NCBI GenBank assembly: GCA_951799445.1
Contig: OX637290.1
Coordinates: 64,501-128,500, forward strand
Length of the DNA stretch: 64,000 bases
DNA from: Pseudisothecium myosuroides
Lineage: Eukaryota; Streptophyta; Bryopsida; Hypnales; Lembophyllaceae
Direction: 5' to 3'
Shown: in pieces, positions 1 to 64,000 of the stretch
How the letters are laid out: each line of letters begins with the position of its first letter
Numbering within the stretch: position 1 is the stretch's first letter
Made by a program: the position numbers and the translations under genes
The notes under the pieces: generated by a model
Database searches by the model: none
What the model was told of the DNA's origin: nothing
What the model saw: only the letters and a program-made list of their open reading frames with translations

Positions 1-112
1 GTTTGGACCTACAGTGTGAAAATTATGTATTTTTGTAAATTAAAAAATCAAAGTAAAATTATCTTCTATTTTAGAAAAACATTATTTTTACATTGTATGT
101 CCAAATGCCACA
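1..112. mobile_element. Truncated short MITE (TGGCGTTTGGACC family)
   Basis: The right end reads 'tgtccaaatgccaca', the inverse of the left end seen in the intact copy at 27121-27234. The first bases of the left end lie outside the window. Related copies are at 26962-27074 and 42262-42386. No coding capacity. Confidence 0.6.
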
Positions 113-300
113 AACTTGCATTCCTTTGTACATAAAGCTTTCTATTCATATTCTATTCTATTCGTATGCAAACTCACCCTGCAATAAAACCCTTGCACTC
201 CTTTGTGCATTACACATTTATTTTCAAATTTCAAATTAAAAAATTTCTATTGCTTATATTTTGGTTGTAGCAACGGCACACTAGTATGTTTTTAAAATTA

Positions 301-520
301 TTTTCAGCGCATCTGTGTTTTTTTCCATGGCGTGGGGCAGTGGGATAAGCTCAAGTGTGTGGGGGAGCTCCTCAACCAATGCCAACCGCTAGGAAATTTG
401 GGATCAGCCTGTGGCAATTTGCCACTTGGCCAGGTGGATGGCGGATGGCGTGGCGTTAAACTGGCGTGTGCGCTGGGTAGGTAGCAGAGCAGTCGACCGT
501 TGAAGAAGTGACGACCGATA
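301..520. other. GC-richer block inside segment A
   Basis: About 220 bases of clearly higher GC in very AT-rich surroundings, repeated at 27430-27645. In the second copy one frame stays open for 62 codons, but in copy 1 that frame has a stop ('cgctaggaa' against 'cgccaggaa'). Nothing matches a known family. It may be a captured gene scrap or part of a larger mobile element. Confidence 0.4.
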
Positions 521-629
521 AGTATTTCAATACTTCACTTTATTCATTTTCTATATTCAACGTGACCTATCAGGAACATTGAAACAAATTTCAGCAATCT
601 CATACTAATCTATTATCCTAAATACACCC

Positions 630-646
630 CTTTCTCTTGTAGTGCA
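630..646. mobile_element. CACTA-like terminus
   Basis: The sequence 'ctttctcttgtagtg' resembles the 3' end of plant CACTA (En/Spm) elements, whose inverse is CACTACAAGAGAAAG. The same end occurs at 27764-27780 and, in an unrelated context, at 41946-41962. The matching left end was not found, so this may be a remnant. Confidence 0.35.
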
Positions 647-917
647 CTCAATCTTAAAACACATTAAGAACTTTGTGATTAATAATTTCTAATTGTTCCA
701 ATGGTCATATTTATTTTTTATCATGATTAAAGTCCTTTGAAGTGTTGTTTTGATCATTTAGCTTCTCATTTATGTGAAATAATTAATGTCAAAACTTCAA
801 GAAACAACTTCACTTACTCTTTGATTCTAAATCATAGGCAATTCAAAAATTTCACTTTCTTCCTAGATAAAAAGTTTGTTCTACATTAACACAGACATAT
901 ATACCCACATACATGTA

Positions 918-990
918 CCCATACACACACACACACACACAGATATAGAGATATATATACATAGATACACACACTACTTATTTAAAAAAC
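918..990. repeat. AC/AT microsatellite
   Basis: A run of (AC)n followed by GATATA-type repeats. The paralogous site near 28050-28135 has a different, longer composition, so the tract changed after segment A was duplicated. Confidence 0.8.
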
Positions 991-1336
991 TGCATGTCAC
1001 TCAAATTCCAATATTCTAGAAAGAAATTCAAAAGTATGGAAAAGATGTAAATTGGTTAATACAACATTACATCCATTAGAGTTTAAATTTTTCAGTTCCA
1101 TATCTAAATTCCTAATAATATAGTGTTTTGAAGCAAACCCTATCTCGTTCTACTTACTATTTTTTTAAGTATAAATATAAATTTCTTTTGAGAATTTTTA
1201 TATATACCCCAACTTTTTCTTCAATATATTCTAGAAAGCAACAAATTGTAGAATCTAAGGATTTTCTATAAGATGTTTGAAAGATGAAACCTAACCATTT
1301 GGGAAGAATTGAATATAATTTTTTATTGAAAATCCA

Positions 1337-1761
1337 AGCATCATGATCTTATTATTGGGAAATATTTTTTTTTTAACTTTAGGAAGGTGTACTTTCCAAA
1401 GTTCACTAAGGGCTTAGTGCTTGAATTTCTTAAAAATAAGTATTAATTTGAAATATAAGCATTTTTTTTAAACTAAATTTTTGAAGCAATTTTGACTTCT
1501 AACATATAATATTAGCAGTTTGTGATGGATTTTTTTAATTAGATAAGAGACATTAGCTACTTTAAGAATTTAATGTATAGAAATAATAAATACTCTTAGA
1601 ATTTACAAATGTATTTTGGGTATGGAGGTTCCTAATGCAAATGCACTCTACAAAGAGTTTGACAAAGCTTTAGTTATTTCTAGTTTTTCAAGGAGAAGTA
1701 ATTACTATTAATTTTAACATTCTCTATCAATTTGGACATAACTATTTGTGCATTTTTTTTA
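1337..1761. other. AT-rich DNA without recognisable features
   Basis: Very AT-rich, with stops in all frames at short spacing. No element ends, repeats or coding signal seen. Confidence 0.6.
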
Positions 1762-2612
1762 TTAATCCCTAAAGGACCAACATGCATTTTTGGACAACAT
1801 AGAAATTTTGGGCAAGTACGAGTGATTAGAAATTTGCTTATTTTGGATAGAAGGTGGGGACAAGGAATATTTTTCATACACACCAAATTTCATGACATTT
1901 GAAAATGCGAGTCAGAAGTTATGGCCTGATATGTTGTTTGTTTCTCAATTCGGGCAGTTTGGACAGATCAGAAAAAAAAATAAAAAATTTGAAAAATAAA
2001 AAATTGAAATTGGTTTATTAGATTTTATGTATACGTGGAAAGCTTTGAATCATTTCATTTTGATCAATGAGTCAAACGTTATGAAGATTTTCAGTTTGCA
2101 GGCAATTATGGATTGTCTACTCTAAAATAAACTTTGAAGTTGTTTATTTCACTCAATTTTCAATATTTTTCAAAAAAAATAAAAATTGTAGTATGTACAT
2201 TGTGTATTACAACATGGCAACCATTGAAATTGACATTTTTTAATTCCATAATTAACTTCTTAACAATTTAATGTTTTGAACCATTCTCTATTTTTTAGTA
2301 CTAACTATTTTTTTCCTATATGTTATACAATTCCAAATAATCTGAAAATTTTCAAGCATATAGCCACACAGCTGCCCGGTTTTCCGCAAGGCCAAAAAAA
2401 GGACTTTTGCTAATTCAAACGCTAATTTTTTCTAATCTATACGATGGAAATTTTTGAATTTTCTTTCATGTATTCTCAAACCAAAGTACTACAACATCCT
2501 ATGGTCATATATGTTTAGAAAAGATATTTTTGAAGAATTTGGAACTTGTACTAGAAATGGCAGTTTTGGAGCATTTTTGGTGAAAACATAGTTAAAAAAC
2601 TTTAGGGATTAA
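1762..2612 (-). mobile_element. TTAA-flanked MITE, piggyBac-like ends
   Basis: Left end TTAATCCCTAAAGGACC, right end 'ctttagggattaa'. Internal blocks ('agaaatggcagttttggag') are inverted relative to the copy at 5010-5937, so the element lies in the opposite orientation. About 850 bases, noncoding. It sits about 170 bases downstream of the oxygenase stop codon. Confidence 0.7.
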
Positions 2613-2782
2613 GATGTGTCAATTCAGACTTTTTTGTCAACTTGTTATTGATTGGTACATTCTTTCTCAATTTAGATACAATAAGTCAATTTAGACTTGT
2701 TAATTAAAAAAATCCAGTCAAAATATTGCAAATCAAAGATGTACTCAAAGATATACTCAAAGATGTTGCAAATGCAACTAAA

Positions 2783-5700
2783 TCATACCCGAGTACATGC
2801 TTGGTAGATGCGATTGTTATCCAACCAATGGATAACTCTAGTCAAATCCTTTTCCTTTAGTTCAACGCCTTCCTTGAATTTTTCTACATTGCTAATAATA
2901 TTTTGCCACCACTCAAGTAGATTGGCATGCAGACAAAGAGCTACACCAAGTTGGCCAACCTCTCCTGTAGTCCTCGTACAATGATGAATTTCGCCAGCTT
3001 TGATAAGCATAACGTCCCCAACCTGTGGCTCAAAAAAATAGCCCAACTCTGGAAGATAAAATCGAACGCCATTGCCATTTTGCAAAGTACCTGTACAATA
3101 TTCAAACAAACATTTTTAGAAATTTATATATTATATAAAACCAAAATTGCTTCAATCTCAAAGTCACAAATCATTTGATAGTAAGAACAAAACATTAGAA
3201 TTGGGAACACTCAAAGCTTAGAAAATCATAGAATTGTGGAAGTGAAATGAAGTGTGAAGCCAAGAAAACTTAAACCTTCATAATATCACTGTACCTCTGT
3301 AATATCACAAATTTACACTGTGTGATATTACAGAGGCGCAGCGCCCGTTAAAACTTTATAATATCACACAGTGTAAAAAGGTGATATTATAGAGGGATCG
3401 GGACTCTGTAATATCACACAGTGTAAAAATGTGACATTACAGAGGACCTTGTGATTTTAGTAGTATGATGAATGCATTCAATTAAAAGACAATTAAATAA
3501 AAATAAGCATGGGAAATTAAAACTTACCACTCTCACCAAGCCAAAGAAAAAACCCATAAGAAAAATCATTTTTGTCGCAATGAGCTTTCACTTTGTAGTC
3601 CTTTGTCATAGCAAGACAAGAAAATGGAGAATCTCCTATACGGCTGTCACCCGACTGCATATTCTCCTTGGCCCGAGCATTTTCCAAATGCTCAAAGATA
3701 GAAGGAAAATTCTTTTTTAACCCTTTTGCCACGATTGTCGCAAAAGCCTCCGATCGGATATAACACTCTGGATTTGAATGTTTGTACCTGCATAGAGTTC
3801 AATTCATTAGAAAAATGTATTTTACCCCTAAAGGACCAAGGCCTTATTTCTGCCCAAAAAACACTCAAAACTGCCATATCTATAACAAAGAGTAAAAAAC
3901 TGCCCGAAAAACTGCCCGAAACTGCCCGAAACTGCCCCAAAACTGCCCGAAAACTGCCCGAAAACTGCCCCAAACAGCCCGAAACTGCCCAAAACTGCCC
4001 GAAAACTGCCCGAAACTGCTCGAAAACTGCCCGAGAATTGCCCGAAAAACAAGAATGTCCATAACTTTCTCATTAAAAATTTAAATGAAATGAATCAAAA
4101 CTTTCTAGATAGACAAAAATATAATCTATGAGAAAAAAATATTAAAAAAGAAAATTCAAATTTTTCTCCATTTTTTTTTGTTGCCCTGGCTGCCCCCTGT
4201 CCCCTCGTTTGAGCTTATTTGGTCATTACTTTTGTTCCAGGGCACCAATTGTGAAAAAAATTATATTCCCACAAAGCTTATCAATTTTTCTATCTCCCCA
4301 AATTTTTAAAAAAAAAATCACAACCAAAATTTCAGCCCATAGGTACCTATCCGAAAACGCATTTGTCCCCCAAAGGCACAATGGTTTTTTAGGGGTTAAA
4401 TAAGATAAAATAAAATAATTTATAAATTATAAAAATATATATAAAAAACACCTCATAAACAAAAGAAACACTTACCAAGCTAGTTTTCCGTATTTGTAAC
4501 GGACGCCAAAAGTGACCATTCGACTTCCCTCTTTTAGCGTTCCCCTCTTCGTAAGTCTCGCAGTCCTCTCCAGCCATTTCGCCTCCTTTGCCAAAAATGA
4601 GAGTTCCTCTGGAGTAAAAATGCCATTCACAAGATGAACAAGCTCTCCAAAAGGGTCACGAATAGATGCCGGAGAATAAATCTGTTGATGATCTTCATCT
4701 TCTGGAATGTAAGTCTTCCAAAACTCCTCGGTTCGTGTAATCTTCGTGACCTCGTATAGTGTAGCATGTGTAGGGCCTACATATATCGAAGTCGCAGGAA
4801 GGGCACGATCTTCAATGGTAACAACATGCTTGGCAATATGATTTTGCAGATGCTCTGTCTTAAGCGGCAAATCACAGTTATATGTAAAACAACGAATTTT
4901 TTTCTTCGTTTCGTCCTTCCAATCTGTTGCAAGGAAAAAAATATTGAGTTAAAGACAATCAAAATAATATTTTGTATTCATAGAAAGTATATTCCTATAT
5001 ATAAAAAATTTAACCCCTAAAAGACCAAGAACTTTTTTTTGCCAAAAAATAGTCAAAACAACCATATCTATAGCAAAGAATAAAAAAAATTGAAAATTAT
5101 TTTTTTTCACATCTAATCGTAGGATCTTACACCTAACTAGTATGAGAGTGTATGAAAAAAAATTCAGAATTTTTGACCGCATAGATTGTAAGATATTTGC
5201 ATTTAAGGTGAAAAAACACATTTTTCAGCACACTGCGGGATGAAATTTTTTTACTTTGGACATTTTTAACTTAAAATTTTTGCTCTACAACAATTTGAGC
5301 TTTAAATTTTTATAGTGGAGAATTGAGTTGAGAGTCTAGAAAAAAAGTTCAAAAAAACTTAATTATCATTCTTAAAAAAATGGTTAACTAGAAGTAGGTA
5401 CAAAATAGAAGGAAAATCTAAAATATTAATATATTTTAAATGGAATCAAAATGCACTAATCTCAATGGTGAAATTCTTTTGGCATATAAATTAGACCATA
5501 TAAAAAAATTGAAAGATTGAGAAAATTGCATTCAAAAATGAATTCTACAAGTTATTTTTTTTAAGAAGATGCTTTAATAGCCCGAAAAACAAGAATGCCC
5601 ATAACTTTCTCATAAGAAATCCAAATAAAATGAATCAAAGCTTTCTAAATAGACAAAAATATAATCTTTGAGAAAAAAATATATAAAAAAAAATATTCAA

Positions 5701-6270
5701 ATTTTTGTCTATTGTTTTTTTGCTGCCCAAGCTGCCCACCGTCCCTTGTTTTCAACTTATTTGGTCATAATTTTTTTTCGCGGCCACTAATTGCAAAAAA
5801 ATTATATTCCCACAAAGCTTATTAGTTTTTCTATTTTTGTAAAAATTTTCAAAAAATCACAACAAAATTTCAGCCAGTAGGTACATGCCCAAAAAAGCAT
5901 TTCTCCCACAAAAGGACAACGGTCCTTTAGGGGTTAAATAAAGATAATAATTTCTTTTGCAATTTAAATGCACCTCCCAAAAAAACTTCATCAATGCTAC
6001 AAGTGTTTAGTCATTTTAATAATAATAAAAATCATTAAACTAAATTAATAAAACACTATAAGTTCAAAGAATTAAGTTAAAAATATACTTACCAACATTG
6101 GAGCGCCGCAAAACTGGAATAATGTCATGGATGCTTGCCATGCGCACATGAGTCTTCCCTCTACAATGTTCGGGTACATCAACCATGTACTCATTGCAAC
6201 ATGTGCAATGGTGCCGGATTACTTTCTGCTTAGGGTGTGCCTTTGGTGTAGGAAAAACGTAGCCATCCAT
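2783..6270 (-). CDS. Intact zinc-finger plus TET/JBP-like 2OG-Fe(II)-type oxygenase, 4 coding exons
   Basis: Coding exons (minus strand): 6270-6093, 4923-4476, 3787-3528, 3090-2783. Every junction is GT-AG (donors GTAAGT/GTAAGTG) with phases 1, 2, 1 preserved, giving 397 residues. The ATG lies 17 bases into an exon that opens at 6287. Residues 22-41 form C-x2-C-x9-H-x5-H like U1/matrin fingers. Residues 71-92 form a second C2H2-like finger (C71, C76, H88, H92). Residues 160-209 ('GIFTPEEL', 'TFGVRYKYG') resemble the start of 2OG-oxygenase domains. H278-x-D280-x2-D283 and H331/H332 in 'GDVMLIKAGEIHHCT' are the likely iron ligands. 'LPELGYFFEPQVGD' is the usual strand before the distal His. Where most members have the 2OG-binding Arg, about ten residues after the His, there is Gln342. 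Oxidation of methylated DNA is inferred from the family only; an unrelated 2OG oxygenase subfamily is possible. No transposase gene is adjacent. Confidence 0.8.
3294..3445. mobile_element. Cluster of three hairpins, pogo/Lemi-like MITE remnant (intron 4)
   Basis: Three consecutive ~42-base hairpins at 3294-3336, 3354-3395 and 3404-3445. Each has arms of the CCTCTGTAATATCAC / GTGATATTACAGAGG type and a 'cagtgta' loop side. The 'CCTCTRTAATATC' ends and the 'agagggatcggga' interior recall plant pogo-like (Emigrant/Lemi) MITEs. That assignment is inference. It lies wholly within the intron 3527-3091 of the oxygenase gene. Confidence 0.55.
3822..4398 (+). mobile_element. TTAA-family MITE in intron 3, internally rearranged
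   Basis: The left end 'tttacccctaaaggacc' is slightly degenerate; the right end is 'ttttttaggggttaa'. The length of 577 bases against about 930 for sister copies reflects loss of the middle third, replaced by the minisatellite at 3893-4050. It fills most of the 688-base intron 4475-3788 of the minus-strand gene, in antisense orientation. Confidence 0.75.
3893..4050. repeat. Minisatellite, (CTGCCCGAAAA)n
   Basis: About 14 imperfect units of 10-12 bases. Sister elements have one such unit ('cccgaaaaacaag') at this place, so the array is a local expansion. Frames through it are open but encode only simple repeats such as 'NCPKTARKLPE' and are not genes. Confidence 0.9.
5010..5937 (+). mobile_element. 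TTAA-family MITE in intron 2
   Basis: Starts TTAACCCCTAAAAGACC and ends GGTCCTTTAGGGGTTAA; 928 bases with no coding capacity. Shared internal blocks ('aggatcttacacctaa', 'cataactttctcata') align it with the other copies. It fills most of the 1169-base intron 6092-4924. Confidence 0.8.
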
Positions 6271-6303
6271 ATTTAGGATCCTAAATCCTGCAAATTTCAA
6301 CAT

Positions 6304-7531
6304 TCAAATATTAAAAAATTTGATTTACCAAAAATTCAAAAATAATTTTAACATATAAATAATACTATGACATTCCAAAACTTTGACTTTTAAAAATCAA
6401 TGTAATAATAAGATAAACTTTCAATCGTGGTTTACAAGCCAATTTCCATCACAAAACATTAAAAAATGTAATGTAAATTACAAAAAATAAAAAAACTAAT
6501 TGATTTTAATATTCTCTACATCCAAATAAATTTTGAAACAATAAAATTTAAAGATTCATATAAAATTAAAATAAAACCTACTTGACATTTTTTCATACTA
6601 TTTTTGTTTTCATTTATCAAACATTGATCTTAGAACCATCTTCATTGTTTAAAAACTACAAGCAATAGTAGTGATGTCTTTGTTGATGTGGATGACACCA
6701 AAAAAAAAATTTTGAGATTTTCTTTGGTAGGTAAGGTAGAACTGCCTATCACCACCTTGATTTGTAATTTGATTATGTTGGGGCCAATTTCAAGAGGGGC
6801 ATATATTTTTCATAGGTGTGTGCATGTTTTAGGAATCAAATCCAAGTGGAATTATAATTTTTTTTGATTAAAATTGTAATTTCTATGAATTTTTGAAGTA
6901 TTCAGCTCTAAAATTACAAAATTGCCAACAAACTAGAGTCATAAACTTCTCATCAACCACCCATAACCACCAAGTCAAGTACTAAAGATTCACTATTAGT
7001 AGAGTGACATATTATCCCTTGCTGTTATAGAAGTTCTAATTCTGTCAATAGATTTTTTGATTTTGTCATAAAAGAAATGGATTTAGATGTTTTTTGGATG
7101 GAGTTGAATTCAAACTAGGGTGGAATTCGGCCCAAAGTGGGGCTCACAAAATTGGGATGGTCTACAAATGTAATTGAAAAACCGAGGGTAATGAATAGTT
7201 CTATCTTATATACTTTCCTATTAGTCAAATAAACCATCTAAAATCCAGCTTTAGATCATTAAATTTGGAAAATTTGAATATAGAAAAATCCAAAATCTAA
7301 TATTGTAACATGTAAACAAAAATAATTTTTAGATAGAAAATAATTTTTTTATTAATTTAAAGAAAATAGGGTAGTGGTTACCAATTACCATAAAGCTAAA
7401 CATCTCCAATAAAAACTTGAAATTCTTATCAATACTCATTTAAAAGTTATACCAGAAAAAAACAAAGTTGATTTAAAAGTAATTGGGTTTTTAAACAAAC
7501 TTTCTTGCAATCACATTTTGGAGATATTTGT
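6304..7531. other. AT-rich intronic DNA
   Basis: This forms part of the probable leader intron of the oxygenase gene (9451-6288). Very AT-rich; no exon, element end or repeat was recognised. Confidence 0.5.
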
Positions 7532-8473
7532 TTAACCCTTTAAGGACCGAGGCCTTTTTTCTACCAAAAAACATTGAAAACTGCCATTTCTATAGCAAGG
7601 AGTAAAAAAATTTGAAAAATGTTTTTTTTGCATATTTTACCGTAAGATCTTACACCTAATTAGTATGAGAATGTGTAGAAAAAATTTCAGAATTTTTAAC
7701 CGCTGAGATTGCAAGATATCTACATTTAAAGTGAAAAAAACAATTATTTCAGCATATTCCGGGAATAGATTTTTTTACTTTAAACATTTTTAACTCCAAA
7801 TTTTTGCACTACAGAGTTTTGAGCTTTAAATCTTTATAGTGGAAAATTGAGTTGAGAGTCTACGGAAAAAAATAATATTCAAAAAAACTTAATTATCATT
7901 CCTAAAAAATTTATTAAGTAGAAGTAGGTACAAGATACAAGGAAAATCTAAAATATTCATATATTCTTGATGGAATTAAAATACACTAATCCCAATGGTC
8001 AGATTTTTCTAGCAAGTAAACTAAACCATAAGAATTTTTGTTTTTGAAAAATTGCAAAAAGAGCATTCATAAATGAATTCTACAAGTTATTTTTTTCAAG
8101 AAGATGCTCTAACTGCCCCAAAAAACAAGTATGTCCATAACTTTCTCATAACAAATCCAAATGAAATGAATCAAAGCTTTCCAAATAGACATAAATATAA
8201 TCTACGAAAAAAATATATTAAACAAAAAATAACAAATCTTTGCTAAATTTTTTTTGGTGCCCAAATTGCCCAGTTACAAAAAAAAGTAACATATTTGGCC
8301 ATAACTTTTGACTACTATTTTTAAATGTGCTAAAATTTAGTGCATATGAAAGATACTCCTTGTGCCCACCTTTTATTAAGATTTTAGCTTAAAATATAGA
8401 AATCTCTAGTTACACATACTTGGCCAAAATTTCTATACAACCAAAAAATGCATGCCGGTCTTCTAGGGGTTAA
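7532..8473 (+). mobile_element. TTAA-family MITE in the leader intron
   Basis: TTAACCCTTTAAGGACC at the left and 'ggtcttctaggggttaa' at the right, 942 bases. Its right quarter is also present at 33845-34104, because the boundary of segment B falls inside this element. Confidence 0.8.
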
Positions 8474-8535
8474 ATATTAATTTGATAATTAGTTCTTTAA
8501 ATTTCAAAACTCATACCCTAAAAATTAACCTATCA

Positions 8536-9169
8536 TTTTAAAATTAAAATGTTAAATTATTCAATTAACTTCCTTTTTTAATAATCATTGGAAGAAGCCA
8601 TGAACCCAAAAGCGCAAATTAACCACGTGGCATCCAATAGAGGTTTAATAAATAAACACCCTACCTTTATCCAGTAGAAAATGGCTTTAACATCCAACCC
8701 TGGTTTAATAAATTAAAGTCAGGGCCTTTATTTAAAGCCAATGCGGAGGCATTCTCCAACAATTCTTTTAAAATTATAAAGTCTTTTACATTTACTTCAA
8801 ATTGTCAAGCTTTTAAAGTTTTAAATATATAGTTTGGAATACAACAACTAGCATTCAAAATTAAAATGTTAAATTATTCAATTAACTTTCTTTTTTAACA
8901 ATCATTGGAAGAAGCCATGAACCCAAAAGCGCAAATTAACCACGTGGCATCCAATAGAGGTTTAATAAATAAACACCCTACCTTTATCCAGTAGAAAATG
9001 GCTTTAACATCCAACCCTGGTTTAATAAATTAAAGTCAGGGCCTTTATTTAAAGCCAATGCGGAGGCATTCTCCAACAATTCTTTTAAAATTATAAAGTC
9101 TTTTACATTTACTTCAAATTGTCAAGCTTTTAAAGTTTTAAATATATAGTTTGGAATACAACAACTAGC
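8536..9169. repeat. Tandem duplication, two 317-base units
   Basis: Units 8536-8852 and 8853-9169 share 'gaagaagccatgaaccc', 'ccacgtggcatcc' and 'ggcattctccaac' at a constant spacing of 317. The same tandem pair is at 34167-34800, so the tandem event came before duplication of segment B. Noncoding. Confidence 0.95.
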
Positions 9170-9451
9170 CTAAACCAAATTTGCATAATTGAGGTCAAGT
9201 CTTCTAAACAACAAGCAATATTTTGGATTTAGAAATTAAAAAAACTATTTACTAAGGTTGACTCACCAAATACAAACAATCACAAATAATTACAAAGAAA
9301 TCGAATGTGATGCTAAATCACTAAGATAGTACAAACTTTTTGGGAAGCACAAAAAAGTGTAAATATACACTGTTGTTACCAAATCACAAATACATAATTG
9401 ATGAAATCAAATAAAAAAGCATTTCAAATATGAACAACTTACCTAATTCCA

Positions 9452-9508
9452 ATGTTGTATAAATTCAACACATAGGATGATGAAGTTTACACCTCCAAAC
9501 ACTTCACC
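9452..9508 (-). promoter_or_regulatory. Putative 5' leader exon of the oxygenase gene
   Basis: On the minus strand 'tttggtgcag|GTGAAG' is a good acceptor and 'GGAATTAG|gtaagt' a strong donor, which gives a 57-base exon. All its frames are stopped or end in TAG, so it would be noncoding and spliced to the exon opening at 6287. Inferred from splice signals only. Confidence 0.4.
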
Positions 9509-10518
9509 TGCACCAAAGTAAGAAGATTTTATCAATATTACAATAACTTTGAAGTTAAAATCATAAACTTGAATGGACTACAAAGGACCATCAATACAAT
9601 CAAAGTCATCTTTAAAATTACATTGAAATTGCAATTTAATAAAAATGAATAATAACTTTTATATTTTCAATTTTACTCTTAACTTTAATTTGGTACTTTT
9701 TATGACTCATGTCATAACTTCCAAATTGCTAATACATTGTTAAATGCCATATTTTTTCCTCTTTTTATGTAAACACAAATTTTTTTAGAATTTTTTTTTG
9801 TAACCATCATCCAAGATTGTGAGGAATTCATTCACTATTCACAAAATTCAATTAAAAAATGTACTCAATATCATACAACAAACAAACACTCAAGGTATTG
9901 GAATATTATGTCATCCACAATCCTTAGTACAAATATTGAAATTTTTTGTATAAACAATATCAAGAATATACAAATAGTTTACATTTCATGACGTAGGCAT
10001 GTGTGAGATGTCACTTCCATCTACCTTTCGAGAAGTTTGGCCTGTCTAAATTCAATTTCAGCTCTCAAATGGGTGCATTGAGAACCTCTTACCTTAAGAC
10101 TAAATGCAAAGCTGGCTAACAAAACTCAATGAAGTACTTTAATTTGGTGGCCACTAACCACGGTCATGGCCTTTTTGAACTAAGAATAATACAGTGAATA
10201 GCAAGCGGAATCTTCACACCAAGTCGTTCACAATCGTCTCCAAATTCACCGCAACTTATTGTTGTCCTGCACCACAATAGTCTTGCCAACTTAAAGTGAC
10301 AAAATTTCATCAAGACAACTTGTTGCATCAACAATGTTTAATGAACACAACAAGCTTCAAAACTTGACTTCAACAGAAACACAAAGTATCATGTATGACT
10401 GGCAATATCTTCTAATCCCATACACTGAAAGAAAGCTGCAACAGATATTGCAACTCATGAAAAGCAAGAAACCTAAACCACAACATCTCACATGAACAAC
10501 CCCAATATCTAAGCTTAC

Positions 10519-11400
10519 CCTCCCCAATTGAGTAAATCTCCAAGCATCGTAACGTATGATTGCAGATTGGATGCAACACAAATTAATGATACCAGCAACA
10601 CATAGAAGAAAACATTGCATCAGAGCAATACCAAGGCCTAAGATTCTCACCTCAAGACAGAAATGCGCAGCTAAACGAGGGCTAACATTCTTTGGGTTAA
10701 TTCTTCATTCCATTCGACAGCCTCATATTTGTGCAAGTTCGAACCTGCACCAAAGATGTTCAGCAAGACGCGTTCAACCACTTTGACAACCAACTTAAAC
10801 TTTTCTTCCAAAGGACTTGCATCAAACAGTATTGCACCTCTCTGCATGCATCAGTATCTAAAAGCAAGCGGCACAAAAGAGGCCTATCTCAATCCTATTC
10901 TAAAATTCTAAAATTTAAATTCTTTGGAATTTTTTGAATGAGTTGCAGTCAATACCGTTTGGCTTTCTTGGGATAGGCCTCAACTCTCCATTGCCGAAAG
11001 AATAGACAAATTTTAGGAATCTCCTTAGCATCAAGAAATCAAGCAATCAAAGAACCGCATGCAATCAGTTGCCCACTCCCGGATCCCATTACCCGTCTCA
11101 CCCCCTACACAGACCACAAACCACGGAACACAATCACAATCCAAAGAACGACTACTCACCAAACTCCACATCCCCCAATTTCACAAAAAATCAATAAAAA
11201 AGCCCGCCATCCATCGAGGCGCACAAATCGCACGATCTCACATAGAAATCGTAATTCTCCCTCCCTCCTCCGCCATACCGCAACCCTCACTACTCCCAAT
11301 TCGACAACAGCAAACAACACATGAGAGAATGGATTGGAAATTTTCATTTTCACCAATTTGAACCAAAACATAAGTGAATCATACAGGGGAAAACGCTTTG
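10519..11400 (-). promoter_or_regulatory. Probable upstream leader/promoter region of the oxygenase gene
   Basis: GC rises sharply above the intergenic level. Minus-strand donors are visible at 11160 ('GTTTG|gtgagt'), 10651 ('CTTGAG|gtgaga') and 10519 ('GGGGAGG|gtaagc'), suggesting several spliced 5' leader exons. A palindrome GTGCAAGTTCGAACCTGCAC (one mismatch pair) lies at about 10732. No TATA box was placed with confidence. Confidence 0.3.
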
Positions 11401-12539
11401 AGAGTGAAGAGAAGGATCATAACCTGGCTCCAGAGGGCAATCCTAATATTTGCGGTTGAAGGTCATGGAAATGAATCGGAGACAGAGAACAGCAGGTGCA
11501 ATCCTCCGCCAATTGTCAATATGCTCTGCAATAGGTGTCCACAAACCTGTCAAACACTACCACTACCACTATTAGCTAATCCATCCCCGCAGATAAGTAC
11601 GATTAGCTAAATATTCAGTCCTATTTGACAAGTAACTTATTGCATTATTTGTGAGAGTAAAAATTTTCTTATTGATTAGCAGTATGAGGTATAAATGAAC
11701 GGTTCCCATAAATAACAGTAAGTTTGACTCTGCTGATATCTCTATCCAGCACACATTCCAGAAAACTATCAAAAATGGAAGCTCCATGCCCGGTCGACCG
11801 CACTTGTCAATAATTCTACGGGTTAGTACTAGCAGGCATTAGAAACTCCCATAACATGACGCTCTCTACATGCGAAGTTCTATTCATGTAATCTATCTCA
11901 CCTGAGGAACTACAATCTCCATTTTCCTACACAGATATCAGATGTAAATAGCCTTAACATTGCGGTGAACCCACTATCACTCAGTTCTCCCGGGGAACCT
12001 TTCTAAAACCTCTGGATCACAACAACACTGGGATAGAGAAGGAAGGTGAGAAAGAAGAAGATAATCAACATTAAGGCAACGGCACAAGTCGGATGCAAAT
12101 TGGGCCGGACCAAACGAGAGAGCTTCACTCGACAACAGGTTGATACGAAGAGAAGGACTATAGGAGGACTATAACCTCCTCCCTATCGAACATCATTCTC
12201 CTCGCATCATCAACCTACAGGAGAAGGAATTGGAGGCCACGGTTGACAAAATTGTGAACTAAAAAAAACTGTTCTCATCAAGCACTTGCCACTCTTGATT
12301 TGACTCTACATTTCCCCAAAAACATTAAGGCCAAAGAAATAAAAAACCCAACGAATGTAGACTGTTCTAGGTAGCCCAAAATGAGATACATTGAAGCTGC
12401 GCACTCCTCTATACAGTTTGCATTATCACTTCCTCAAACACTTTAGAGCCAAAGGATATACAAGAAAGACCACAAAGCTTGCCTGGTGATCAGAGAGTCT
12501 CAGCTGCTTAGCAATAAACAGCAATTGCCCCCCATAAAC

Positions 12540-12900
12540 TTCTTCATTCACCTTTGCTGGGAACAAGTACTACTCCAGAAAGACATGAATCAGTGTTCTT
12601 CTCTTGCAGGCCCAACGCTTCTTTCAAGGTCCGAAGACCCTGAACACGCAGTCATCAGCATTGAATAACTTATGGCTATGCTGATTGCCACGGACCGCAA
12701 TATATCATGAGTTTCCAATTCCAAGTTGAAAAAATTTCCTCAAGCGAGAATCCTAAACCCTAGTTCGCGAAACGGCTCATTTCTTCTTGCTCAGTCTGTG
12801 AAACTCCCATATCTGCTCCTGAGCCAAGAAAACCCAGGATGAGTTAGAGGACCTGCTATTTGAATTGCACTGCACTGCACTAAGTGCGCACCAAATTATC
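12540..12900. repeat. Module 1 copy a (also 13916-14117 and 15852-16240)
   Basis: Shared landmarks are 'gcttctttcaaggt', 'gaataactta', 'atgctgattgcc' and 'cggctcatttcttcttg'. The three copies are clearly related but diverged by substitutions and indels. The middle copy abuts the PXA pseudogene exon. Origin unknown. Confidence 0.75.
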
Positions 12901-13074
12901 ATAAATCAGCAAATTAATTACTCGCGCTCCGCAAGCTCTGAAGGAACAAGCGCTACTCTACTCTCCTGCAAAAGGTCAATACAACGTTTCTCCTGCAAAA
13001 GCTGGCATCTCACCTCTTCCAATACACTCCGACGAGCTCAAATTAAAATGACTCCAAACCAACTGCCAGGGCAA

Positions 13075-13420
13075 AGGAACAAGTCAGAATCCCACTACAA
13101 ATCCTGCACAAGCGGGCATTGTAGTGCTACTTCCCACATTCAGTCATCCTAACACAACAGTTCAAAAAATCGTTCTCCTTGAGCCCTCAATTCACCACAA
13201 CAGCCATACGTGCACCCGCAACAGACTGCTGCATGCAGCACCCTTGCTTTGCAGAAGCTCGCGAGCTTGGGATCAAGGAGTCGCGAACCTATCTCGCCAT
13301 GTTCATTCCTGCTCGACTCTTGCTCAAGTCTCCCTCCTTTGCAGAAACGGTAGTTTTTCAGCGAGGAGAAGCACTACTGCGAGTAGCATTTTATGCAGCA
13401 TGGAGTATTCACCTTGCAAG
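13075..13420. repeat. Module 2 copy a (copy b at 15416-15740)
   Basis: Both copies contain 'cctgcacaagcgggcatt', 'cccacattcagtcatcc' and 'catacgtgcacccgcaac', so they are recent relative to module 1. Frames are open in both copies but differ by frameshifts, which argues against a conserved protein. Confidence 0.8.
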
Positions 13421-14117
13421 TTAAAGAGGGTACCCCTCTTGCCAATTTGTGTTACTATTATCTGCAACCAATACCATGTCAGATATCATATTATCCTACG
13501 TCAACGGATCTGTTTCATTACGCAACTAAAACATAGATTCATGAGGTTACCGGAAACACTGTTCAAATACCAAAGAATTAAGGTTCCCAAGTGGTGAAAT
13601 TAGGTTAAACCAACACTTCGACTAGGCAACCTCGCAACTTCAAGAAATTAATCCGGATTAAATTCAACTAACCATAACATGATCGTCGTAACTACACTGC
13701 ACCACATTAGTCTTCACGCCCTGCAAAACCACCCAAGTCCATCAGCAGAGCAAGAAATCTGCAATAGCAGCAGCAGCAAACTCTCCTCAGTTCCTGAACA
13801 CTCTGGCTAATGACGAGCATTTACTCTTTCCAGCAGTTTTATCAAGAGTGAAGGGTCAACCGTTCCACTACTGCCACTGACCTTTGTTGCAGCTCACACC
13901 ACATCTACACTACACACTTTGAGCAGTTCTTTCTAGCTTTGCCCGGGAATAAGTACTGAGTCGGAAAGTCGTGAATCAGTGTGAATTTCTTCCAGGCCCA
14001 AGCTTCTTTCAAGGTTCGAAGACAGGGAACCACGCACTCATCAGCAATGAATAACTTAGAGATATGCTGATTGCCAAGGCCCCAACGAATCACGAGTTCC
14101 CAACTCCAGGTTCAATC

Positions 14118-14723
14118 TATGGCACGCTTAAGCTTTTCATCCCTCTCTTCAGTTGACATTGAGTCGATTAAGCCAGGTCCAATCTTGGCCTTCATTTGCC
14201 GAAAGAGTTCAAAATGAATTCCCACTAGATCCACCACTTTTCTGCATCATGGTAACGCAAATGACTACAAAAGCCAAGACCAAAAACCTGACGTATAGCT
14301 CACAGATGTCATCAAATTTCCTCAACAATTTTGGAGGAATTATTCACGACCAGAAATACCCACACCTTAGAGACTGGCGGGACAAGCATAGAAAGAATCG
14401 AAAGGAACGGTCTACAATGATCTGAAAGCAAGTAGTATGCCTAAAAAAGGCAATAAGAATAAAATATCACAAACTTAAGACGATCAATTAGCAGTATGAT
14501 AAATTAGATGGTTAACAGAATCGTACTGTGACAGGAGCGTGACCAAGTTCACTTGCTTAGCACGATTAGCAACCTCGGCAATCACGCCATTCAAGAGAAT
14601 CCGCAGTTCCTCGGGTACTTCTTGATCGGGAGTAATGGAGGTATACCAGAGACTAGTAATATACTCTTCGTAAGCTGATCCACTGCTTCCTCTACAACAG
14701 GTGAATCAATGATGTGACGCCAT
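14118..14723 (-). pseudogene. PXA (Phox-associated) domain protein, two-exon fragment
   Basis: Two adjoining exons of a plant PXA/sorting-nexin-like gene. Exon 14723-14527 follows the acceptor 'cactggcag' and encodes 'WRHIIDSPVVEEAVDQ', then, after a one-base frameshift near 14670-14680, 'EYITSLWYTSITPDQE' and 'AKQVNLVTLLS'. After a 285-base intron, exon 14241-14118 continues in exact phase with 'KVVDLVGIHFELFRQ' and 'MSTEERDEKL'. These match the family signature (SPVV.AI..F, LWYS.ITPD, VNLVDLLTRDVVDL, H.ELFR..QAKIG, EERDE.L) in order. Family members act in endomembrane trafficking. The N-terminus, the rest of the PXA domain and the PX/nexin-C parts are missing, and exon 2 runs into module 1. 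A decayed fragment. Confidence 0.75.
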
Positions 14724-15231
14724 CTGCCAGTGACAACGCTATTAGTTAGAAATTTACATGCAGTAGCAAAACCAGCACCTCAGATCCCAGTCATCACATA
14801 GACATTAGTACTCTGAAATTCCTTCGGTACAGTGAACCCGAGTAATTCTAAAATCCTGCACTAATTGAGATAACGTGCGATGTCAGAGTGCTTGGAATCT
14901 GGCAACCTAACAATCACACGCTTGGCTATACTATTTATATAAATCCACACTCAAAAAAGATTTCAATTTCAGTTCGATAGCTTCGGGAATGAAAAACAAG
15001 GTGACAACATTCAATCTATTTCCTGAAGCAAAAATCGTAAACGCTAGTTCGTGAAACGGCTCATTTCTTCTTGCTCGTATTGGGTGAATATGACAGGAAT
15101 CAACATATCCTAAACCGATTTGGCCATTTCCAGCACACCCTAAACCAAATGTGAAGCAAGAAAAGGTGATCGCAAAGTCGCTTTCGACTCTGCGAAACAA
15201 ACTAGGGTTCTCAATCGGTTCGGTACATCTT

Positions 15232-15303
15232 ACCGGCCCCAAATCCAGGCTGTTGGCACCGAAGTCTGCTGCAGCTACCGGCCCCAAATCCAGACTGCTG
15301 CAG
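15232..15303. repeat. Short tandem repeat, about 1.7 units
   Basis: 'taccggccccaaatccag' recurs about 50 bases later, followed each time by 'ctgctgcagct'. A local duplication inside the mosaic. Confidence 0.7.
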
Positions 15304-16978
15304 CTCACAGGACATCTAGAGTACACAACGTTTCTCCGTCAACAGCTGGCATCTCACCTCCGTCCTGCAATTTCCACCACAATCCCACGAGCTCAAAGTT
15401 AAAACGGCTCCAAACCAACTGCCAGAGTAGAGAAACAAGTCAGAATCCCACTACAAATCCTGCACAAGCGGGCATTGCAGTGCTACTTCCCACATTCAGT
15501 CATCCTAACACAACAGTTCAAGAAATCGCCCTCTTTGAGCCCTCAATTCACCACAACAGCCATACGTGCACCCGCAACAGACTGCAGCATGCAGCACCCT
15601 TGCTCTGCAGAAGCTCGCAAGCTTGGGATCAAGGAGTGGCGAACCTCTCAACGTGTCCATTCCTGCTCGACGCTTGCTCTAGTCTCCCCCCTTCTGCGGA
15701 AGCGGTAGTTCCTCTCCTCGCGAGTGCCCGATACCCTTCACGCTCGTCTTATCTGGGCCCTGAACATCAATCGAACATCAGATTATTGTGCGGGTGTTGT
15801 TGCAGCTCTCAACCCTAAATCTAGACTGAAGCATTGCGAGAAGAGGATCACTTTGAGCAGTTCTTTCTAGCTTTGCCGGGAATAAGTACTAAGCTGGAAA
15901 TTCATGAATCAGCCTTATTTCCTAAACCCTTTCAAGGTTCCTTCAAGGTTTTCCGAGCTTCTTTCAAGGTTCGAAGAATGGAATCACGCAGTCATCGGCA
16001 TTGAATAACTTACAACTATGCTGATTGCCGCAGACCGCAATGTATCAAGAGTTCCCAATTCCAGGTTGAATAAACTTCCTCAAGCAGAAATCCTCGATCC
16101 TAGTTCGTGAAACGGCTCATTTCTTCTTGGTCAGTCTGTGAAACGCCCATATCTGCTCGTAAGCCAAAAAAAACTCGGGATGGGTTAGAGGACCTGCTAT
16201 TTGAATTAGACTGCACTAATTGCGCAGCATGATATCATCAATCAGTAAATGGAAAAAAACAGCAACATCAAATCTACCCCTCGCAAACACCTTATTTTTT
16301 GTAGAAATGGCACCGATTGCAATCCATGACAATTTAACTTGATAGCGTCTGGTCACTTCCGGCTAGCAGTAAGTTTTATGATACATTTCACTCCTAATAC
16401 CCTAAAACCCTAAAAGCCCTAGTACAGGTTTGTGAAATTTAGAGAGCTTGCACCACTTGCTTCAAATTTCTCAATCCTGGATTCACTTTCACCTGTAATC
16501 CCTGGCATTGTAAGAACCGCGTGACATGCTACATTTTTATCAAAGCTTCAGAGAACTCTGCGAATTGATTTGGTATGAAGAAGGAAACGGGCGTACCTAG
16601 TTCACGGCCAAGTCCAAGTGTAAGTCCAAGTCCATCTGCAAATCCCCATGAGGTATTTTGAGTTGGTCTCCTAACATGCTTGCAATTGCCGTCGGAGTAG
16701 CTACAGTACTGTACACTAGTGTTTGACAATCAGCCGCGTCGTTGGACAAATGTCGCAAATGATATCATCAATCAGTAAATGAACTACTCGCGCTCCTCAA
16801 GCTCCGAAGGACCAAGCGCTACCCTACTCTTCTGTAGTAAGAGCACAAAAGATCGATACAGAATTTGCTTGGGCGTAAAAACCCTAAACCCTAAATCTCA
16901 CAATCCCTATGAATCTCACCCTAAATCTCAAAATCAGTTTCACGATAAACCCTAAACCTTGAAGCACAGCAAAGTCAC

Positions 16979-17091
16979 CTTCATAAAACGAATTGCCAGC
17001 AGAATGAGCCAATGCTGAAAAAACAGACTCAGCAAGAAAATTCCGATATTGGTGAACCTCTTGCCACTCAAATTCTGTGTGCCCGCATTTA
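16979..17091 (-). other. Possible orphan exon
   Basis: Minus strand: acceptor 'gtctggtttcag' before 17091 and donor 'GAAG|gtgact' after 16979 bound a 113-base open stretch whose translation includes 'FEWQEVHQYRNFLAE'. The composition looks coding but no family is recognised. It lies upstream of the PXA fragment on the same strand; a link is untested. Confidence 0.2.
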
Positions 17092-17150
17092 CTGAAACCA
17101 GACGATAAGGGGAGCAGAAAATTCACTTGGATTTGTCCGGGAATAGTCGT

Positions 17151-18952
17151 TCGGGGTCCAGCCTCCGGAAATGGAGGTTAATACTTATTGGCTCGGGGCT
17201 CAAATGTCGTTTTTTGTTTTATTTAACCCGTAAATGTCCATGGCCTGTTTTGGGCCTCTATGAAATTTGCTCTAAATTGAACAAAAAGCCCACATTTAGA
17301 TAAGTTGTATCAATTTTTTTAAATTGTAACTGTACAAATTCAAACTAGACATGTTAGAGATCATATAGGAAAAAATTAAAAATTAAAATATAGATATAGA
17401 TAGATATAGATATAGATATTTATTGTTGTATATATATCACTTATAAGTTGGAAGATTATAACGTTTGACAAGGAGGGTGTTGAGAATAGTGTGCATCTTC
17501 ATATTTATTGCATACTCACAAATGTTCATTTAGGAATTATGGCCACAATTGTCAATTTAAAAGCTAACATCAAGTAGCTATTGAAGTGATGCATTGTAGG
17601 AATTTAATATTCCAGAATTCTTGAAATCAGGTATGAACAATGAATTTAATTTTAAAAAAGGCTAGAAGATTAGAAATTCTTATTTATCCTCATTAATCCT
17701 TTAATTAGGAAAATGAAGTTAAGGTGTTAGGAACTTTGTTTAATAAATTCTTTGTTGTTGTTTTCAACATACTACAAACTAATTTGAACATACAATCTTT
17801 TGATTGGAATTTTCACATACCACAATGAATAAGGTAGTCTATTCTAAAAGTGACCATTTATAGGTTGGTCCGCCTTTTTCACGGATTCCCATGAATGGAA
17901 AGATTTTTAGCTCACTTTCGAAAGATAGAAAAATGGATATGGAATGTAACACAATTGATTTCATAGCTTCAAAGGATTGTTGAATTACTTGTGAATTTCT
18001 AGAGATTTTAATGTAGGTACCTATTTGTGACCATCGGTCATCTAAAATTTGTCCACTTGCAACTTATAAAGAGATGTGAGGAAACTAAGAATGATTGACT
18101 CTTGTAATAAATCAAGATTTTCCTCAATGCTCTCAATGGCTAAAGAGGTTCAATTAAGGATTGCCTTATATCCATTCAAGAGCTACTGTAATTATGGGGC
18201 AATTTGGAGAAGATGGCCGCTTATAGAGCAGACTACCTTATGCATTTTTTCCTTTTGAAAGATGAATAATTTTTGGATAAATGAGTGGTGTAGCACATGC
18301 AGCCCACATGCCTATTTCATTTTCTTTTTCAATTTTATGAAGTGCCAAAGTCACAATATTAAATGTTATAATGGTGCTCCAAAATTTAAACATTCATCTA
18401 CATATTGGATGAAGAATATCACATTAGTACATATCACGTATTTGAAATTTTATTTTCATCCACAAATTGAAAATTTCATCCAAGATTTTTTTTAATTTGA
18501 AGTTTTTTGGCAATTTGTTGCCCTTGTAATGCCCATTTGTTCCAAGGGCATGGTGTAGGGCTTATTACTTTGGTGCAATTCAACAACAAATTGCCACAGT
18601 GAAAAACACCGGCCTATTTTGATTTGGAGCAATACAACTTTCGTCCAAACACCTCATTTTTCCAAGTATTTTGTTTTAGTTTGGAATTTGAATAGCGTTC
18701 AAGCCAAAGTGGCCTCTTTTACAAACATGTAAGTCAAGTGAACATGGATAGAACTAGTTATATAGGTTTCCAAAGAAATAAATAGCATGATAAAAGAAGT
18801 AAATCCCATGTATTGAAAGGATGCAACTACGTTATAATGTGACAACAACAAGAGGATCAGACTATTGGGAGTCTAAAGTTGCTCCTACTAGGCACACCTA
18901 CAAACTTCTAAAGTTCATGCTCGTAGCAAAACATGCAGGGGAAAACGGTCCA
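17151..18952. other. AT-rich DNA with a degenerate TTAA-family left end and a microsatellite
   Basis: 'atttaacccgtaaatgtcc' near 17220 resembles the left end of the TTAA family; no right end was found. A GATATA microsatellite spans about 17391-17440. The remainder has only short chance frames. Confidence 0.45.
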
Positions 18953-20515
18953 TTGCCTTGGATTCCCAATTTTTTTTGGTGGGGGGAGGATTGCCTTATG
19001 CATCTTTTTATCATTTTTCTTCCCTCCAAGCTACATTTTTTGCCAGTAAGTTGATCATCCAAAGTCGCTATAATCTAAAAATGTAGAAGCCAATACTTTC
19101 TAATTAATTCTATGCATGCTAGATATAATAGTTTCTACTTTTGTTTGGTTGAAATTAAAAATTTCAAACATAGGAATGTGCAAAAGAATATCAAAGTGTA
19201 ACAATTTAGCCAAAACCTCCATCATCAAGAGGTTGCCAAGCCTTGAGGAATTAAAGAGTTGTAGTAGGCAAAATTTCAACAATTCTTGAGTATTTCAAAA
19301 AAAAAGAGGACTAGAAAGTAGAAGATAGCCCCTAAGTAAATACATCTTACAAATTATGACCATTTGAGATTTGATATGTGGAACTAAACCAAAATCAACA
19401 TTTGAATCAATGGAGATCAAATATAGCTTGATAAGGCTCTATGCACATTTAATCCCTCAAGGACTAATCTAATGTAGTCCAAATTTAAAAAAATTGTGAA
19501 GATCTATTATAAAATGCAACTTAGAACAATATTTGAATGATGACTCTCAATCAAAAGTTGTAGAATATGATTTATAGATCAAATCCATATGATTAGATCA
19601 ATAAATATCCTAAACCAATATTTATCAATAACATCTGAAGTCAAAAATTGAAAATCCCTTTTCAAATCAATTGTAGACTGAATATTTATGATATTTATAA
19701 AAAAAATCTTGAAGTTCAACATGTTAAGTTCTAATCATAGTAATTTTTGAAGACTTTTATTTCACTTTTCTATTCAAGTTGTTTTTGGGAGCATCTTTTT
19801 TTTAATTGAAGAGTTTACTTATTGAGACCAAATCTACCAATACCTATTGAATGGTAGAATATTAGCAAAGCAATGTCTTCACAATCTATAGTATACAAAT
19901 GTTAAAGGACTAATACATGTTTCTTTAACCCCTAAAGTTCTATGACTATGTTTTCACCAAGAATGCTTCAAAATTGCCATTTTCAGTATCAATATCAAAT
20001 TTTAGAATTTTTTTTTTACACATGTAACCGTAGGATCTTGTAGTAAATTGATTTGAGAACATGCAGTAAAAATTTCAGAAATTTCCATTGTACGGATTCA
20101 TTTGCAAGATATAAAGCGTTGAAATGCACTAAAATCATTTTTTTGGCCTTGCAAAAAAATGGGCAGCTGCACTTCAAATGCTCACTTTTCTATGAAAAAA
20201 TGTCAAAAATGGTGGTCTTTCTTTGTATTCAATTTTCTAGACAAGTTGTCTACATGCTTGAAAAATGTTAGATCATTTGGAATTGTACAACATATACAAA
20301 AAATATAGTAAGTAAAAGAAAATAGAGAATGATTCAATATACTAATTTCTTAATAATTTAGTTGTGAAATTGAAAAATGCTAATCCCAATGGCTTTAATG
20401 TTTAAATAAACAATCTACATCATATGATTTTATTTTATTTCCAAAATATTAAAAATTGAGTTAAATAAATGCCTTCAAAGTTTATTTTAGAATAGAGACT
20501 ACATAACTGCCTACA
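18953..20515. repeat. Long duplicated segment C, copy 1
   Basis: Matches 47594-49153 in the same orientation, including identical chance frames. The right boundary falls inside a TTAA-family element (19925 onward), whose second half survives only at copy 2. Confidence 0.92.
19925..20515 (+). mobile_element. TTAA-family MITE, right part missing
   Basis: TTAACCCCTAAAG left end, with typical internal blocks ('accgtaggatcttg', 'caaaattgccattt'). Homology to the complete sister at 48563-49496 stops at 20515. Confidence 0.75.
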
Positions 20516-21985
20516 ATGAAGTTGCTATGGCAAAGGCTTTGTGCCAAGAGCAAGTTGGAGCAAAAATATTGTGCTTGACTATTAAACCATGCAAATATGC
20601 ATGGTAAGACAAACTGCCAAACTCACAAGCATTTAAGAAATAATTCTATTACAAATGACCTTTTCAATAATGAAATCAATTTTTCTTAAAATATTTTTTG
20701 CCAATTTTATTGTTAAATAATGAGAAGAACTTTTGTTTTAATCATTTTAAAACAAGATTTATATAGTCAAATTCTTATAATATGGAAATGAATAAAAATA
20801 GTCAATATTTTATTAATGTTAGAAGACTTATAATTTCAAGATTCTAAAACTATTTTGGATATTTTTCATCGCCCAATTCATTTTTTGTAGAGGAACCCTA
20901 TACCCTTGACTAATCATTAAAAACTTGAAGTAGTTTAAAAGAAATTGTGATTTTGATGAATTCTCAAAGGTTAATGACTTTAAATTCATTTGGTTAAGAT
21001 TTGGTATTCTTTTTGAGGTTTTAGCTGCATGTATGATTTCTAATTAACATGCTCCACATTTTCTTGATTGTAAAATTTCATAGGAGTTGTTAAAGGTGAT
21101 TGCAAAAAAAAATTGTACTATTTTGTGTCACACCTCAAGCGCCCATTAGTTTTTTGGCCATAACTTTTGCATTCTACTTTCAAATGGCTCAAAATTCATA
21201 GCCAAAGTACTCATAGCAGACATAGCTACTATTTACTTTACCTGATTTTTCAAAAAAAAATAAATTTGTTTTACTATCTAGAAAGAGCCCCCAATTTACA
21301 TCACACTTGCAGAAAATTTTTTTTGGGGGGGAGGTAGTATTATGAGTACCCATAAAAAAGAATTTTGAGCTGAAATTTGGAGAAGATGGTCTTCAAGTAT
21401 ATTTCTAGATATTGTCAGAAGGATTTTTAAAAATACTCAATTTCATGTGGTATGAAAGTCTACAAAGTGAACTTCATTCAAAGTACATTTCAGAACATGT
21501 AAGACATTATTTTGGTGCTTCTTTTGGTGAATGACCATCTCCATAGAGTTGTTACAAATGGCCAGGTTTTATTTTCATCATTTAATTATTTTTCCTATTT
21601 TTTACTAATTAATACATGAAAAATATATTTTCATGAGATTTGGCACTTTTCTAGTTCTCCTACTTAGAGAGTTTTTCCATGATCTTCCTACCCTAAACCT
21701 TCATCTTATAGGTATAAACATTGATCATATTTTTAAGTTTTTTTTAAAATTATCTTTTCAATTTTTAAGGTACTCCAGAAGAAAAAAAATGAGTATTGTA
21801 AAACGCAACAAAATTGGTAGGTGTTTTTTACAATCACCTTTAAAAACACATATTATCACACATCTAAATTTGGCTACATATGTCCAGTCTACTGGTGGTT
21901 AATGTATTTATTGTGCACCATCATTCTTACAAGGGAAAGGCCACATGATTGTAGTAAGAGATGTTTGAAATCATTGACTATTGCT
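20516..21985. other. AT-rich DNA, decayed element pieces
   Basis: 'cataacttttgcattctac' near 21160 resembles the right part of TTAA-family copies. Nothing coding is recognised. Confidence 0.4.
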
Positions 21986-21989
21986 AGCA

Positions 21990-22165
21990 AGTATGATTTG
22001 CAATACTAAATTTCCTTGGATCAATATTCTTTCATAAAGCTTGAAGATATAAAAATGATGTAGATCATCAACTTATAAACTTTCAACATGTCTATCATGG
22101 TTGTATGGTTTCTTGATGCTATTAAGGGTGTTGATCAATATATTAGATGATACAAATGTTGTATT
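21990..22165. repeat. Diverged repeat, partner at 31200-31375
   Basis: Shared 'cataaagcttgaagat', 'caacttat.aactttcaac' and 'gttgatcaatatattag'-type blocks, more diverged than segments A-C. At the partner it is directly followed by the relative of 23860-24180; here about 1.7 kb separates them. Confidence 0.7.
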
Positions 22166-22341
22166 CAATATAAATCTAACTTGGAACCAAGACCTTCTAA
22201 GTTCTAGGATAAGAGTCTTATTTTTCCTATAGATAACAAGTTTTTAGTGTATTTTGTACTCTTGTATGTCTTCAACAAACAAGTACAAGAATTCTCCCTT
22301 GCTTCAACTCCAAGCTCATGATCATTTTGTAGTTACTTAAC

Positions 22342-23330
22342 CCCTTTAGGATGTTAGCAAATGGCATACATGAGCTAATTTCAGGGTATTTTCATGAAAG
22401 TGATGTATAAAAAAAATTCACTATTTTTTACTTTGTATTTCCTAGGGATTAAACGGAGGATGAACAAACCTAAAAGGTTAGTTTACCGCAGTTCATTTGG
22501 GAATGATGATGTATGTGTTGTGAATTGGACAATTTTGTGAATGAAGAGGTAGATGATGTCGAAGATCTAACACCTTTAAATGCAAGAAGTGTGTTTTTGG
22601 GCAAGAAACATTGTGATTTTGGGCAGCTCACTATAAAGTTTTAGGAGTTTTCTTTTTTATTCTTTGAAAATTTCACATAACGTGTGCCTAAAGAGTGGCT
22701 TTGAGGCCCAATAGTTTTCATGTGAATTGACAATGTGGTTAAAAAGTTTCTGCATGATATGTGGTTTTCATTGCTTGGCGGTTTAGGGTGGGTAGCCCAA
22801 CAAACTTCTTCAAAAATCCCTTTTCTAAAAAGCCAAAATTTGAAATTGATTCTTTAGATTTATATACATGTGGGAAGCTTTGCATCACTTCATTTTGATA
22901 AATGCATTGAATGTTATGAAGAACTTTACTTTGTGGGTAATATTGAATCTTTGAAAACTATATCTAGCCATAAACTAAAACTTGTCATAACTTTCAAGCC
23001 ATTTATCAAACTAAAGTCATTTAAAGCTTCCCACGTGTACGTAAATCTAAAGACTCAATTTCAAGTTTTTGCATTTTAAAAAAGTTTTTTTTAAAGAAGA
23101 CTTTTGGATTGCCCAGCCTACCCACCAAGCATTGAAAAACATACATCATGCAATAACTTTTTAACCACATAGTCAAAAGTTATGAAAACAATTGGGCCTT
23201 AAAGCTTCTCCTTTGGCAAACATTGTATATAATTTCCAAAGAAAAGAAACAAAAACTCCTTTTGTAGTCAGCTGTCCAAAATTGCTATCTTCCCCCAAAA
23301 CATAGTTCTCGCATTTAGGGATTAAAGAAC
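22342..23330 (-). mobile_element. Decayed TTAA-family sequence
   Basis: Ends resembling the family occur at 22342 ('ttaacccctttagga') and 23316 ('tttagggattaa'). The block 'gattttgggcagctca' near 22614 matches the reverse-oriented copy at 61507-62436. Probably one or two nested, broken copies. Confidence 0.45.
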
Positions 23331-23859
23331 CCCAATATACAAAATCTTCAACAATTCTTTAGTACGGGGTGTTCATTTTGTTTTTATAATAAGTATGTAT
23401 TTTCTATAGAAGAAAACACCTAACTACAAAATTATAAGACCATTGGACACTTTTAGAATTTTTTGCAATTTTTTAATTGTTTTAACTTTCAATTAAGATG
23501 TAATAGGAACTAGCATTGACATGTCCAATTTTATGCATTAGGATAAAAGGAATATTGAAATGATGTGGCAAGACATAAAGTTGTACAAAGGAACTCTACT
23601 ATAAGTGATATTCATTGGAGATTTTTGCTCTTATAAAGCAAAGACTTATTATTGTTTGATTCAACATTTTTTCTAATTGAATGTGGATTCAATTGTAATC
23701 TAATTTTGCATACATTGGAGTCAACTTCATGGCCCTATTGTAATATTCAAGAGCCAATTGGCAAGCCAAATAATCTTACATCCAAAATAGGCCTAGCAAG
23801 GTAAATTCTGGGTTTTCTAAGGTAAAAGTGGAACAAAGACTCCTATTTTGAGCCGTGTC

Positions 23860-24180
23860 TAGGATACGCTTTAGACCTCTCTACAACTAATTATTTGGGA
23901 TTTTTGATTGCAAATATAAATGTAGGATTTGCAGAAAATGAATTTTGCAAAACCAAAAAAATTCTTATGTTTTCCTCCAAGGAAAGTCCAAATTGCTCAG
24001 CACACTTCAAATGAAGGACTTAGCATCATGCATACATGCATGAGGGATGCACACTTTGAACACTGACCTTTTTCAATCTGCCAAAACCACCCTACCAATG
24101 GATTTTTAAGATGGCTGAAGCCGCCAATTGAAAAGCAATCTCCAACAGCACTGTAGTAAAAGATTCAAAGGTGTAGAGCC
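23860..24180. repeat. Diverged repeat, partner at 31380-31720
   Basis: Common blocks 'attgcaaatataaatgta', 'catgcatacatgcatgagg'-like and 'ccgccaa'. Open frames in the partner (for example 31309-31545) are disrupted here, so no protein is claimed. Confidence 0.7.
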
Positions 24181-24385
24181 TATTGATTTGGCATTTTTGT
24201 TACTTATGATGGTTTTGGGATTGGGAGGTATTAATATTTCAAATTTTTTTTTCTTAGTTTTTAAGAATCATATGCGAAAAGGTGTAAAATTTTGATTTCC
24301 AACATTTTAGATCAACACCATCAAGAAAAATAGGCCAAAAGCAACTGTCAACAAACTCTTGAGCCAAAACATTTATAGCTAACAC

Positions 24386-24716
24386 TACTAGAAAATGGCG
24401 TCCATATCAACAAAAAATGAACACTTTTATGTTCATTTGGGCACTGTAATGACCGTTTTCACATATTGGTGTCAACTATGTAAATGTTGGTGAAAAGGCA
24501 ACATATTATGTTGATTTGGATACTACATGTCTGTTGCCAAATGGAACTAATTTTTATTAATTTTACAGGGTATCAATTTCACATGGGTATCAAACAAGAT
24601 TGTGGCACGGTATCAAACATGGGTAAAACCTCACCCGGAAATTGTATCGCGTGGTGGGGATAGGCACGACAAATTTTACTTTTTATTCATTTTGTGGTTT
24701 TCTTGTAGATACTAAT
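24386..24716 (+). mobile_element. Small CACTA-like non-autonomous element
   Basis: Left end CACTACTAGAAAATGG fits the plant CACTA consensus CACTACWAGAAAA. A decayed right end 'tggttttcttgtaga' lies about 330 bases on. Between them are repeated 'tgtt.atttgg' subterminal-like motifs. No transposase. Confidence 0.5.
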
Positions 24717-25973
24717 GTACATGATGTACAGAAATGTTGTTTCTTTTGAATGTTGTTTCATATAAGAGTTAGGAAACAAATTAAAGACTAATTTCTTTAG
24801 TTGTTGAAGCAACCATTTAAGAATTCATTACCTTTTGGAGGAAGCGAGACTCCTTGAAACAATTTCTTAGTACATCTTTGTAGGAAGTAAAATGGAATTG
24901 ACATGTGCACAAAGTTGTTTCATATATTTTGGACCTTCATAGAATTAGTTACAAATTTTTGAACTTGAAATTCAATGGTTACTTAATCTCTATAATATTG
25001 TAGGCCTTTTCTGATCACTAAGGAAAGTCGTTCTAAATTCAACAAAAAACGAACATTGAAATAAGTTTTATAATTTAAAAAAAAAATTATAACCATACAA
25101 TTTCAAAGGACACATAATTATTTGAGAACTCTCATCAAACAAGGAAATACCACAATACCACTTATGGACTTAAAGACTATAATGTTTGATAATGGAAACC
25201 CTAAATCTGTAAAAGTGTTTTGAAGTCCTTCAAAACTCTTTTCACATGTTAAATTGAAGAAATTGGTCACCAAAAAAATAAGAGGTTCAAGAGCTTTCTA
25301 TGCATAACCCAAATCAATTGACGGCTTCTCAAAATCTACTACTCTACAATTTTTTTAAGTAAATTTCTAATACGATTTATTTTCCAGAGTAATGTATACT
25401 TTAGGCTCAATTGAATACTAGGACATCAAGATTTGCAATGGACACCCTTGCACACAATTGTGGACACAAAAAATCATAATCATATATTTTCAAAAAAAGA
25501 TTTTAGATGCCAGAATTAGAGTTCAAATTTTTATGGTATTGATTTTTTAGAGTTGGCATATCAAAAGACGATAGGAAGACTTAAAATCACCCATGAAATC
25601 ACTTTCAGAATTTTAACACCCTCACAATCAAACATTATAATCTTTTAATCCATAAGTGATCGTTTTTTTTCCCATGTGAGATCCACCATGTTCAGTTTAA
25701 TTTTGTATCGTGACTATTAATTTTTTTTTATAAAGTAGTCAAATGTTGAGGCTTCTTGTTTAATTCATTGGAATTTCCATTATCAAGGAAATTCCTTCTT
25801 TTAAAATTGCAAGACAATACCTAATACTTGCAAATGAAGATAGTAATTGAAATTGACTTTTGCATTCAATACATTTTTGAATTTGTTTTAAAGTTTTAAA
25901 GTATATTTTTTAATGGACCCCTAGCTAATGAGGTCAATTTGACCATATTGTGAACTTTGCTTAATTTTGCTTA
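24717..25973. other. AT-rich DNA without recognisable features
   Basis: No gene, element ends or tandem repeats seen. A stretch near 24990-25060 ('aggccttttctgatcac') is weakly like sequences near 17240 and 52220. Confidence 0.5.
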
Positions 25974-26815
25974 TTAACCCCTAAAGGCCCAAGGCATTTT
26001 CTGGCTCCGAAAACACTTAAAACTGCCATTTCTGCTGCAATCACTCCCTAAACCAAAAAAAAAAATTGTTTTTGAATCTAACCATAGGATCTTATACTTC
26101 ACAACTCTGGATTGCAATTTCAGATGACTTTGACGGCCATTTGTGGATTTTTTTTGCACTACACACCATAAAGTTAAAATTTTTTATGTTGAGCATTTGA
26201 GTTGAGAGCCAGGGAAAAAGATTTCAGAATGTCAAAACTTGATTTTCACATATAAAAAAATTATTAAGTAGAAGTAGGTCCACAATTGAACAAAACACTA
26301 AATCTTCAATAGCTCTTAGATGGAATTAAAAAACCATAATCCCAATTTTGGGATTGTTCTTGCAAACAAACTTAACCTTTTCAAAAAAAAAAATTTGAAA
26401 AATTTCGAAAATTGCATTCAAAAATGAATTTTATAAGTTTTTTTTTCGAAGAAGACGCTTAGATTGCCCGAAAAACAAGATTGTCCATAACTTTCTCATT
26501 TTGGGTCCACTTAGAATGAATCAAAGCTTCAAATATAGACAAAAGCATGACCTTTGAGAAAAAAAATCAAAAAAAAAAATTCAATTTTTTTAAGTTTCTT
26601 TTTTTGCCCGACGAACGGCTTTTTTGACTTTGGGCAGCATAACTTTTTTTCCCGGGCACCGATTGAAAAAAAAATTATATTTCTGGAAAGCTAAAAATCT
26701 TTGGGCACCTATCTTTGAAAAAAGTTTCAAACAAATAGGTTGAAATTTTAGGTCGCACAAGCCTGCCCGAAATCCCAAGTGTCCCCGGAGGGGACTTGGG
26801 GCCTTTAGGGATTAA
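25974..26815 (+). mobile_element. TTAA-family MITE, complete
   Basis: TTAACCCCTAAAGGCCC at the left and GGGGCCTTTAGGGATTAA at the right, 842 bases. Both ends carry the same GGCCC variant instead of GGACC, which suggests a subfamily with matched inverted repeats. Confidence 0.8.
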
Positions 26816-26961
26816 TGAAATATAAATGCAAATGAGGTATCCATCAAGCAATGAAGATTGCACCAATAAATGGAACTAGTGCGGACATGTTAAAAAAATG
26901 CCATGAAGCAAAGCCTTTTGCATTTCTTCATACCTAGAGTTTTTTAATTTGCATCAATTTT

Positions 26962-27074
26962 TGGCGTTTGGACCTAAGGAGTGAAAGTTATAGAATTTTT
27001 TTAAATAAAAAATTGAATTAAATTATCTTTTATCTAGTAATGAACATAACTTTCACATCACATGTCGTAACGCC
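26962..27074. mobile_element. Short MITE (TGGCGTTTGGACC family)
   Basis: Left 'tggcgtttggacctaagg', right 'cacatgtcgtaacgcc'; 113 bases, AT-rich interior. A tandem neighbour of the next copy. Confidence 0.55.
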
Positions 27075-27120
27075 CTTGCACTGTTTCATGCATAGAGCTT
27101 TCTATTTGTGCGAGTTTTTG

Positions 27121-27234
27121 TGGCGTTTGGACCTACAGTGTGAAAATTATGTATTTTTGTAAATTAAAAAATCAAAGTAAAATTATCTTCTATTTTAGAA
27201 AAACATTATTTTTACATTGCATGTCCAAACGCCA
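27121..27234. mobile_element. Short MITE, best-preserved copy
   Basis: TGGCGTTTGGACCTACAGTG at the left is answered by 'cattgcatgtccaaacgcca' at the right, giving inverted repeats of about 26 bases with few mismatches; 114 bases in all. Noncoding. Confidence 0.7.
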
Positions 27235-28499
27235 CAAAACAAAGCCCTTGCATTCCTTTGTACATAAAGCTTTCTATTCATATTCTATTCTATTCGTATG
27301 CAAACTCACCCTGCAATAAAACCCTTGCACTCCTTTGTGCATTACACATTTATTTTCAAATTTCAAATTAAAAAATTTCTATTGCTTATATTTTGGTTGT
27401 AGCAACGGCACACTAGTATGTTTTTAAAATTGTTTTCAGCGCATCTGTGTTTTTTTCCATGGCGTGGGGCAGTAGGATAAGCTCAAGTGTGTGGGGGAGC
27501 TCCTCAACCAATGCCAACCGCCAGGAAATTTGGGATCAGCCTGTGGCAATTTGCCACTTGGCCAGGTGGATGGCGGATGGCGTGGCGTTAAACTGGCGTG
27601 TGTGCTGGGTAGTTAGCAGAGCAGCCGACCGTTAAAGAAGTGATGACCGATAAGTATTTCAATATTTCACTTTATTCATTTTCTATATTCAACGTGACCT
27701 ATTAGGAACATTGAAACAAATTTCAGCAATCTCATACTAATCTATCATCCTAAATACACCCCTTTCTCTTGTAGTGCACTCAATCTTAAAACACATTAAG
27801 AACTTTGTGATTAATAATTTCTAATTGTTCCAATGGTCATATTTATTTTTTATCATGATTAAAGTCCTTTGAAGTGTTGTTTTGATCATTTAGCTTCTCA
27901 TTTATGTGAAATAATTAATGTCAAAACTTCAAAAAACAACTTCACTTACTCTTTGACTCTAAATCATAGGCAATTCAAAAATTTCACTTTCTTCCTAGAT
28001 AAAAAGTTTGTACTGCATTAACACAGACATATATACCCACATACATGTACCCATACACACACACACACACATACACACACACACAACACCACACCACACC
28101 ACACCACCCACCCCATATATATATATACACACACACTACTTATATAAAAAACTACATGTCATTCAAATTCCAATATTCTAGAAAGAAATTCAAAAATAGG
28201 GAGAAAATGTAAATTGGTTAATACAACATTACATCCATTAGAGTTTAAATTTTTCAATTCCATATCTAAATTCCTAATAATATAGTGTTTTGAAGCAAAC
28301 CTTATCTCATTCTACTTACATTTTTTTAAAGTATAAATATAAATTTCTTTTGAGAATTTTTATATATACCCCAACTTTTTCTTCAATATATTCTAGAAAG
28401 CAACAAATTGCAGAATCTAAGGATTTTCTATAAGATGTTTGAAAGATGAAACCTAACCATTTGGGAAGAATTGAATATAATTTTTTATTGGAAATCCAA
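27125..28499. repeat. Long duplicated segment A, copy 2
   Basis: Counterpart of 1-1336. It has a longer microsatellite with (ACACC)n units at about 28050-28130 and a few substitutions. The open 62-codon frame at 27447-27635 is interrupted in copy 1 and is not called. Confidence 0.9.
28044..28135. repeat. AC / ACACC / AT microsatellite
   Basis: (AC)n, then (ACACC)n, then (AT)n. It differs in structure from the paralogous tract near 918-990. Confidence 0.85.
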
Positions 28500-31199
28500 T
28501 AATTTTTTATTTTGAAGTTGTAAATATTGTGCTTTTGACTTGTAGGATTTGAGTTTGCAGGTCGTTGTTTTCTTTGGCCTAAGTACCTCGAGCATCATAG
28601 CATGCCCATTTTAGACAACGTTTTCGTACCAGGTAGCGGAATGTTGGTAGTGTGACTATACAGTACATTATCTCCATTAATGCAATGTTACATTACATTT
28701 AAAGATTGAGCACATTTATGAGCGTTCAATTTTAGGGACTTGGGAGCTAATTATGAAAATCACCTTCAATTGGGTTTTGCTAGTGCTTGGACTTGCAGAC
28801 AATTGGTTTAGGCATAAATTTTGGTGACACTACGTCACAAATTTGTTTATATTTCTTGTTTTTTGCATTTGATGATCATGCTATATTCATGTGAATGAAT
28901 TCAAAATTACAAACATAAAAGTTGTATATTGGGCAAAGTCGGATTTTATTTCAATTGAAAAGCAATTGTTGTTTGTACAAGTGATTTGAGATGATACAAA
29001 CTACAACTGTGGCTAATTGAGTAGAATTTGATTCATGTTATCTTTAAATTTTTTGAAAATTGAAAAGTTAAAAATTTGATCACATTTATACAAGTGGTAT
29101 AATAAATGTCGAAAACCATAGAAAGCTGCCATTTCTACTACATTCACCCAAAAAAGCAAAAAAAACATTTTTTTAAGAATCTAGCCGTAGTATCTTGTAC
29201 TTCACTTGTTTGAGATAATGTGGTAAAAATTTCATCAAATTTGACCGTATGGATTGGAAGATATTAGCATTCAAAGTTGGACAATTTTTTTGAAACTTTT
29301 TGCAAACTTTTTGAATCAATATTGATTGTATAAGTGTTAAAAAACAAATACATAGAAAGAATAATTTGTAATTATTTTTCATTTTCAAAAGAAAATATGT
29401 ACAATTGCTCCATAGAGAATGCATGGAAGGTGGTATCAAACTCAATGGAATGAAAAGTTGCTTTCAATTTGTAGCTTTCACTTTTTTTTTAATAGTTGCA
29501 GGTGAATGCGGGGATGGAGTCACTGCAATGAGAGAAGGATGGATTAAATAATAGATGCATTGGGTAAAGAATCCTTCTAAAACTAAGGACCTGATTTCAA
29601 AAAAGTGGAAAATACACGCAAAAAAGGTTCACACTGTTTAATGGATTTCATGTACAATGAAACGCATTTCACATTGTTTTTTTTCCCTCTTCAATGACAT
29701 TTTCTCTACATTGGCAAAGGAATGGAAATTACAGCGCAAACTTAACTTTTTCATCCATCCTTTCATTTCCTTGGTGAAAGGATGCAAAGGACCTGACCTT
29801 CATATGTGTTTTTCATGCATGGTTAGTGTTTTACACCACCTCATGCTAATTTGCAGTACTTAAACAAAACCTCAAGCTGACGTGACATAGTCCTGTTGTT
29901 TGGGGCGTTTTGGAAAACGTCATTTTATTTTCCTAATGTTATGTGAAATATGGATGTCGGACATGACAGAAGGTCGGTTGTTTTCACCCACTCATCCACA
30001 TGTTTGCAGCAATATGGAAATGAATTCAACCTCCCATGACCGAAATCCTTCTTCTTAGCTTATGTTATAAAAAACAACCTTATTTCATGGTAAAGTCCAA
30101 AAAAACAGGGCCTCCTTCTAGTGCTATGAAGCAGAGGTAGAATCAGCAAGTTCCTTGTTTTAGGCTGAATTGGTCGTAGAATTGCAAACGAAGAACAAGG
30201 TCTTCACATCCTCACACCCTTGTTTCATATTTTGAGGACCTCCATGAAATTAGGTATGAATTTTTGAAGTTAAAATGCAGTGGTCACTAAAAGTAACCAC
30301 CTCTTAAAATGTCCAAGTACATTACTAGTACATTGAAGAAAACAAGACATATCTTTGGTTCATGATTGCTTTTTGAGCATGGATGCTTTTTGAGCAAGGT
30401 ACCTCAAACCAATTGAAAAAGCCTCAAGTCCTATTGTAGTCCTTGCTCCCTTTTTCAATGTGATCCTTGCATCTTTGCATCCTTGAAATTTTAAATACTC
30501 CTTCAATATGATTGCCAGATTAAAGTGGGACCGTTTACATCTACTAGCCCCATTTGCATTCTAATACTTAGGATGTTGTTAAGGCTTTTGACTACATGTT
30601 AGATATCTCTTTTTTTTTTAAAATATTTTGATCCAAGGTACATATGGAATGTTCCTTAACCCTTGAAGAATACTGAAGACCAAAAGTGTCCGATGGATGA
30701 CTTCATTGTTTAATTACTCTCAAAAATTTATCCAACAAATTGCATATGTATGTATTGCATATAGAAATGAAAAATAGAAAAAAAGAAAAATAATAATTAT
30801 AAAAATAAAAAATAAAAAATAAAAAATTCAATTTAAAAATTATAGAATACTTTTATGCCTTTTGCCAGGTGACATTTATCCAGTGCACTTCTATTTTGTT
30901 TGTTTGTAATATTAATTTTGTTTAATTTAACTATTATTTAAAATAATGATGGTCTCAAGGATGTGTGCTACCCCCTCTACCATCTCATCTAGGACATCTT
31001 GCCTCCTTCTACAAGTTCAATAAATTGCATCAAAATTGGCCAAGGTGATTGGAAGCTGGGCATTGGAATTTTGGGGAGTTAAGTTGTCCCACCCTATCCA
31101 CTGAATGTGCACACCATGAACAACAAGTGCCAGCAAGGAGTCCTATAAAACAACCTTCATGACTCCAGCCATAGTGTGAAATAGCCCTTAGTTAGTATA
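28500..31199. other. AT-rich DNA with a partial TTAA-family piece
   Basis: Around 29100-29290, 'gctgccatttctactac' and 'agccgtagtatcttgtac' match the left half of the TTAA family. A simple A-rich (AAAAAT)n tract lies near 30775-30830. No gene is recognised. Confidence 0.5.
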
Positions 31200-31789
31200 A
31201 TATGCAATAATAAACCTCTTTGAATCAATATTTATTCATAAAGCTTGAAGATGCAAAAATAATGTAGACCACCAACTTATGAACTTTCAACATATCTAAT
31301 GTGGTTATATGGATTCCCAACGCTACATATTCAAGCGTATTGATCAATATGTTAGATTATACAAATGCTATATATATTTTGAGCTGTGCCTAGAGTATGC
31401 TATAGACTTCTTTAGAGCTAATTACTTGGGATTTTTTATTGCAAATATAAATGTAAGATTTGTAGAAAATGAGTTTTGCAAAAAACCAAAAATTCTTGTG
31501 TTTTCCCCCGAGGAAAATCCAACTTTCTTGGCCCACTTCAAATGAAGGATTTAGCATCATGCGTACACGCATGAGGGATGCGCACTTTGACCATTGACCT
31601 TTTGCAATCCACCCAAACCACCCTGCCTATGGAATTTTAAGATGGCCGGAGCCGCCAAGAAAAAATCAATCTCCAATAGCGCTCGCGTCAAAGATTTGAA
31701 GGTGTGGAGCCTATAGATTTGGCAGTGACCCTAGTAGATTTCTTTTCTTTTCTTTTCTTTGTTTTTAACACAAGCCTGTTGAAGTACAC

Positions 31790-32440
31790 GCCATAAAGTT
31801 CACATTTTTTATGTTGAACATTTGAATTGAAAGTCTAGGAAAAAAATTCAGGATATCAAAACTTAATTTTCACATATAAAAAAATTGTTAAGTAGAAGTA
31901 GGTCCAAGTTTGAACAAAACACTAAATTCTTAATAGCTCTAAGATGGAATTGAAAGACCATATTTCCAATGGTGGGATTGTTTTTAAAAACAAACTTGAC
32001 CATGCCAAAAACATATTTCAAAGAATTTTAAATTTGCATCCAAAAATTATTTTATAAGTTGTTTTTTGGAGAAAATGCTTAGATTGCCCTAAAAACAAGA
32101 TTATACATTACTTTCTCATTTTTAGTTTAAATAGAATGAACCAAAGCTTCAAACATAGACAAAAACATAATCTTTCAAGAAAAAATTAAAAATAAAAATA
32201 AAAATAATTTTTTTCCTCTTTTTTTTTTGCTCAGTGAATTGCTTTTAAGACTTCAAATGGCAAAATTCTTGCTCCTAGGCACCAATTGAAAAAAAACTAT
32301 ACCACTGGAAAGCTAATTTGATTCCCTATCTTCAAAGAAAATTTCAAAAAATCAAATCAAATCAAAATTTCAGGTTACACGTGCTTGCCTAAAATCCTAA
32401 GTGTCCTTTGAGGAGACTTTGGGATTGAGAGGTTAGAATA
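31790..32440 (+). mobile_element. TTAA-family MITE, decayed
   Basis: Internal blocks ('cataaagttcaca', 'aagtagaagtaggtcc', 'ttgcctaaaatcctaag') align with the 25974-26815 subfamily. Both TTAA ends are eroded. It lies just upstream of the coding candidate at 32557. Confidence 0.6.
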
Positions 32441-32556
32441 GAGGTTCCATAACTACTGGCGAACAAAAACTCCTCATTTGCAGTTCTCACTTATTTCGGG
32501 AATGTTTGTGCTTGTTTGTTGTTGAGTTGAATGCTGTTGGATAGACTATTGTTAAT

Positions 32557-33123
32557 ATGGCATGCCTACCTAAAACCAAGTCTCAACTACGTAATTATCT
32601 GAAAGGGGTTGATAGTGAAGTAGAGCGGACAAAGGGGAAGCTCCCTTTCTTTGGTGGAGATGACGTGAGGGCTCTGTTAGATAAAGCCAATGGTGAGGAG
32701 TTACATTGGACAAAGGCAACGAATAGGGAATTCCGGAAAATGGAATTATACTCTGGCGTTGCGTTTCTGGCAGAGATGGCTGAAAATGGTTACCACTTTA
32801 AGATTTGCAAACCTTTTCAAAATGAGTGGGATGACTGGCCTGAGGAGGACAATGTGTACTACTCCGACCAAGAAGTTAACTACCCATCAAATGTGGATTC
32901 AGGGAGAGATTTGAGTTTGGGCTTTGAGAACCAGCTTGAGCAAGTGGGACAAGGTGGATTGCAGGAGGATGAGATCTAGAGCTCAAATATGGGCTCCCTC
33001 ATAGATGATGACACCTCTTCTGATTCAGCACCTCAATTCATGTCCGGCATGGCATCCTTTTTCCAATTCAGCACAGACTTCCAATTCATCATAGACGGCG
33101 AAGCTGATTATAATGGACCATAG
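32557..33123 (+). CDS. Unrecognised coding candidate, 140 residues (188 codons with one internal TAG)
   Basis: The ATG at 32557 is preceded in frame by TAG. The frame runs 140 codons to TAG at 32977-32979 and continues, in the same frame, to TAG at 33121. Composition is protein-like and GC is higher than in the flanks. Residues 48-85 include 'ELHWTKATNREFRKMEL' and 'FKICKPFQNEWDDWPEED'. The C-terminal part is acidic and Ser/Asp-rich, and after the internal TAG this character continues ('GSLIDDDTSSDSAPQF'). No family is recognised. CAG-to-TAG would explain the internal stop, so it may be a recent pseudogene, a shortened gene, or an exon of a larger one: an acceptor-like 'catttgcag' precedes it at about 32484. 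Confidence 0.5.
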
Positions 33124-33289
33124 ATGTCCAAGCCTTAGTGTTCTTGCTACTTATGGTTTGGAAATTGCATTGTTTGGAAGTGGGATACTTAGTTCAGTGT
33201 CCATTTTGTTCATATAAGCCTTGCACTTGTTCTTGCCTTGTTCATGGCTACTACAACATCCATGGCTACTATAGCATATCTGTTCTTTT

Positions 33290-33595
33290 GGTTCAAGGTT
33301 CGGCATGACAAAGTTTTCTCATTGTGCAAACTTCAGATTTTGAACTACTGTAGTTTAAGAGTAGAAGACTTTACATTGTTTTGGTTTTAGGATCCGGCAT
33401 GATGTAGTGCTCTCATTATGCAAACTTCCAATTTTGAACTATTGTAGCCATGAGAGCAAGCTTTACATTCTGTGTAGAAATGCCATTGGAATTTCTATTG
33501 CACCAAATCTAAATTCAAATGACAACAGGCTTTATATTCTCTACAAGAATGCCATTGGATTTTCCACTGTGCCAAATATAAATTCAAATTGTTGT
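33290..33595. repeat. Degenerate tandem repeats downstream of the coding candidate
   Basis: 'cggcatga', 'gcaaactt', 'ttttgaacta.tgtag' recur at about 80-base spacing (33300, 33383). 'aatgccattgga' with 'aaattcaaat' then recurs at about 68-base spacing (33478, 33546). Possibly decayed coding or 3' flanking sequence. Confidence 0.55.
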
Positions 33596-33844
33596 TTAGA
33601 CTAGGATGCTTTAACGTTCTCAATTAATTTACTTTTTCAATTGAAAAGACCCTCATGGGTGTCTAACCTGATGCTAATTGGGATGTGAGTGAATGAGCAA
33701 CCAACCTTGCAACCCAAAAATTCCTTTGTAAAGTCAAGGAGCCATGTTTGCACCCTTAAACTGGGCAACATTCCAGCTCACTCACACAAGTTGGGTCACA
33801 GGCTGGTCATTCCCACTTTAATTCAAATTTTCAAATATTCAAAA
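33596..33844. other. Intergenic DNA
   Basis: No recognised feature before segment B copy 2. Confidence 0.4.
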
Positions 33845-34166
33845 AAATATTAAACAAAAAATAAAAAAATTTTGCCAAATTTTTTTGCTGTCCAAACTGC
33901 CCAGTTACAAAAACAAGTAACATATTTGGCCATAACTTTTGACTACTATTTTTAAATGTGCTAAAATTTAGTGCATATGAAAGATACTCCTTGTGTCCAC
34001 CTTTTATTAAAATTTTAGCTTAAAATATAGAAATCTCTAGTTACACATACCTGGCCAAAATTTCTATACAACCAAAAAATGCATGCCGGTCTTCTAGGGG
34101 TTAAATCTTAATTTGATAATTAGTTCTTTAAATTTCAAAACTCATACTCTAAAAATTAACCTATCA

Positions 34167-34800
34167 TTTTAAAATAATAATGTTAAATTATTCAATTAAC
34201 TTCCTTTTTTAACAATCATTGGAAGAAGCCATGAACCCAAAAGCGCAAATTAACCACGTGGCATCCAATAGAGGTTTAATAAATAAACACCCTACCTTTA
34301 TCTAGTAGAAAATGGCTTTAACATCCAACCCTGGTTTAATAAATTAAAGTCAGGGCCTTTATTTAAAGCCAATGCGGAGGCATTCTCCAACAATTCTTTT
34401 AAAATTATAAAGTCTTTTACATTTACTTCAAATTGTCAAGCTTTTAAAGTTTTAAATATATAGTTTGGAATACAACAACTAGCATTCAAAATTAAAATGT
34501 TAAATTATTCAATTAACTTTCTTTTTTAACAATCATTGGAAGAAGCCATGAACCCAAAAGCGCAAATTAACCACGTGGCATCCAATAGAGGTTTAATAAA
34601 TAAACACCCTACCTTTATCCAGTAGAAAATGGCTTTAACATCCAACCCTGGTTTAATAAATTAAAGTCAGGGCCTTTATTTAAAGCCAATGCGGAGGCAT
34701 TCTCCAACAATTCTTTTAAAATTATAAAGTCTTTTACATTTACTTCAAATTGTCAAGCTTTTAAAGTTTTAAATATATAGTTTGGAATACAACAACTAGC
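34167..34800. repeat. 317-base tandem duplication, second occurrence
   Basis: Same two units as at 8536-9169, with the same 317-base spacing. Confidence 0.95.
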
Positions 34801-36138
34801 CTAAACCAAATTTGCATAATTGAGGTCAAGTCTTCTAAACAACAAGCAATATTTTGGATTTAGAAATTAAAAAAACTATTTACTAAGGTTGACTCACCAA
34901 ATACAAACAATCACAAATAATTACAAAGAAATCGAATGTGATGCTAAATCACTAAGATAGTACAAACTTTTTGGGAAGCACAAAAAAGTGTAAATATACA
35001 CTGTTGTTACCAAATCACAAATACATAATTGATGAAATCAAATAAAAAAGCATTTCAAATATGAACAACTTACCTAATTCCAATGTTGTATAAATTCAAC
35101 ACATAGGATGATGAAGTTTACACCTCCAAACACTTCACCTGCACCAAAGTAAGAAGATTTTATCAATATTACAATAACTTTGAAGTTAAAATCATAAACT
35201 TGAATGGACTACAAAGGACCATCAATACAATCAAAGTCATCTTTAAAATTACATTGAAATTGCAATTTAATAAAAATGAATAATAACTTTTATATTTTCA
35301 ATTTTACTCTTAACTTTAATTTGGTACTTTTTATGACTCATGTCATAACTTCCAAATTGCTAATACATTGTTAAATGCCATATTTTTTCCTCTTTTTATG
35401 TAAACACAAATTTTTTTAGAATTTTTTTTTGTAACCATCATCCAAGATTGTGAGGAATTCATTCACTATTCACAAAATTCAATTAAAAAATGTACTCAAT
35501 ATCATACAACAAACAAACACTCAAGGTATTGGAATATTATGTCATCCACAATCTTTAGTACAAATATTGAAATTTTTTGTATAAACAATATCAAGAATAT
35601 ACAAATAGTTTACATTTCATGACGTAGGCATGTGTGAGATGTCACTTCCATCTACCTTTCGAGAAGTTTGGCCTGTCTAAATTCAATTTCAGCTCTCAAA
35701 TGGGTGCATTGAGAACCTCTTACCTTAAGACTAAATGCAAAGCTGGCTAACAAAACTCAATGAAGTACTTTAATTTGGTGGCCACTAACCACGGTCATGG
35801 CCTTTTTGAACTAAGAATAATACAGTGAATAGCAAGCGGAATCTTCACACCAAGTCGTTCACAATCGTCTCCAAATTCACCGCAACTTATTGTTGTCCTG
35901 CACCACAATAGTCTTGCCAACTTAAAATGACAAAATTTCATCAAGACAACTTGTTGCATCAACAATGTTTAATGAACACAACAAGCTTCAAAACTTGACT
36001 TCAACAGAAACACAAAGTATCATGTATGACTGGCAATATCTTCTAATCCCATACACTGAAAGAAAGCTGCAACAGATATTGCAACTCATGAAAAGCAAGA
36101 AACCTAAACCACAACATCTCACATGAACAACCCCAATA

Positions 36139-36275
36139 TCTAAGCTTACCCTCCCCAATTGAGTAAATCTCCAAGTATCGTAACGTATGATTGCAGATTG
36201 GATGATCACCTCACTCCAAGGAATTTTCAATTGCTCTCGCGTAAACCTAGCGAAGCTTGCTTCCAAAAGGGACAA
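36139..36275 (-). pseudogene. Possible exon remnant unique to segment B copy 2
   Basis: The minus strand reads 'FTREQLKIPWSEV' then 'QSAIIRYDTWRFTQLGR' up to the donor 'GGGGAGG|gtaagc'. The composition is convincingly protein-like but not identified. Just upstream (36355-36307) another short open piece begins 'MDNETYIPSGVERII'. The two are out of frame with each other. Copy 1 has lost the first part. Remnants of an unknown gene. Confidence 0.3.
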
Positions 36276-36479
36276 TCGGCAGAGGTTTTATAATGACGGA
36301 CTAACCTAAAATGATGCGCTCAACACCAGAGGGGATGTATGTCTCATTGTCCATAGCTCTCTCACAAAAAAAAATTAGTTGTGTATACTCCAAACACTCA
36401 AAATTGACCACCTACCCCCTCGAGCAACTGCAGAGTAACATCCAACAAAACTCTCAGTAACGTATGATTGCAGATTGGA
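36180..36479. repeat. 23-base direct repeats bounding a 277-base insertion/deletion
   Basis: 'gtaacgtatgattgcagatt'-plus-gga occurs at 36180-36202 and 36457-36479. Segment B copy 1 has it once (about 10549), without the intervening DNA. This is the pattern of a deletion by recombination between direct repeats in copy 1. Confidence 0.85.
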
Positions 36480-36871
36480 CGCAACGCAAATTAATGATAC
36501 CAGCAACACATAAAAGAAAAAATTCCATCAGAGCTATACTAAGGCCTGAGATTCTCACCTCAGGACAGAAATGCGTAGCTAAATGAGGGCTAACATTCTT
36601 TGGGTTAACTCTTCATTCCATTCGACAGCCTCGTATTTGTGCAAGTTCGAACCTGCACCAAAGATGTTCAACAAGACGCGTTCAACTACTTTGACAACCA
36701 ACTTAAACTTTTCTTCCAAAGGACTTGCATCAAACAATATTGCACCTCTCCGCATGCATCAGTATCTAAAAGCGAGCGGCACAAAAGAGGCCGATCTCAA
36801 TCCTATTCTAAAATTCTAAAATTCTAAAATTTAAATTCTTTGGAATTTTTCGAATGAGTTGCAGTCAATAC

Positions 36872-37329
36872 CGTTTGGCTTTCTTGGGATCCACTTGATC
36901 CGAGCTTGTGCACCCTTCAGGAGAGCCCTCCCCTTCCTCACTCCGCCCTTCAAACCTCTCGTAACTCCTTGCAATTAGGTCGTCATTGGAGTCGTCACTG
37001 TGGCTGTTGCTTTCGGAAGCAGTGGACTGATTCTCAAAGCTGGGAGTAGCACCACTAAAACTAGTACCACTACTACTACTACCACTCCAGTGAGCAGGAG
37101 TTTTTCAGGGGGCTCCGAATGGACCGTCACTTCTAGAATTCGGGGTAGCCAAGGTTACGTGCTTCTTGGCCTTCAGTACAAGCTCTTGGGACCCAGGTTT
37201 GGGGACACACACTCGGGTGTAAGATGTTGCCGCCAAGGTTTCGTGTCTGGGTTGCTGTGTTTGGAAAAACTTGCTTTCACGAAGCCTGGCGAAATGTTCT
37301 CTGTCAATCCAGGGAACGACGCCGATGGT
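36872..37329 (-). pseudogene. bZIP transcription factor, N-terminal exon remnant
   Basis: The minus-strand frame is open from 37329 to the donor at 36872 except for one TGA at 37107-37105. It reads 'VPWIDREHFARLRESK', a Ser/Thr-rich stretch, 'NSHSDDSNDDLIARSYERF', 'EGRSEEGEG', and ends 'SSDQVDPKKAKR' at a phase-2 splice donor. In plant bZIPs of the bZIP34/61 (group E) type, 'DPKRAKR' opens the basic region and is commonly followed by an intron before 'ILANRQS'. No basic-region or zipper exon was found downstream. CGA-to-TGA would explain the internal stop. The last 20 or so bases are shared with segment B copy 1. Family call moderate; loss of function likely. Confidence 0.6.
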
Positions 37330-37399
37330 TCAGAAATGGCAACAAGAACATTCCATGAAAAAGATTCCGCTAAAATATAGTATTTCATGTACACAACGA

Positions 37400-37699
37400 T
37401 TAGGTGAGAGTATGATAACGAAACCAAATATGCTCTAGATAACAGGCGGTTGTAGAAAGAGCTTTGAAATCATTTTCAAGCCGTTTTGGCAATACACCAG
37501 CATTGACAAATGGGCACCTGACTTCCATCACCACTACATAAGCATAAACTCCAAAACCGTTTCAAAACTCTACTTGCGGCAGAAAATGCTTGCAAACCTT
37601 CCTCCACAAGCTCACTGCAGGAGTACCCGCGACACGGGTGTCGATCTTCACTCCTTCGACGCGTGCTCGCTCCTCAGACACTCCGATGAGTGATTGCAT
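37400..37699 (-). other. Decayed open frame, unidentified
   Basis: From an ATG at 37699 the minus strand stays open for 45 codons ('VKIDTRVAGTPAVSLW'), meets TGA at 37564, then remains open to TAA at 37402 ('CPFVNAGVLPKRLENDF'). The length in GC-richer DNA may be chance. No family recognised. Confidence 0.15.
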
Positions 37700-38102
37700 C
37701 TACAAATCGAGCAATTCTGACGGAGGCTCTATCCAACGACGTCGACGCTAAGAAGTAAATTACAATCAAGCCAGTGGATCCTGCAATTGCTAGAGTTTGT
37801 CCTGTTCTGTTGAACAAGATATACAGTATAAGTTATTATACCTCACACTAAAGTCGGTCTCTGAACTTGTTTTGAAAGGCTGTAGAACGCCATAAACTCT
37901 CAATTCAAGTCGACAAGGTACAGTCTAATGAAAAGAATTACTCCTTGATGGGCACGAAGAAAACTAAGCAGACCACAAAGAAATCGGAACAATCTGCCAT
38001 CAAATAATACGAAAACGATCCTGGCTGCTGAACGTGGTATGAAATTCATCTAAACGTTCACAAATTCTTGCATTGGAATAGGCAGTGAACCATTCTAACT
38101 CA

Positions 38103-38513
38103 CCCACCACCCCGAACGCCAGTCTTCGCTCGGATGTGGAGCTTGAGCGCTACTTCGCCGTGACAGTGGCGCCTCACCCGTGGTACCGACTCATCTGTGT
38201 GAATGGTGTGCCAGCCGGCGCCATTTAGCTCACCATGGGAGTGAATGCCCACGCTGTCTGTGGCAATTTGAGCTACATATTGGCGAAGGAGTTTTGAGGC
38301 AAGGGGATCGCCACGCAGGCAACGAAAGTGGCTGTGCAAGCGGGCTTCCAAGAGTTCGGGCTGGCGCGCATCCAGGCTTACACGATGACCACCAACATCG
38401 GGTCGCAACGGGTTCTGGAGAAATGCGGGTTTTAGCGCGAGGGGATGCTACGGAACTTTCTGAAAAGGACGCATTTGAGGAGCTTGACGCGCCGTCTTCT
38501 TTTACAACACTGA
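38103..38513 (+). pseudogene. GNAT (RimJ/RimL-type) N-acetyltransferase pseudogene
   Basis: One plus-strand frame reads through the acetyl-CoA-binding core of a plant GNAT protein: 'ERYFAVTVAPHPWYRLICV', 'LSYILAKEF-stop-GKGIATQ', 'ATKVAVQAGFQEFGLARIQA', 'GSQRVLEKCGF-stop-REGML'. The family pattern is HPWYRAIC, ELGYVL...YWGKGIAT, FGL.RI.A, SQRVLEKAGF.REG.LR. Three in-frame stops lie at 38226 (TAG), 38295 (TGA) and 38433 (TAG). The N-terminal third and the last strand are missing or shifted. The gene is clearly dead as DNA, but the frame is otherwise undisturbed over about 120 codons, so inactivation was by point changes. All three stops could come from C-to-T changes (CAG, CGA, CAG). Confidence 0.85.
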
Positions 38514-39480
38514 GAATTCCATTTCACCGACGAACGGTGGGAGGGAAGTATCAGCACAATACTCTCAAAACATACCTAGAGTAAACTTGCCAATTAGCGG
38601 AGAGACAAAATTCAAATCTTTCTCTACACAAATATAGAGACTTGAATGTATGGTGTCATTATTAAATGCAATGCTTACCCTAAAACACTTTGTAGGATTC
38701 TGATAGTCCTTTTCAGGAGCCTCGGGCAAGATAGCTGTTGTTGATGCAGGCAGTTAGTTCGATTTTTAGAATCCAAGGATCCCTTGAGGCCTTGAGTGAC
38801 ACCAGAACTAGAAGTTCTAAAATCCACGGGCTAAGCAATCCTCTTTGCCCCTTGAAATGGTGTCTGGACTGCAACAAAACCATGGACCCCTGTTTCCCAA
38901 AAACCTAACATCCTCTGATATCCTTAGCCGCATCCTAAGTAAAGACTAAAACCGGTCACTTCCAACCCTAGATCTAAATCGAACTAGAACTCACGACAAC
39001 AAGAGACAAGGGATTGAGCCTTCTCTTGTTTGCACCACGACAGAGTTTGTCTATTTTCTTTGTGGTCTCCTAAACCCTAAACCCTTCGCTTCAGTGAAAC
39101 AAATTACGGCCTTCTGCTCCCTTGCGTCTGTGTCTATTCCATTCTCTACACTGCTCAACCTGGAACTCTCGGGTCACCAAGCACGGAGAAAGGAACAACT
39201 GCAGCGCTTGCCCTAAAGGTTTTGAAGCATCGTTGTGAAGCCGTTGGGCAGCTTGTGGTAGGTTTAGGGTTTTGAAGCCTTGCAGCTACTGCTTCCTCCG
39301 CTTCCACTTCCACTTCCCTTTGACACTGACACAGGCAGAGGGAGGTGACATAGCCACAGCTACGCTTGCTACATCACCTCCCTCTGCCTGCCTACATCCC
39401 TCCCTCACCCCCCCAAAAAAACCTTAGAAGCAAAGAGAGCATTCACTGTCTTGCTCTCTTGCTGTAGTAGTCTTGAACCG
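38514..39480. other. GC-richer DNA with telo-box-like motifs
   Basis: 'cctaaaccctaaaccc' near 39067 is a telo-box-like string, and pyrimidine-rich tracts follow. No open gene is recognised. Possibly the promoter side of the lost gene cluster. Confidence 0.35.
39333..39390. repeat. Hairpin with about 24-base arms
   Basis: 'caggcagagggaggtga' is answered by 'tcacctccctctgcctg', with the pairing continuing through 'tagc' with two mismatches and a loop of about 12 bases. A strong short foldback, function unknown. Confidence 0.8.
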
Positions 39481-39599
39481 ATTAGGGGGGCTTGAAAGCA
39501 CTATAGGATTCCCTCTTTGTTCACTTGTCCTTGTTTTGTTTTGTTTTTAAATTTGCTCATAGTTGAAAATCCAAAAAATTTGCCGCCAAGGCTTTTCCC

Positions 39600-39690
39600 T
39601 TTGGTTCGATGTATTGTTTCCCCTTTTCAATGGAAATTGTCCATGTGTTTCACCCAAAATAAAAATAAAAACAAAAATAAAAATAATATA
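39600..39690 (+). mobile_element. LINE-like 3' end with A-rich tail
   Basis: 'ttttcaatggaaattgtcc' then 'atgtgtttcaccc' and (AAAAATA)n resembles the tail at 57951-57999 ('atcaatggaatttgccc'). A truncated non-LTR retrotransposon end is inferred. Confidence 0.45.
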
Positions 39691-39840
39691 GGGTTCTATA
39701 TTTGTCTCCTATACTCTTTTACTCCATGTGTTTTTGAAAAAGACATGTGTATTATTGAAAATTGTTCATGTGTTTTTAAAAAAAAGGGGGGGGGGTATAA
39801 GAGAAACATGAATCTTTTTAAAAATAGAAGTAGGATTATA

Positions 39841-42261
39841 TTAACCCTTAAATGCCCAAGGTATCAAATTATGGTGTCTACAATACTTTGAAGTTAAATA
39901 AGACCTAACCAAGTTTTTATTAGTAGTAGTTTGTATTTTTGAAAAAATCTTCCTGAAGTCTAATTTTAGCATCAAAAATTCAATTTTGAAAATGATTGAC
40001 AGAGGATTGAAAGACTTCAAATCACTTTTAAAGTTTTGATACACTCATGATCAAACATTATAATTTTTCAATCCAAAAGTGATATTGTTGTGTTTTCTTT
40101 CCTATGTGATCTCTAAGATATCTTGTTTGAATATGGAAGGTTACAATTCAAAAATTGATAGAACTTATCAAAATGTTGAATTTTTGTTCAATTTAGAGCA
40201 AATTTCTAGAATCTCAAAGAAGAGCTTGGCTATTTTAGGGATTAAGTATGCAATGTCACGCACCTTGCCACAACTTGTGTCAGAAAATTTGTTATATTTT
40301 CATCCCATAGAAATATCATCCAATTATTTCATCCAATATTCACAATGAAAATTTAAAGTGCTATGAGTATGTAGTTGTAGAATAGGAGAATACAAAGAGA
40401 AACTTCAATGTAGAAGTGATCATAGGCACATTCTTTTAATATTAAATGGAGGTGCAATAAGCGACAAGTGGCAAGCTAGTACAAATTATGTACCAAAAAA
40501 TGGCAAGTCATATGCCATTGGATTCCATGATTAAAATAACATATAAGCATCTTGCATACTAAGATGCTAATATCTAAACCTTGTGATGTTCAAATATGGT
40601 ACCATGTACGTAGAATACATAACCATTCTGTAGCCATTGGGATGTACAAGAGATGTAAGAATGATCTAATTAGAAGTGTCATAGGTCATTGAATCTAGAT
40701 TTCTATTAACCTCTAATAATCCATGTGTTAAGAGTTTGCAAATACTCACTAAAATGCCAAAAAACAACACTCTAAATAAAAGGTCTATTAATTAATTTTT
40801 ATTCATTTATTATAATTTCTAACTATAGAATCTTGTTCTTGACTGGTATTAGGGTCACTTATGGGAAGACAATTTATGTGTGAATATCTTTTTGCAAAGG
40901 CAAGCAAGATGGATTCTTACAAGATTACCCACAATTTTGACAATGTGGCTTTGTTGGGTTCTTGAGTCCCATAACTCAAAATACCTTTGCAAGGAAGATT
41001 TAGGGACTTCAAATTTGAGTACTAGGGCCTAAAGTTAGGAAGAAGTATGCAAGTTTTCAAAGCAAATTGAAAACATTGCCCAAGTTGAGTCCCAAAACAA
41101 ACCCAAAAAACATAACTTTCTTTTCAACCATTGGATCTTCATAAAAATTAGGTTCCACAAGAATTTGATTGTTTTCCTAATGTCAACAAAAAAATGAAGA
41201 AGATTTTTTTTTTTAATTTGTATTAGATGCCCGAAGTTCTCCACACTTGTTTTGACTTCTAAGGAGTTTTTAAGGGTTAATACAAACTTTTTTACTCTTA
41301 TATACATCAAATCATGCATTGAACATATCAAATACACCAAAATAAATACATTATATCAAGAGTTCATGTACCTATAACATTAGGAGTTAAGCCTTGAATG
41401 GTATATCCAAATTCTTGGGCTATTTTCAAAAAAAAATCATAATTCAAGCACCTTACTAAATCAACAATTGTAAACTAGGTTGAAGTCATTCATTTGGAAA
41501 GAGAATAGTATTGGAAATTTTATACACTCTTTAGTCTATCCTATTATGCACTTGCTTACTTGCAATTAAGATAGTGCATGTATCAAGCTAGGAAAAGCTA
41601 GCATGTGAGCATAGAATCTATGAGTCCATGAGTTTAGAAGTCTTTATCATAGACACTTTCTATGATTATTTATATGTATCTATAGTTAGGTATGCATGTT
41701 ATAGACACTTTGAAAAAACACTTGTTTTCCTTTTGGTTTTCTACAAAATGAACTAAATGAGAAAAATATGAAATTTAAGAAAAAATTGGGATTTAGGAAC
41801 ACACTAGAGTTAGCAAGTGACTATACTAGCTTTTGAAACAATTAGGGTACGTGTGTTTTAAGTAAAATTTTGCTGAAAATCTTATTAAAGGTCATCACTT
41901 AAAATCATGTGTCTAGGACTATACTTAAAAACTCACTTAAAATACCCCTTTCTCTTGTAGTGGATTTTCATGGTTTTGAGCTTTAAACTCTTGTGAAAGA
42001 CTAAATTTTAACTATGATTGAATACTTTGAAAGAGGATTAGAAAGTAGAAGACAACCTCTTACATTTTATGAATTTGGACCTCTTAAAATTTAAAATTTG
42101 GAACTAGATGAAAATCAACATTTGACTCATAGAAGACCAAATAGGATTTCATAGGGCTCCTAGTATGCTTAGAGGCTAAAAGTGTCAATGGATTTGAATT
42201 TGGAATGTGTTGGGCATTTGGAATTGGCCAATGTTTTAAACATTTTTGAAGCTTTGTTTCA
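39841..42261. other. AT-rich DNA; one TTAA-family left end and one CACTA-like end
   Basis: 'ttaacccttaaatgccc' at 39842 is a family left end without a body. 'ctttctcttgtagtgg' at 41948-41963 repeats the end found near 630. Otherwise featureless. Confidence 0.5.
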
Positions 42262-42386
42262 TAGTGTTTGGACCAACAATGTGAAAATTATGAATTTTTG
42301 AATTATTTTAATTTAAAAAATTTAATTAAATTATGTTTTTATTTTTGTAAAAACTTAACTTTTACATTACATATCTAAACCCCAGG
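42262..42386. mobile_element. Short MITE (GTTTGGACC family), diverged copy
   Basis: 'tagtgtttggaccaacaatg' at the left and 'cattacatatctaaacccca' at the right, with the same AT-rich interior and the same 'aaagcccttacactcc' downstream neighbour as segment A. Confidence 0.5.
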
Positions 42387-44200
42387 AAACAAAGCCCTTA
42401 CACTCCTTTGCACATAAAAGAAATTAAATTTCAAAGTTATCTTACATAATTCCAAAAAACATTATTAGAATGTCTTTTATATTAGGGTATGTCAAAGTTG
42501 GTTAAAAAAACTTTCTAATTTGTTTCAATATACACTTGAATTCCTACTTATTCAACAAACACAAACTTGGATGAAGTACTAAATTATGGATTTGAATCAA
42601 AATTAGTACATTAGTATACACATTGTTTTTTATTAAATGAAAACTAATATTATATTTTCTACTTAGTATTCATATATTTCTACTTACCACTTTCTTTAGA
42701 ATTGTATTATAGCATCTTTTCTTTGATAGTAAGTACAAAATGCAACCTCCACCTTATAACATGTATTCTTTAAATTTATTTTTTATTTGCAATCATTCCA
42801 ATGACTTTGAGTACTTCCAAGCTTGTTTTTATTGATTACATAAGAAAATCCTACAATTATCTTTAATAGTCCTTTACTACAATGTTAAGAGAATGTAAAG
42901 AAAAAAAAATCTAAAAAACCATTGGAAAATGTTACTAGAGTTTCTATTACATTGACCTTAGTCAAAATGTGCAAATTATACTTTCAAATTTTCTTCAATT
43001 CTTGAATGCAACTCCTAATTATTCATTTCAAACATAAAGTTGACATAGTTAGTTTAGGATTTTTTATCATTTATGACATTTTATGGATATAAAACTTTAC
43101 AAGAAATAAATTGTTTTATAATAAACTCACTTTGGATTTTGTGCTCACACACTACATTGTTCACCAATACAAAGATTAATTACATATTAATAGATTTTTA
43201 TATTTGTTTTTCATTTAGTCTTTTTTATTGTTTTGTATTATTGGATTTCTAAAATTCATACAACAATGATGAACAAAAAGAGTAAATACATATCAACATG
43301 TTTTCATAGGTTGGTGTAGGGTATGATGTGTAGCATAGAAATACTTGCGCCTGATGATGCAATCTTATATTTCACTTGTCGTAGAGCATGTGATAAAAAT
43401 TTCACAAATTAAATTGTACATATTGAAATATTTTAGCATTTGGAGTTGGGGAAAAAAAATTGAATGTTGGCTTGCAATTTCAAATGACTTTGAATGTCAT
43501 TAGTGTAAAAAAATTTCACTCTTGAATATAATCTAAATTTTTTTTGGAAATGATGAATTGAACTCTAAACCTAAACCCAAAATTTTAAACAAAAATGAAT
43601 TGATTGAAAAATATTGGTGATGAATTTTTTTAATTTCATTGTAAAAATATTTTAAAAGCATCAAGATGCATGTTTCACTTTTAAGGAGAAAAAAAATTAC
43701 CAAGGAAAACTAAACCCACTACAAAGAATTCAATATCAAGGAGTTGCCTTCTCAAATTTTTTAGAAATAGATATTTCTAAATTATAATTATGGTTTACTA
43801 AACAATCCTTGTAATATGACTATTTTTTTACCTTTGACCATGATGGTGTAATTGATTTTCCAAATCTTAATTATAATCTACAAATTTTTAATTAGTGACA
43901 CCTTAACATTAAATTCTTTGTAGTGTAAAGTTTTTATGAGGTAATGGATGGTTTTCCTAAAAGCAAAATGTGCATATTGATGTTTTTTGAATATTTTTAC
44001 AACTAAGTTTTAAGAATTTATTACAAATATTTTTCAATCAATTATTTTGTATCAAAATGAAAAATACACAAAATCATTTTATTAAATGGAATGTTGGTTT
44101 AGAGTAATTGAAATTTGGTTTGTTAATCCTTACGTACATCAAAAAATAAATTTAATAAGTTAGTTTTATTATTTTATTATTTATTTTTTAAACACACAAA
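42387..44200. other. AT-rich DNA without recognisable features
   Basis: No gene, element ends or repeats recognised. Confidence 0.5.
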
Positions 44201-45021
44201 CAATTTCTATTGAAAGGAGAAAACTGTACATCAAGCCAAAGGCAAAAGCCTTGGTGGCAAATTTTTTGGATTTTCAACTACAAGCAAATTTTTAAAACAA
44301 AACAAAACAAGGACAACGAACACAGAAAGTTGTTGGCCTTGAAGCTCTTTGGAGATGGCGAAGCATCACTGTCAAGAAAGACAGGCAGAGTTGCTGGAGG
44401 GGACACTTGGCGAGGGCGAGATGGCCCCGGGGGTTGGCAAGCCAAGGTTACAAGATAATACATAGGTTTCAAAAGTTAAGTTTTAAAAGAATTTTGAAAG
44501 ATATTCCTTCAAGTCAAAATTCAGGTTACCTTACTTTTTTGAGAGCGTTGTACACTAGATTGCATTTTTATTCTACATTCTTTAAATTTTGATGATCTAA
44601 CTTACATACCAATCTAGTTCTGAGAATTATATAAGATTGTAGTTGAGTACAAAGTTAATATGTAGTTTGTGGTTCTAATTTTATGTGAGTAATAAATTTC
44701 CCAAAGTGCATTCAAAATATATTTTCCCAAAAGCAATATCATTAGAAAAGAAAGGTAAGTTGACTGTGCTTACAGTCTAATTAATGACAAAGTTTACAAT
44801 TAGATTAAATTTTTTGTTGACACAAATGAAATGGGATTTCATTGCAAAGAATGGATTTTGATTTTTGAAGCTATAAATATCTACACTTTACATGAATAAG
44901 CTTACCAATTTGGTAACTAGAAATCCATAAATGAGGCCAAGCTACTTGTTGCTAGTGGTTAAGTTTTCTTCTTTTTGTAATGAAATTCTGTTTCAATTGT
45001 TTCAAAAAATAAAAAATAAAA
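44201..45021 (+). mobile_element. GC-richer block followed by a LINE-like tail
   Basis: A GC-richer island at 44330-44455 includes an open frame (44210-44458) of unrecognised, basic, Gly/Arg-rich composition. At 44970-45021, 'gtaatgaaattctgtttcaa' and (AAAAAATA)n look like the 3' end of a plant LINE. Whether the island belongs to the same element is unknown. Confidence 0.3.
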
Positions 45022-46210
45022 TTTGTAATTGAGAAATTAGTCACGAATTAGGCTTACATGTTTCAAGTGTATGTTGTTTGTGGTGGTGACAAAAAATTTG
45101 AGTCAAGCTCAATAGTCATGATATAGGGACAAAAACATTGTTTTGCATCTAATATGAAAGTTGTCTTGTTGATTAAAGCAAACACATCTCAAAATTTATT
45201 AGGTTTATAAAACTGCTAAGGTCAGTGATGACTAATGATAAACTTCTTGAATGTTTTCTAGTAACTATGATAACAGTGATATTAACAGCTGTTATACTTT
45301 TTCTAGCAAGAGAAATGAAATTGGCATCTAATCCAAACTTTTGGTGGGAAAAAAATTCATGGTAATTTTTTTTTTAAGGAAAAAAATGTGAAAATTTTCA
45401 AATCCTTCTAAAACTTGTTTTCTTACATGGAAGAATTTTTTCCCCACCAAACCTAATCAACAGCTATGTCAAATCCTTAAATATTTAGAAATGAGTTAGC
45501 AGCTTTTAATTCAGAGTAAAGTTCTTAGATGGGTGTAAGTTAGATTGTTAATAATAGATCATTATAAATCAAACCTTGTATCACATTATCATTAGCTCAA
45601 ATGTCACTATCTGCACATTATTGTAATAAAAATGATTTGTGTGAAATGTTTAGCCTAAACCCTAAAAATTATATATAGTACTAGAAATATTTCAAATAGT
45701 CTTGGATACATTGAATTCATCTTCAAAAAAGCTTTCTATAATTCTTTTGAATCATACATTTGATTATGAAAATTATTTTTTAACTATATGGGCATATATT
45801 CTTCCTAATAGTGTACGTAAAATATTGAATCATAACATACTTATAGTAAGTATGTTACATCACTGAAAACAATTTACAAATTATATGATCTCAATTTTGG
45901 TAACAACTAACAAAGAGACAAAGAATATGATTCTAATTGAATACTTGTTTATATTATTTTTAGTTGAAGCACGTGCTTGTTACAATAATCATATGTAAAC
46001 TAGATGTTTAGACTTCAATGTTAAAAATGTCTAGATATATCTCAAAGTCCAAAACAATAAAAGAAAATTGATTGAATAACATTTGGTACAATTTCTATTA
46101 GAATGTTATGGTTTGGAGCTTTATAGTGCTATTAATAAAAGATGAAGTTCTAACAATCTTAAATATTATAAAGAATGACTACAATGTAGCCGAAATTTTT
46201 TCACACTCTA
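45022..46210. other. AT-rich DNA without recognisable features
   Basis: Nothing supported here. Confidence 0.5.
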
Positions 46211-46487
46211 CTACACTAAAGATGATATTTAGTGTTTAGTGACATTTAGTGTTTTTACCCCCCTACTAGCCACAACACTAAATCTAAACTTGTCCACAAT
46301 TAGTGTTAGACTTGAATGCGCCGCCTTCTCCTTCCCTGGAATTGCTTGGCATGTCTCTCAAATCACCGTAGTTCACATTCAGTGTTTGAATTGACATTTA
46401 ATGTTACTTACTTTCATAGGGTAATTGGCTTTTAGTGTATGCCTTCGTATTTAGTGTACAAGACACTAAATATCATCATTAGTGTAG
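46211..46487. mobile_element. 277-base MITE with CACTA-like ends
   Basis: The left arm runs CTACACTAAAGATGATATTT then AGTGT. The right end is its inverse with one mismatch ('acactaaatatcatcatta' then 'gtgtag'). 'TTTAGTGT' motifs recur at least six times inside, in both orientations, like subterminal transposase-binding repeats. The centre is GC-richer. No clear target duplication. Confidence 0.75.
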
Positions 46488-47593
46488 TTTTGACCATTTA
46501 AACTTTGACATTTGGAACTTTGTGAAAATCAATGTTTCACTCATAATGCACTAAATATAATCCTTTGAGGCCTTGTAAATATTTAAAGATTAACAACATC
46601 GAGAAATTTAGAATTTGGATCTCCAAAATACATAGGTCTTTTGAAGATGCTCCAATTATGCCTCTATTTTAAATTCATTGATTTCATGTACTAACTACTT
46701 TTAAATGCTAATTTTATATAATGTAATGCAAAAAATTTAAAAATTTGTATAGAATACTGCTTATTCCTAAACTATCACTGACAAAGTTTTACTACCATGC
46801 AGAGTAGCTAGTAATAAATATTATAAATATTTATTCAAATCATATTTATAAATATGAAGTTCCACTTCAAAAAGTGTTTTGCTTCTTTTTCCAAAAAGAA
46901 GCTTTGAAATTAATGGAAAAGATATGAAAGGTTAAGTTAGTTCACATAATGGAAGAAAACATTATAAATAATTATGTCTTTTACATGACATTCCTTTACA
47001 ATGACTATAAGAATTTGAAGGTTTTGAACTTAAACTCTTGAAGGACTAAGAAGATAAAATGTTTCTTATTAGGTTGAAAAAATCTCAATAGTTTGTAAAC
47101 TAGGGTTTTGTAGAGTAACAAGTTGACATACTTGGTGTTGCATTTTTTTTATTTTCAAAATTTCAATGTAAAAAGTGTTTTCATTTTTTTAGAAAATATG
47201 GTCTTGCAAAGCTAATTTTTTTACAAGGAAAGGAATAGAGGGGATGGAAAAAACCATTTTGAATCATTCGACATTTCTAGTTTTGGTTTGCACAAATGAA
47301 AAAAAACATTTTGAAAGTTGTATTTTTAGCAATTTTAAAAACTCAAGGTTTAATCTAGTCTGATCTAGAATACAAAATAAATATTATGACTCTAAATCTC
47401 TTGAAAGATGTTCCAAAAAATATGCTAATAATATCAATCATTGCATTTTAAAAATTGATGCATATATAAATGATTTAAAATTTTATAGGATCCAATTCAA
47501 TGAATTTAGGGTTTTCAATTCTTACGTTTGAAAATACGTACAAATTTGAGAGAGGTTTTAATTTCTCATTTGCTAAAATCCAAAATCATACAT
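46488..47593. other. AT-rich DNA without recognisable features
   Basis: Nothing supported here. Confidence 0.5.
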
Positions 47594-49153
47594 TTGCCTT
47601 GGATTCCCAATTTTTTTTGGGTGGGGGGATTGCCTTATGCATCTTTTTATCATTTTTCTTCCCTCCAAGCTACATTTTTTGCCAGTAAGTTGATCATCCA
47701 AAGTCGCTATAATCTAAAAATGTAGAAGCCAATACTTTCTAATTAATTCTATGCATGCTAGATATAATAGTTTCTACTTTTGTTTGGTTGAAATTAAAAA
47801 TTTCAAACATAGGAATGTGCAAAAGAATATCAAAGTGTAACAATTTAGCCAAAACCTCCATCATCAAGAGGTTGCCAAGCCTTGAGGAATTAAAGAGTTG
47901 TAGTAGGCAAAATTTCAACAATTCTTGAGTATTTCGAAAAAAAGAGGACTAGAAAGTAGAAGATAGCCCCTAAATAAGTATATCTTACAAATTATGACCA
48001 TTTGAGATTTGATATGTGGAACTAGACCAAAATCAACATTTGAATCAAAGGAGATCAAATATAGCTTGATAAGGCTCTATGCACATTTAATCCCTCAAGG
48101 ACTAATCTAATGTAGTCCAAATTAAAAAAAATTGTGAAGATCTATTATAAAATGCAACTTAGAACAATATTTGAATGATGACTCTCAATCAAAAGTTGTA
48201 GAATATGATTTATAGATCAAATCCATATGATTAGATCAATAAATATCCTAAACCAATATTTATCAATAACATCTGAAGTCAAAAATTGAAAATCCCTTTT
48301 CAAATCAATTGTAGACTGAATATTTATGATATTTATAAAAAAAATCTTGAAGTTCAACATGTTAAGTTCTAATCATAGTAATTTTTGAAGACTTTTATTT
48401 CACTTTTCTATTCAAGTTGTTTTTGGGAGCATCTTTTTTTTAATTGAAGAGTTTACTTATTGAGACCAAATCTACCAATACCTATTGAATGGTAGAATAT
48501 TAGCAAAGCAATGTCTTCACAATCTATAGTATACAAACGTTAAAGGACTAATACATGTTTCTTTAACCCCTAAAGTTCTATGACTATGTTTTCACCAAGA
48601 ATGCTTCAAAATTGCCATTTTCAATATCAATATCAAATTTTAGAATTTTTTTTTTACACATGTAACCGTAGGATCTTGTAGTAAATTGATTTGAGAACAT
48701 GCAGTAAAAATTTCAGAAATTTCCATTGTACGGATTCATTTGCAAGATATAAAGCGTTGAAATGCACTAAAATCATTTTTTTGGCCTTGCAAAAAAATGG
48801 GCAGCTGCACTTCAAATGCTCACTTTTCTATGAAAAAATGTCAAAAATGGTGGTCCTTCTTTGTATTCAATTTTCTAGACAAGTTGTCTACATGCTTGAA
48901 AAATGTTAGATCATTTGGAATTGTACAACATATACGAAAAATATAGTAAGTAGAAGAAAATAGAGAATGATTCAATATACTAATTTCTTAATAATTTAGT
49001 TGTGAAATTGAAAAATGCTAATCCCAATGGTTTTAATGTTTTAATAAACAATCTACATCATATGATTTTATTTTATTTCCAAAATACTAAAAATTGAGTT
49101 AAATAAATGCCTTCAAAGTTTATTTTAGAATAGAGACTATATAACTGCCCACA
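47594..49153. repeat. Long duplicated segment C, copy 2
   Basis: Counterpart of 18953-20515, very similar throughout. The identity begins abruptly at 'ttgccttggattccca'. Confidence 0.92.
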
Positions 49154-49496
49154 AACTAAGTTTCCTCCTAACTTTCATTTCATTGATGAAAATGGAATGA
49201 TTCAAAGCTTTCCACAGATGTACAAGTTTGACAAATCAATTTCAAATTTTTGTTCTTGAAAGGAGTGATTTTTATTTATCTGCCCATATTGCCCATTTAC
49301 CCAAAAAAATAACGTACTAGGCCATAACTTTTGACTTGTATTTTCAAATGTCATGAAATTTAGTGCACATGATAGATATTCCTAGTCTCTACCTTCTATT
49401 AAAATTTCATCCAAAAATATGCAAATCTCTAGTCACATATACCTACCCAAAATTTCTATATAGCCAAAAAATGCAGGTTGGTCCTTTAAGGGTTAA
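48563..49496 (+). mobile_element. TTAA-family MITE, complete
   Basis: TTAACCCCTAAAG at the left, GGTCCTTTAAGGGTTAA at the right; 934 bases. Reference copy for the truncated 19925-20515. Confidence 0.8.
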
Positions 49497-50330
49497 AAAA
49501 ATGTGAATGAAAAAACTCATTTTTGTAAGCTTTGGATGTATTTCCATTCATCTGTTGTTCAAAATTTGCACTTGTGATCCTTTATGGATCAAAGATTGAC
49601 AACATCAAGAAATTTAAAAATTTTAATGTCTAAAATACCAAAAAATTCCATAGAGACTCCAATCATATTTTTTAATTTTAATTTCTTCAATTTGATGTTT
49701 TAACCACTTTTAAATTCTATTTTTTCTATTGCAATAAGAAAATTTAGATATTATATTAGAGTTCCACTTTAGTGTTATTGACAAATTGTCATTAGTACAA
49801 TGCATGGGATCAAAGTATTCAAAATATTTATTCAACATTGTAATTATAAACAGAATTGACTACTTTATGAAGTCGCCTTTTGCTTCTTCTTTTATTTAGA
49901 TGGCTTCAAATTTGAAAAGATATGAAAGGCTAAGTTACTATATATAATTGAAGAAAATAATACAAGAATGATTTTTATATTAGATTATTTCAAAGTATGC
50001 TCAAAATACTTTCAAATTTGTTTCAAGTTCACGTAGGAATTCAATTAGTTCTTTCTAATTACAAGATAACGAGATTAAAGTTTAGAGATATAATACTACA
50101 TATACAAAATATCAAAATTTTCAAATGTGTGTTTTAATGTAGAAATTTAGATTATAAATATAAATTATCCCCCACAAATTTCAGGATTAATTAACCCACT
50201 TTCTATTTAGGCAAATATGCCATGGTTAGCTTCAGGACTTGTCAGTATAGCACTACAATCTATTAAAACACACATCGCATAAATAGTTCACTTTTCATTG
50301 TGAGCATGTCCTTTTCATCATCCCTTAAAC
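49497..50330. other. AT-rich DNA without recognisable features
   Basis: Nothing supported here. Confidence 0.5.
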
Positions 50331-50332
50331 AG

Positions 50333-50559
50333 GAAGGTGTCAGGTGTTTGTGCATGAATCTAGGAATAGTGAGATTGCTTTAGTCAGGGCTGAAATTAAA
50401 AATTTAGCCCCCATAGATTGTCTAGCCCAGAGGGGCAAAAGTTATAGAGCTCCCAGTGATGAAGAGCGCTTCTTAGTTATTGATTCTAAGTTAGTACTGA
50501 CCGCTGACCATGGGGTCGGTAGCATGCCCACATACCACGACAACGATGACACCAAATAA
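50333..50559 (+). other. Possible terminal exon, unidentified
   Basis: Acceptor 'cccttaaacag' precedes a 75-codon open frame ending in TAA. It contains 'VFVHESRNSEIALVRAEI' and 'DEERFLVIDSKLVLTADHG'. The amino-acid composition is protein-like and GC is above the flanks. No family recognised and no partner exon found. Confidence 0.3.
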
Positions 50560-50698
50560 CTTCTTTACTGTACACTAAATAGTGAAATTAGGGGGCCCCA
50601 TACTAATTCCCCAACATTCTACACTATATGAATGTGTATAGTTACTTTAGAAGAATGTAGTTAAGCATTAGAGGAGATTTGGGCTTCTAAGAGACTAC

Positions 50699-51277
50699 AA
50701 GTTCCCAGACTGTGGGAACTCTCTAGGAATGTTGAGATGCTACCAAATGACCAGTCTAACGTGGCCAAGCGACTGCCACGTCAGATTTTTTTTTTGAATT
50801 TTTTTAATATTCTTTTAATATTTTAATAACTTTATTTTTGTTTTATTTTTTAATAATTTTTTTTTCTGACAGTAGGGGCTAGTTCCTAGCAATGATCCCA
50901 AAACTAGTGTATGGAATTTAGTGCATTATGCTGCCTAGTTTAGGGAATTTGGTTCAGCATGCTACCTTCTAAACAAACAAACATCAACTTTGGCTACCTT
51001 GAGAGTAAGGGGCATTAAAAAAAATAGAAAAAAAAGGATTCTGTAAGTTGTAAAGGATGATTGGGAATACTATAATTCAAAATTGACTAAATAGATGGTA
51101 ATTCCAATGTAGAGGAAGTAACAAATTGGCTATCAAATTCTATTGGTTGTTGCAGTCTTTACTAAAATATAATTTTTTGAGAATTTTCTCTAATATACTT
51201 TTAGCTACCGAAAATTTTAAGTAGCAATAAAGCAAATTTTAGCTAGTTTTGTGAACGCTAGTTCCCAGCATTGGGAA
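50699..51277. repeat. Pair of similar short palindromes
   Basis: 'gttcccagactgtgggaac' near 50700 and 'gttcccagcattgggaac' near 51259 are near-perfect palindromes of the same GTTCCCA core, about 560 bases apart. 'ctagttcctagcaatgatccc' near 50879 is a weaker relative. They may mark the ends of one element. Confidence 0.5.
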
Positions 51278-51542
51278 CAGCCTTGAAATGGTCTTCCAGA
51301 GGCTCATATTTCCTCTAATGTAAGAATTATGTGTATGACATGGGTTGATGCACTGATTTCTGGTTTGGAATTAGAGATTGGCATGTGCCTCCATTTGGAC
51401 AAGCATTATTCATGAGGTAACTTCTATGGGGTAAAGCAACCTAATTGTCAAGGCAACCCAATTTCACTATTCAGAGTAGTTACTCTTGCTCCAAATGAAA
51501 TCAAGAACTTTATTGCAACCCCTCATGCGCTCCTCACTGCAG

Positions 51543-51665
51543 GCTAAGCTAGACTTAACAAATCAGAGTGAAGCAAGCTTTGAGGCAATGCCGGTGTCGG
51601 TTGGTCTCCCATTGTATGACTTCGCCCCGGCACCCCCTTTCCACCCCTCAGGGATTGGAGGCTAG
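51543..51665 (+). other. Possible terminal exon, unidentified
   Basis: After the acceptor 'cctcactgcag', 40 codons run to TAG, including 'VGLPLYDFAPAPPFHPSG'. Composition suggests coding; no family recognised. Confidence 0.25.
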
Positions 51666-51947
51666 GGTGGAGCAAGCTGCACCTTAGGCGGGCAGGCAAA
51701 CAACATCATTACTAATGCGACATTATTAATATTTGTTTCTATCCCTTGATTTTCCATTTGTCCAACAGTAGTTAAGGTGAAAACAGCCATTCCCGTCCTT
51801 GTTCCTATTCCTTTTCTAGTTGAGTGCCTTTAAAGCTTCCCTCCATTTACATGAATGTGTCCTCCAAATGTTTGATTCTTATTGGCTGATGCATTTCAAA
51901 GACACATTATGATTTTGTGAAGAACTAATTTTTGCCAAATTTTCAAG

Positions 51948-52195
51948 GCAAGAGTGGAGATGCTCTGAGAGGGGAAAGAGAAGGCCGGAGCCTGACAAAT
52001 GCTAGAATTGATTGCTTTTCATCCAAATTCCAGAGGGGAGCAGATATCTGGAAGGCTAGAGCAGATGCTCTTATTGATCCAAAACTCTACAAATATCAAT
52101 CTATTACAAGCACACCAGATACGCCACTAGATGGCGAAGCTGTAGGATGTTGCCTACTCCAGCAGGTTACTTGGGTAGTCAGCTTGGGTTTATAA
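51948..52195 (+). other. Possible exon, unidentified
   Basis: After 'aaattttcaag' a frame stays open to TAA at 52193. It contains 'FQRGADIWKARADALIDPKL' and 'TPDTPLDGEAVG'. GC is clearly raised. It lies about 280 bases beyond the 51543 candidate, same strand. No family recognised. Confidence 0.25.
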
Positions 52196-52328
52196 TAATA
52201 TTCTTTTATTCCAAAATGACCAAGGCCTTTTTTGAGCTTCTAAAAATTTATTTTAATTTGAATAAAAAGCCAACATTTTGGTAAGTTTATCAATTTTGTT
52301 GCATTGTAATCATAAAAATTCCAAAAAA

Positions 52329-52474
52329 TTCCAAAAAATTCCAAAAAAAAAAATATATCATTGTCAATATCATCAAAAAATTGGAAATTGCCAAAAATTA
52401 CACTGACTCTCATCAAATTAGCAGTTTTTTGATGATATTGACAATGATATATATATTTTTTTGGAATTTTTTGG
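52329..52474. repeat. Foldback with about 50-base arms
   Basis: 'tatcattgtcaatatcatc' at 52355 is inverted at 52430 ('gatgatattgacaatgata'), with flanking 'attccaaaaaatt' runs also paired. The loop is about 44 bases. Probably a small foldback element; the chance frame across it (52240-52479, minus) is not a gene. Confidence 0.85.
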
Positions 52475-52479
52475 ATCAA

Positions 52480-53100
52480 TTATGTGCATCATGAGCTCTA
52501 GTCTTTGGACAAAAGAAGTTGAATTTAAAAACGCATTATACAACTGCAAAATATAAATCAAATGCATTGTCTAATTCAACAAATATTTCAAATGCAAAGG
52601 CACGAAGATGTAACAATGGTCCATATTGCAACCTATTCTCTCTCTACAATGGCTAATGCTATCCCATGCTCTCAAATAAAAAAAAAAATCAAATATTGTG
52701 AGAACAAACATCATTTGTATGTTTGTCAAACTATTGGTATTTTAAATTCTATAAGCGGCAATTTCCTTCAATTTTGGGGTACAACAATTTGAAATGATGT
52801 ATACCAACATGCCAAGGCACAAAAACTTTTTTCGGAGTTCTAAGAAAAAATTGACAAAAATAAAAGAATTCCAAATCATGTTGAACAAAACTGAGTTTTA
52901 GACATGGCTAACTTTGAAATTGATTTTCTTTCAAATCACAATTATTTTTTTCTTCAAACTTCCATGGTAATGTGTAGCATGTTGTACACTAAAACTTTCG
53001 TATATACACTTTTGGATTTTGTCCATTGATGCTTATGGTATTGTTGTTTGAAAGAAAATGTTTTACACTAGTACTCGGTTTCGTTTGTCACTGTAAAGTC
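52480..53100. other. AT-rich DNA without recognisable features
   Basis: Nothing supported here. Confidence 0.45.
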
Positions 53101-55596
53101 CGTATTTATGTTTTAGAGAGATGTGAGGATGCGAGAATTAGCCAGTTATAGTGTCTTGTCCATGTGAAATTCAACATGTGAGCACATGTAACAGCCTGGC
53201 TAAATCATAAGACTTTATGTTCAGGTTTAGAAGAATCTAGATCCAATTCATGTGGAATTTGGACTAGTTATGTGAAAACCTGTAAATGTTGAAGAATACA
53301 AACCAGAATGCAAAGTAGAAGAAGGGCGAGATGATTAGAGCTTACAGAAAGGTGCTTTTAGGATAAAAGCATGCCAAGAGATCAACAACAGCGCTAATCA
53401 TCCACGACAAACCCTGGTACCAGATTAATTTCCCCCTTGGGCGGAAATTATTATGGAACTGCTAAATTTAGCATCCTTATTGGAGGTTTGGTTTTGCCCT
53501 TGGCTTTTGGACACTTCTTAGAAGATTGCCTAAAAATTTCGGGATTTTATAAAACTCCACGATGACTCCATGAAAAGTCAACCGCCTTTGAAACTGATGA
53601 TAATTTCATAGAAATTATCCAAAGTGTGGTAAAATCTCACTAAAAATTAGATTAAAGTTTTATATATAAAATAAGCGACCAGTCAAGTTTCAAGACTTTC
53701 TGACAGTCAGAAGTACCAGAATCGATGACGACATTGAATTTAACAAGAATTTACAACATGGCAACGGGTTGACCGGTGAACCAGGAGCTGGCGGTGTCCT
53801 AATGTTGCAAACAAAGAATGTTTTCTTACTATCACGAACCTTCCGGGCAACCCTAGCCAGTCAGTTTTCTCGAGAATTTCAAATTCCATTAGTTGGAATT
53901 TTGACTTTTCTTTTAAAGTTACCTTTAGTGGTTTTTACGAGTAAGTACAACCTAGAAATGGCGGGCACGGGGTCCCCTAGACTAATCGGGGTCTTCTAAA
54001 TGCGATGGTGCAATCGATTTTCAATTTGGAGTTGTTCTCAAGAAGATAGGAAGAGTTCAGCCGTAACATTGACTTTTTTAGAGTAATTAGCGATAATTCA
54101 AGGTTAATTCACAAAATATCTTGGTGAAAATTGAAGATTAGATTTAGTTAAGATTTCAAATCTTTCCTTTAAAAGCCAATTTAGATTAAACTAATAATAT
54201 TTGGAAATATCCTAGGGTTAATCACAAAATATCTCAAGGTCAAAGTAGTTAATATCCTAAATATCTTTGGGAAAAATCTTACATTTTATTTGGACAAGAT
54301 TTTCTTGCTAATTAAGGCTTGTTCTAGAAAATTCTAAGAATTAAATAAAGATTATTTAGCAAATATCTTAGGATAGTTTAGAATTTAGCTTTAGGTAGTT
54401 TTTGAGTAAAAGAATCAAATATCTCATGGTAAACTAAGTGGTGGGGCCTTCTAACAAGTGTATAAGACCTCCCCGCAAAGTTTCTCATACCCCCATTCTT
54501 TCATTATCTGCCTACCGACACTCTGTCGGAGTGTAGAGACTCTCTTTTTTCATTTTGCTTACCAGCTTAGTCGGAAGCATTTAGTTAGACCAAATTTTGG
54601 TCATCTTTTGTTCATTTTGCTTTCTTTGCCTTCTTTAAGTGGAGGAATTGGTTAGAGGACTCGGGGTTCCCTTTTCAACCATCAAAACCACACTAAAATC
54701 ATACTTTTGGGAGATTTCATCCCCCAAAACTTACATATCATCTTTTGTGTACTAATTTTATGTTGTAACAACCATTAAACTAGAATTCTTAAGGTGGTGA
54801 AGCTAGTCTTTACCAAAAGATTCTAATACTCATAACACCGGCCAAACTTCTTTGTATAACAAAGTTTGGTTTTGACTTAACTCTTAAAGTTCGGTTTAAA
54901 CACTGTCATGTGTACCTCCTTTAGGAATTAAACGATTGATACTTTGGAAATCCTTTTAATCCTTAATGTTCGATTCAAACACTTTCATGTGTACATCCTT
55001 TAGGAATTGAAACATTCCTGCAGCCACTTGGAACCATAATTCACAAGTTTTAGCCTGGGGTTGTTCCTGCACGGCAAAGCTTTGACCTTAAGACCATTTA
55101 CCTCAAAGAAAAAAAAGGTTGGAAAATACCCTTGGTTGTTGGGCTACTTAAGCTAAAACACCAAATCAAGTGGTTCCCTTTCTTTCTGCCAAAATTTGCT
55201 CACTTTGTTTGTTTTGCTTCCATTGCCAAATTGTGGATTTAGTTGATAGTCTATTTTTTGCCTTAGTTTAGTTTATCTTTGCCTTTGTTAGTTTAGATCA
55301 CTTTGTTTAAGTTTATCCCTCAAAACCCAAAAACAATTACTTAGTTTGCTTGGTTTAGTCATTCCCTAGAAAATCATAAAGAACCTTAGTTTAGAACCCT
55401 CTGCTTTAAGTTACCAAAAAACCCAAAAAAATCATTTAGAATTGCTTCAATTAGTTAAGTTTTCAACACTCTTAGATTTAGTTAATTCCCTTTTAGTTTT
55501 AGTCTCAAGAACCCATAACCGTTAGTTAGTTAGTTAGTTAGAGTTCAATCATTTTCCTAATATTTTTAGTTTAGTTTAGTTTTTATAGTTTATCAA
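53101..55596. other. Medium-GC region with LTR-retrotransposon-like scraps
   Basis: 'tgtaacagcctggctaaatc' at 53188 looks like the start of a plant LTR. 'tggtaccagatt' at 53415 recalls an initiator-Met primer-binding site. 'tgtaacaacc' recurs at 54765. No matching LTR pair and no gag/pol coding sequence was found, so this is only suggestive. The frame 53769-53999 is unrecognised. Confidence 0.25.
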
Positions 55597-55735
55597 GCCA
55601 GAACGAGCAAGTATTCAAAAGCCAGAACGAGCCAATATTCAAAAGCTAGAACGAGCCAGTATTCAAAAGCCAGAACGAGCCAGTATTCAAAGCCAAAATA
55701 AGCCAATTAACAAAAGCCAGAACGAGCTAGCTGAG
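55597..55735. repeat. 24-base tandem repeat, about 5.8 units
   Basis: Units of the type GCCAGAACGAGCCAGTATTC plus AAAA. The spacing is 24 bases except one unit of 23, and the fifth unit is the most diverged. It ends where GC rises sharply (55735-55990). Confidence 0.9.
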
Positions 55736-55995
55736 TTACGAGGCGGGTATCGGAGCGCGGGAACGGGGGTTCTTGATCGGGAATGGAGGGGGAACGCAAC
55801 CAGTTACGACGCGCCACCTGGCGCCCCCACGCAATCCAACCCCGTCAGCAGTGGTGGTGACTAGTGAGTCCAACCCTTTGCGATTTAAGTCCAGAGTCCA
55901 GCCTTCGCGATTCAAGTCCAGAGTCCAGCCCATAAATTCAATTCCAGAGTCCGGGTTCCAAATTTCAGACCATCAAGCCATCAAGGTGATCTAGT
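55736..55995. other. GC-richer block with short internal repeats
   Basis: 'gattcaagtccagagtccagcc' type units (15-25 bases) repeat three to four times at 55875-55955, giving simple-repeat peptides ('GWTLDLNR') on the minus strand. Not a gene. Confidence 0.45.
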
Positions 55996-56294
55996 CACTC
56001 AAAATAATCTTTTAGAATTCACATACCAAAACTTTGAAACAAAATCAAGAACTAAAGGTTGGCCGTTGCTCGCCACACCAAACCATTTTTTATTCTTGTC
56101 CTACAAATTTGGGGATTGACAACTAAAAATTCAACTCACTTTGAACATTCCAATTCACAACTCTCCAACTCCATAGCCAACTCCAAATGACAACAAAACT
56201 CGAAGCAAAACATACTTAAAGAAGACAAAGTGGCGGCTTGGGAATGAATTAGATTAAAAAACTAATTTTTCCTAAAGAATCTAACTATTCACGT

Positions 56295-56540
56295 GTGATT
56301 GTTGTTTTGTTTTTCACTATTCATTTTGGATTTGGCATGGTTTTTTATTATTTTTCTATTCATTTTGTTTTGTTTTGTTGTGCTTTTACTATTCATTTTA
56401 GACTTGTTTTGGTTTTTATTCTGTTACTATTCATTTTCTATTCATTTCGGGACAAATTGTATTTTTTTATTCTTTTCTTTACTATTCATTCACTATTCAT
56501 TGGGAATAGTTCTTTGGTTCTATTCCTTTTACTATTGAAG
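56295..56540. repeat. T-rich block with repeated TACTATTCATTT
   Basis: 'ctattcatt' recurs at least seven times at irregular 10-40 base spacing. Open frames here are hydrophobic by base composition only and are not called. Confidence 0.7.
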
Positions 56541-56999
56541 AATTTGGTTTTTTCTATCAATTAGTATTTTTGGAAGGAATTAGTAGGATGAATGTTGATT
56601 TAGGTTTTGTTTTATTGGGCCTAGTAAGCCAAATAGAAAAAGACAAAAAGTCAACAAAAACATTAATTAATCCAACAAAAATTAATAAACTAATGAATAA
56701 CAAATATTCATTGGAATATTATTAAATTGAAAGATATTAATCTTTTAAATTAATTCTCAAATGAAGTAAACTTTCAAATGTATTTGGTAATAGGGCCTTT
56801 AAGTTTAGTTTATTCTAAAAGAATTGTTTAAAGCCAACTAGAGCCATTAGAAATTTAACATAAATTTCTAAACTCAAAAGGATTTAGGTTAAATATTTCC
56901 AACTAACCATCTTCTGTAGGAAATTAGCTCACAAGAATGTAGAAAGGGAAATCTTCCAAACATTCTGACACCGAAATTGCATAAATAGACGGAGCACAC

Positions 57000-57080
57000 A
57001 TGATGGAAGACGACGGCTATTTGGAATCCATTATGATAGTGATCTGCGATGACGGGACTATGGCCACGATGGATACAGAG
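57000..57080 (+). other. Possible first coding exon
   Basis: ATG at 57000 opens 27 codons ('MMEDDGYLESIMIVICDDG') ending exactly at a good donor GAG|gtatgt, in a short GC-richer patch. No next exon identified. Low confidence. Confidence 0.2.
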
Positions 57081-57125
57081 GTATGTTAATTTTACCCTTT
57101 TCTTTTGCTTTGTTTTTGTTTTCAA

Positions 57126-57900
57126 ATTGAAGTTAGAATCTTTGCTATTAGAAGTTAGTTTTTAAATTAGAATTTTAGAATAAGTAATCTAGAGGTTATA
57201 AAACCAAATTATACTTAAAATTTAACCCCATCACTAATAATTAACCTTAACCTTTTATCCAACCTTTCATCGAACATTTTAATTTAAGATTTTCATCCAA
57301 AGGAATCTTTAAGGAAACTTTTTAGGTAGGAATCAAACAAAGAATCTATAAAGATTCCAAAATCCCTTTTTACTTTTGAAAATACATTATTTTTGAAGGA
57401 TAAAAGGTTGGATGAAGTTTGAGACCAAATTCGGATGAAAAACATCCAATTAGGTCAACATTCCGATTAAACTTAAGAATTCATAACTTAAGAGAACTAA
57501 TAAGTTAACCTTAAAACTTACAATTATTTTGAGTTGATTTGCTATTTTAGATTAGTGAATGAAAGTTAGCACAAGTAAGTGGCCAAAACTTTCCCCGTGA
57601 TAACTTTGATAGGAATCTTGGAATCTAGTTTTTTTTAACACTTTGGGAAGGAAAAATTATATTCTAAAAGGCTACTTAGATACAATTTTAGTTAGATTAG
57701 ATTTTGTTTTCTCTTGCTGTTTTTTACCTAACTATAACATTTTAACTAGTTAACCAATAGTTTTTTCTTAGAATTAGCGGAATTTTACAGGATTATCAAT
57801 CACAAAAAATGTCCATTTCTTAGAAGGCAAACACTTATTTAGGAACACCCAATTAAGAGTAAATCTCCAACAAAACAGCCGCTAGAGCCCGTGTGTAACT
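57126..57900. other. AT-rich DNA without recognisable features
   Basis: Nothing supported here. Confidence 0.45.
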
Positions 57901-57999
57901 TTCTGACTCAGGGGTGGAGTTAGAAACACTCACAGCACCTTTGGCCTTTTGTACTTTTTCCTTATCAATGGAATTTGCCCATTTGTTTCAAAAAAAAAA
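57901..57999 (+). mobile_element. LINE-like 3' end with poly(A)
   Basis: 'ttggccttttgtactttttc', 'atcaatggaatttgccc' and 'tttcaaaaaaaaa' have the look of plant L1-type LINE 3' ends, heavily 5'-truncated. Confidence 0.5.
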
Positions 58000-59470
58000 T
58001 TGGTTTAGATCTTGTATTTTAGTAGTTGGGTAGATGTATAGATGAGTGTCTCAATAAAGCAATCACAAAGATGTTTTCAAAAAATGTTAGCATTACAAAG
58101 GCTCTAGGCCAAAATTGGTGCCTTTTTTTTACCATTTTTTTTCCAAGAAATACTTAACAATTGGATTATGAAGTTGATTTAAGAACCATTTAAGTAGTTG
58201 ATTTAAAAAACTTCAATTTTTAATAGGAATAAGGGAGTTTTTAAGTGTACTATATGGACTTGTCACAATTGAATAAAACATTACACATGGAGTTTTTTGA
58301 AAATATAGATATATTTAAATGTTTTCTAGTGACTTTAATACGAGTGCTTCAACCGTTTTGCTTGAATGAAATGCTTTCAATATTATAAGAAATTCTTTTA
58401 ATATAGAATAAAGTACTTTTTAGTACTGAACCCCTAAACATCTATGCATCCAAAAAGTGGATGTGCCTTGGTCAACCTTGTTTGTAACTTTTGAAATAAC
58501 TATTTTTGAAATTTGATTTAAACTAAGAAAATGAAGTTTGACAAGTTTTGCTTCTATTTCATTTCAAAATTTTGAAAAATGTCCTAAATTGAAAGAATTA
58601 TTGCAATTGGAAGTCCCATATATTAGAATCCAAATAACACAATATGGTGTGTTTTTCATTCAAATTTTCTCTTAAAAGAATTAATTTTTAATTTAAATTA
58701 CAAAATCATTTTTTTCATTTTATCTTTCATTTATGGTAAAAAGTTTAGATTATTCTAATATATATTATAATTGTTATAATTTAGTTTCTACATTTAGATT
58801 TTAAAAATCACGATATTTTTATTTTCCTACCAAAATTGTTCCAAAAAATCAAAATGAATAGAAAATGAATTTTTTCAATATGATAAATTATCGAAATTTT
58901 ATTAATCTATCAAATAAAAAGAATAATTTGTTTTGATAGTCCAATTTGACTTCAAGGTCTTTGTTGTGGTTGTTTTGGGTGTAAAAAATAAAATAATGAA
59001 TTGAAAATTTTGCACACAGTTAATCTCTATTACTACTTTTACCTCTTGAAAAAATTTCTTATTCTTTGGATTGTTTTTGCTATTTATACTCATTTAGTTG
59101 CAGTTTTTGCAAGAAAAATGATAGCAATTATGATTTTTCCCAAAAGAAATTGAAATTTCTCATAGTTATGTACAATTTATAGTTCCAAGTAGTGAAAATA
59201 TAAGCTTTATATTTGAACCCAATTTGAGTGGCTAAATTAAGCTTAGATAGATAATTTGACCATTACACAATGGATCAAGTCTTTTAGAGATTTAAATGAA
59301 GGTCAAATTTTGGGGATGTTTTTTTCATAATTATTTATTACAATCATTAATTTCTTTTCTCCTATTGTATTTTACTTTAGAAGATTATGGTGGTCTATTT
59401 TTAACTTTGAAATTTTTTCTATTTTATTTCTAACGTAGTAGCCATCAAAGTGAATTTCCTTCAATTTCAG
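58000..59470. other. AT-rich DNA without recognisable features
   Basis: Nothing supported here. Confidence 0.45.
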
Positions 59471-59704
59471 TGACTTGTTGTGGTGCCATAGGTGCCGCTT
59501 TTGAGACACTCATCCATGAAACTACCTAGTTAGGTAGGGTCCTATGATTATTTGGACCAAGAAAGGTCCTTTGTTTAGCAGCTTTGTTTAGTTCTTGTTG
59601 TTTTGTGTTCTAATATTGTTTCCTGTACTCTCATCTCTATGGGCTTGGATGTTTCTCTCTTGGCTCTTTTTAATGCAATGGTTTTTTCCATTTGTTAAAA
59701 AAAA
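59471..59704 (+). mobile_element. LINE-like 3' end with poly(A)
   Basis: 'gtttagttcttgttgttttg', 'ggcttggatgtttctctc', 'tttttaatgcaatgg' and 'ccatttgttaaaaaaaa' resemble a plant LINE tail. 5'-truncated, noncoding. Confidence 0.55.
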
Positions 59705-60058
59705 GATGTAATCTTTCAATTAAAAAAATTTGTATTTGATGAGTGAAAATGATCTGCTTGATGAGATTCCACATGAGTGAGTCTGTACAGCTGCTCATTG
59801 ATGACAAGCCTTTGGGGATTTAATTTGAGAAAGCTTTAATTCATTAATGAGCAATTGGACTTGTTTCCAATCCATTGTCTTACTATATTGTACTTCTTGA
59901 AAGAATATAGTGAGCTTACAATTAATAGAGCACCTTGGACAAAGCTTTGAGCTTCAATGCCCTTCAGAATCTCTACAAACTCATGAGAGCCTTCATAGGA
60001 ATATTACATGCTATGAGCATGAATATTAGGATTTCTACGGCATTCTTTGGTCTATCTT

Positions 60059-60415
60059 CATCACAAAGTTTAGACCCTACGATTTGGCAATAATTATCAT
60101 GCGGTTATCGTTGTTTCATGGGGTCGTACCATAATTGCACTGACTCAGTGTATTTTTACGCACTGAATCAGTGCGAAAACAATGAATATCAATAGCGTAC
60201 GGTTTATGTACTTTAACTATACAATTGTTGTGTCAAAACTGCACAGCAATCATATAGTTAAAGTACATAAACCATACGCTATTGATATTCATTGTTTTCA
60301 CACTGATTCAGTGCGTACAAATACACTGAGTCAGTGCGATTATGGTACGAACCCATGAAACAACTATAATCGCACGATAATTGTTGCCAAATCGTAGGGT
60401 CTAAACTTTGTGATG
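60059..60415. mobile_element. 357-base foldback element
   Basis: Almost the whole element is one palindrome. The ends are CATCACAAAGTTTAGACCCT and its inverse, the arms are about 175 bases with about a dozen mismatches, and the loop is under 10 bases. Each arm also contains the smaller palindromes CACTGACTCAGTG and CGCACTGAATCAGTGCG. Most arm mismatches are C/T or G/A. No target duplication recognised. Confidence 0.92.
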
Positions 60416-61506
60416 TTGTAATGGAGAGTCCAATAGCAAATCCAAAATTCAATCAAGTGCATGGCATGACAATCTGAACACCTCAAGGACCCACAAGTAT
60501 AGAGGCCCAAAAATACTTCATAGTACTTGTCCATAAAGGAATGTCAAAATTTCCATGAAGTTTTATATTTAACAATCTAAACTATAGGATCCTTTGGTTA
60601 GTTTTCTCAAGTGTACTATACCCAATTTTCAAAATGAATGTCTTCACCAATTGCAAGTTCAATGTGCCTAATCTTCAAAATGTAGGCTTTTCTAGCTCTT
60701 CCAAAAAGAGTCTAAATTTTGTCTTTCAACATTCCTAGGCAAAAATATGAAAGTACTATGACTTGTTTCTTTTTATTCAATGTATTAGACAATGGATACA
60801 AAACATATGTAAACAATTCCAACTCCCAAAAGTTTTATATTTATTGTTAAAAAAACTATAAAGTAGAAGGTGTTATCCTAAGCCCTTAAATCTAATATGC
60901 TAATAAATTTGGGAAGAATTTGAGAATTATTCATTTTAAGTGGTGAAAATATTATAGTATACAATTACTATTATGGGTTTAGGATTCTATTTGAAATTGT
61001 TTGAAATTGATAGAAAAAGATGACTTTACAAGTTTTTTCATCTTTCATTCTCCACAAATTAAAGCTCCCAACAACTCTTTCTTCATTGTTTGGAATTGAA
61101 GGGTTCAACTTTTTTTGAGAGATTATAATATTTGAAGTCATTAGAAAAAGTTTTTATCTAAAACCTTATCCAGCAAGAACAACAACAAAATTTCCTCTTG
61201 GAGAGAGATTCTTAAGCTACACATATATTTTTTTTTGACATTTGCATCTTGTATCAAGGAAGTTACATACCTTCCAAATTTCAAAGTTTTAAGGTTGAAG
61301 AGTTTTGTACATGCTACCAAAAGCTGCCCCCAAAAGATAAAGAAAGCGCATTTTTTATGTAGGCACTTGATTGGAAAAAAAAAATTCAATGAGGAAGTAC
61401 ACGTTTATATCATGTAAACTTTTTTTGAACACCCATCCAAAACTAAGTTAGTAGGATCCTAACCAACGTTTCTTATATACATTTAATAAGCACTAGGTGC
61501 TTTAAG
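60416..61506. other. AT-rich DNA without recognisable features
   Basis: Only short chance frames. Confidence 0.45.
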
Positions 61507-62436
61507 GCTAACCACAAAAGGACCAAACTATGGTTTTTGGCAACATAGTGATTTTGGGCAGCTCATTATGAACGGAGTTTTATTTTTTTCCTTTGAAATT
61601 TTCATACAATATGTGCTTGAAGAGTAGCTTTAAGACCCCACCACTTTCATAACTTTTAACTGTATAGTTCTAAAGTTATTTTATCATACATCATTTTCAA
61701 TGTTCATTGGGCAATTCTAAAAATTCTAAAAAATCACTTTAACAAAAATAAATATTTAAAATTAATTTTCTAGAGTTATATATATGTAAAAATATTTTAA
61801 TCATTCCATTTTGAGTTTTAAGATGAAACTTATGAAGTGCTCTAGTTTGTGGGCAGTTATGGATTCTCTACTCTAAAATAAACCTTGGAATCCTTTGAAT
61901 TACTCAATTTTCAATATTTTTTGTAAAAATATGATATTAGAATGTAGATTGTTTATTACAACATTACAACCATTGGGATTGACATTTTTCAGTTCCGTAT
62001 TTCAATTCTTGATAATTTAGTATTTTGAACAATTCTCTACTTTCTTTCACTTACTATTTTTTTCCTATATGTTGTACAATTCCAAATGATCTGAATTTTT
62101 TTGAGCATGTAGCCAACTTGCCTTGAAAAATGAATCCAAAGAGTCCCAACCAATTTGAACAATTTCTCATAAAAATGTGACCTTGTGAAGTGCAGTTGCC
62201 TGGGTTTTGCAGAGATAGAAAAAGGGATTTGGTCAATTAAAACGCTAATATCTTGCAACTTGTGTGGTAGAAATTTCTTAAAAGGATTCCACTTCTTTTC
62301 AAACTAGTATACTACAAGATCCTATAGTTACATTTTTCTTAAAATGATTGTTTTCTAAAATTTGATGTTTGTACTAGAAATGAGAGTTTTGGAAGTGTAT
62401 TTGTTGAAAAGCTAGGCACAAACCTTTAGGGATTAA
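61507..62436 (-). mobile_element. TTAA-family MITE, reverse orientation
   Basis: The left end 'ctaaccacaaaaggacc' is degenerate; the right end is 'cctttagggattaa'; 930 bases. Internal blocks match 1762-2612 in the same orientation. Confidence 0.7.
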
Positions 62437-63000
62437 GGTGAATAGACTATCTTACCGTTGATCATTGGCAATGGAATTTCAGAAAAAGACAAGATTGCCG
62501 CTTTAGCTTATTTTCTCTATAGATTTTGGCTCATTAGAGACTTTTGCTTCTATGTAGAAAACTAATTCAATACAATACTCACTACTAGATTGGAGTAGGT
62601 TGAAGGATGCCAAGGAGGTGATCATCAAAGACTTGTCCTAAAGGCGCTTTGCTATAGGCCTAAACCCTACAAAGCAATGTGAGTAGACTTCATCCACTAT
62701 CCTATCTAATACCTTGGATTTGTGATTATAATGTTTTTTTCAATTGGTGCTCAAGAGTAAAAGTTAATCCACCCTAAATCCTAAACTGAACTTGGCAGTA
62801 TTTCACAGTAGATCTTTACAAATTGTCCCCAAAAAGCTTGGAATTATTTGATTGTTTGCATTTTATCATCTACATTGAATTTTTTGTCTGCACCTATAAT
62901 AATCTTTCTAATAAAAATTTACATTGTCTTTAATTGTCAACGCTAATATATTAATGAAATTTCCTACTGTGAGAAATTTCATAAAGAAATTATCCACAGT
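62437..63000. other. AT-rich DNA without recognisable features
   Basis: Nothing supported here. Confidence 0.45.
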
Positions 63001-63448
63001 TTAGTGTTTTCAATCATTCTCTACTTCTTTATACTTACAATTTTTTCCTTATATGTTGTACAATTCCAAATGATCTAAAAATTTGTAAGTATGTATCTAA
63101 ATTGACTTGAAAATGAATCCAAGGAGTAACGACCATTTTGGACAATTTTTTAATACAAGTATGAGCTTGTGAAGTGCAGCTATTTGGTTTTTCAAAAGGA
63201 CCGTACTACTAGTTCTAAGAAAGATATTTGTCAACTCAAACCCTAATATCTTGCAATCTACATGGTGGAAATATCTGAATTTTTTTACCCTCTTCCACAT
63301 CTTTTCAAGCCAAATTACTACAAATGCTACAATTACGTTTCTCCAAATTTTTATTTTTTTTGCCAAAATTTGATACTTGTAATATAGAAATGGCAATTTC
63401 GAAATGTTTTTGGTGAAGACATAGTGAAAAAATCTTTCGGGGTTAAGG
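63000..63448 (-). mobile_element. TTAA-family MITE, partial
   Basis: The right end 'ctttcggggttaa' and internal 'tagaaatggcaatttcg' match the reverse-oriented copies; the left half is missing. Confidence 0.6.
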
Positions 63449-64000
63449 ATTTTAGGATGAGTGATGATTGTAAGAGGGATTTTTATGAAACAAAACAATC
63501 CTTCTAGTCCAATTTATGCCTAAGATCTTGTCAATTCCTATCATTTTCTGAAAAAAAATTGAGGGACTTTTGACCATAGTTTGGGTTGGCCATAAATGGA
63601 GATCCAAACTATGATCGAGAGTCCATTGCCATGTAGGCATTTTTTTGCCATGTAGGTAGTTTGGAGGGTGACAGACTTTGGGCTGAAGGTCTTAGTGTGA
63701 AGACACGACATGCCAAACTTTTGGTTTTCTGAAATCTCATTCGTGGAAACCAACAAACTCTCGACCTTTGGCTGTAGTGTGAAGTGCCTCTAAGCATGAG
63801 AGTTTTGCAACCAAGTCCCTAATCTAAACTTTCATTTCATCACTTTGAACATAGCAATATGTAAGGTAGAATATCCCATTACCCCTCCCCCCATTGGCAA
63901 TCAATAGGGCGCTTCAAATTCAAGAGAGGCTAGAATTCATTTATAACCATTAGCTTTTGGTTATCACTACCATCAATTCTACCATTCTTCTTTTGACACA
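63449..64000. other. Unassigned DNA
   Basis: Slightly higher GC. Overlapping short minus-strand frames between 63452 and 63797 share no recognised motif. Confidence 0.35.

Follow-up and report, generated by a model that had tools for sequence, protein, structure and literature searches.

A Multi-Copy Moss Gene Predicted to Encode a CMD1-Like TET/JBP Oxygenase with Zinc Fingers

Results

Gene Structure

The moss DNA analysed here, a stretch of 64 kb that we call the window, carries on its minus strand a gene predicted to encode a CMD1-like member of the TET/JBP superfamily. CMD1 (5mC-modifying enzyme 1) of the alga Chlamydomonas, which transfers a glyceryl group to 5mC from ascorbate (vitamin C), is the sole TET/JBP oxygenase that was found by sequence among solved structures. 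We give about even chances to the reading of the gene as one of many nuclear copies in a land plant, encoding a CMD1-like DNA enzyme with zinc fingers in front and a co-substrate other than 2OG.

When the four exons were spliced in silico, the 1194 nt of coding sequence translated into 397 residues with a single, terminal stop; all three introns are of the GT..AG type, with GTAAG donors (Table 1). This confirms the four in-frame exons proposed in an earlier, sequence-only reading of the same DNA, and the positions it had given for H278, D280, D283, H331, H332, and Q342 were all recovered in the translation. Because an AG acceptor immediately precedes the first ATG, a further exon may lie upstream. 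The repeated elements of introns 1 and 2 end in CCCTAAAGGACC or a close variant. The match to Pfam Tet_JBP, the tblastn match to a phage protein (both below), and the 15 copies sharing the exon structure argue, far beyond chance, that the locus is a genuine gene.

Table 1. Features of the gene and its flanks, in window positions.
Feature	Position	Strand	Content
Coding exon 1	6093..6270	-	U1-like finger C22, C25, H35, H41; profile match to U1-type fingers
Intron 1	4924..6092	-	TTAA-flanked repeated element at about 5010-5937
Coding exon 2	4476..4923	-	Second finger and start of oxygenase domain, including R201
Intron 2	3788..4475	-	Element related to that of intron 1, about 3821-4408; left end TTTACCCCTAAAGG, right end TAGGGGTTAA (right end by eye)
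Coding exon 3	3528..3787	-	H278 (3582-3580), D280 (3576-3574), D283 (3567-3565), W291 (3543-3541)
Intron 3	3091..3527	-	Inverted-repeat insert at about 3290-3445, read by eye
Coding exon 4 and stop	2783..3090	-	H332 (2983-2981), HCTR motif, Q342 (2953-2951), H350
Flanking non-autonomous element, outside gene	1762..2613		TTAA/CCCTAAAGG-type ends; right end by eye
Flanking non-autonomous element, 5' side of gene	7531..8474		Like that at 1762..2613; ends by eye

Relationship to TET/JBP Proteins

The window protein matches Pfam Tet_JBP (PF12851) at E=1.2e-8 with 34.8 bits, 0.1 bit short of the curated cut-off of 34.9. The representatives of all three gene families described below match this profile at E<=1, the window protein best, and one of the three matches PF20515, "Tet-like 2OG-Fe(II) oxygenase", at 0.0044. 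When the Pfam profile was run on the whole genome, it picked out two further loci at 7e-4 but missed the window gene, in which introns interrupt the domain. Among solved structures, a single-sequence search returned algal CMD1 as the best match (E=0.0082). A profile built from one member of each of the three families, all from the moss genome, reached CMD1 at 1.3e-6 and then zinc-finger proteins; the 12 PDB sequences reported for it include no TET or AlkB chain and no other oxygenase. Animal TET, Naegleria TET1, and Coprinopsis CcTet have the metal motif in common with the moss protein; the structure-sequence searches at E<=10 list no chain from any of them. Together, the Tet_JBP match and the rank of CMD1 uphold, at the level of sequence, the TET/JBP/CMD1-like oxygenase of the earlier reading.

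The core is common to phage Tet_JBP proteins as well, with matches to a protein of Stenotrophomonas phage DLP_6 (tblastn E=1e-6) and to PHROG 24024 (5.3e-11). There were 75 phage records at E<=10, and among the matches listed the relatives are DLP_6 and Cr30 only (3 records, Cr30 twice); the 17 other listed matches were rejected as chance-like, being head or capsid proteins (one unnamed). The three-family profile scored 35.6 bits on an 83-residue CMD1 fragment and 34.3 on the best of the 10 phage proteins given to it, 3 of which had no reported match. In all 10 of these, read by hand, the 2OG position is Arg and H+13 is never Trp, whereas the moss proteins have Gln or Leu and W291; a Pfam finger family was found in neither of the two phage proteins scanned, in contrast to the moss fingers.

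A search of 5.8 billion proteins gave 1042 candidates, none at E<=1, viral contigs gave 4 stretches and no relative, and NCBIfam gave no meaningful match. Among the best-ranked open-access literature we found no report of TET/JBP or CMD1 in land plants; early surveys by the Aravind group may mention TET/JBP in non-flowering plants.

Active-Site Residues

The HxDxxD motif, the Trp at H+13, the Thr at the T337 and T399 positions, and the Phe at F371 are common to CMD1 and the moss protein (CMD1 residues are numbered as in PMC7854593). H278, D280, D283, W291, T270, F306, H332, T334, R335, and R201 are identical across the three family representatives, which thus keep the HxD...H iron triad of H278, D280, and H332; among the single relatives, L011 lacks the metal-site Asp. 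The distal His had been left at 331 or 332. Position 331 varies among relatives (W, L, Q, R, C, or N), whereas His is kept at 332; we therefore rejected H331 as a metal ligand and take H332 as most likely the distal Fe ligand. D283 aligns with a residue of CMD1 that contacts 5mC, and H350 is spaced like NgTET1 H297 and TET2 H1904 (numbers from PMC7854593).

At the position of the usual 2OG-binding Arg, placed by spacing, families 1 and 3 have Gln (Q342) and family 2 has Leu, and every relative read has one or the other, in support of the earlier claim that this Arg is lost. Q342 was paired with CMD1 R410 by hand because the HMMER alignments end near residue 340, and MAFFT places the segment differently; the pairing of R201 with CMD1 R244 is by motif only. 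The earlier reading had taken Q342 to signal an altered co-substrate. The replacement of the Arg stands, but Q342 by itself is weak evidence for ascorbate, since CMD1 retains R410 according to PMC7854593. The better clue to ascorbate is W291: the HMMER alignments pair it with CMD1 W358 and have no gap between it and H278, and the Trp is kept in the representatives of families 1-3. According to the same paper, W358 takes the position of the 2OG-binding Arg side chain, where it could clash with the C5 carboxylate. T270 and T334, the counterparts of CMD1 T337 and T399, are likewise kept in the three representatives. In the seven single relatives read, the W291 site is Trp in four, a stop in two, and unclear in one, and T334 is replaced by Met in two.

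Other pocket positions differ: Arg410, Ser414, and Phe416 of CMD1 stand against Gln342, Ala346, and Cys348 of family 1. Both S414 and S335, ascorbate contacts in CMD1, are Ala in family 1 (A346, A268), A268 being Ser in family 3. Where family 1 has Cys348, TETs and CMD1 have a Phe/Tyr that stacks on the base. No counterpart of CMD1 H249 was found.

Zinc Fingers

The U1-like character claimed for finger 1 agrees with the match of the three-family profile to WBP4/FBP21 among PDB sequences (0.0044); weaker finger matches were to BUD20 (0.27-0.36), ZNF346 (0.34), ZNF593 (0.7-0.8), and U1-C (1). The second, C2H2-like finger (C71-x2-74, H88, H92) is incomplete in the window copy, one cysteine being lost: residue 74 (codon 4882-4880) has become Tyr, whereas the 14 remaining copies of the 15 have Cys there. 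In the sections of PMC7854593 covered here no zinc fingers are mentioned for CMD1, as opposed to two in the moss protein.

Copies and Selection

Copy numbers given here are lower bounds. The window gene belongs to a set of at least 15 near-identical copies (family 1), which lie about 0.33 Mb or less from contig ends; 14 of the 15 have the full frame and one has a stop at codon 220. Family 2 comprises about 23 matches, 21 of them at most 1 Mb from a contig end, and family 3 occupies 7 places. Several single relatives contain stops. About 16 NAC loci and TTTAGGG telomere repeats in the genome bear out the plant host and point to a land plant, probably one that does not flower.

The earlier argument for selection was that the frame is intact although the introns are filled with transposons. 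The introns do hold repeated elements, but the family-1 copies are so recent that intactness is weak evidence of selection. Among them, gap columns number 0/1194 in coding sequence versus 87/2349 in introns, and 9 changes alter an amino acid versus 7 that are silent (p=0.065 against neutral). The case for selection rests instead on the three diverged families, which keep the metal site at 32-35% identity to the window protein.

Linkage to Transposase Genes

The family-3 gene belongs to a Plavaka-bearing unit that is either mobile or of recent duplication. This near-identical unit is at least 23.5 kb long, its transposase-bearing stretch is present at 7 of 7 places, and Plavaka PF18759 was matched in 2 of 6 frames scanned (2.3e-18 and 3.6e-13). 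Fungal TET genes ride on eleven transposon lineages, Plavaka included (Kojima 2025, PMC12730594). These TET+ transposons (PU, AG, and PE types) combine a TET/JBP gene with transposase genes, including Plavaka, as family 3 does; their hosts are fungi, whereas family 3 has a land-plant host and lies in a unit whose ends were not found.

Unlike in those transposons, no transposase or paired ends were found around the window gene: no Plavaka similarity was found in the 64-kb window, and Pfam gave no match at E<=0.1 on 10 other window ORFs, although degraded transposases of other types could have escaped these scans. A transposon enclosing the gene, with 1762-2064 and 8155-8473 as its inverted arms, was considered and rejected, as each arm ends its own small element (far ends by eye). 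Neither Rfam nor a tRNA scan gave a hit in the window.

Discussion

From these comparisons we infer a substrate, a co-substrate, and an anti-silencing role. The zinc fingers would bring the enzyme to DNA. Its core would coordinate Fe(II) by H278, D280, and H332, with D283 holding a flipped 5-methylcytosine. This base would be oxidised or conjugated with a non-2OG co-substrate. The replacement of the 2OG arginine and the retention of CMD1 Trp358 make ascorbate, the co-substrate of CMD1, the most likely one. The likely benefit would be relief of the gene-carrying DNA from methylation-based silencing, given that a sister gene lies in a Plavaka unit and that most copies of families 1 and 2 are near chromosome ends.

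The common co-substrate of the superfamily is 2OG, and an ordinary 2OG-using TET/JBP enzyme, oxidising 5mC or T, could hold it by R335 of the HCTR motif or by R201. Both arginines are identical in the three representatives, and phage Tet_JBP proteins match the core nearly as well as CMD1 does. We nevertheless regard 2OG use as unlikely in view of the Gln or Leu in every relative read and of W291, at the site where CMD1 W358 would potentially clash with the C5 carboxylate (PMC7854593). The fingers raise the question of an RNA-modifying oxygenase, as U1-type fingers often bind RNA and the proteins matched act in splicing, ribosome assembly, and dsRNA binding. These matches reflect finger type, however, and all but WBP4 are weak, while the oxygenase core matches an enzyme that acts on DNA, and D283 aligns with its 5mC contact residue; an RNA substrate thus seems quite improbable.

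Family 1 might, alternatively, be a decaying passenger of subtelomeric repeats that no longer works. Cys348 in place of an aromatic residue, Tyr74 in the window copy, the codon-220 stop, the stops in several single relatives, and a pattern of changes not distinguishable from neutral would all fit such decay. The whole frame in 14 of 15 copies, coding sequence free of gaps beside gapped introns, and the integrity of every metal ligand speak against it, and we doubt this explanation about as much as that of 2OG use. Extended to its full length, the preferred reading of a CMD1-like DNA enzyme becomes tentative: a land plant may have CMD1-type enzymes, targeted by fingers, that mark methylated DNA with a vitamin-C-derived modification (5gmC or a new base), travel on Plavaka-type mobile DNA, and have been amplified at chromosome ends for anti-silencing. 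That all of this holds together is, in our estimate, rather unlikely.

The genome of this land plant holds dozens of related matches, whose representatives retain several key CMD1 pocket residues. Land plants may thus hold a DNA-modifying enzyme not yet described there. If active, it would allow land plants to oxidise or glycerylate 5mC enzymatically, and would place them beside fungi among the hosts of TET genes linked to transposases.

Gene structure and family assignment

The four exons proposed for the window gene in the sequence-only reading are borne out on the minus strand, with GTAAG donors and AG acceptors, and give a coding length of 1194 nt, or 397 codons plus stop; GC content is 42.7% in the coding sequence versus 29.3% in the introns. 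Introns 1 and 2 each hold one repeated element with ends resembling TTAA-CCCTAAAGGACC, and similar elements flank the gene on either side (some ends were placed by eye). The left end of the intron-2 element starts TTTA. Judged by their ends, we read the intron elements as piggyBac-like. Elsewhere in the window, a 144-residue open frame has no Pfam, NCBIfam or meaningful PHROG match.

Coordinates of features in the window
Feature	Strand	Position	Description
Exon 1	minus	6270-6093	coding
Exon 2	minus	4923-4476	coding
Exon 3	minus	3787-3528	coding
Exon 4	minus	3090-2783	coding
Array in intron-2 element		3897-4047	about 14 copies of a 10-11-base unit (AAACTGCCCG)
Open frame	plus	32545-32979	144 residues
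317-bp unit		8540-9169; 34171-34800	two tandem copies at either place, 98-99% alike
Stretch pairs		1-1337/27125-28499; 8209-10974/33841-36890; 18953-20516/47594-49154	94-99% identical, same order, about 25.6-28.6 kb apart

Tet_JBP was the only sensible Pfam match of the window protein (E=1.2e-8; 34.8 bits, 0.1 below the curated cut-off). CMD1, the ascorbate-using 5mC-modifying enzyme of Chlamydomonas, was the top match among PDB sequences (E=0.0082 for the whole protein, 0.001 for the core alone), PHROG 24024 matched at 5.3e-11, and a protein of a Stenotrophomonas phage, which Pfam likewise assigns to Tet_JBP, matched by tblastn at 1e-6. A profile built from the window protein together with two diverged relatives of this genome also placed CMD1 first among PDB sequences (1.3e-6), followed by WBP4 (0.0044), PRDM9 (0.014, covering the second finger), BUD20, ZNF346, ZNF593 and U1-C (0.27-1) and two NS1 chains (1.7-2.2); the 12 PDB sequences matching at E<=10 included no TET, AlkB or other oxygenase besides CMD1. 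When this profile was scored on a CMD1 fragment and 10 phage proteins, 7 of which were reported, CMD1 reached 35.6 bits and the best phage protein 34.3, and therefore overall similarity alone barely separates them. The window gene very probably belongs to TET/JBP. The annotated neighbours of the phage Tet_JBP genes (L005-L010) include ParB-like nuclease, methyltransferase or glycosyltransferase genes.

The active site compared with CMD1

We paired the window protein with CMD1 by a HMMER alignment, hand-anchored at H278=H345, and took the roles of CMD1 residues from PMC7854593; the alignment recovers the residues named there. The iron-binding D347 and H397 correspond to D280 and H332, and D350, which holds N4 of 5mC, corresponds to D283. 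The vitamin C binders T337, W358 and T399 are matched by T270, W291 and T334, and V342 and F371, which line the vitamin C site, by V275 and F306 (families 2 and 3, the diverged gene families of this genome, have Cys in place of V275). CMD1 S335 and S414 are not kept, being A268 (Ser in family 3) and A346. Alanine at R244, H249, T337, W358 or T399 abolishes CMD1 activity, according to PMC7854593. No counterpart of H249 was found in the window protein; R201, identical across the three family representatives, may by its motif be the equivalent of R244.

Past residue 340 the pairing was made by spacing, and MAFFT with the phage proteins placed this segment differently. With the residue numbers of PMC7854593, TET2 R1896/Y1902/H1904, NgTET1 R289/F295/H297 and CMD1 R410/F416/R418 share a +0/+6/+8 spacing, at which the window protein has Q342/C348/H350. 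The earlier claim that Gln342 replaces the arginine that binds 2OG, the usual co-substrate of the superfamily, holds by this spacing: families 1 (the window gene and its near-identical copies) and 3 have Gln at position 342, as do the single relatives L011, L012, L057-L060 and L062, and family 2 has Leu there. As a sign of ascorbate use it is weak: CMD1 itself retains R410, directed away from the pocket (PMC7854593), and arginine loss therefore does not account for ascorbate use. The stronger clue is W291; the same source puts CMD1 W358 where the side chain of the 2OG arginine would lie, with a possible clash with the 2OG C5 carboxylate.

Of the nine relatives read outside family 1, eight have Tyr or Phe at position 348 and L012 has Leu; within this set Cys348 is therefore found in family 1 only. 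Among the seven single relatives, L011, L057, L059 and L060 keep Trp at position 291, L012 and L058 have a stop there, and the residue of L062 is unclear. Asn replaces D280 in L011 and D283 in L058, and Met replaces T334 in both L057 and L058. Most of the seven carry stops and look like pseudogenes.

Copies and families in the genome

The assembly comprises 388 Mb in 222 contigs, the window being C4:64501-128500. With 104 of 268 candidates scored, the window protein had at least 137 exon-level matches at E<=10; the Pfam profile gave two (L011 and L012), both near 7e-4 and below cut-off. Family 1 has at least 15 copies, none farther than about 0.33 Mb from a contig end; some stand in tandem at a spacing of 27.3 or 22.4 kb. 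The window holds no second gene copy that we could find; the offset of its stretch pairs is near the 27-kb spacing of tandem copies at other chromosome ends.

The other 14 copies differ from the window copy at 5-9 coding positions per 1194, and the frame is complete in 14 of the 15 (codon 220 of L048 is a stop). Coding sequences show 17 variable sites and no gap columns in 1194, and introns 46 variable sites with 87 of 2349 columns gapped (coding versus intron variability, p=0.23). Seven coding changes are silent, nine change an amino acid and one creates a stop, against a neutral expectation of 77.5% changing (p=0.065), a pattern compatible with constraint without proving it. Residue 74 is Tyr in the window copy alone and Cys in the other 14; Cys74 completes a finger C-x2-C, and by eye does so also in families 2 and 3, L057, L058 and L061 (MAFFT aligned C76 instead).

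Family 2, read from one member (L063), has 23 match rows by our own tally of the protein search, 20 of them free of stops over the matched stretch; at least 21 are no more than 1 Mb from the end of a contig, and the other two are on C5. Family 3, read from L064, comprises six rows of equal score and a seventh place, C7:16.43M (L062), at which the frame is apparently shifted. Identity to the window protein is 32% for the family 2 representative and 35% for that of family 3, and both have the two fingers and the catalytic residues in common with it. With splice sites chosen by hand from the DNA, intron 3 is common to all three families, intron 1 is shared with family 2 and intron 2 with family 3. 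Long-term constraint on the gene family as a whole is therefore likely.

Five successive units of the plant-type repeat TTTAGGG were counted 526 times in the forward and 779 times in the reverse direction; all places listed fall within bases 1-765 of contig C1, so at least that end is a telomere. NAC (PF02365), a marker of land plants and their algal kin, gave 28 exon-level matches (16 loci by our own grouping), and none of 14 control genomes, whose identity was not shown, matched. The usual number of NAC genes in a flowering plant is around a hundred. The host is likely to be a bryophyte or a lycophyte.

Mobility

The family-3 gene sits in a unit that is 99.96% identical and ungapped over at least 23,501 bp between C2:21.87M and C3:27.64M, with no end reached, and that extends across another 4.6-kb alignment (99.6%, 18 gap positions). 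Plavaka transposase (PF18759) was found in two of six frames scanned in its left part (67.0 and 49.9 bits; cut-off 26.3). With 26 of 857 candidates scored, all seven full-length places found for the 9.5-kb left part are family-3 places; elsewhere the match covers portions alone, mostly the first 4.6 kb with the transposase, and no TET match is listed there among the matches of the window protein. The unit may be one giant transposon or a larger block spread recently. Fungal TET/JBP genes ride eleven transposon lineages, Plavaka among them, according to PMC12730594. Plavaka transposase sequence occurs here in a land plant, at L067-L068 (C2:21.870-21.896M), in a very recent seven-copy unit of at least 23.5 kb.

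No Plavaka similarity was found within the 64-kb window, which shares only seven short DNA matches (51-444 bp, several within the small repeated elements) with the family-3 unit; family 1 therefore probably spread along with subtelomeric duplication.

Proposed mechanism and role

The zinc fingers would place the enzyme on DNA, Fe(II) would be bound by H278, D280 and H332, and D283 would hold the flipped 5mC. The gene family, as a family, is probably enzymatically active. A co-substrate other than 2OG is quite possible, if still somewhat doubtful; ascorbate, which is abundant in plants, would be the first candidate because the predicted pocket is partly CMD1-like and lacks the 2OG arginine. We tentatively propose an anti-silencing role, in which oxidised or capped 5mC might counter silencing of the DNA that carries the gene.
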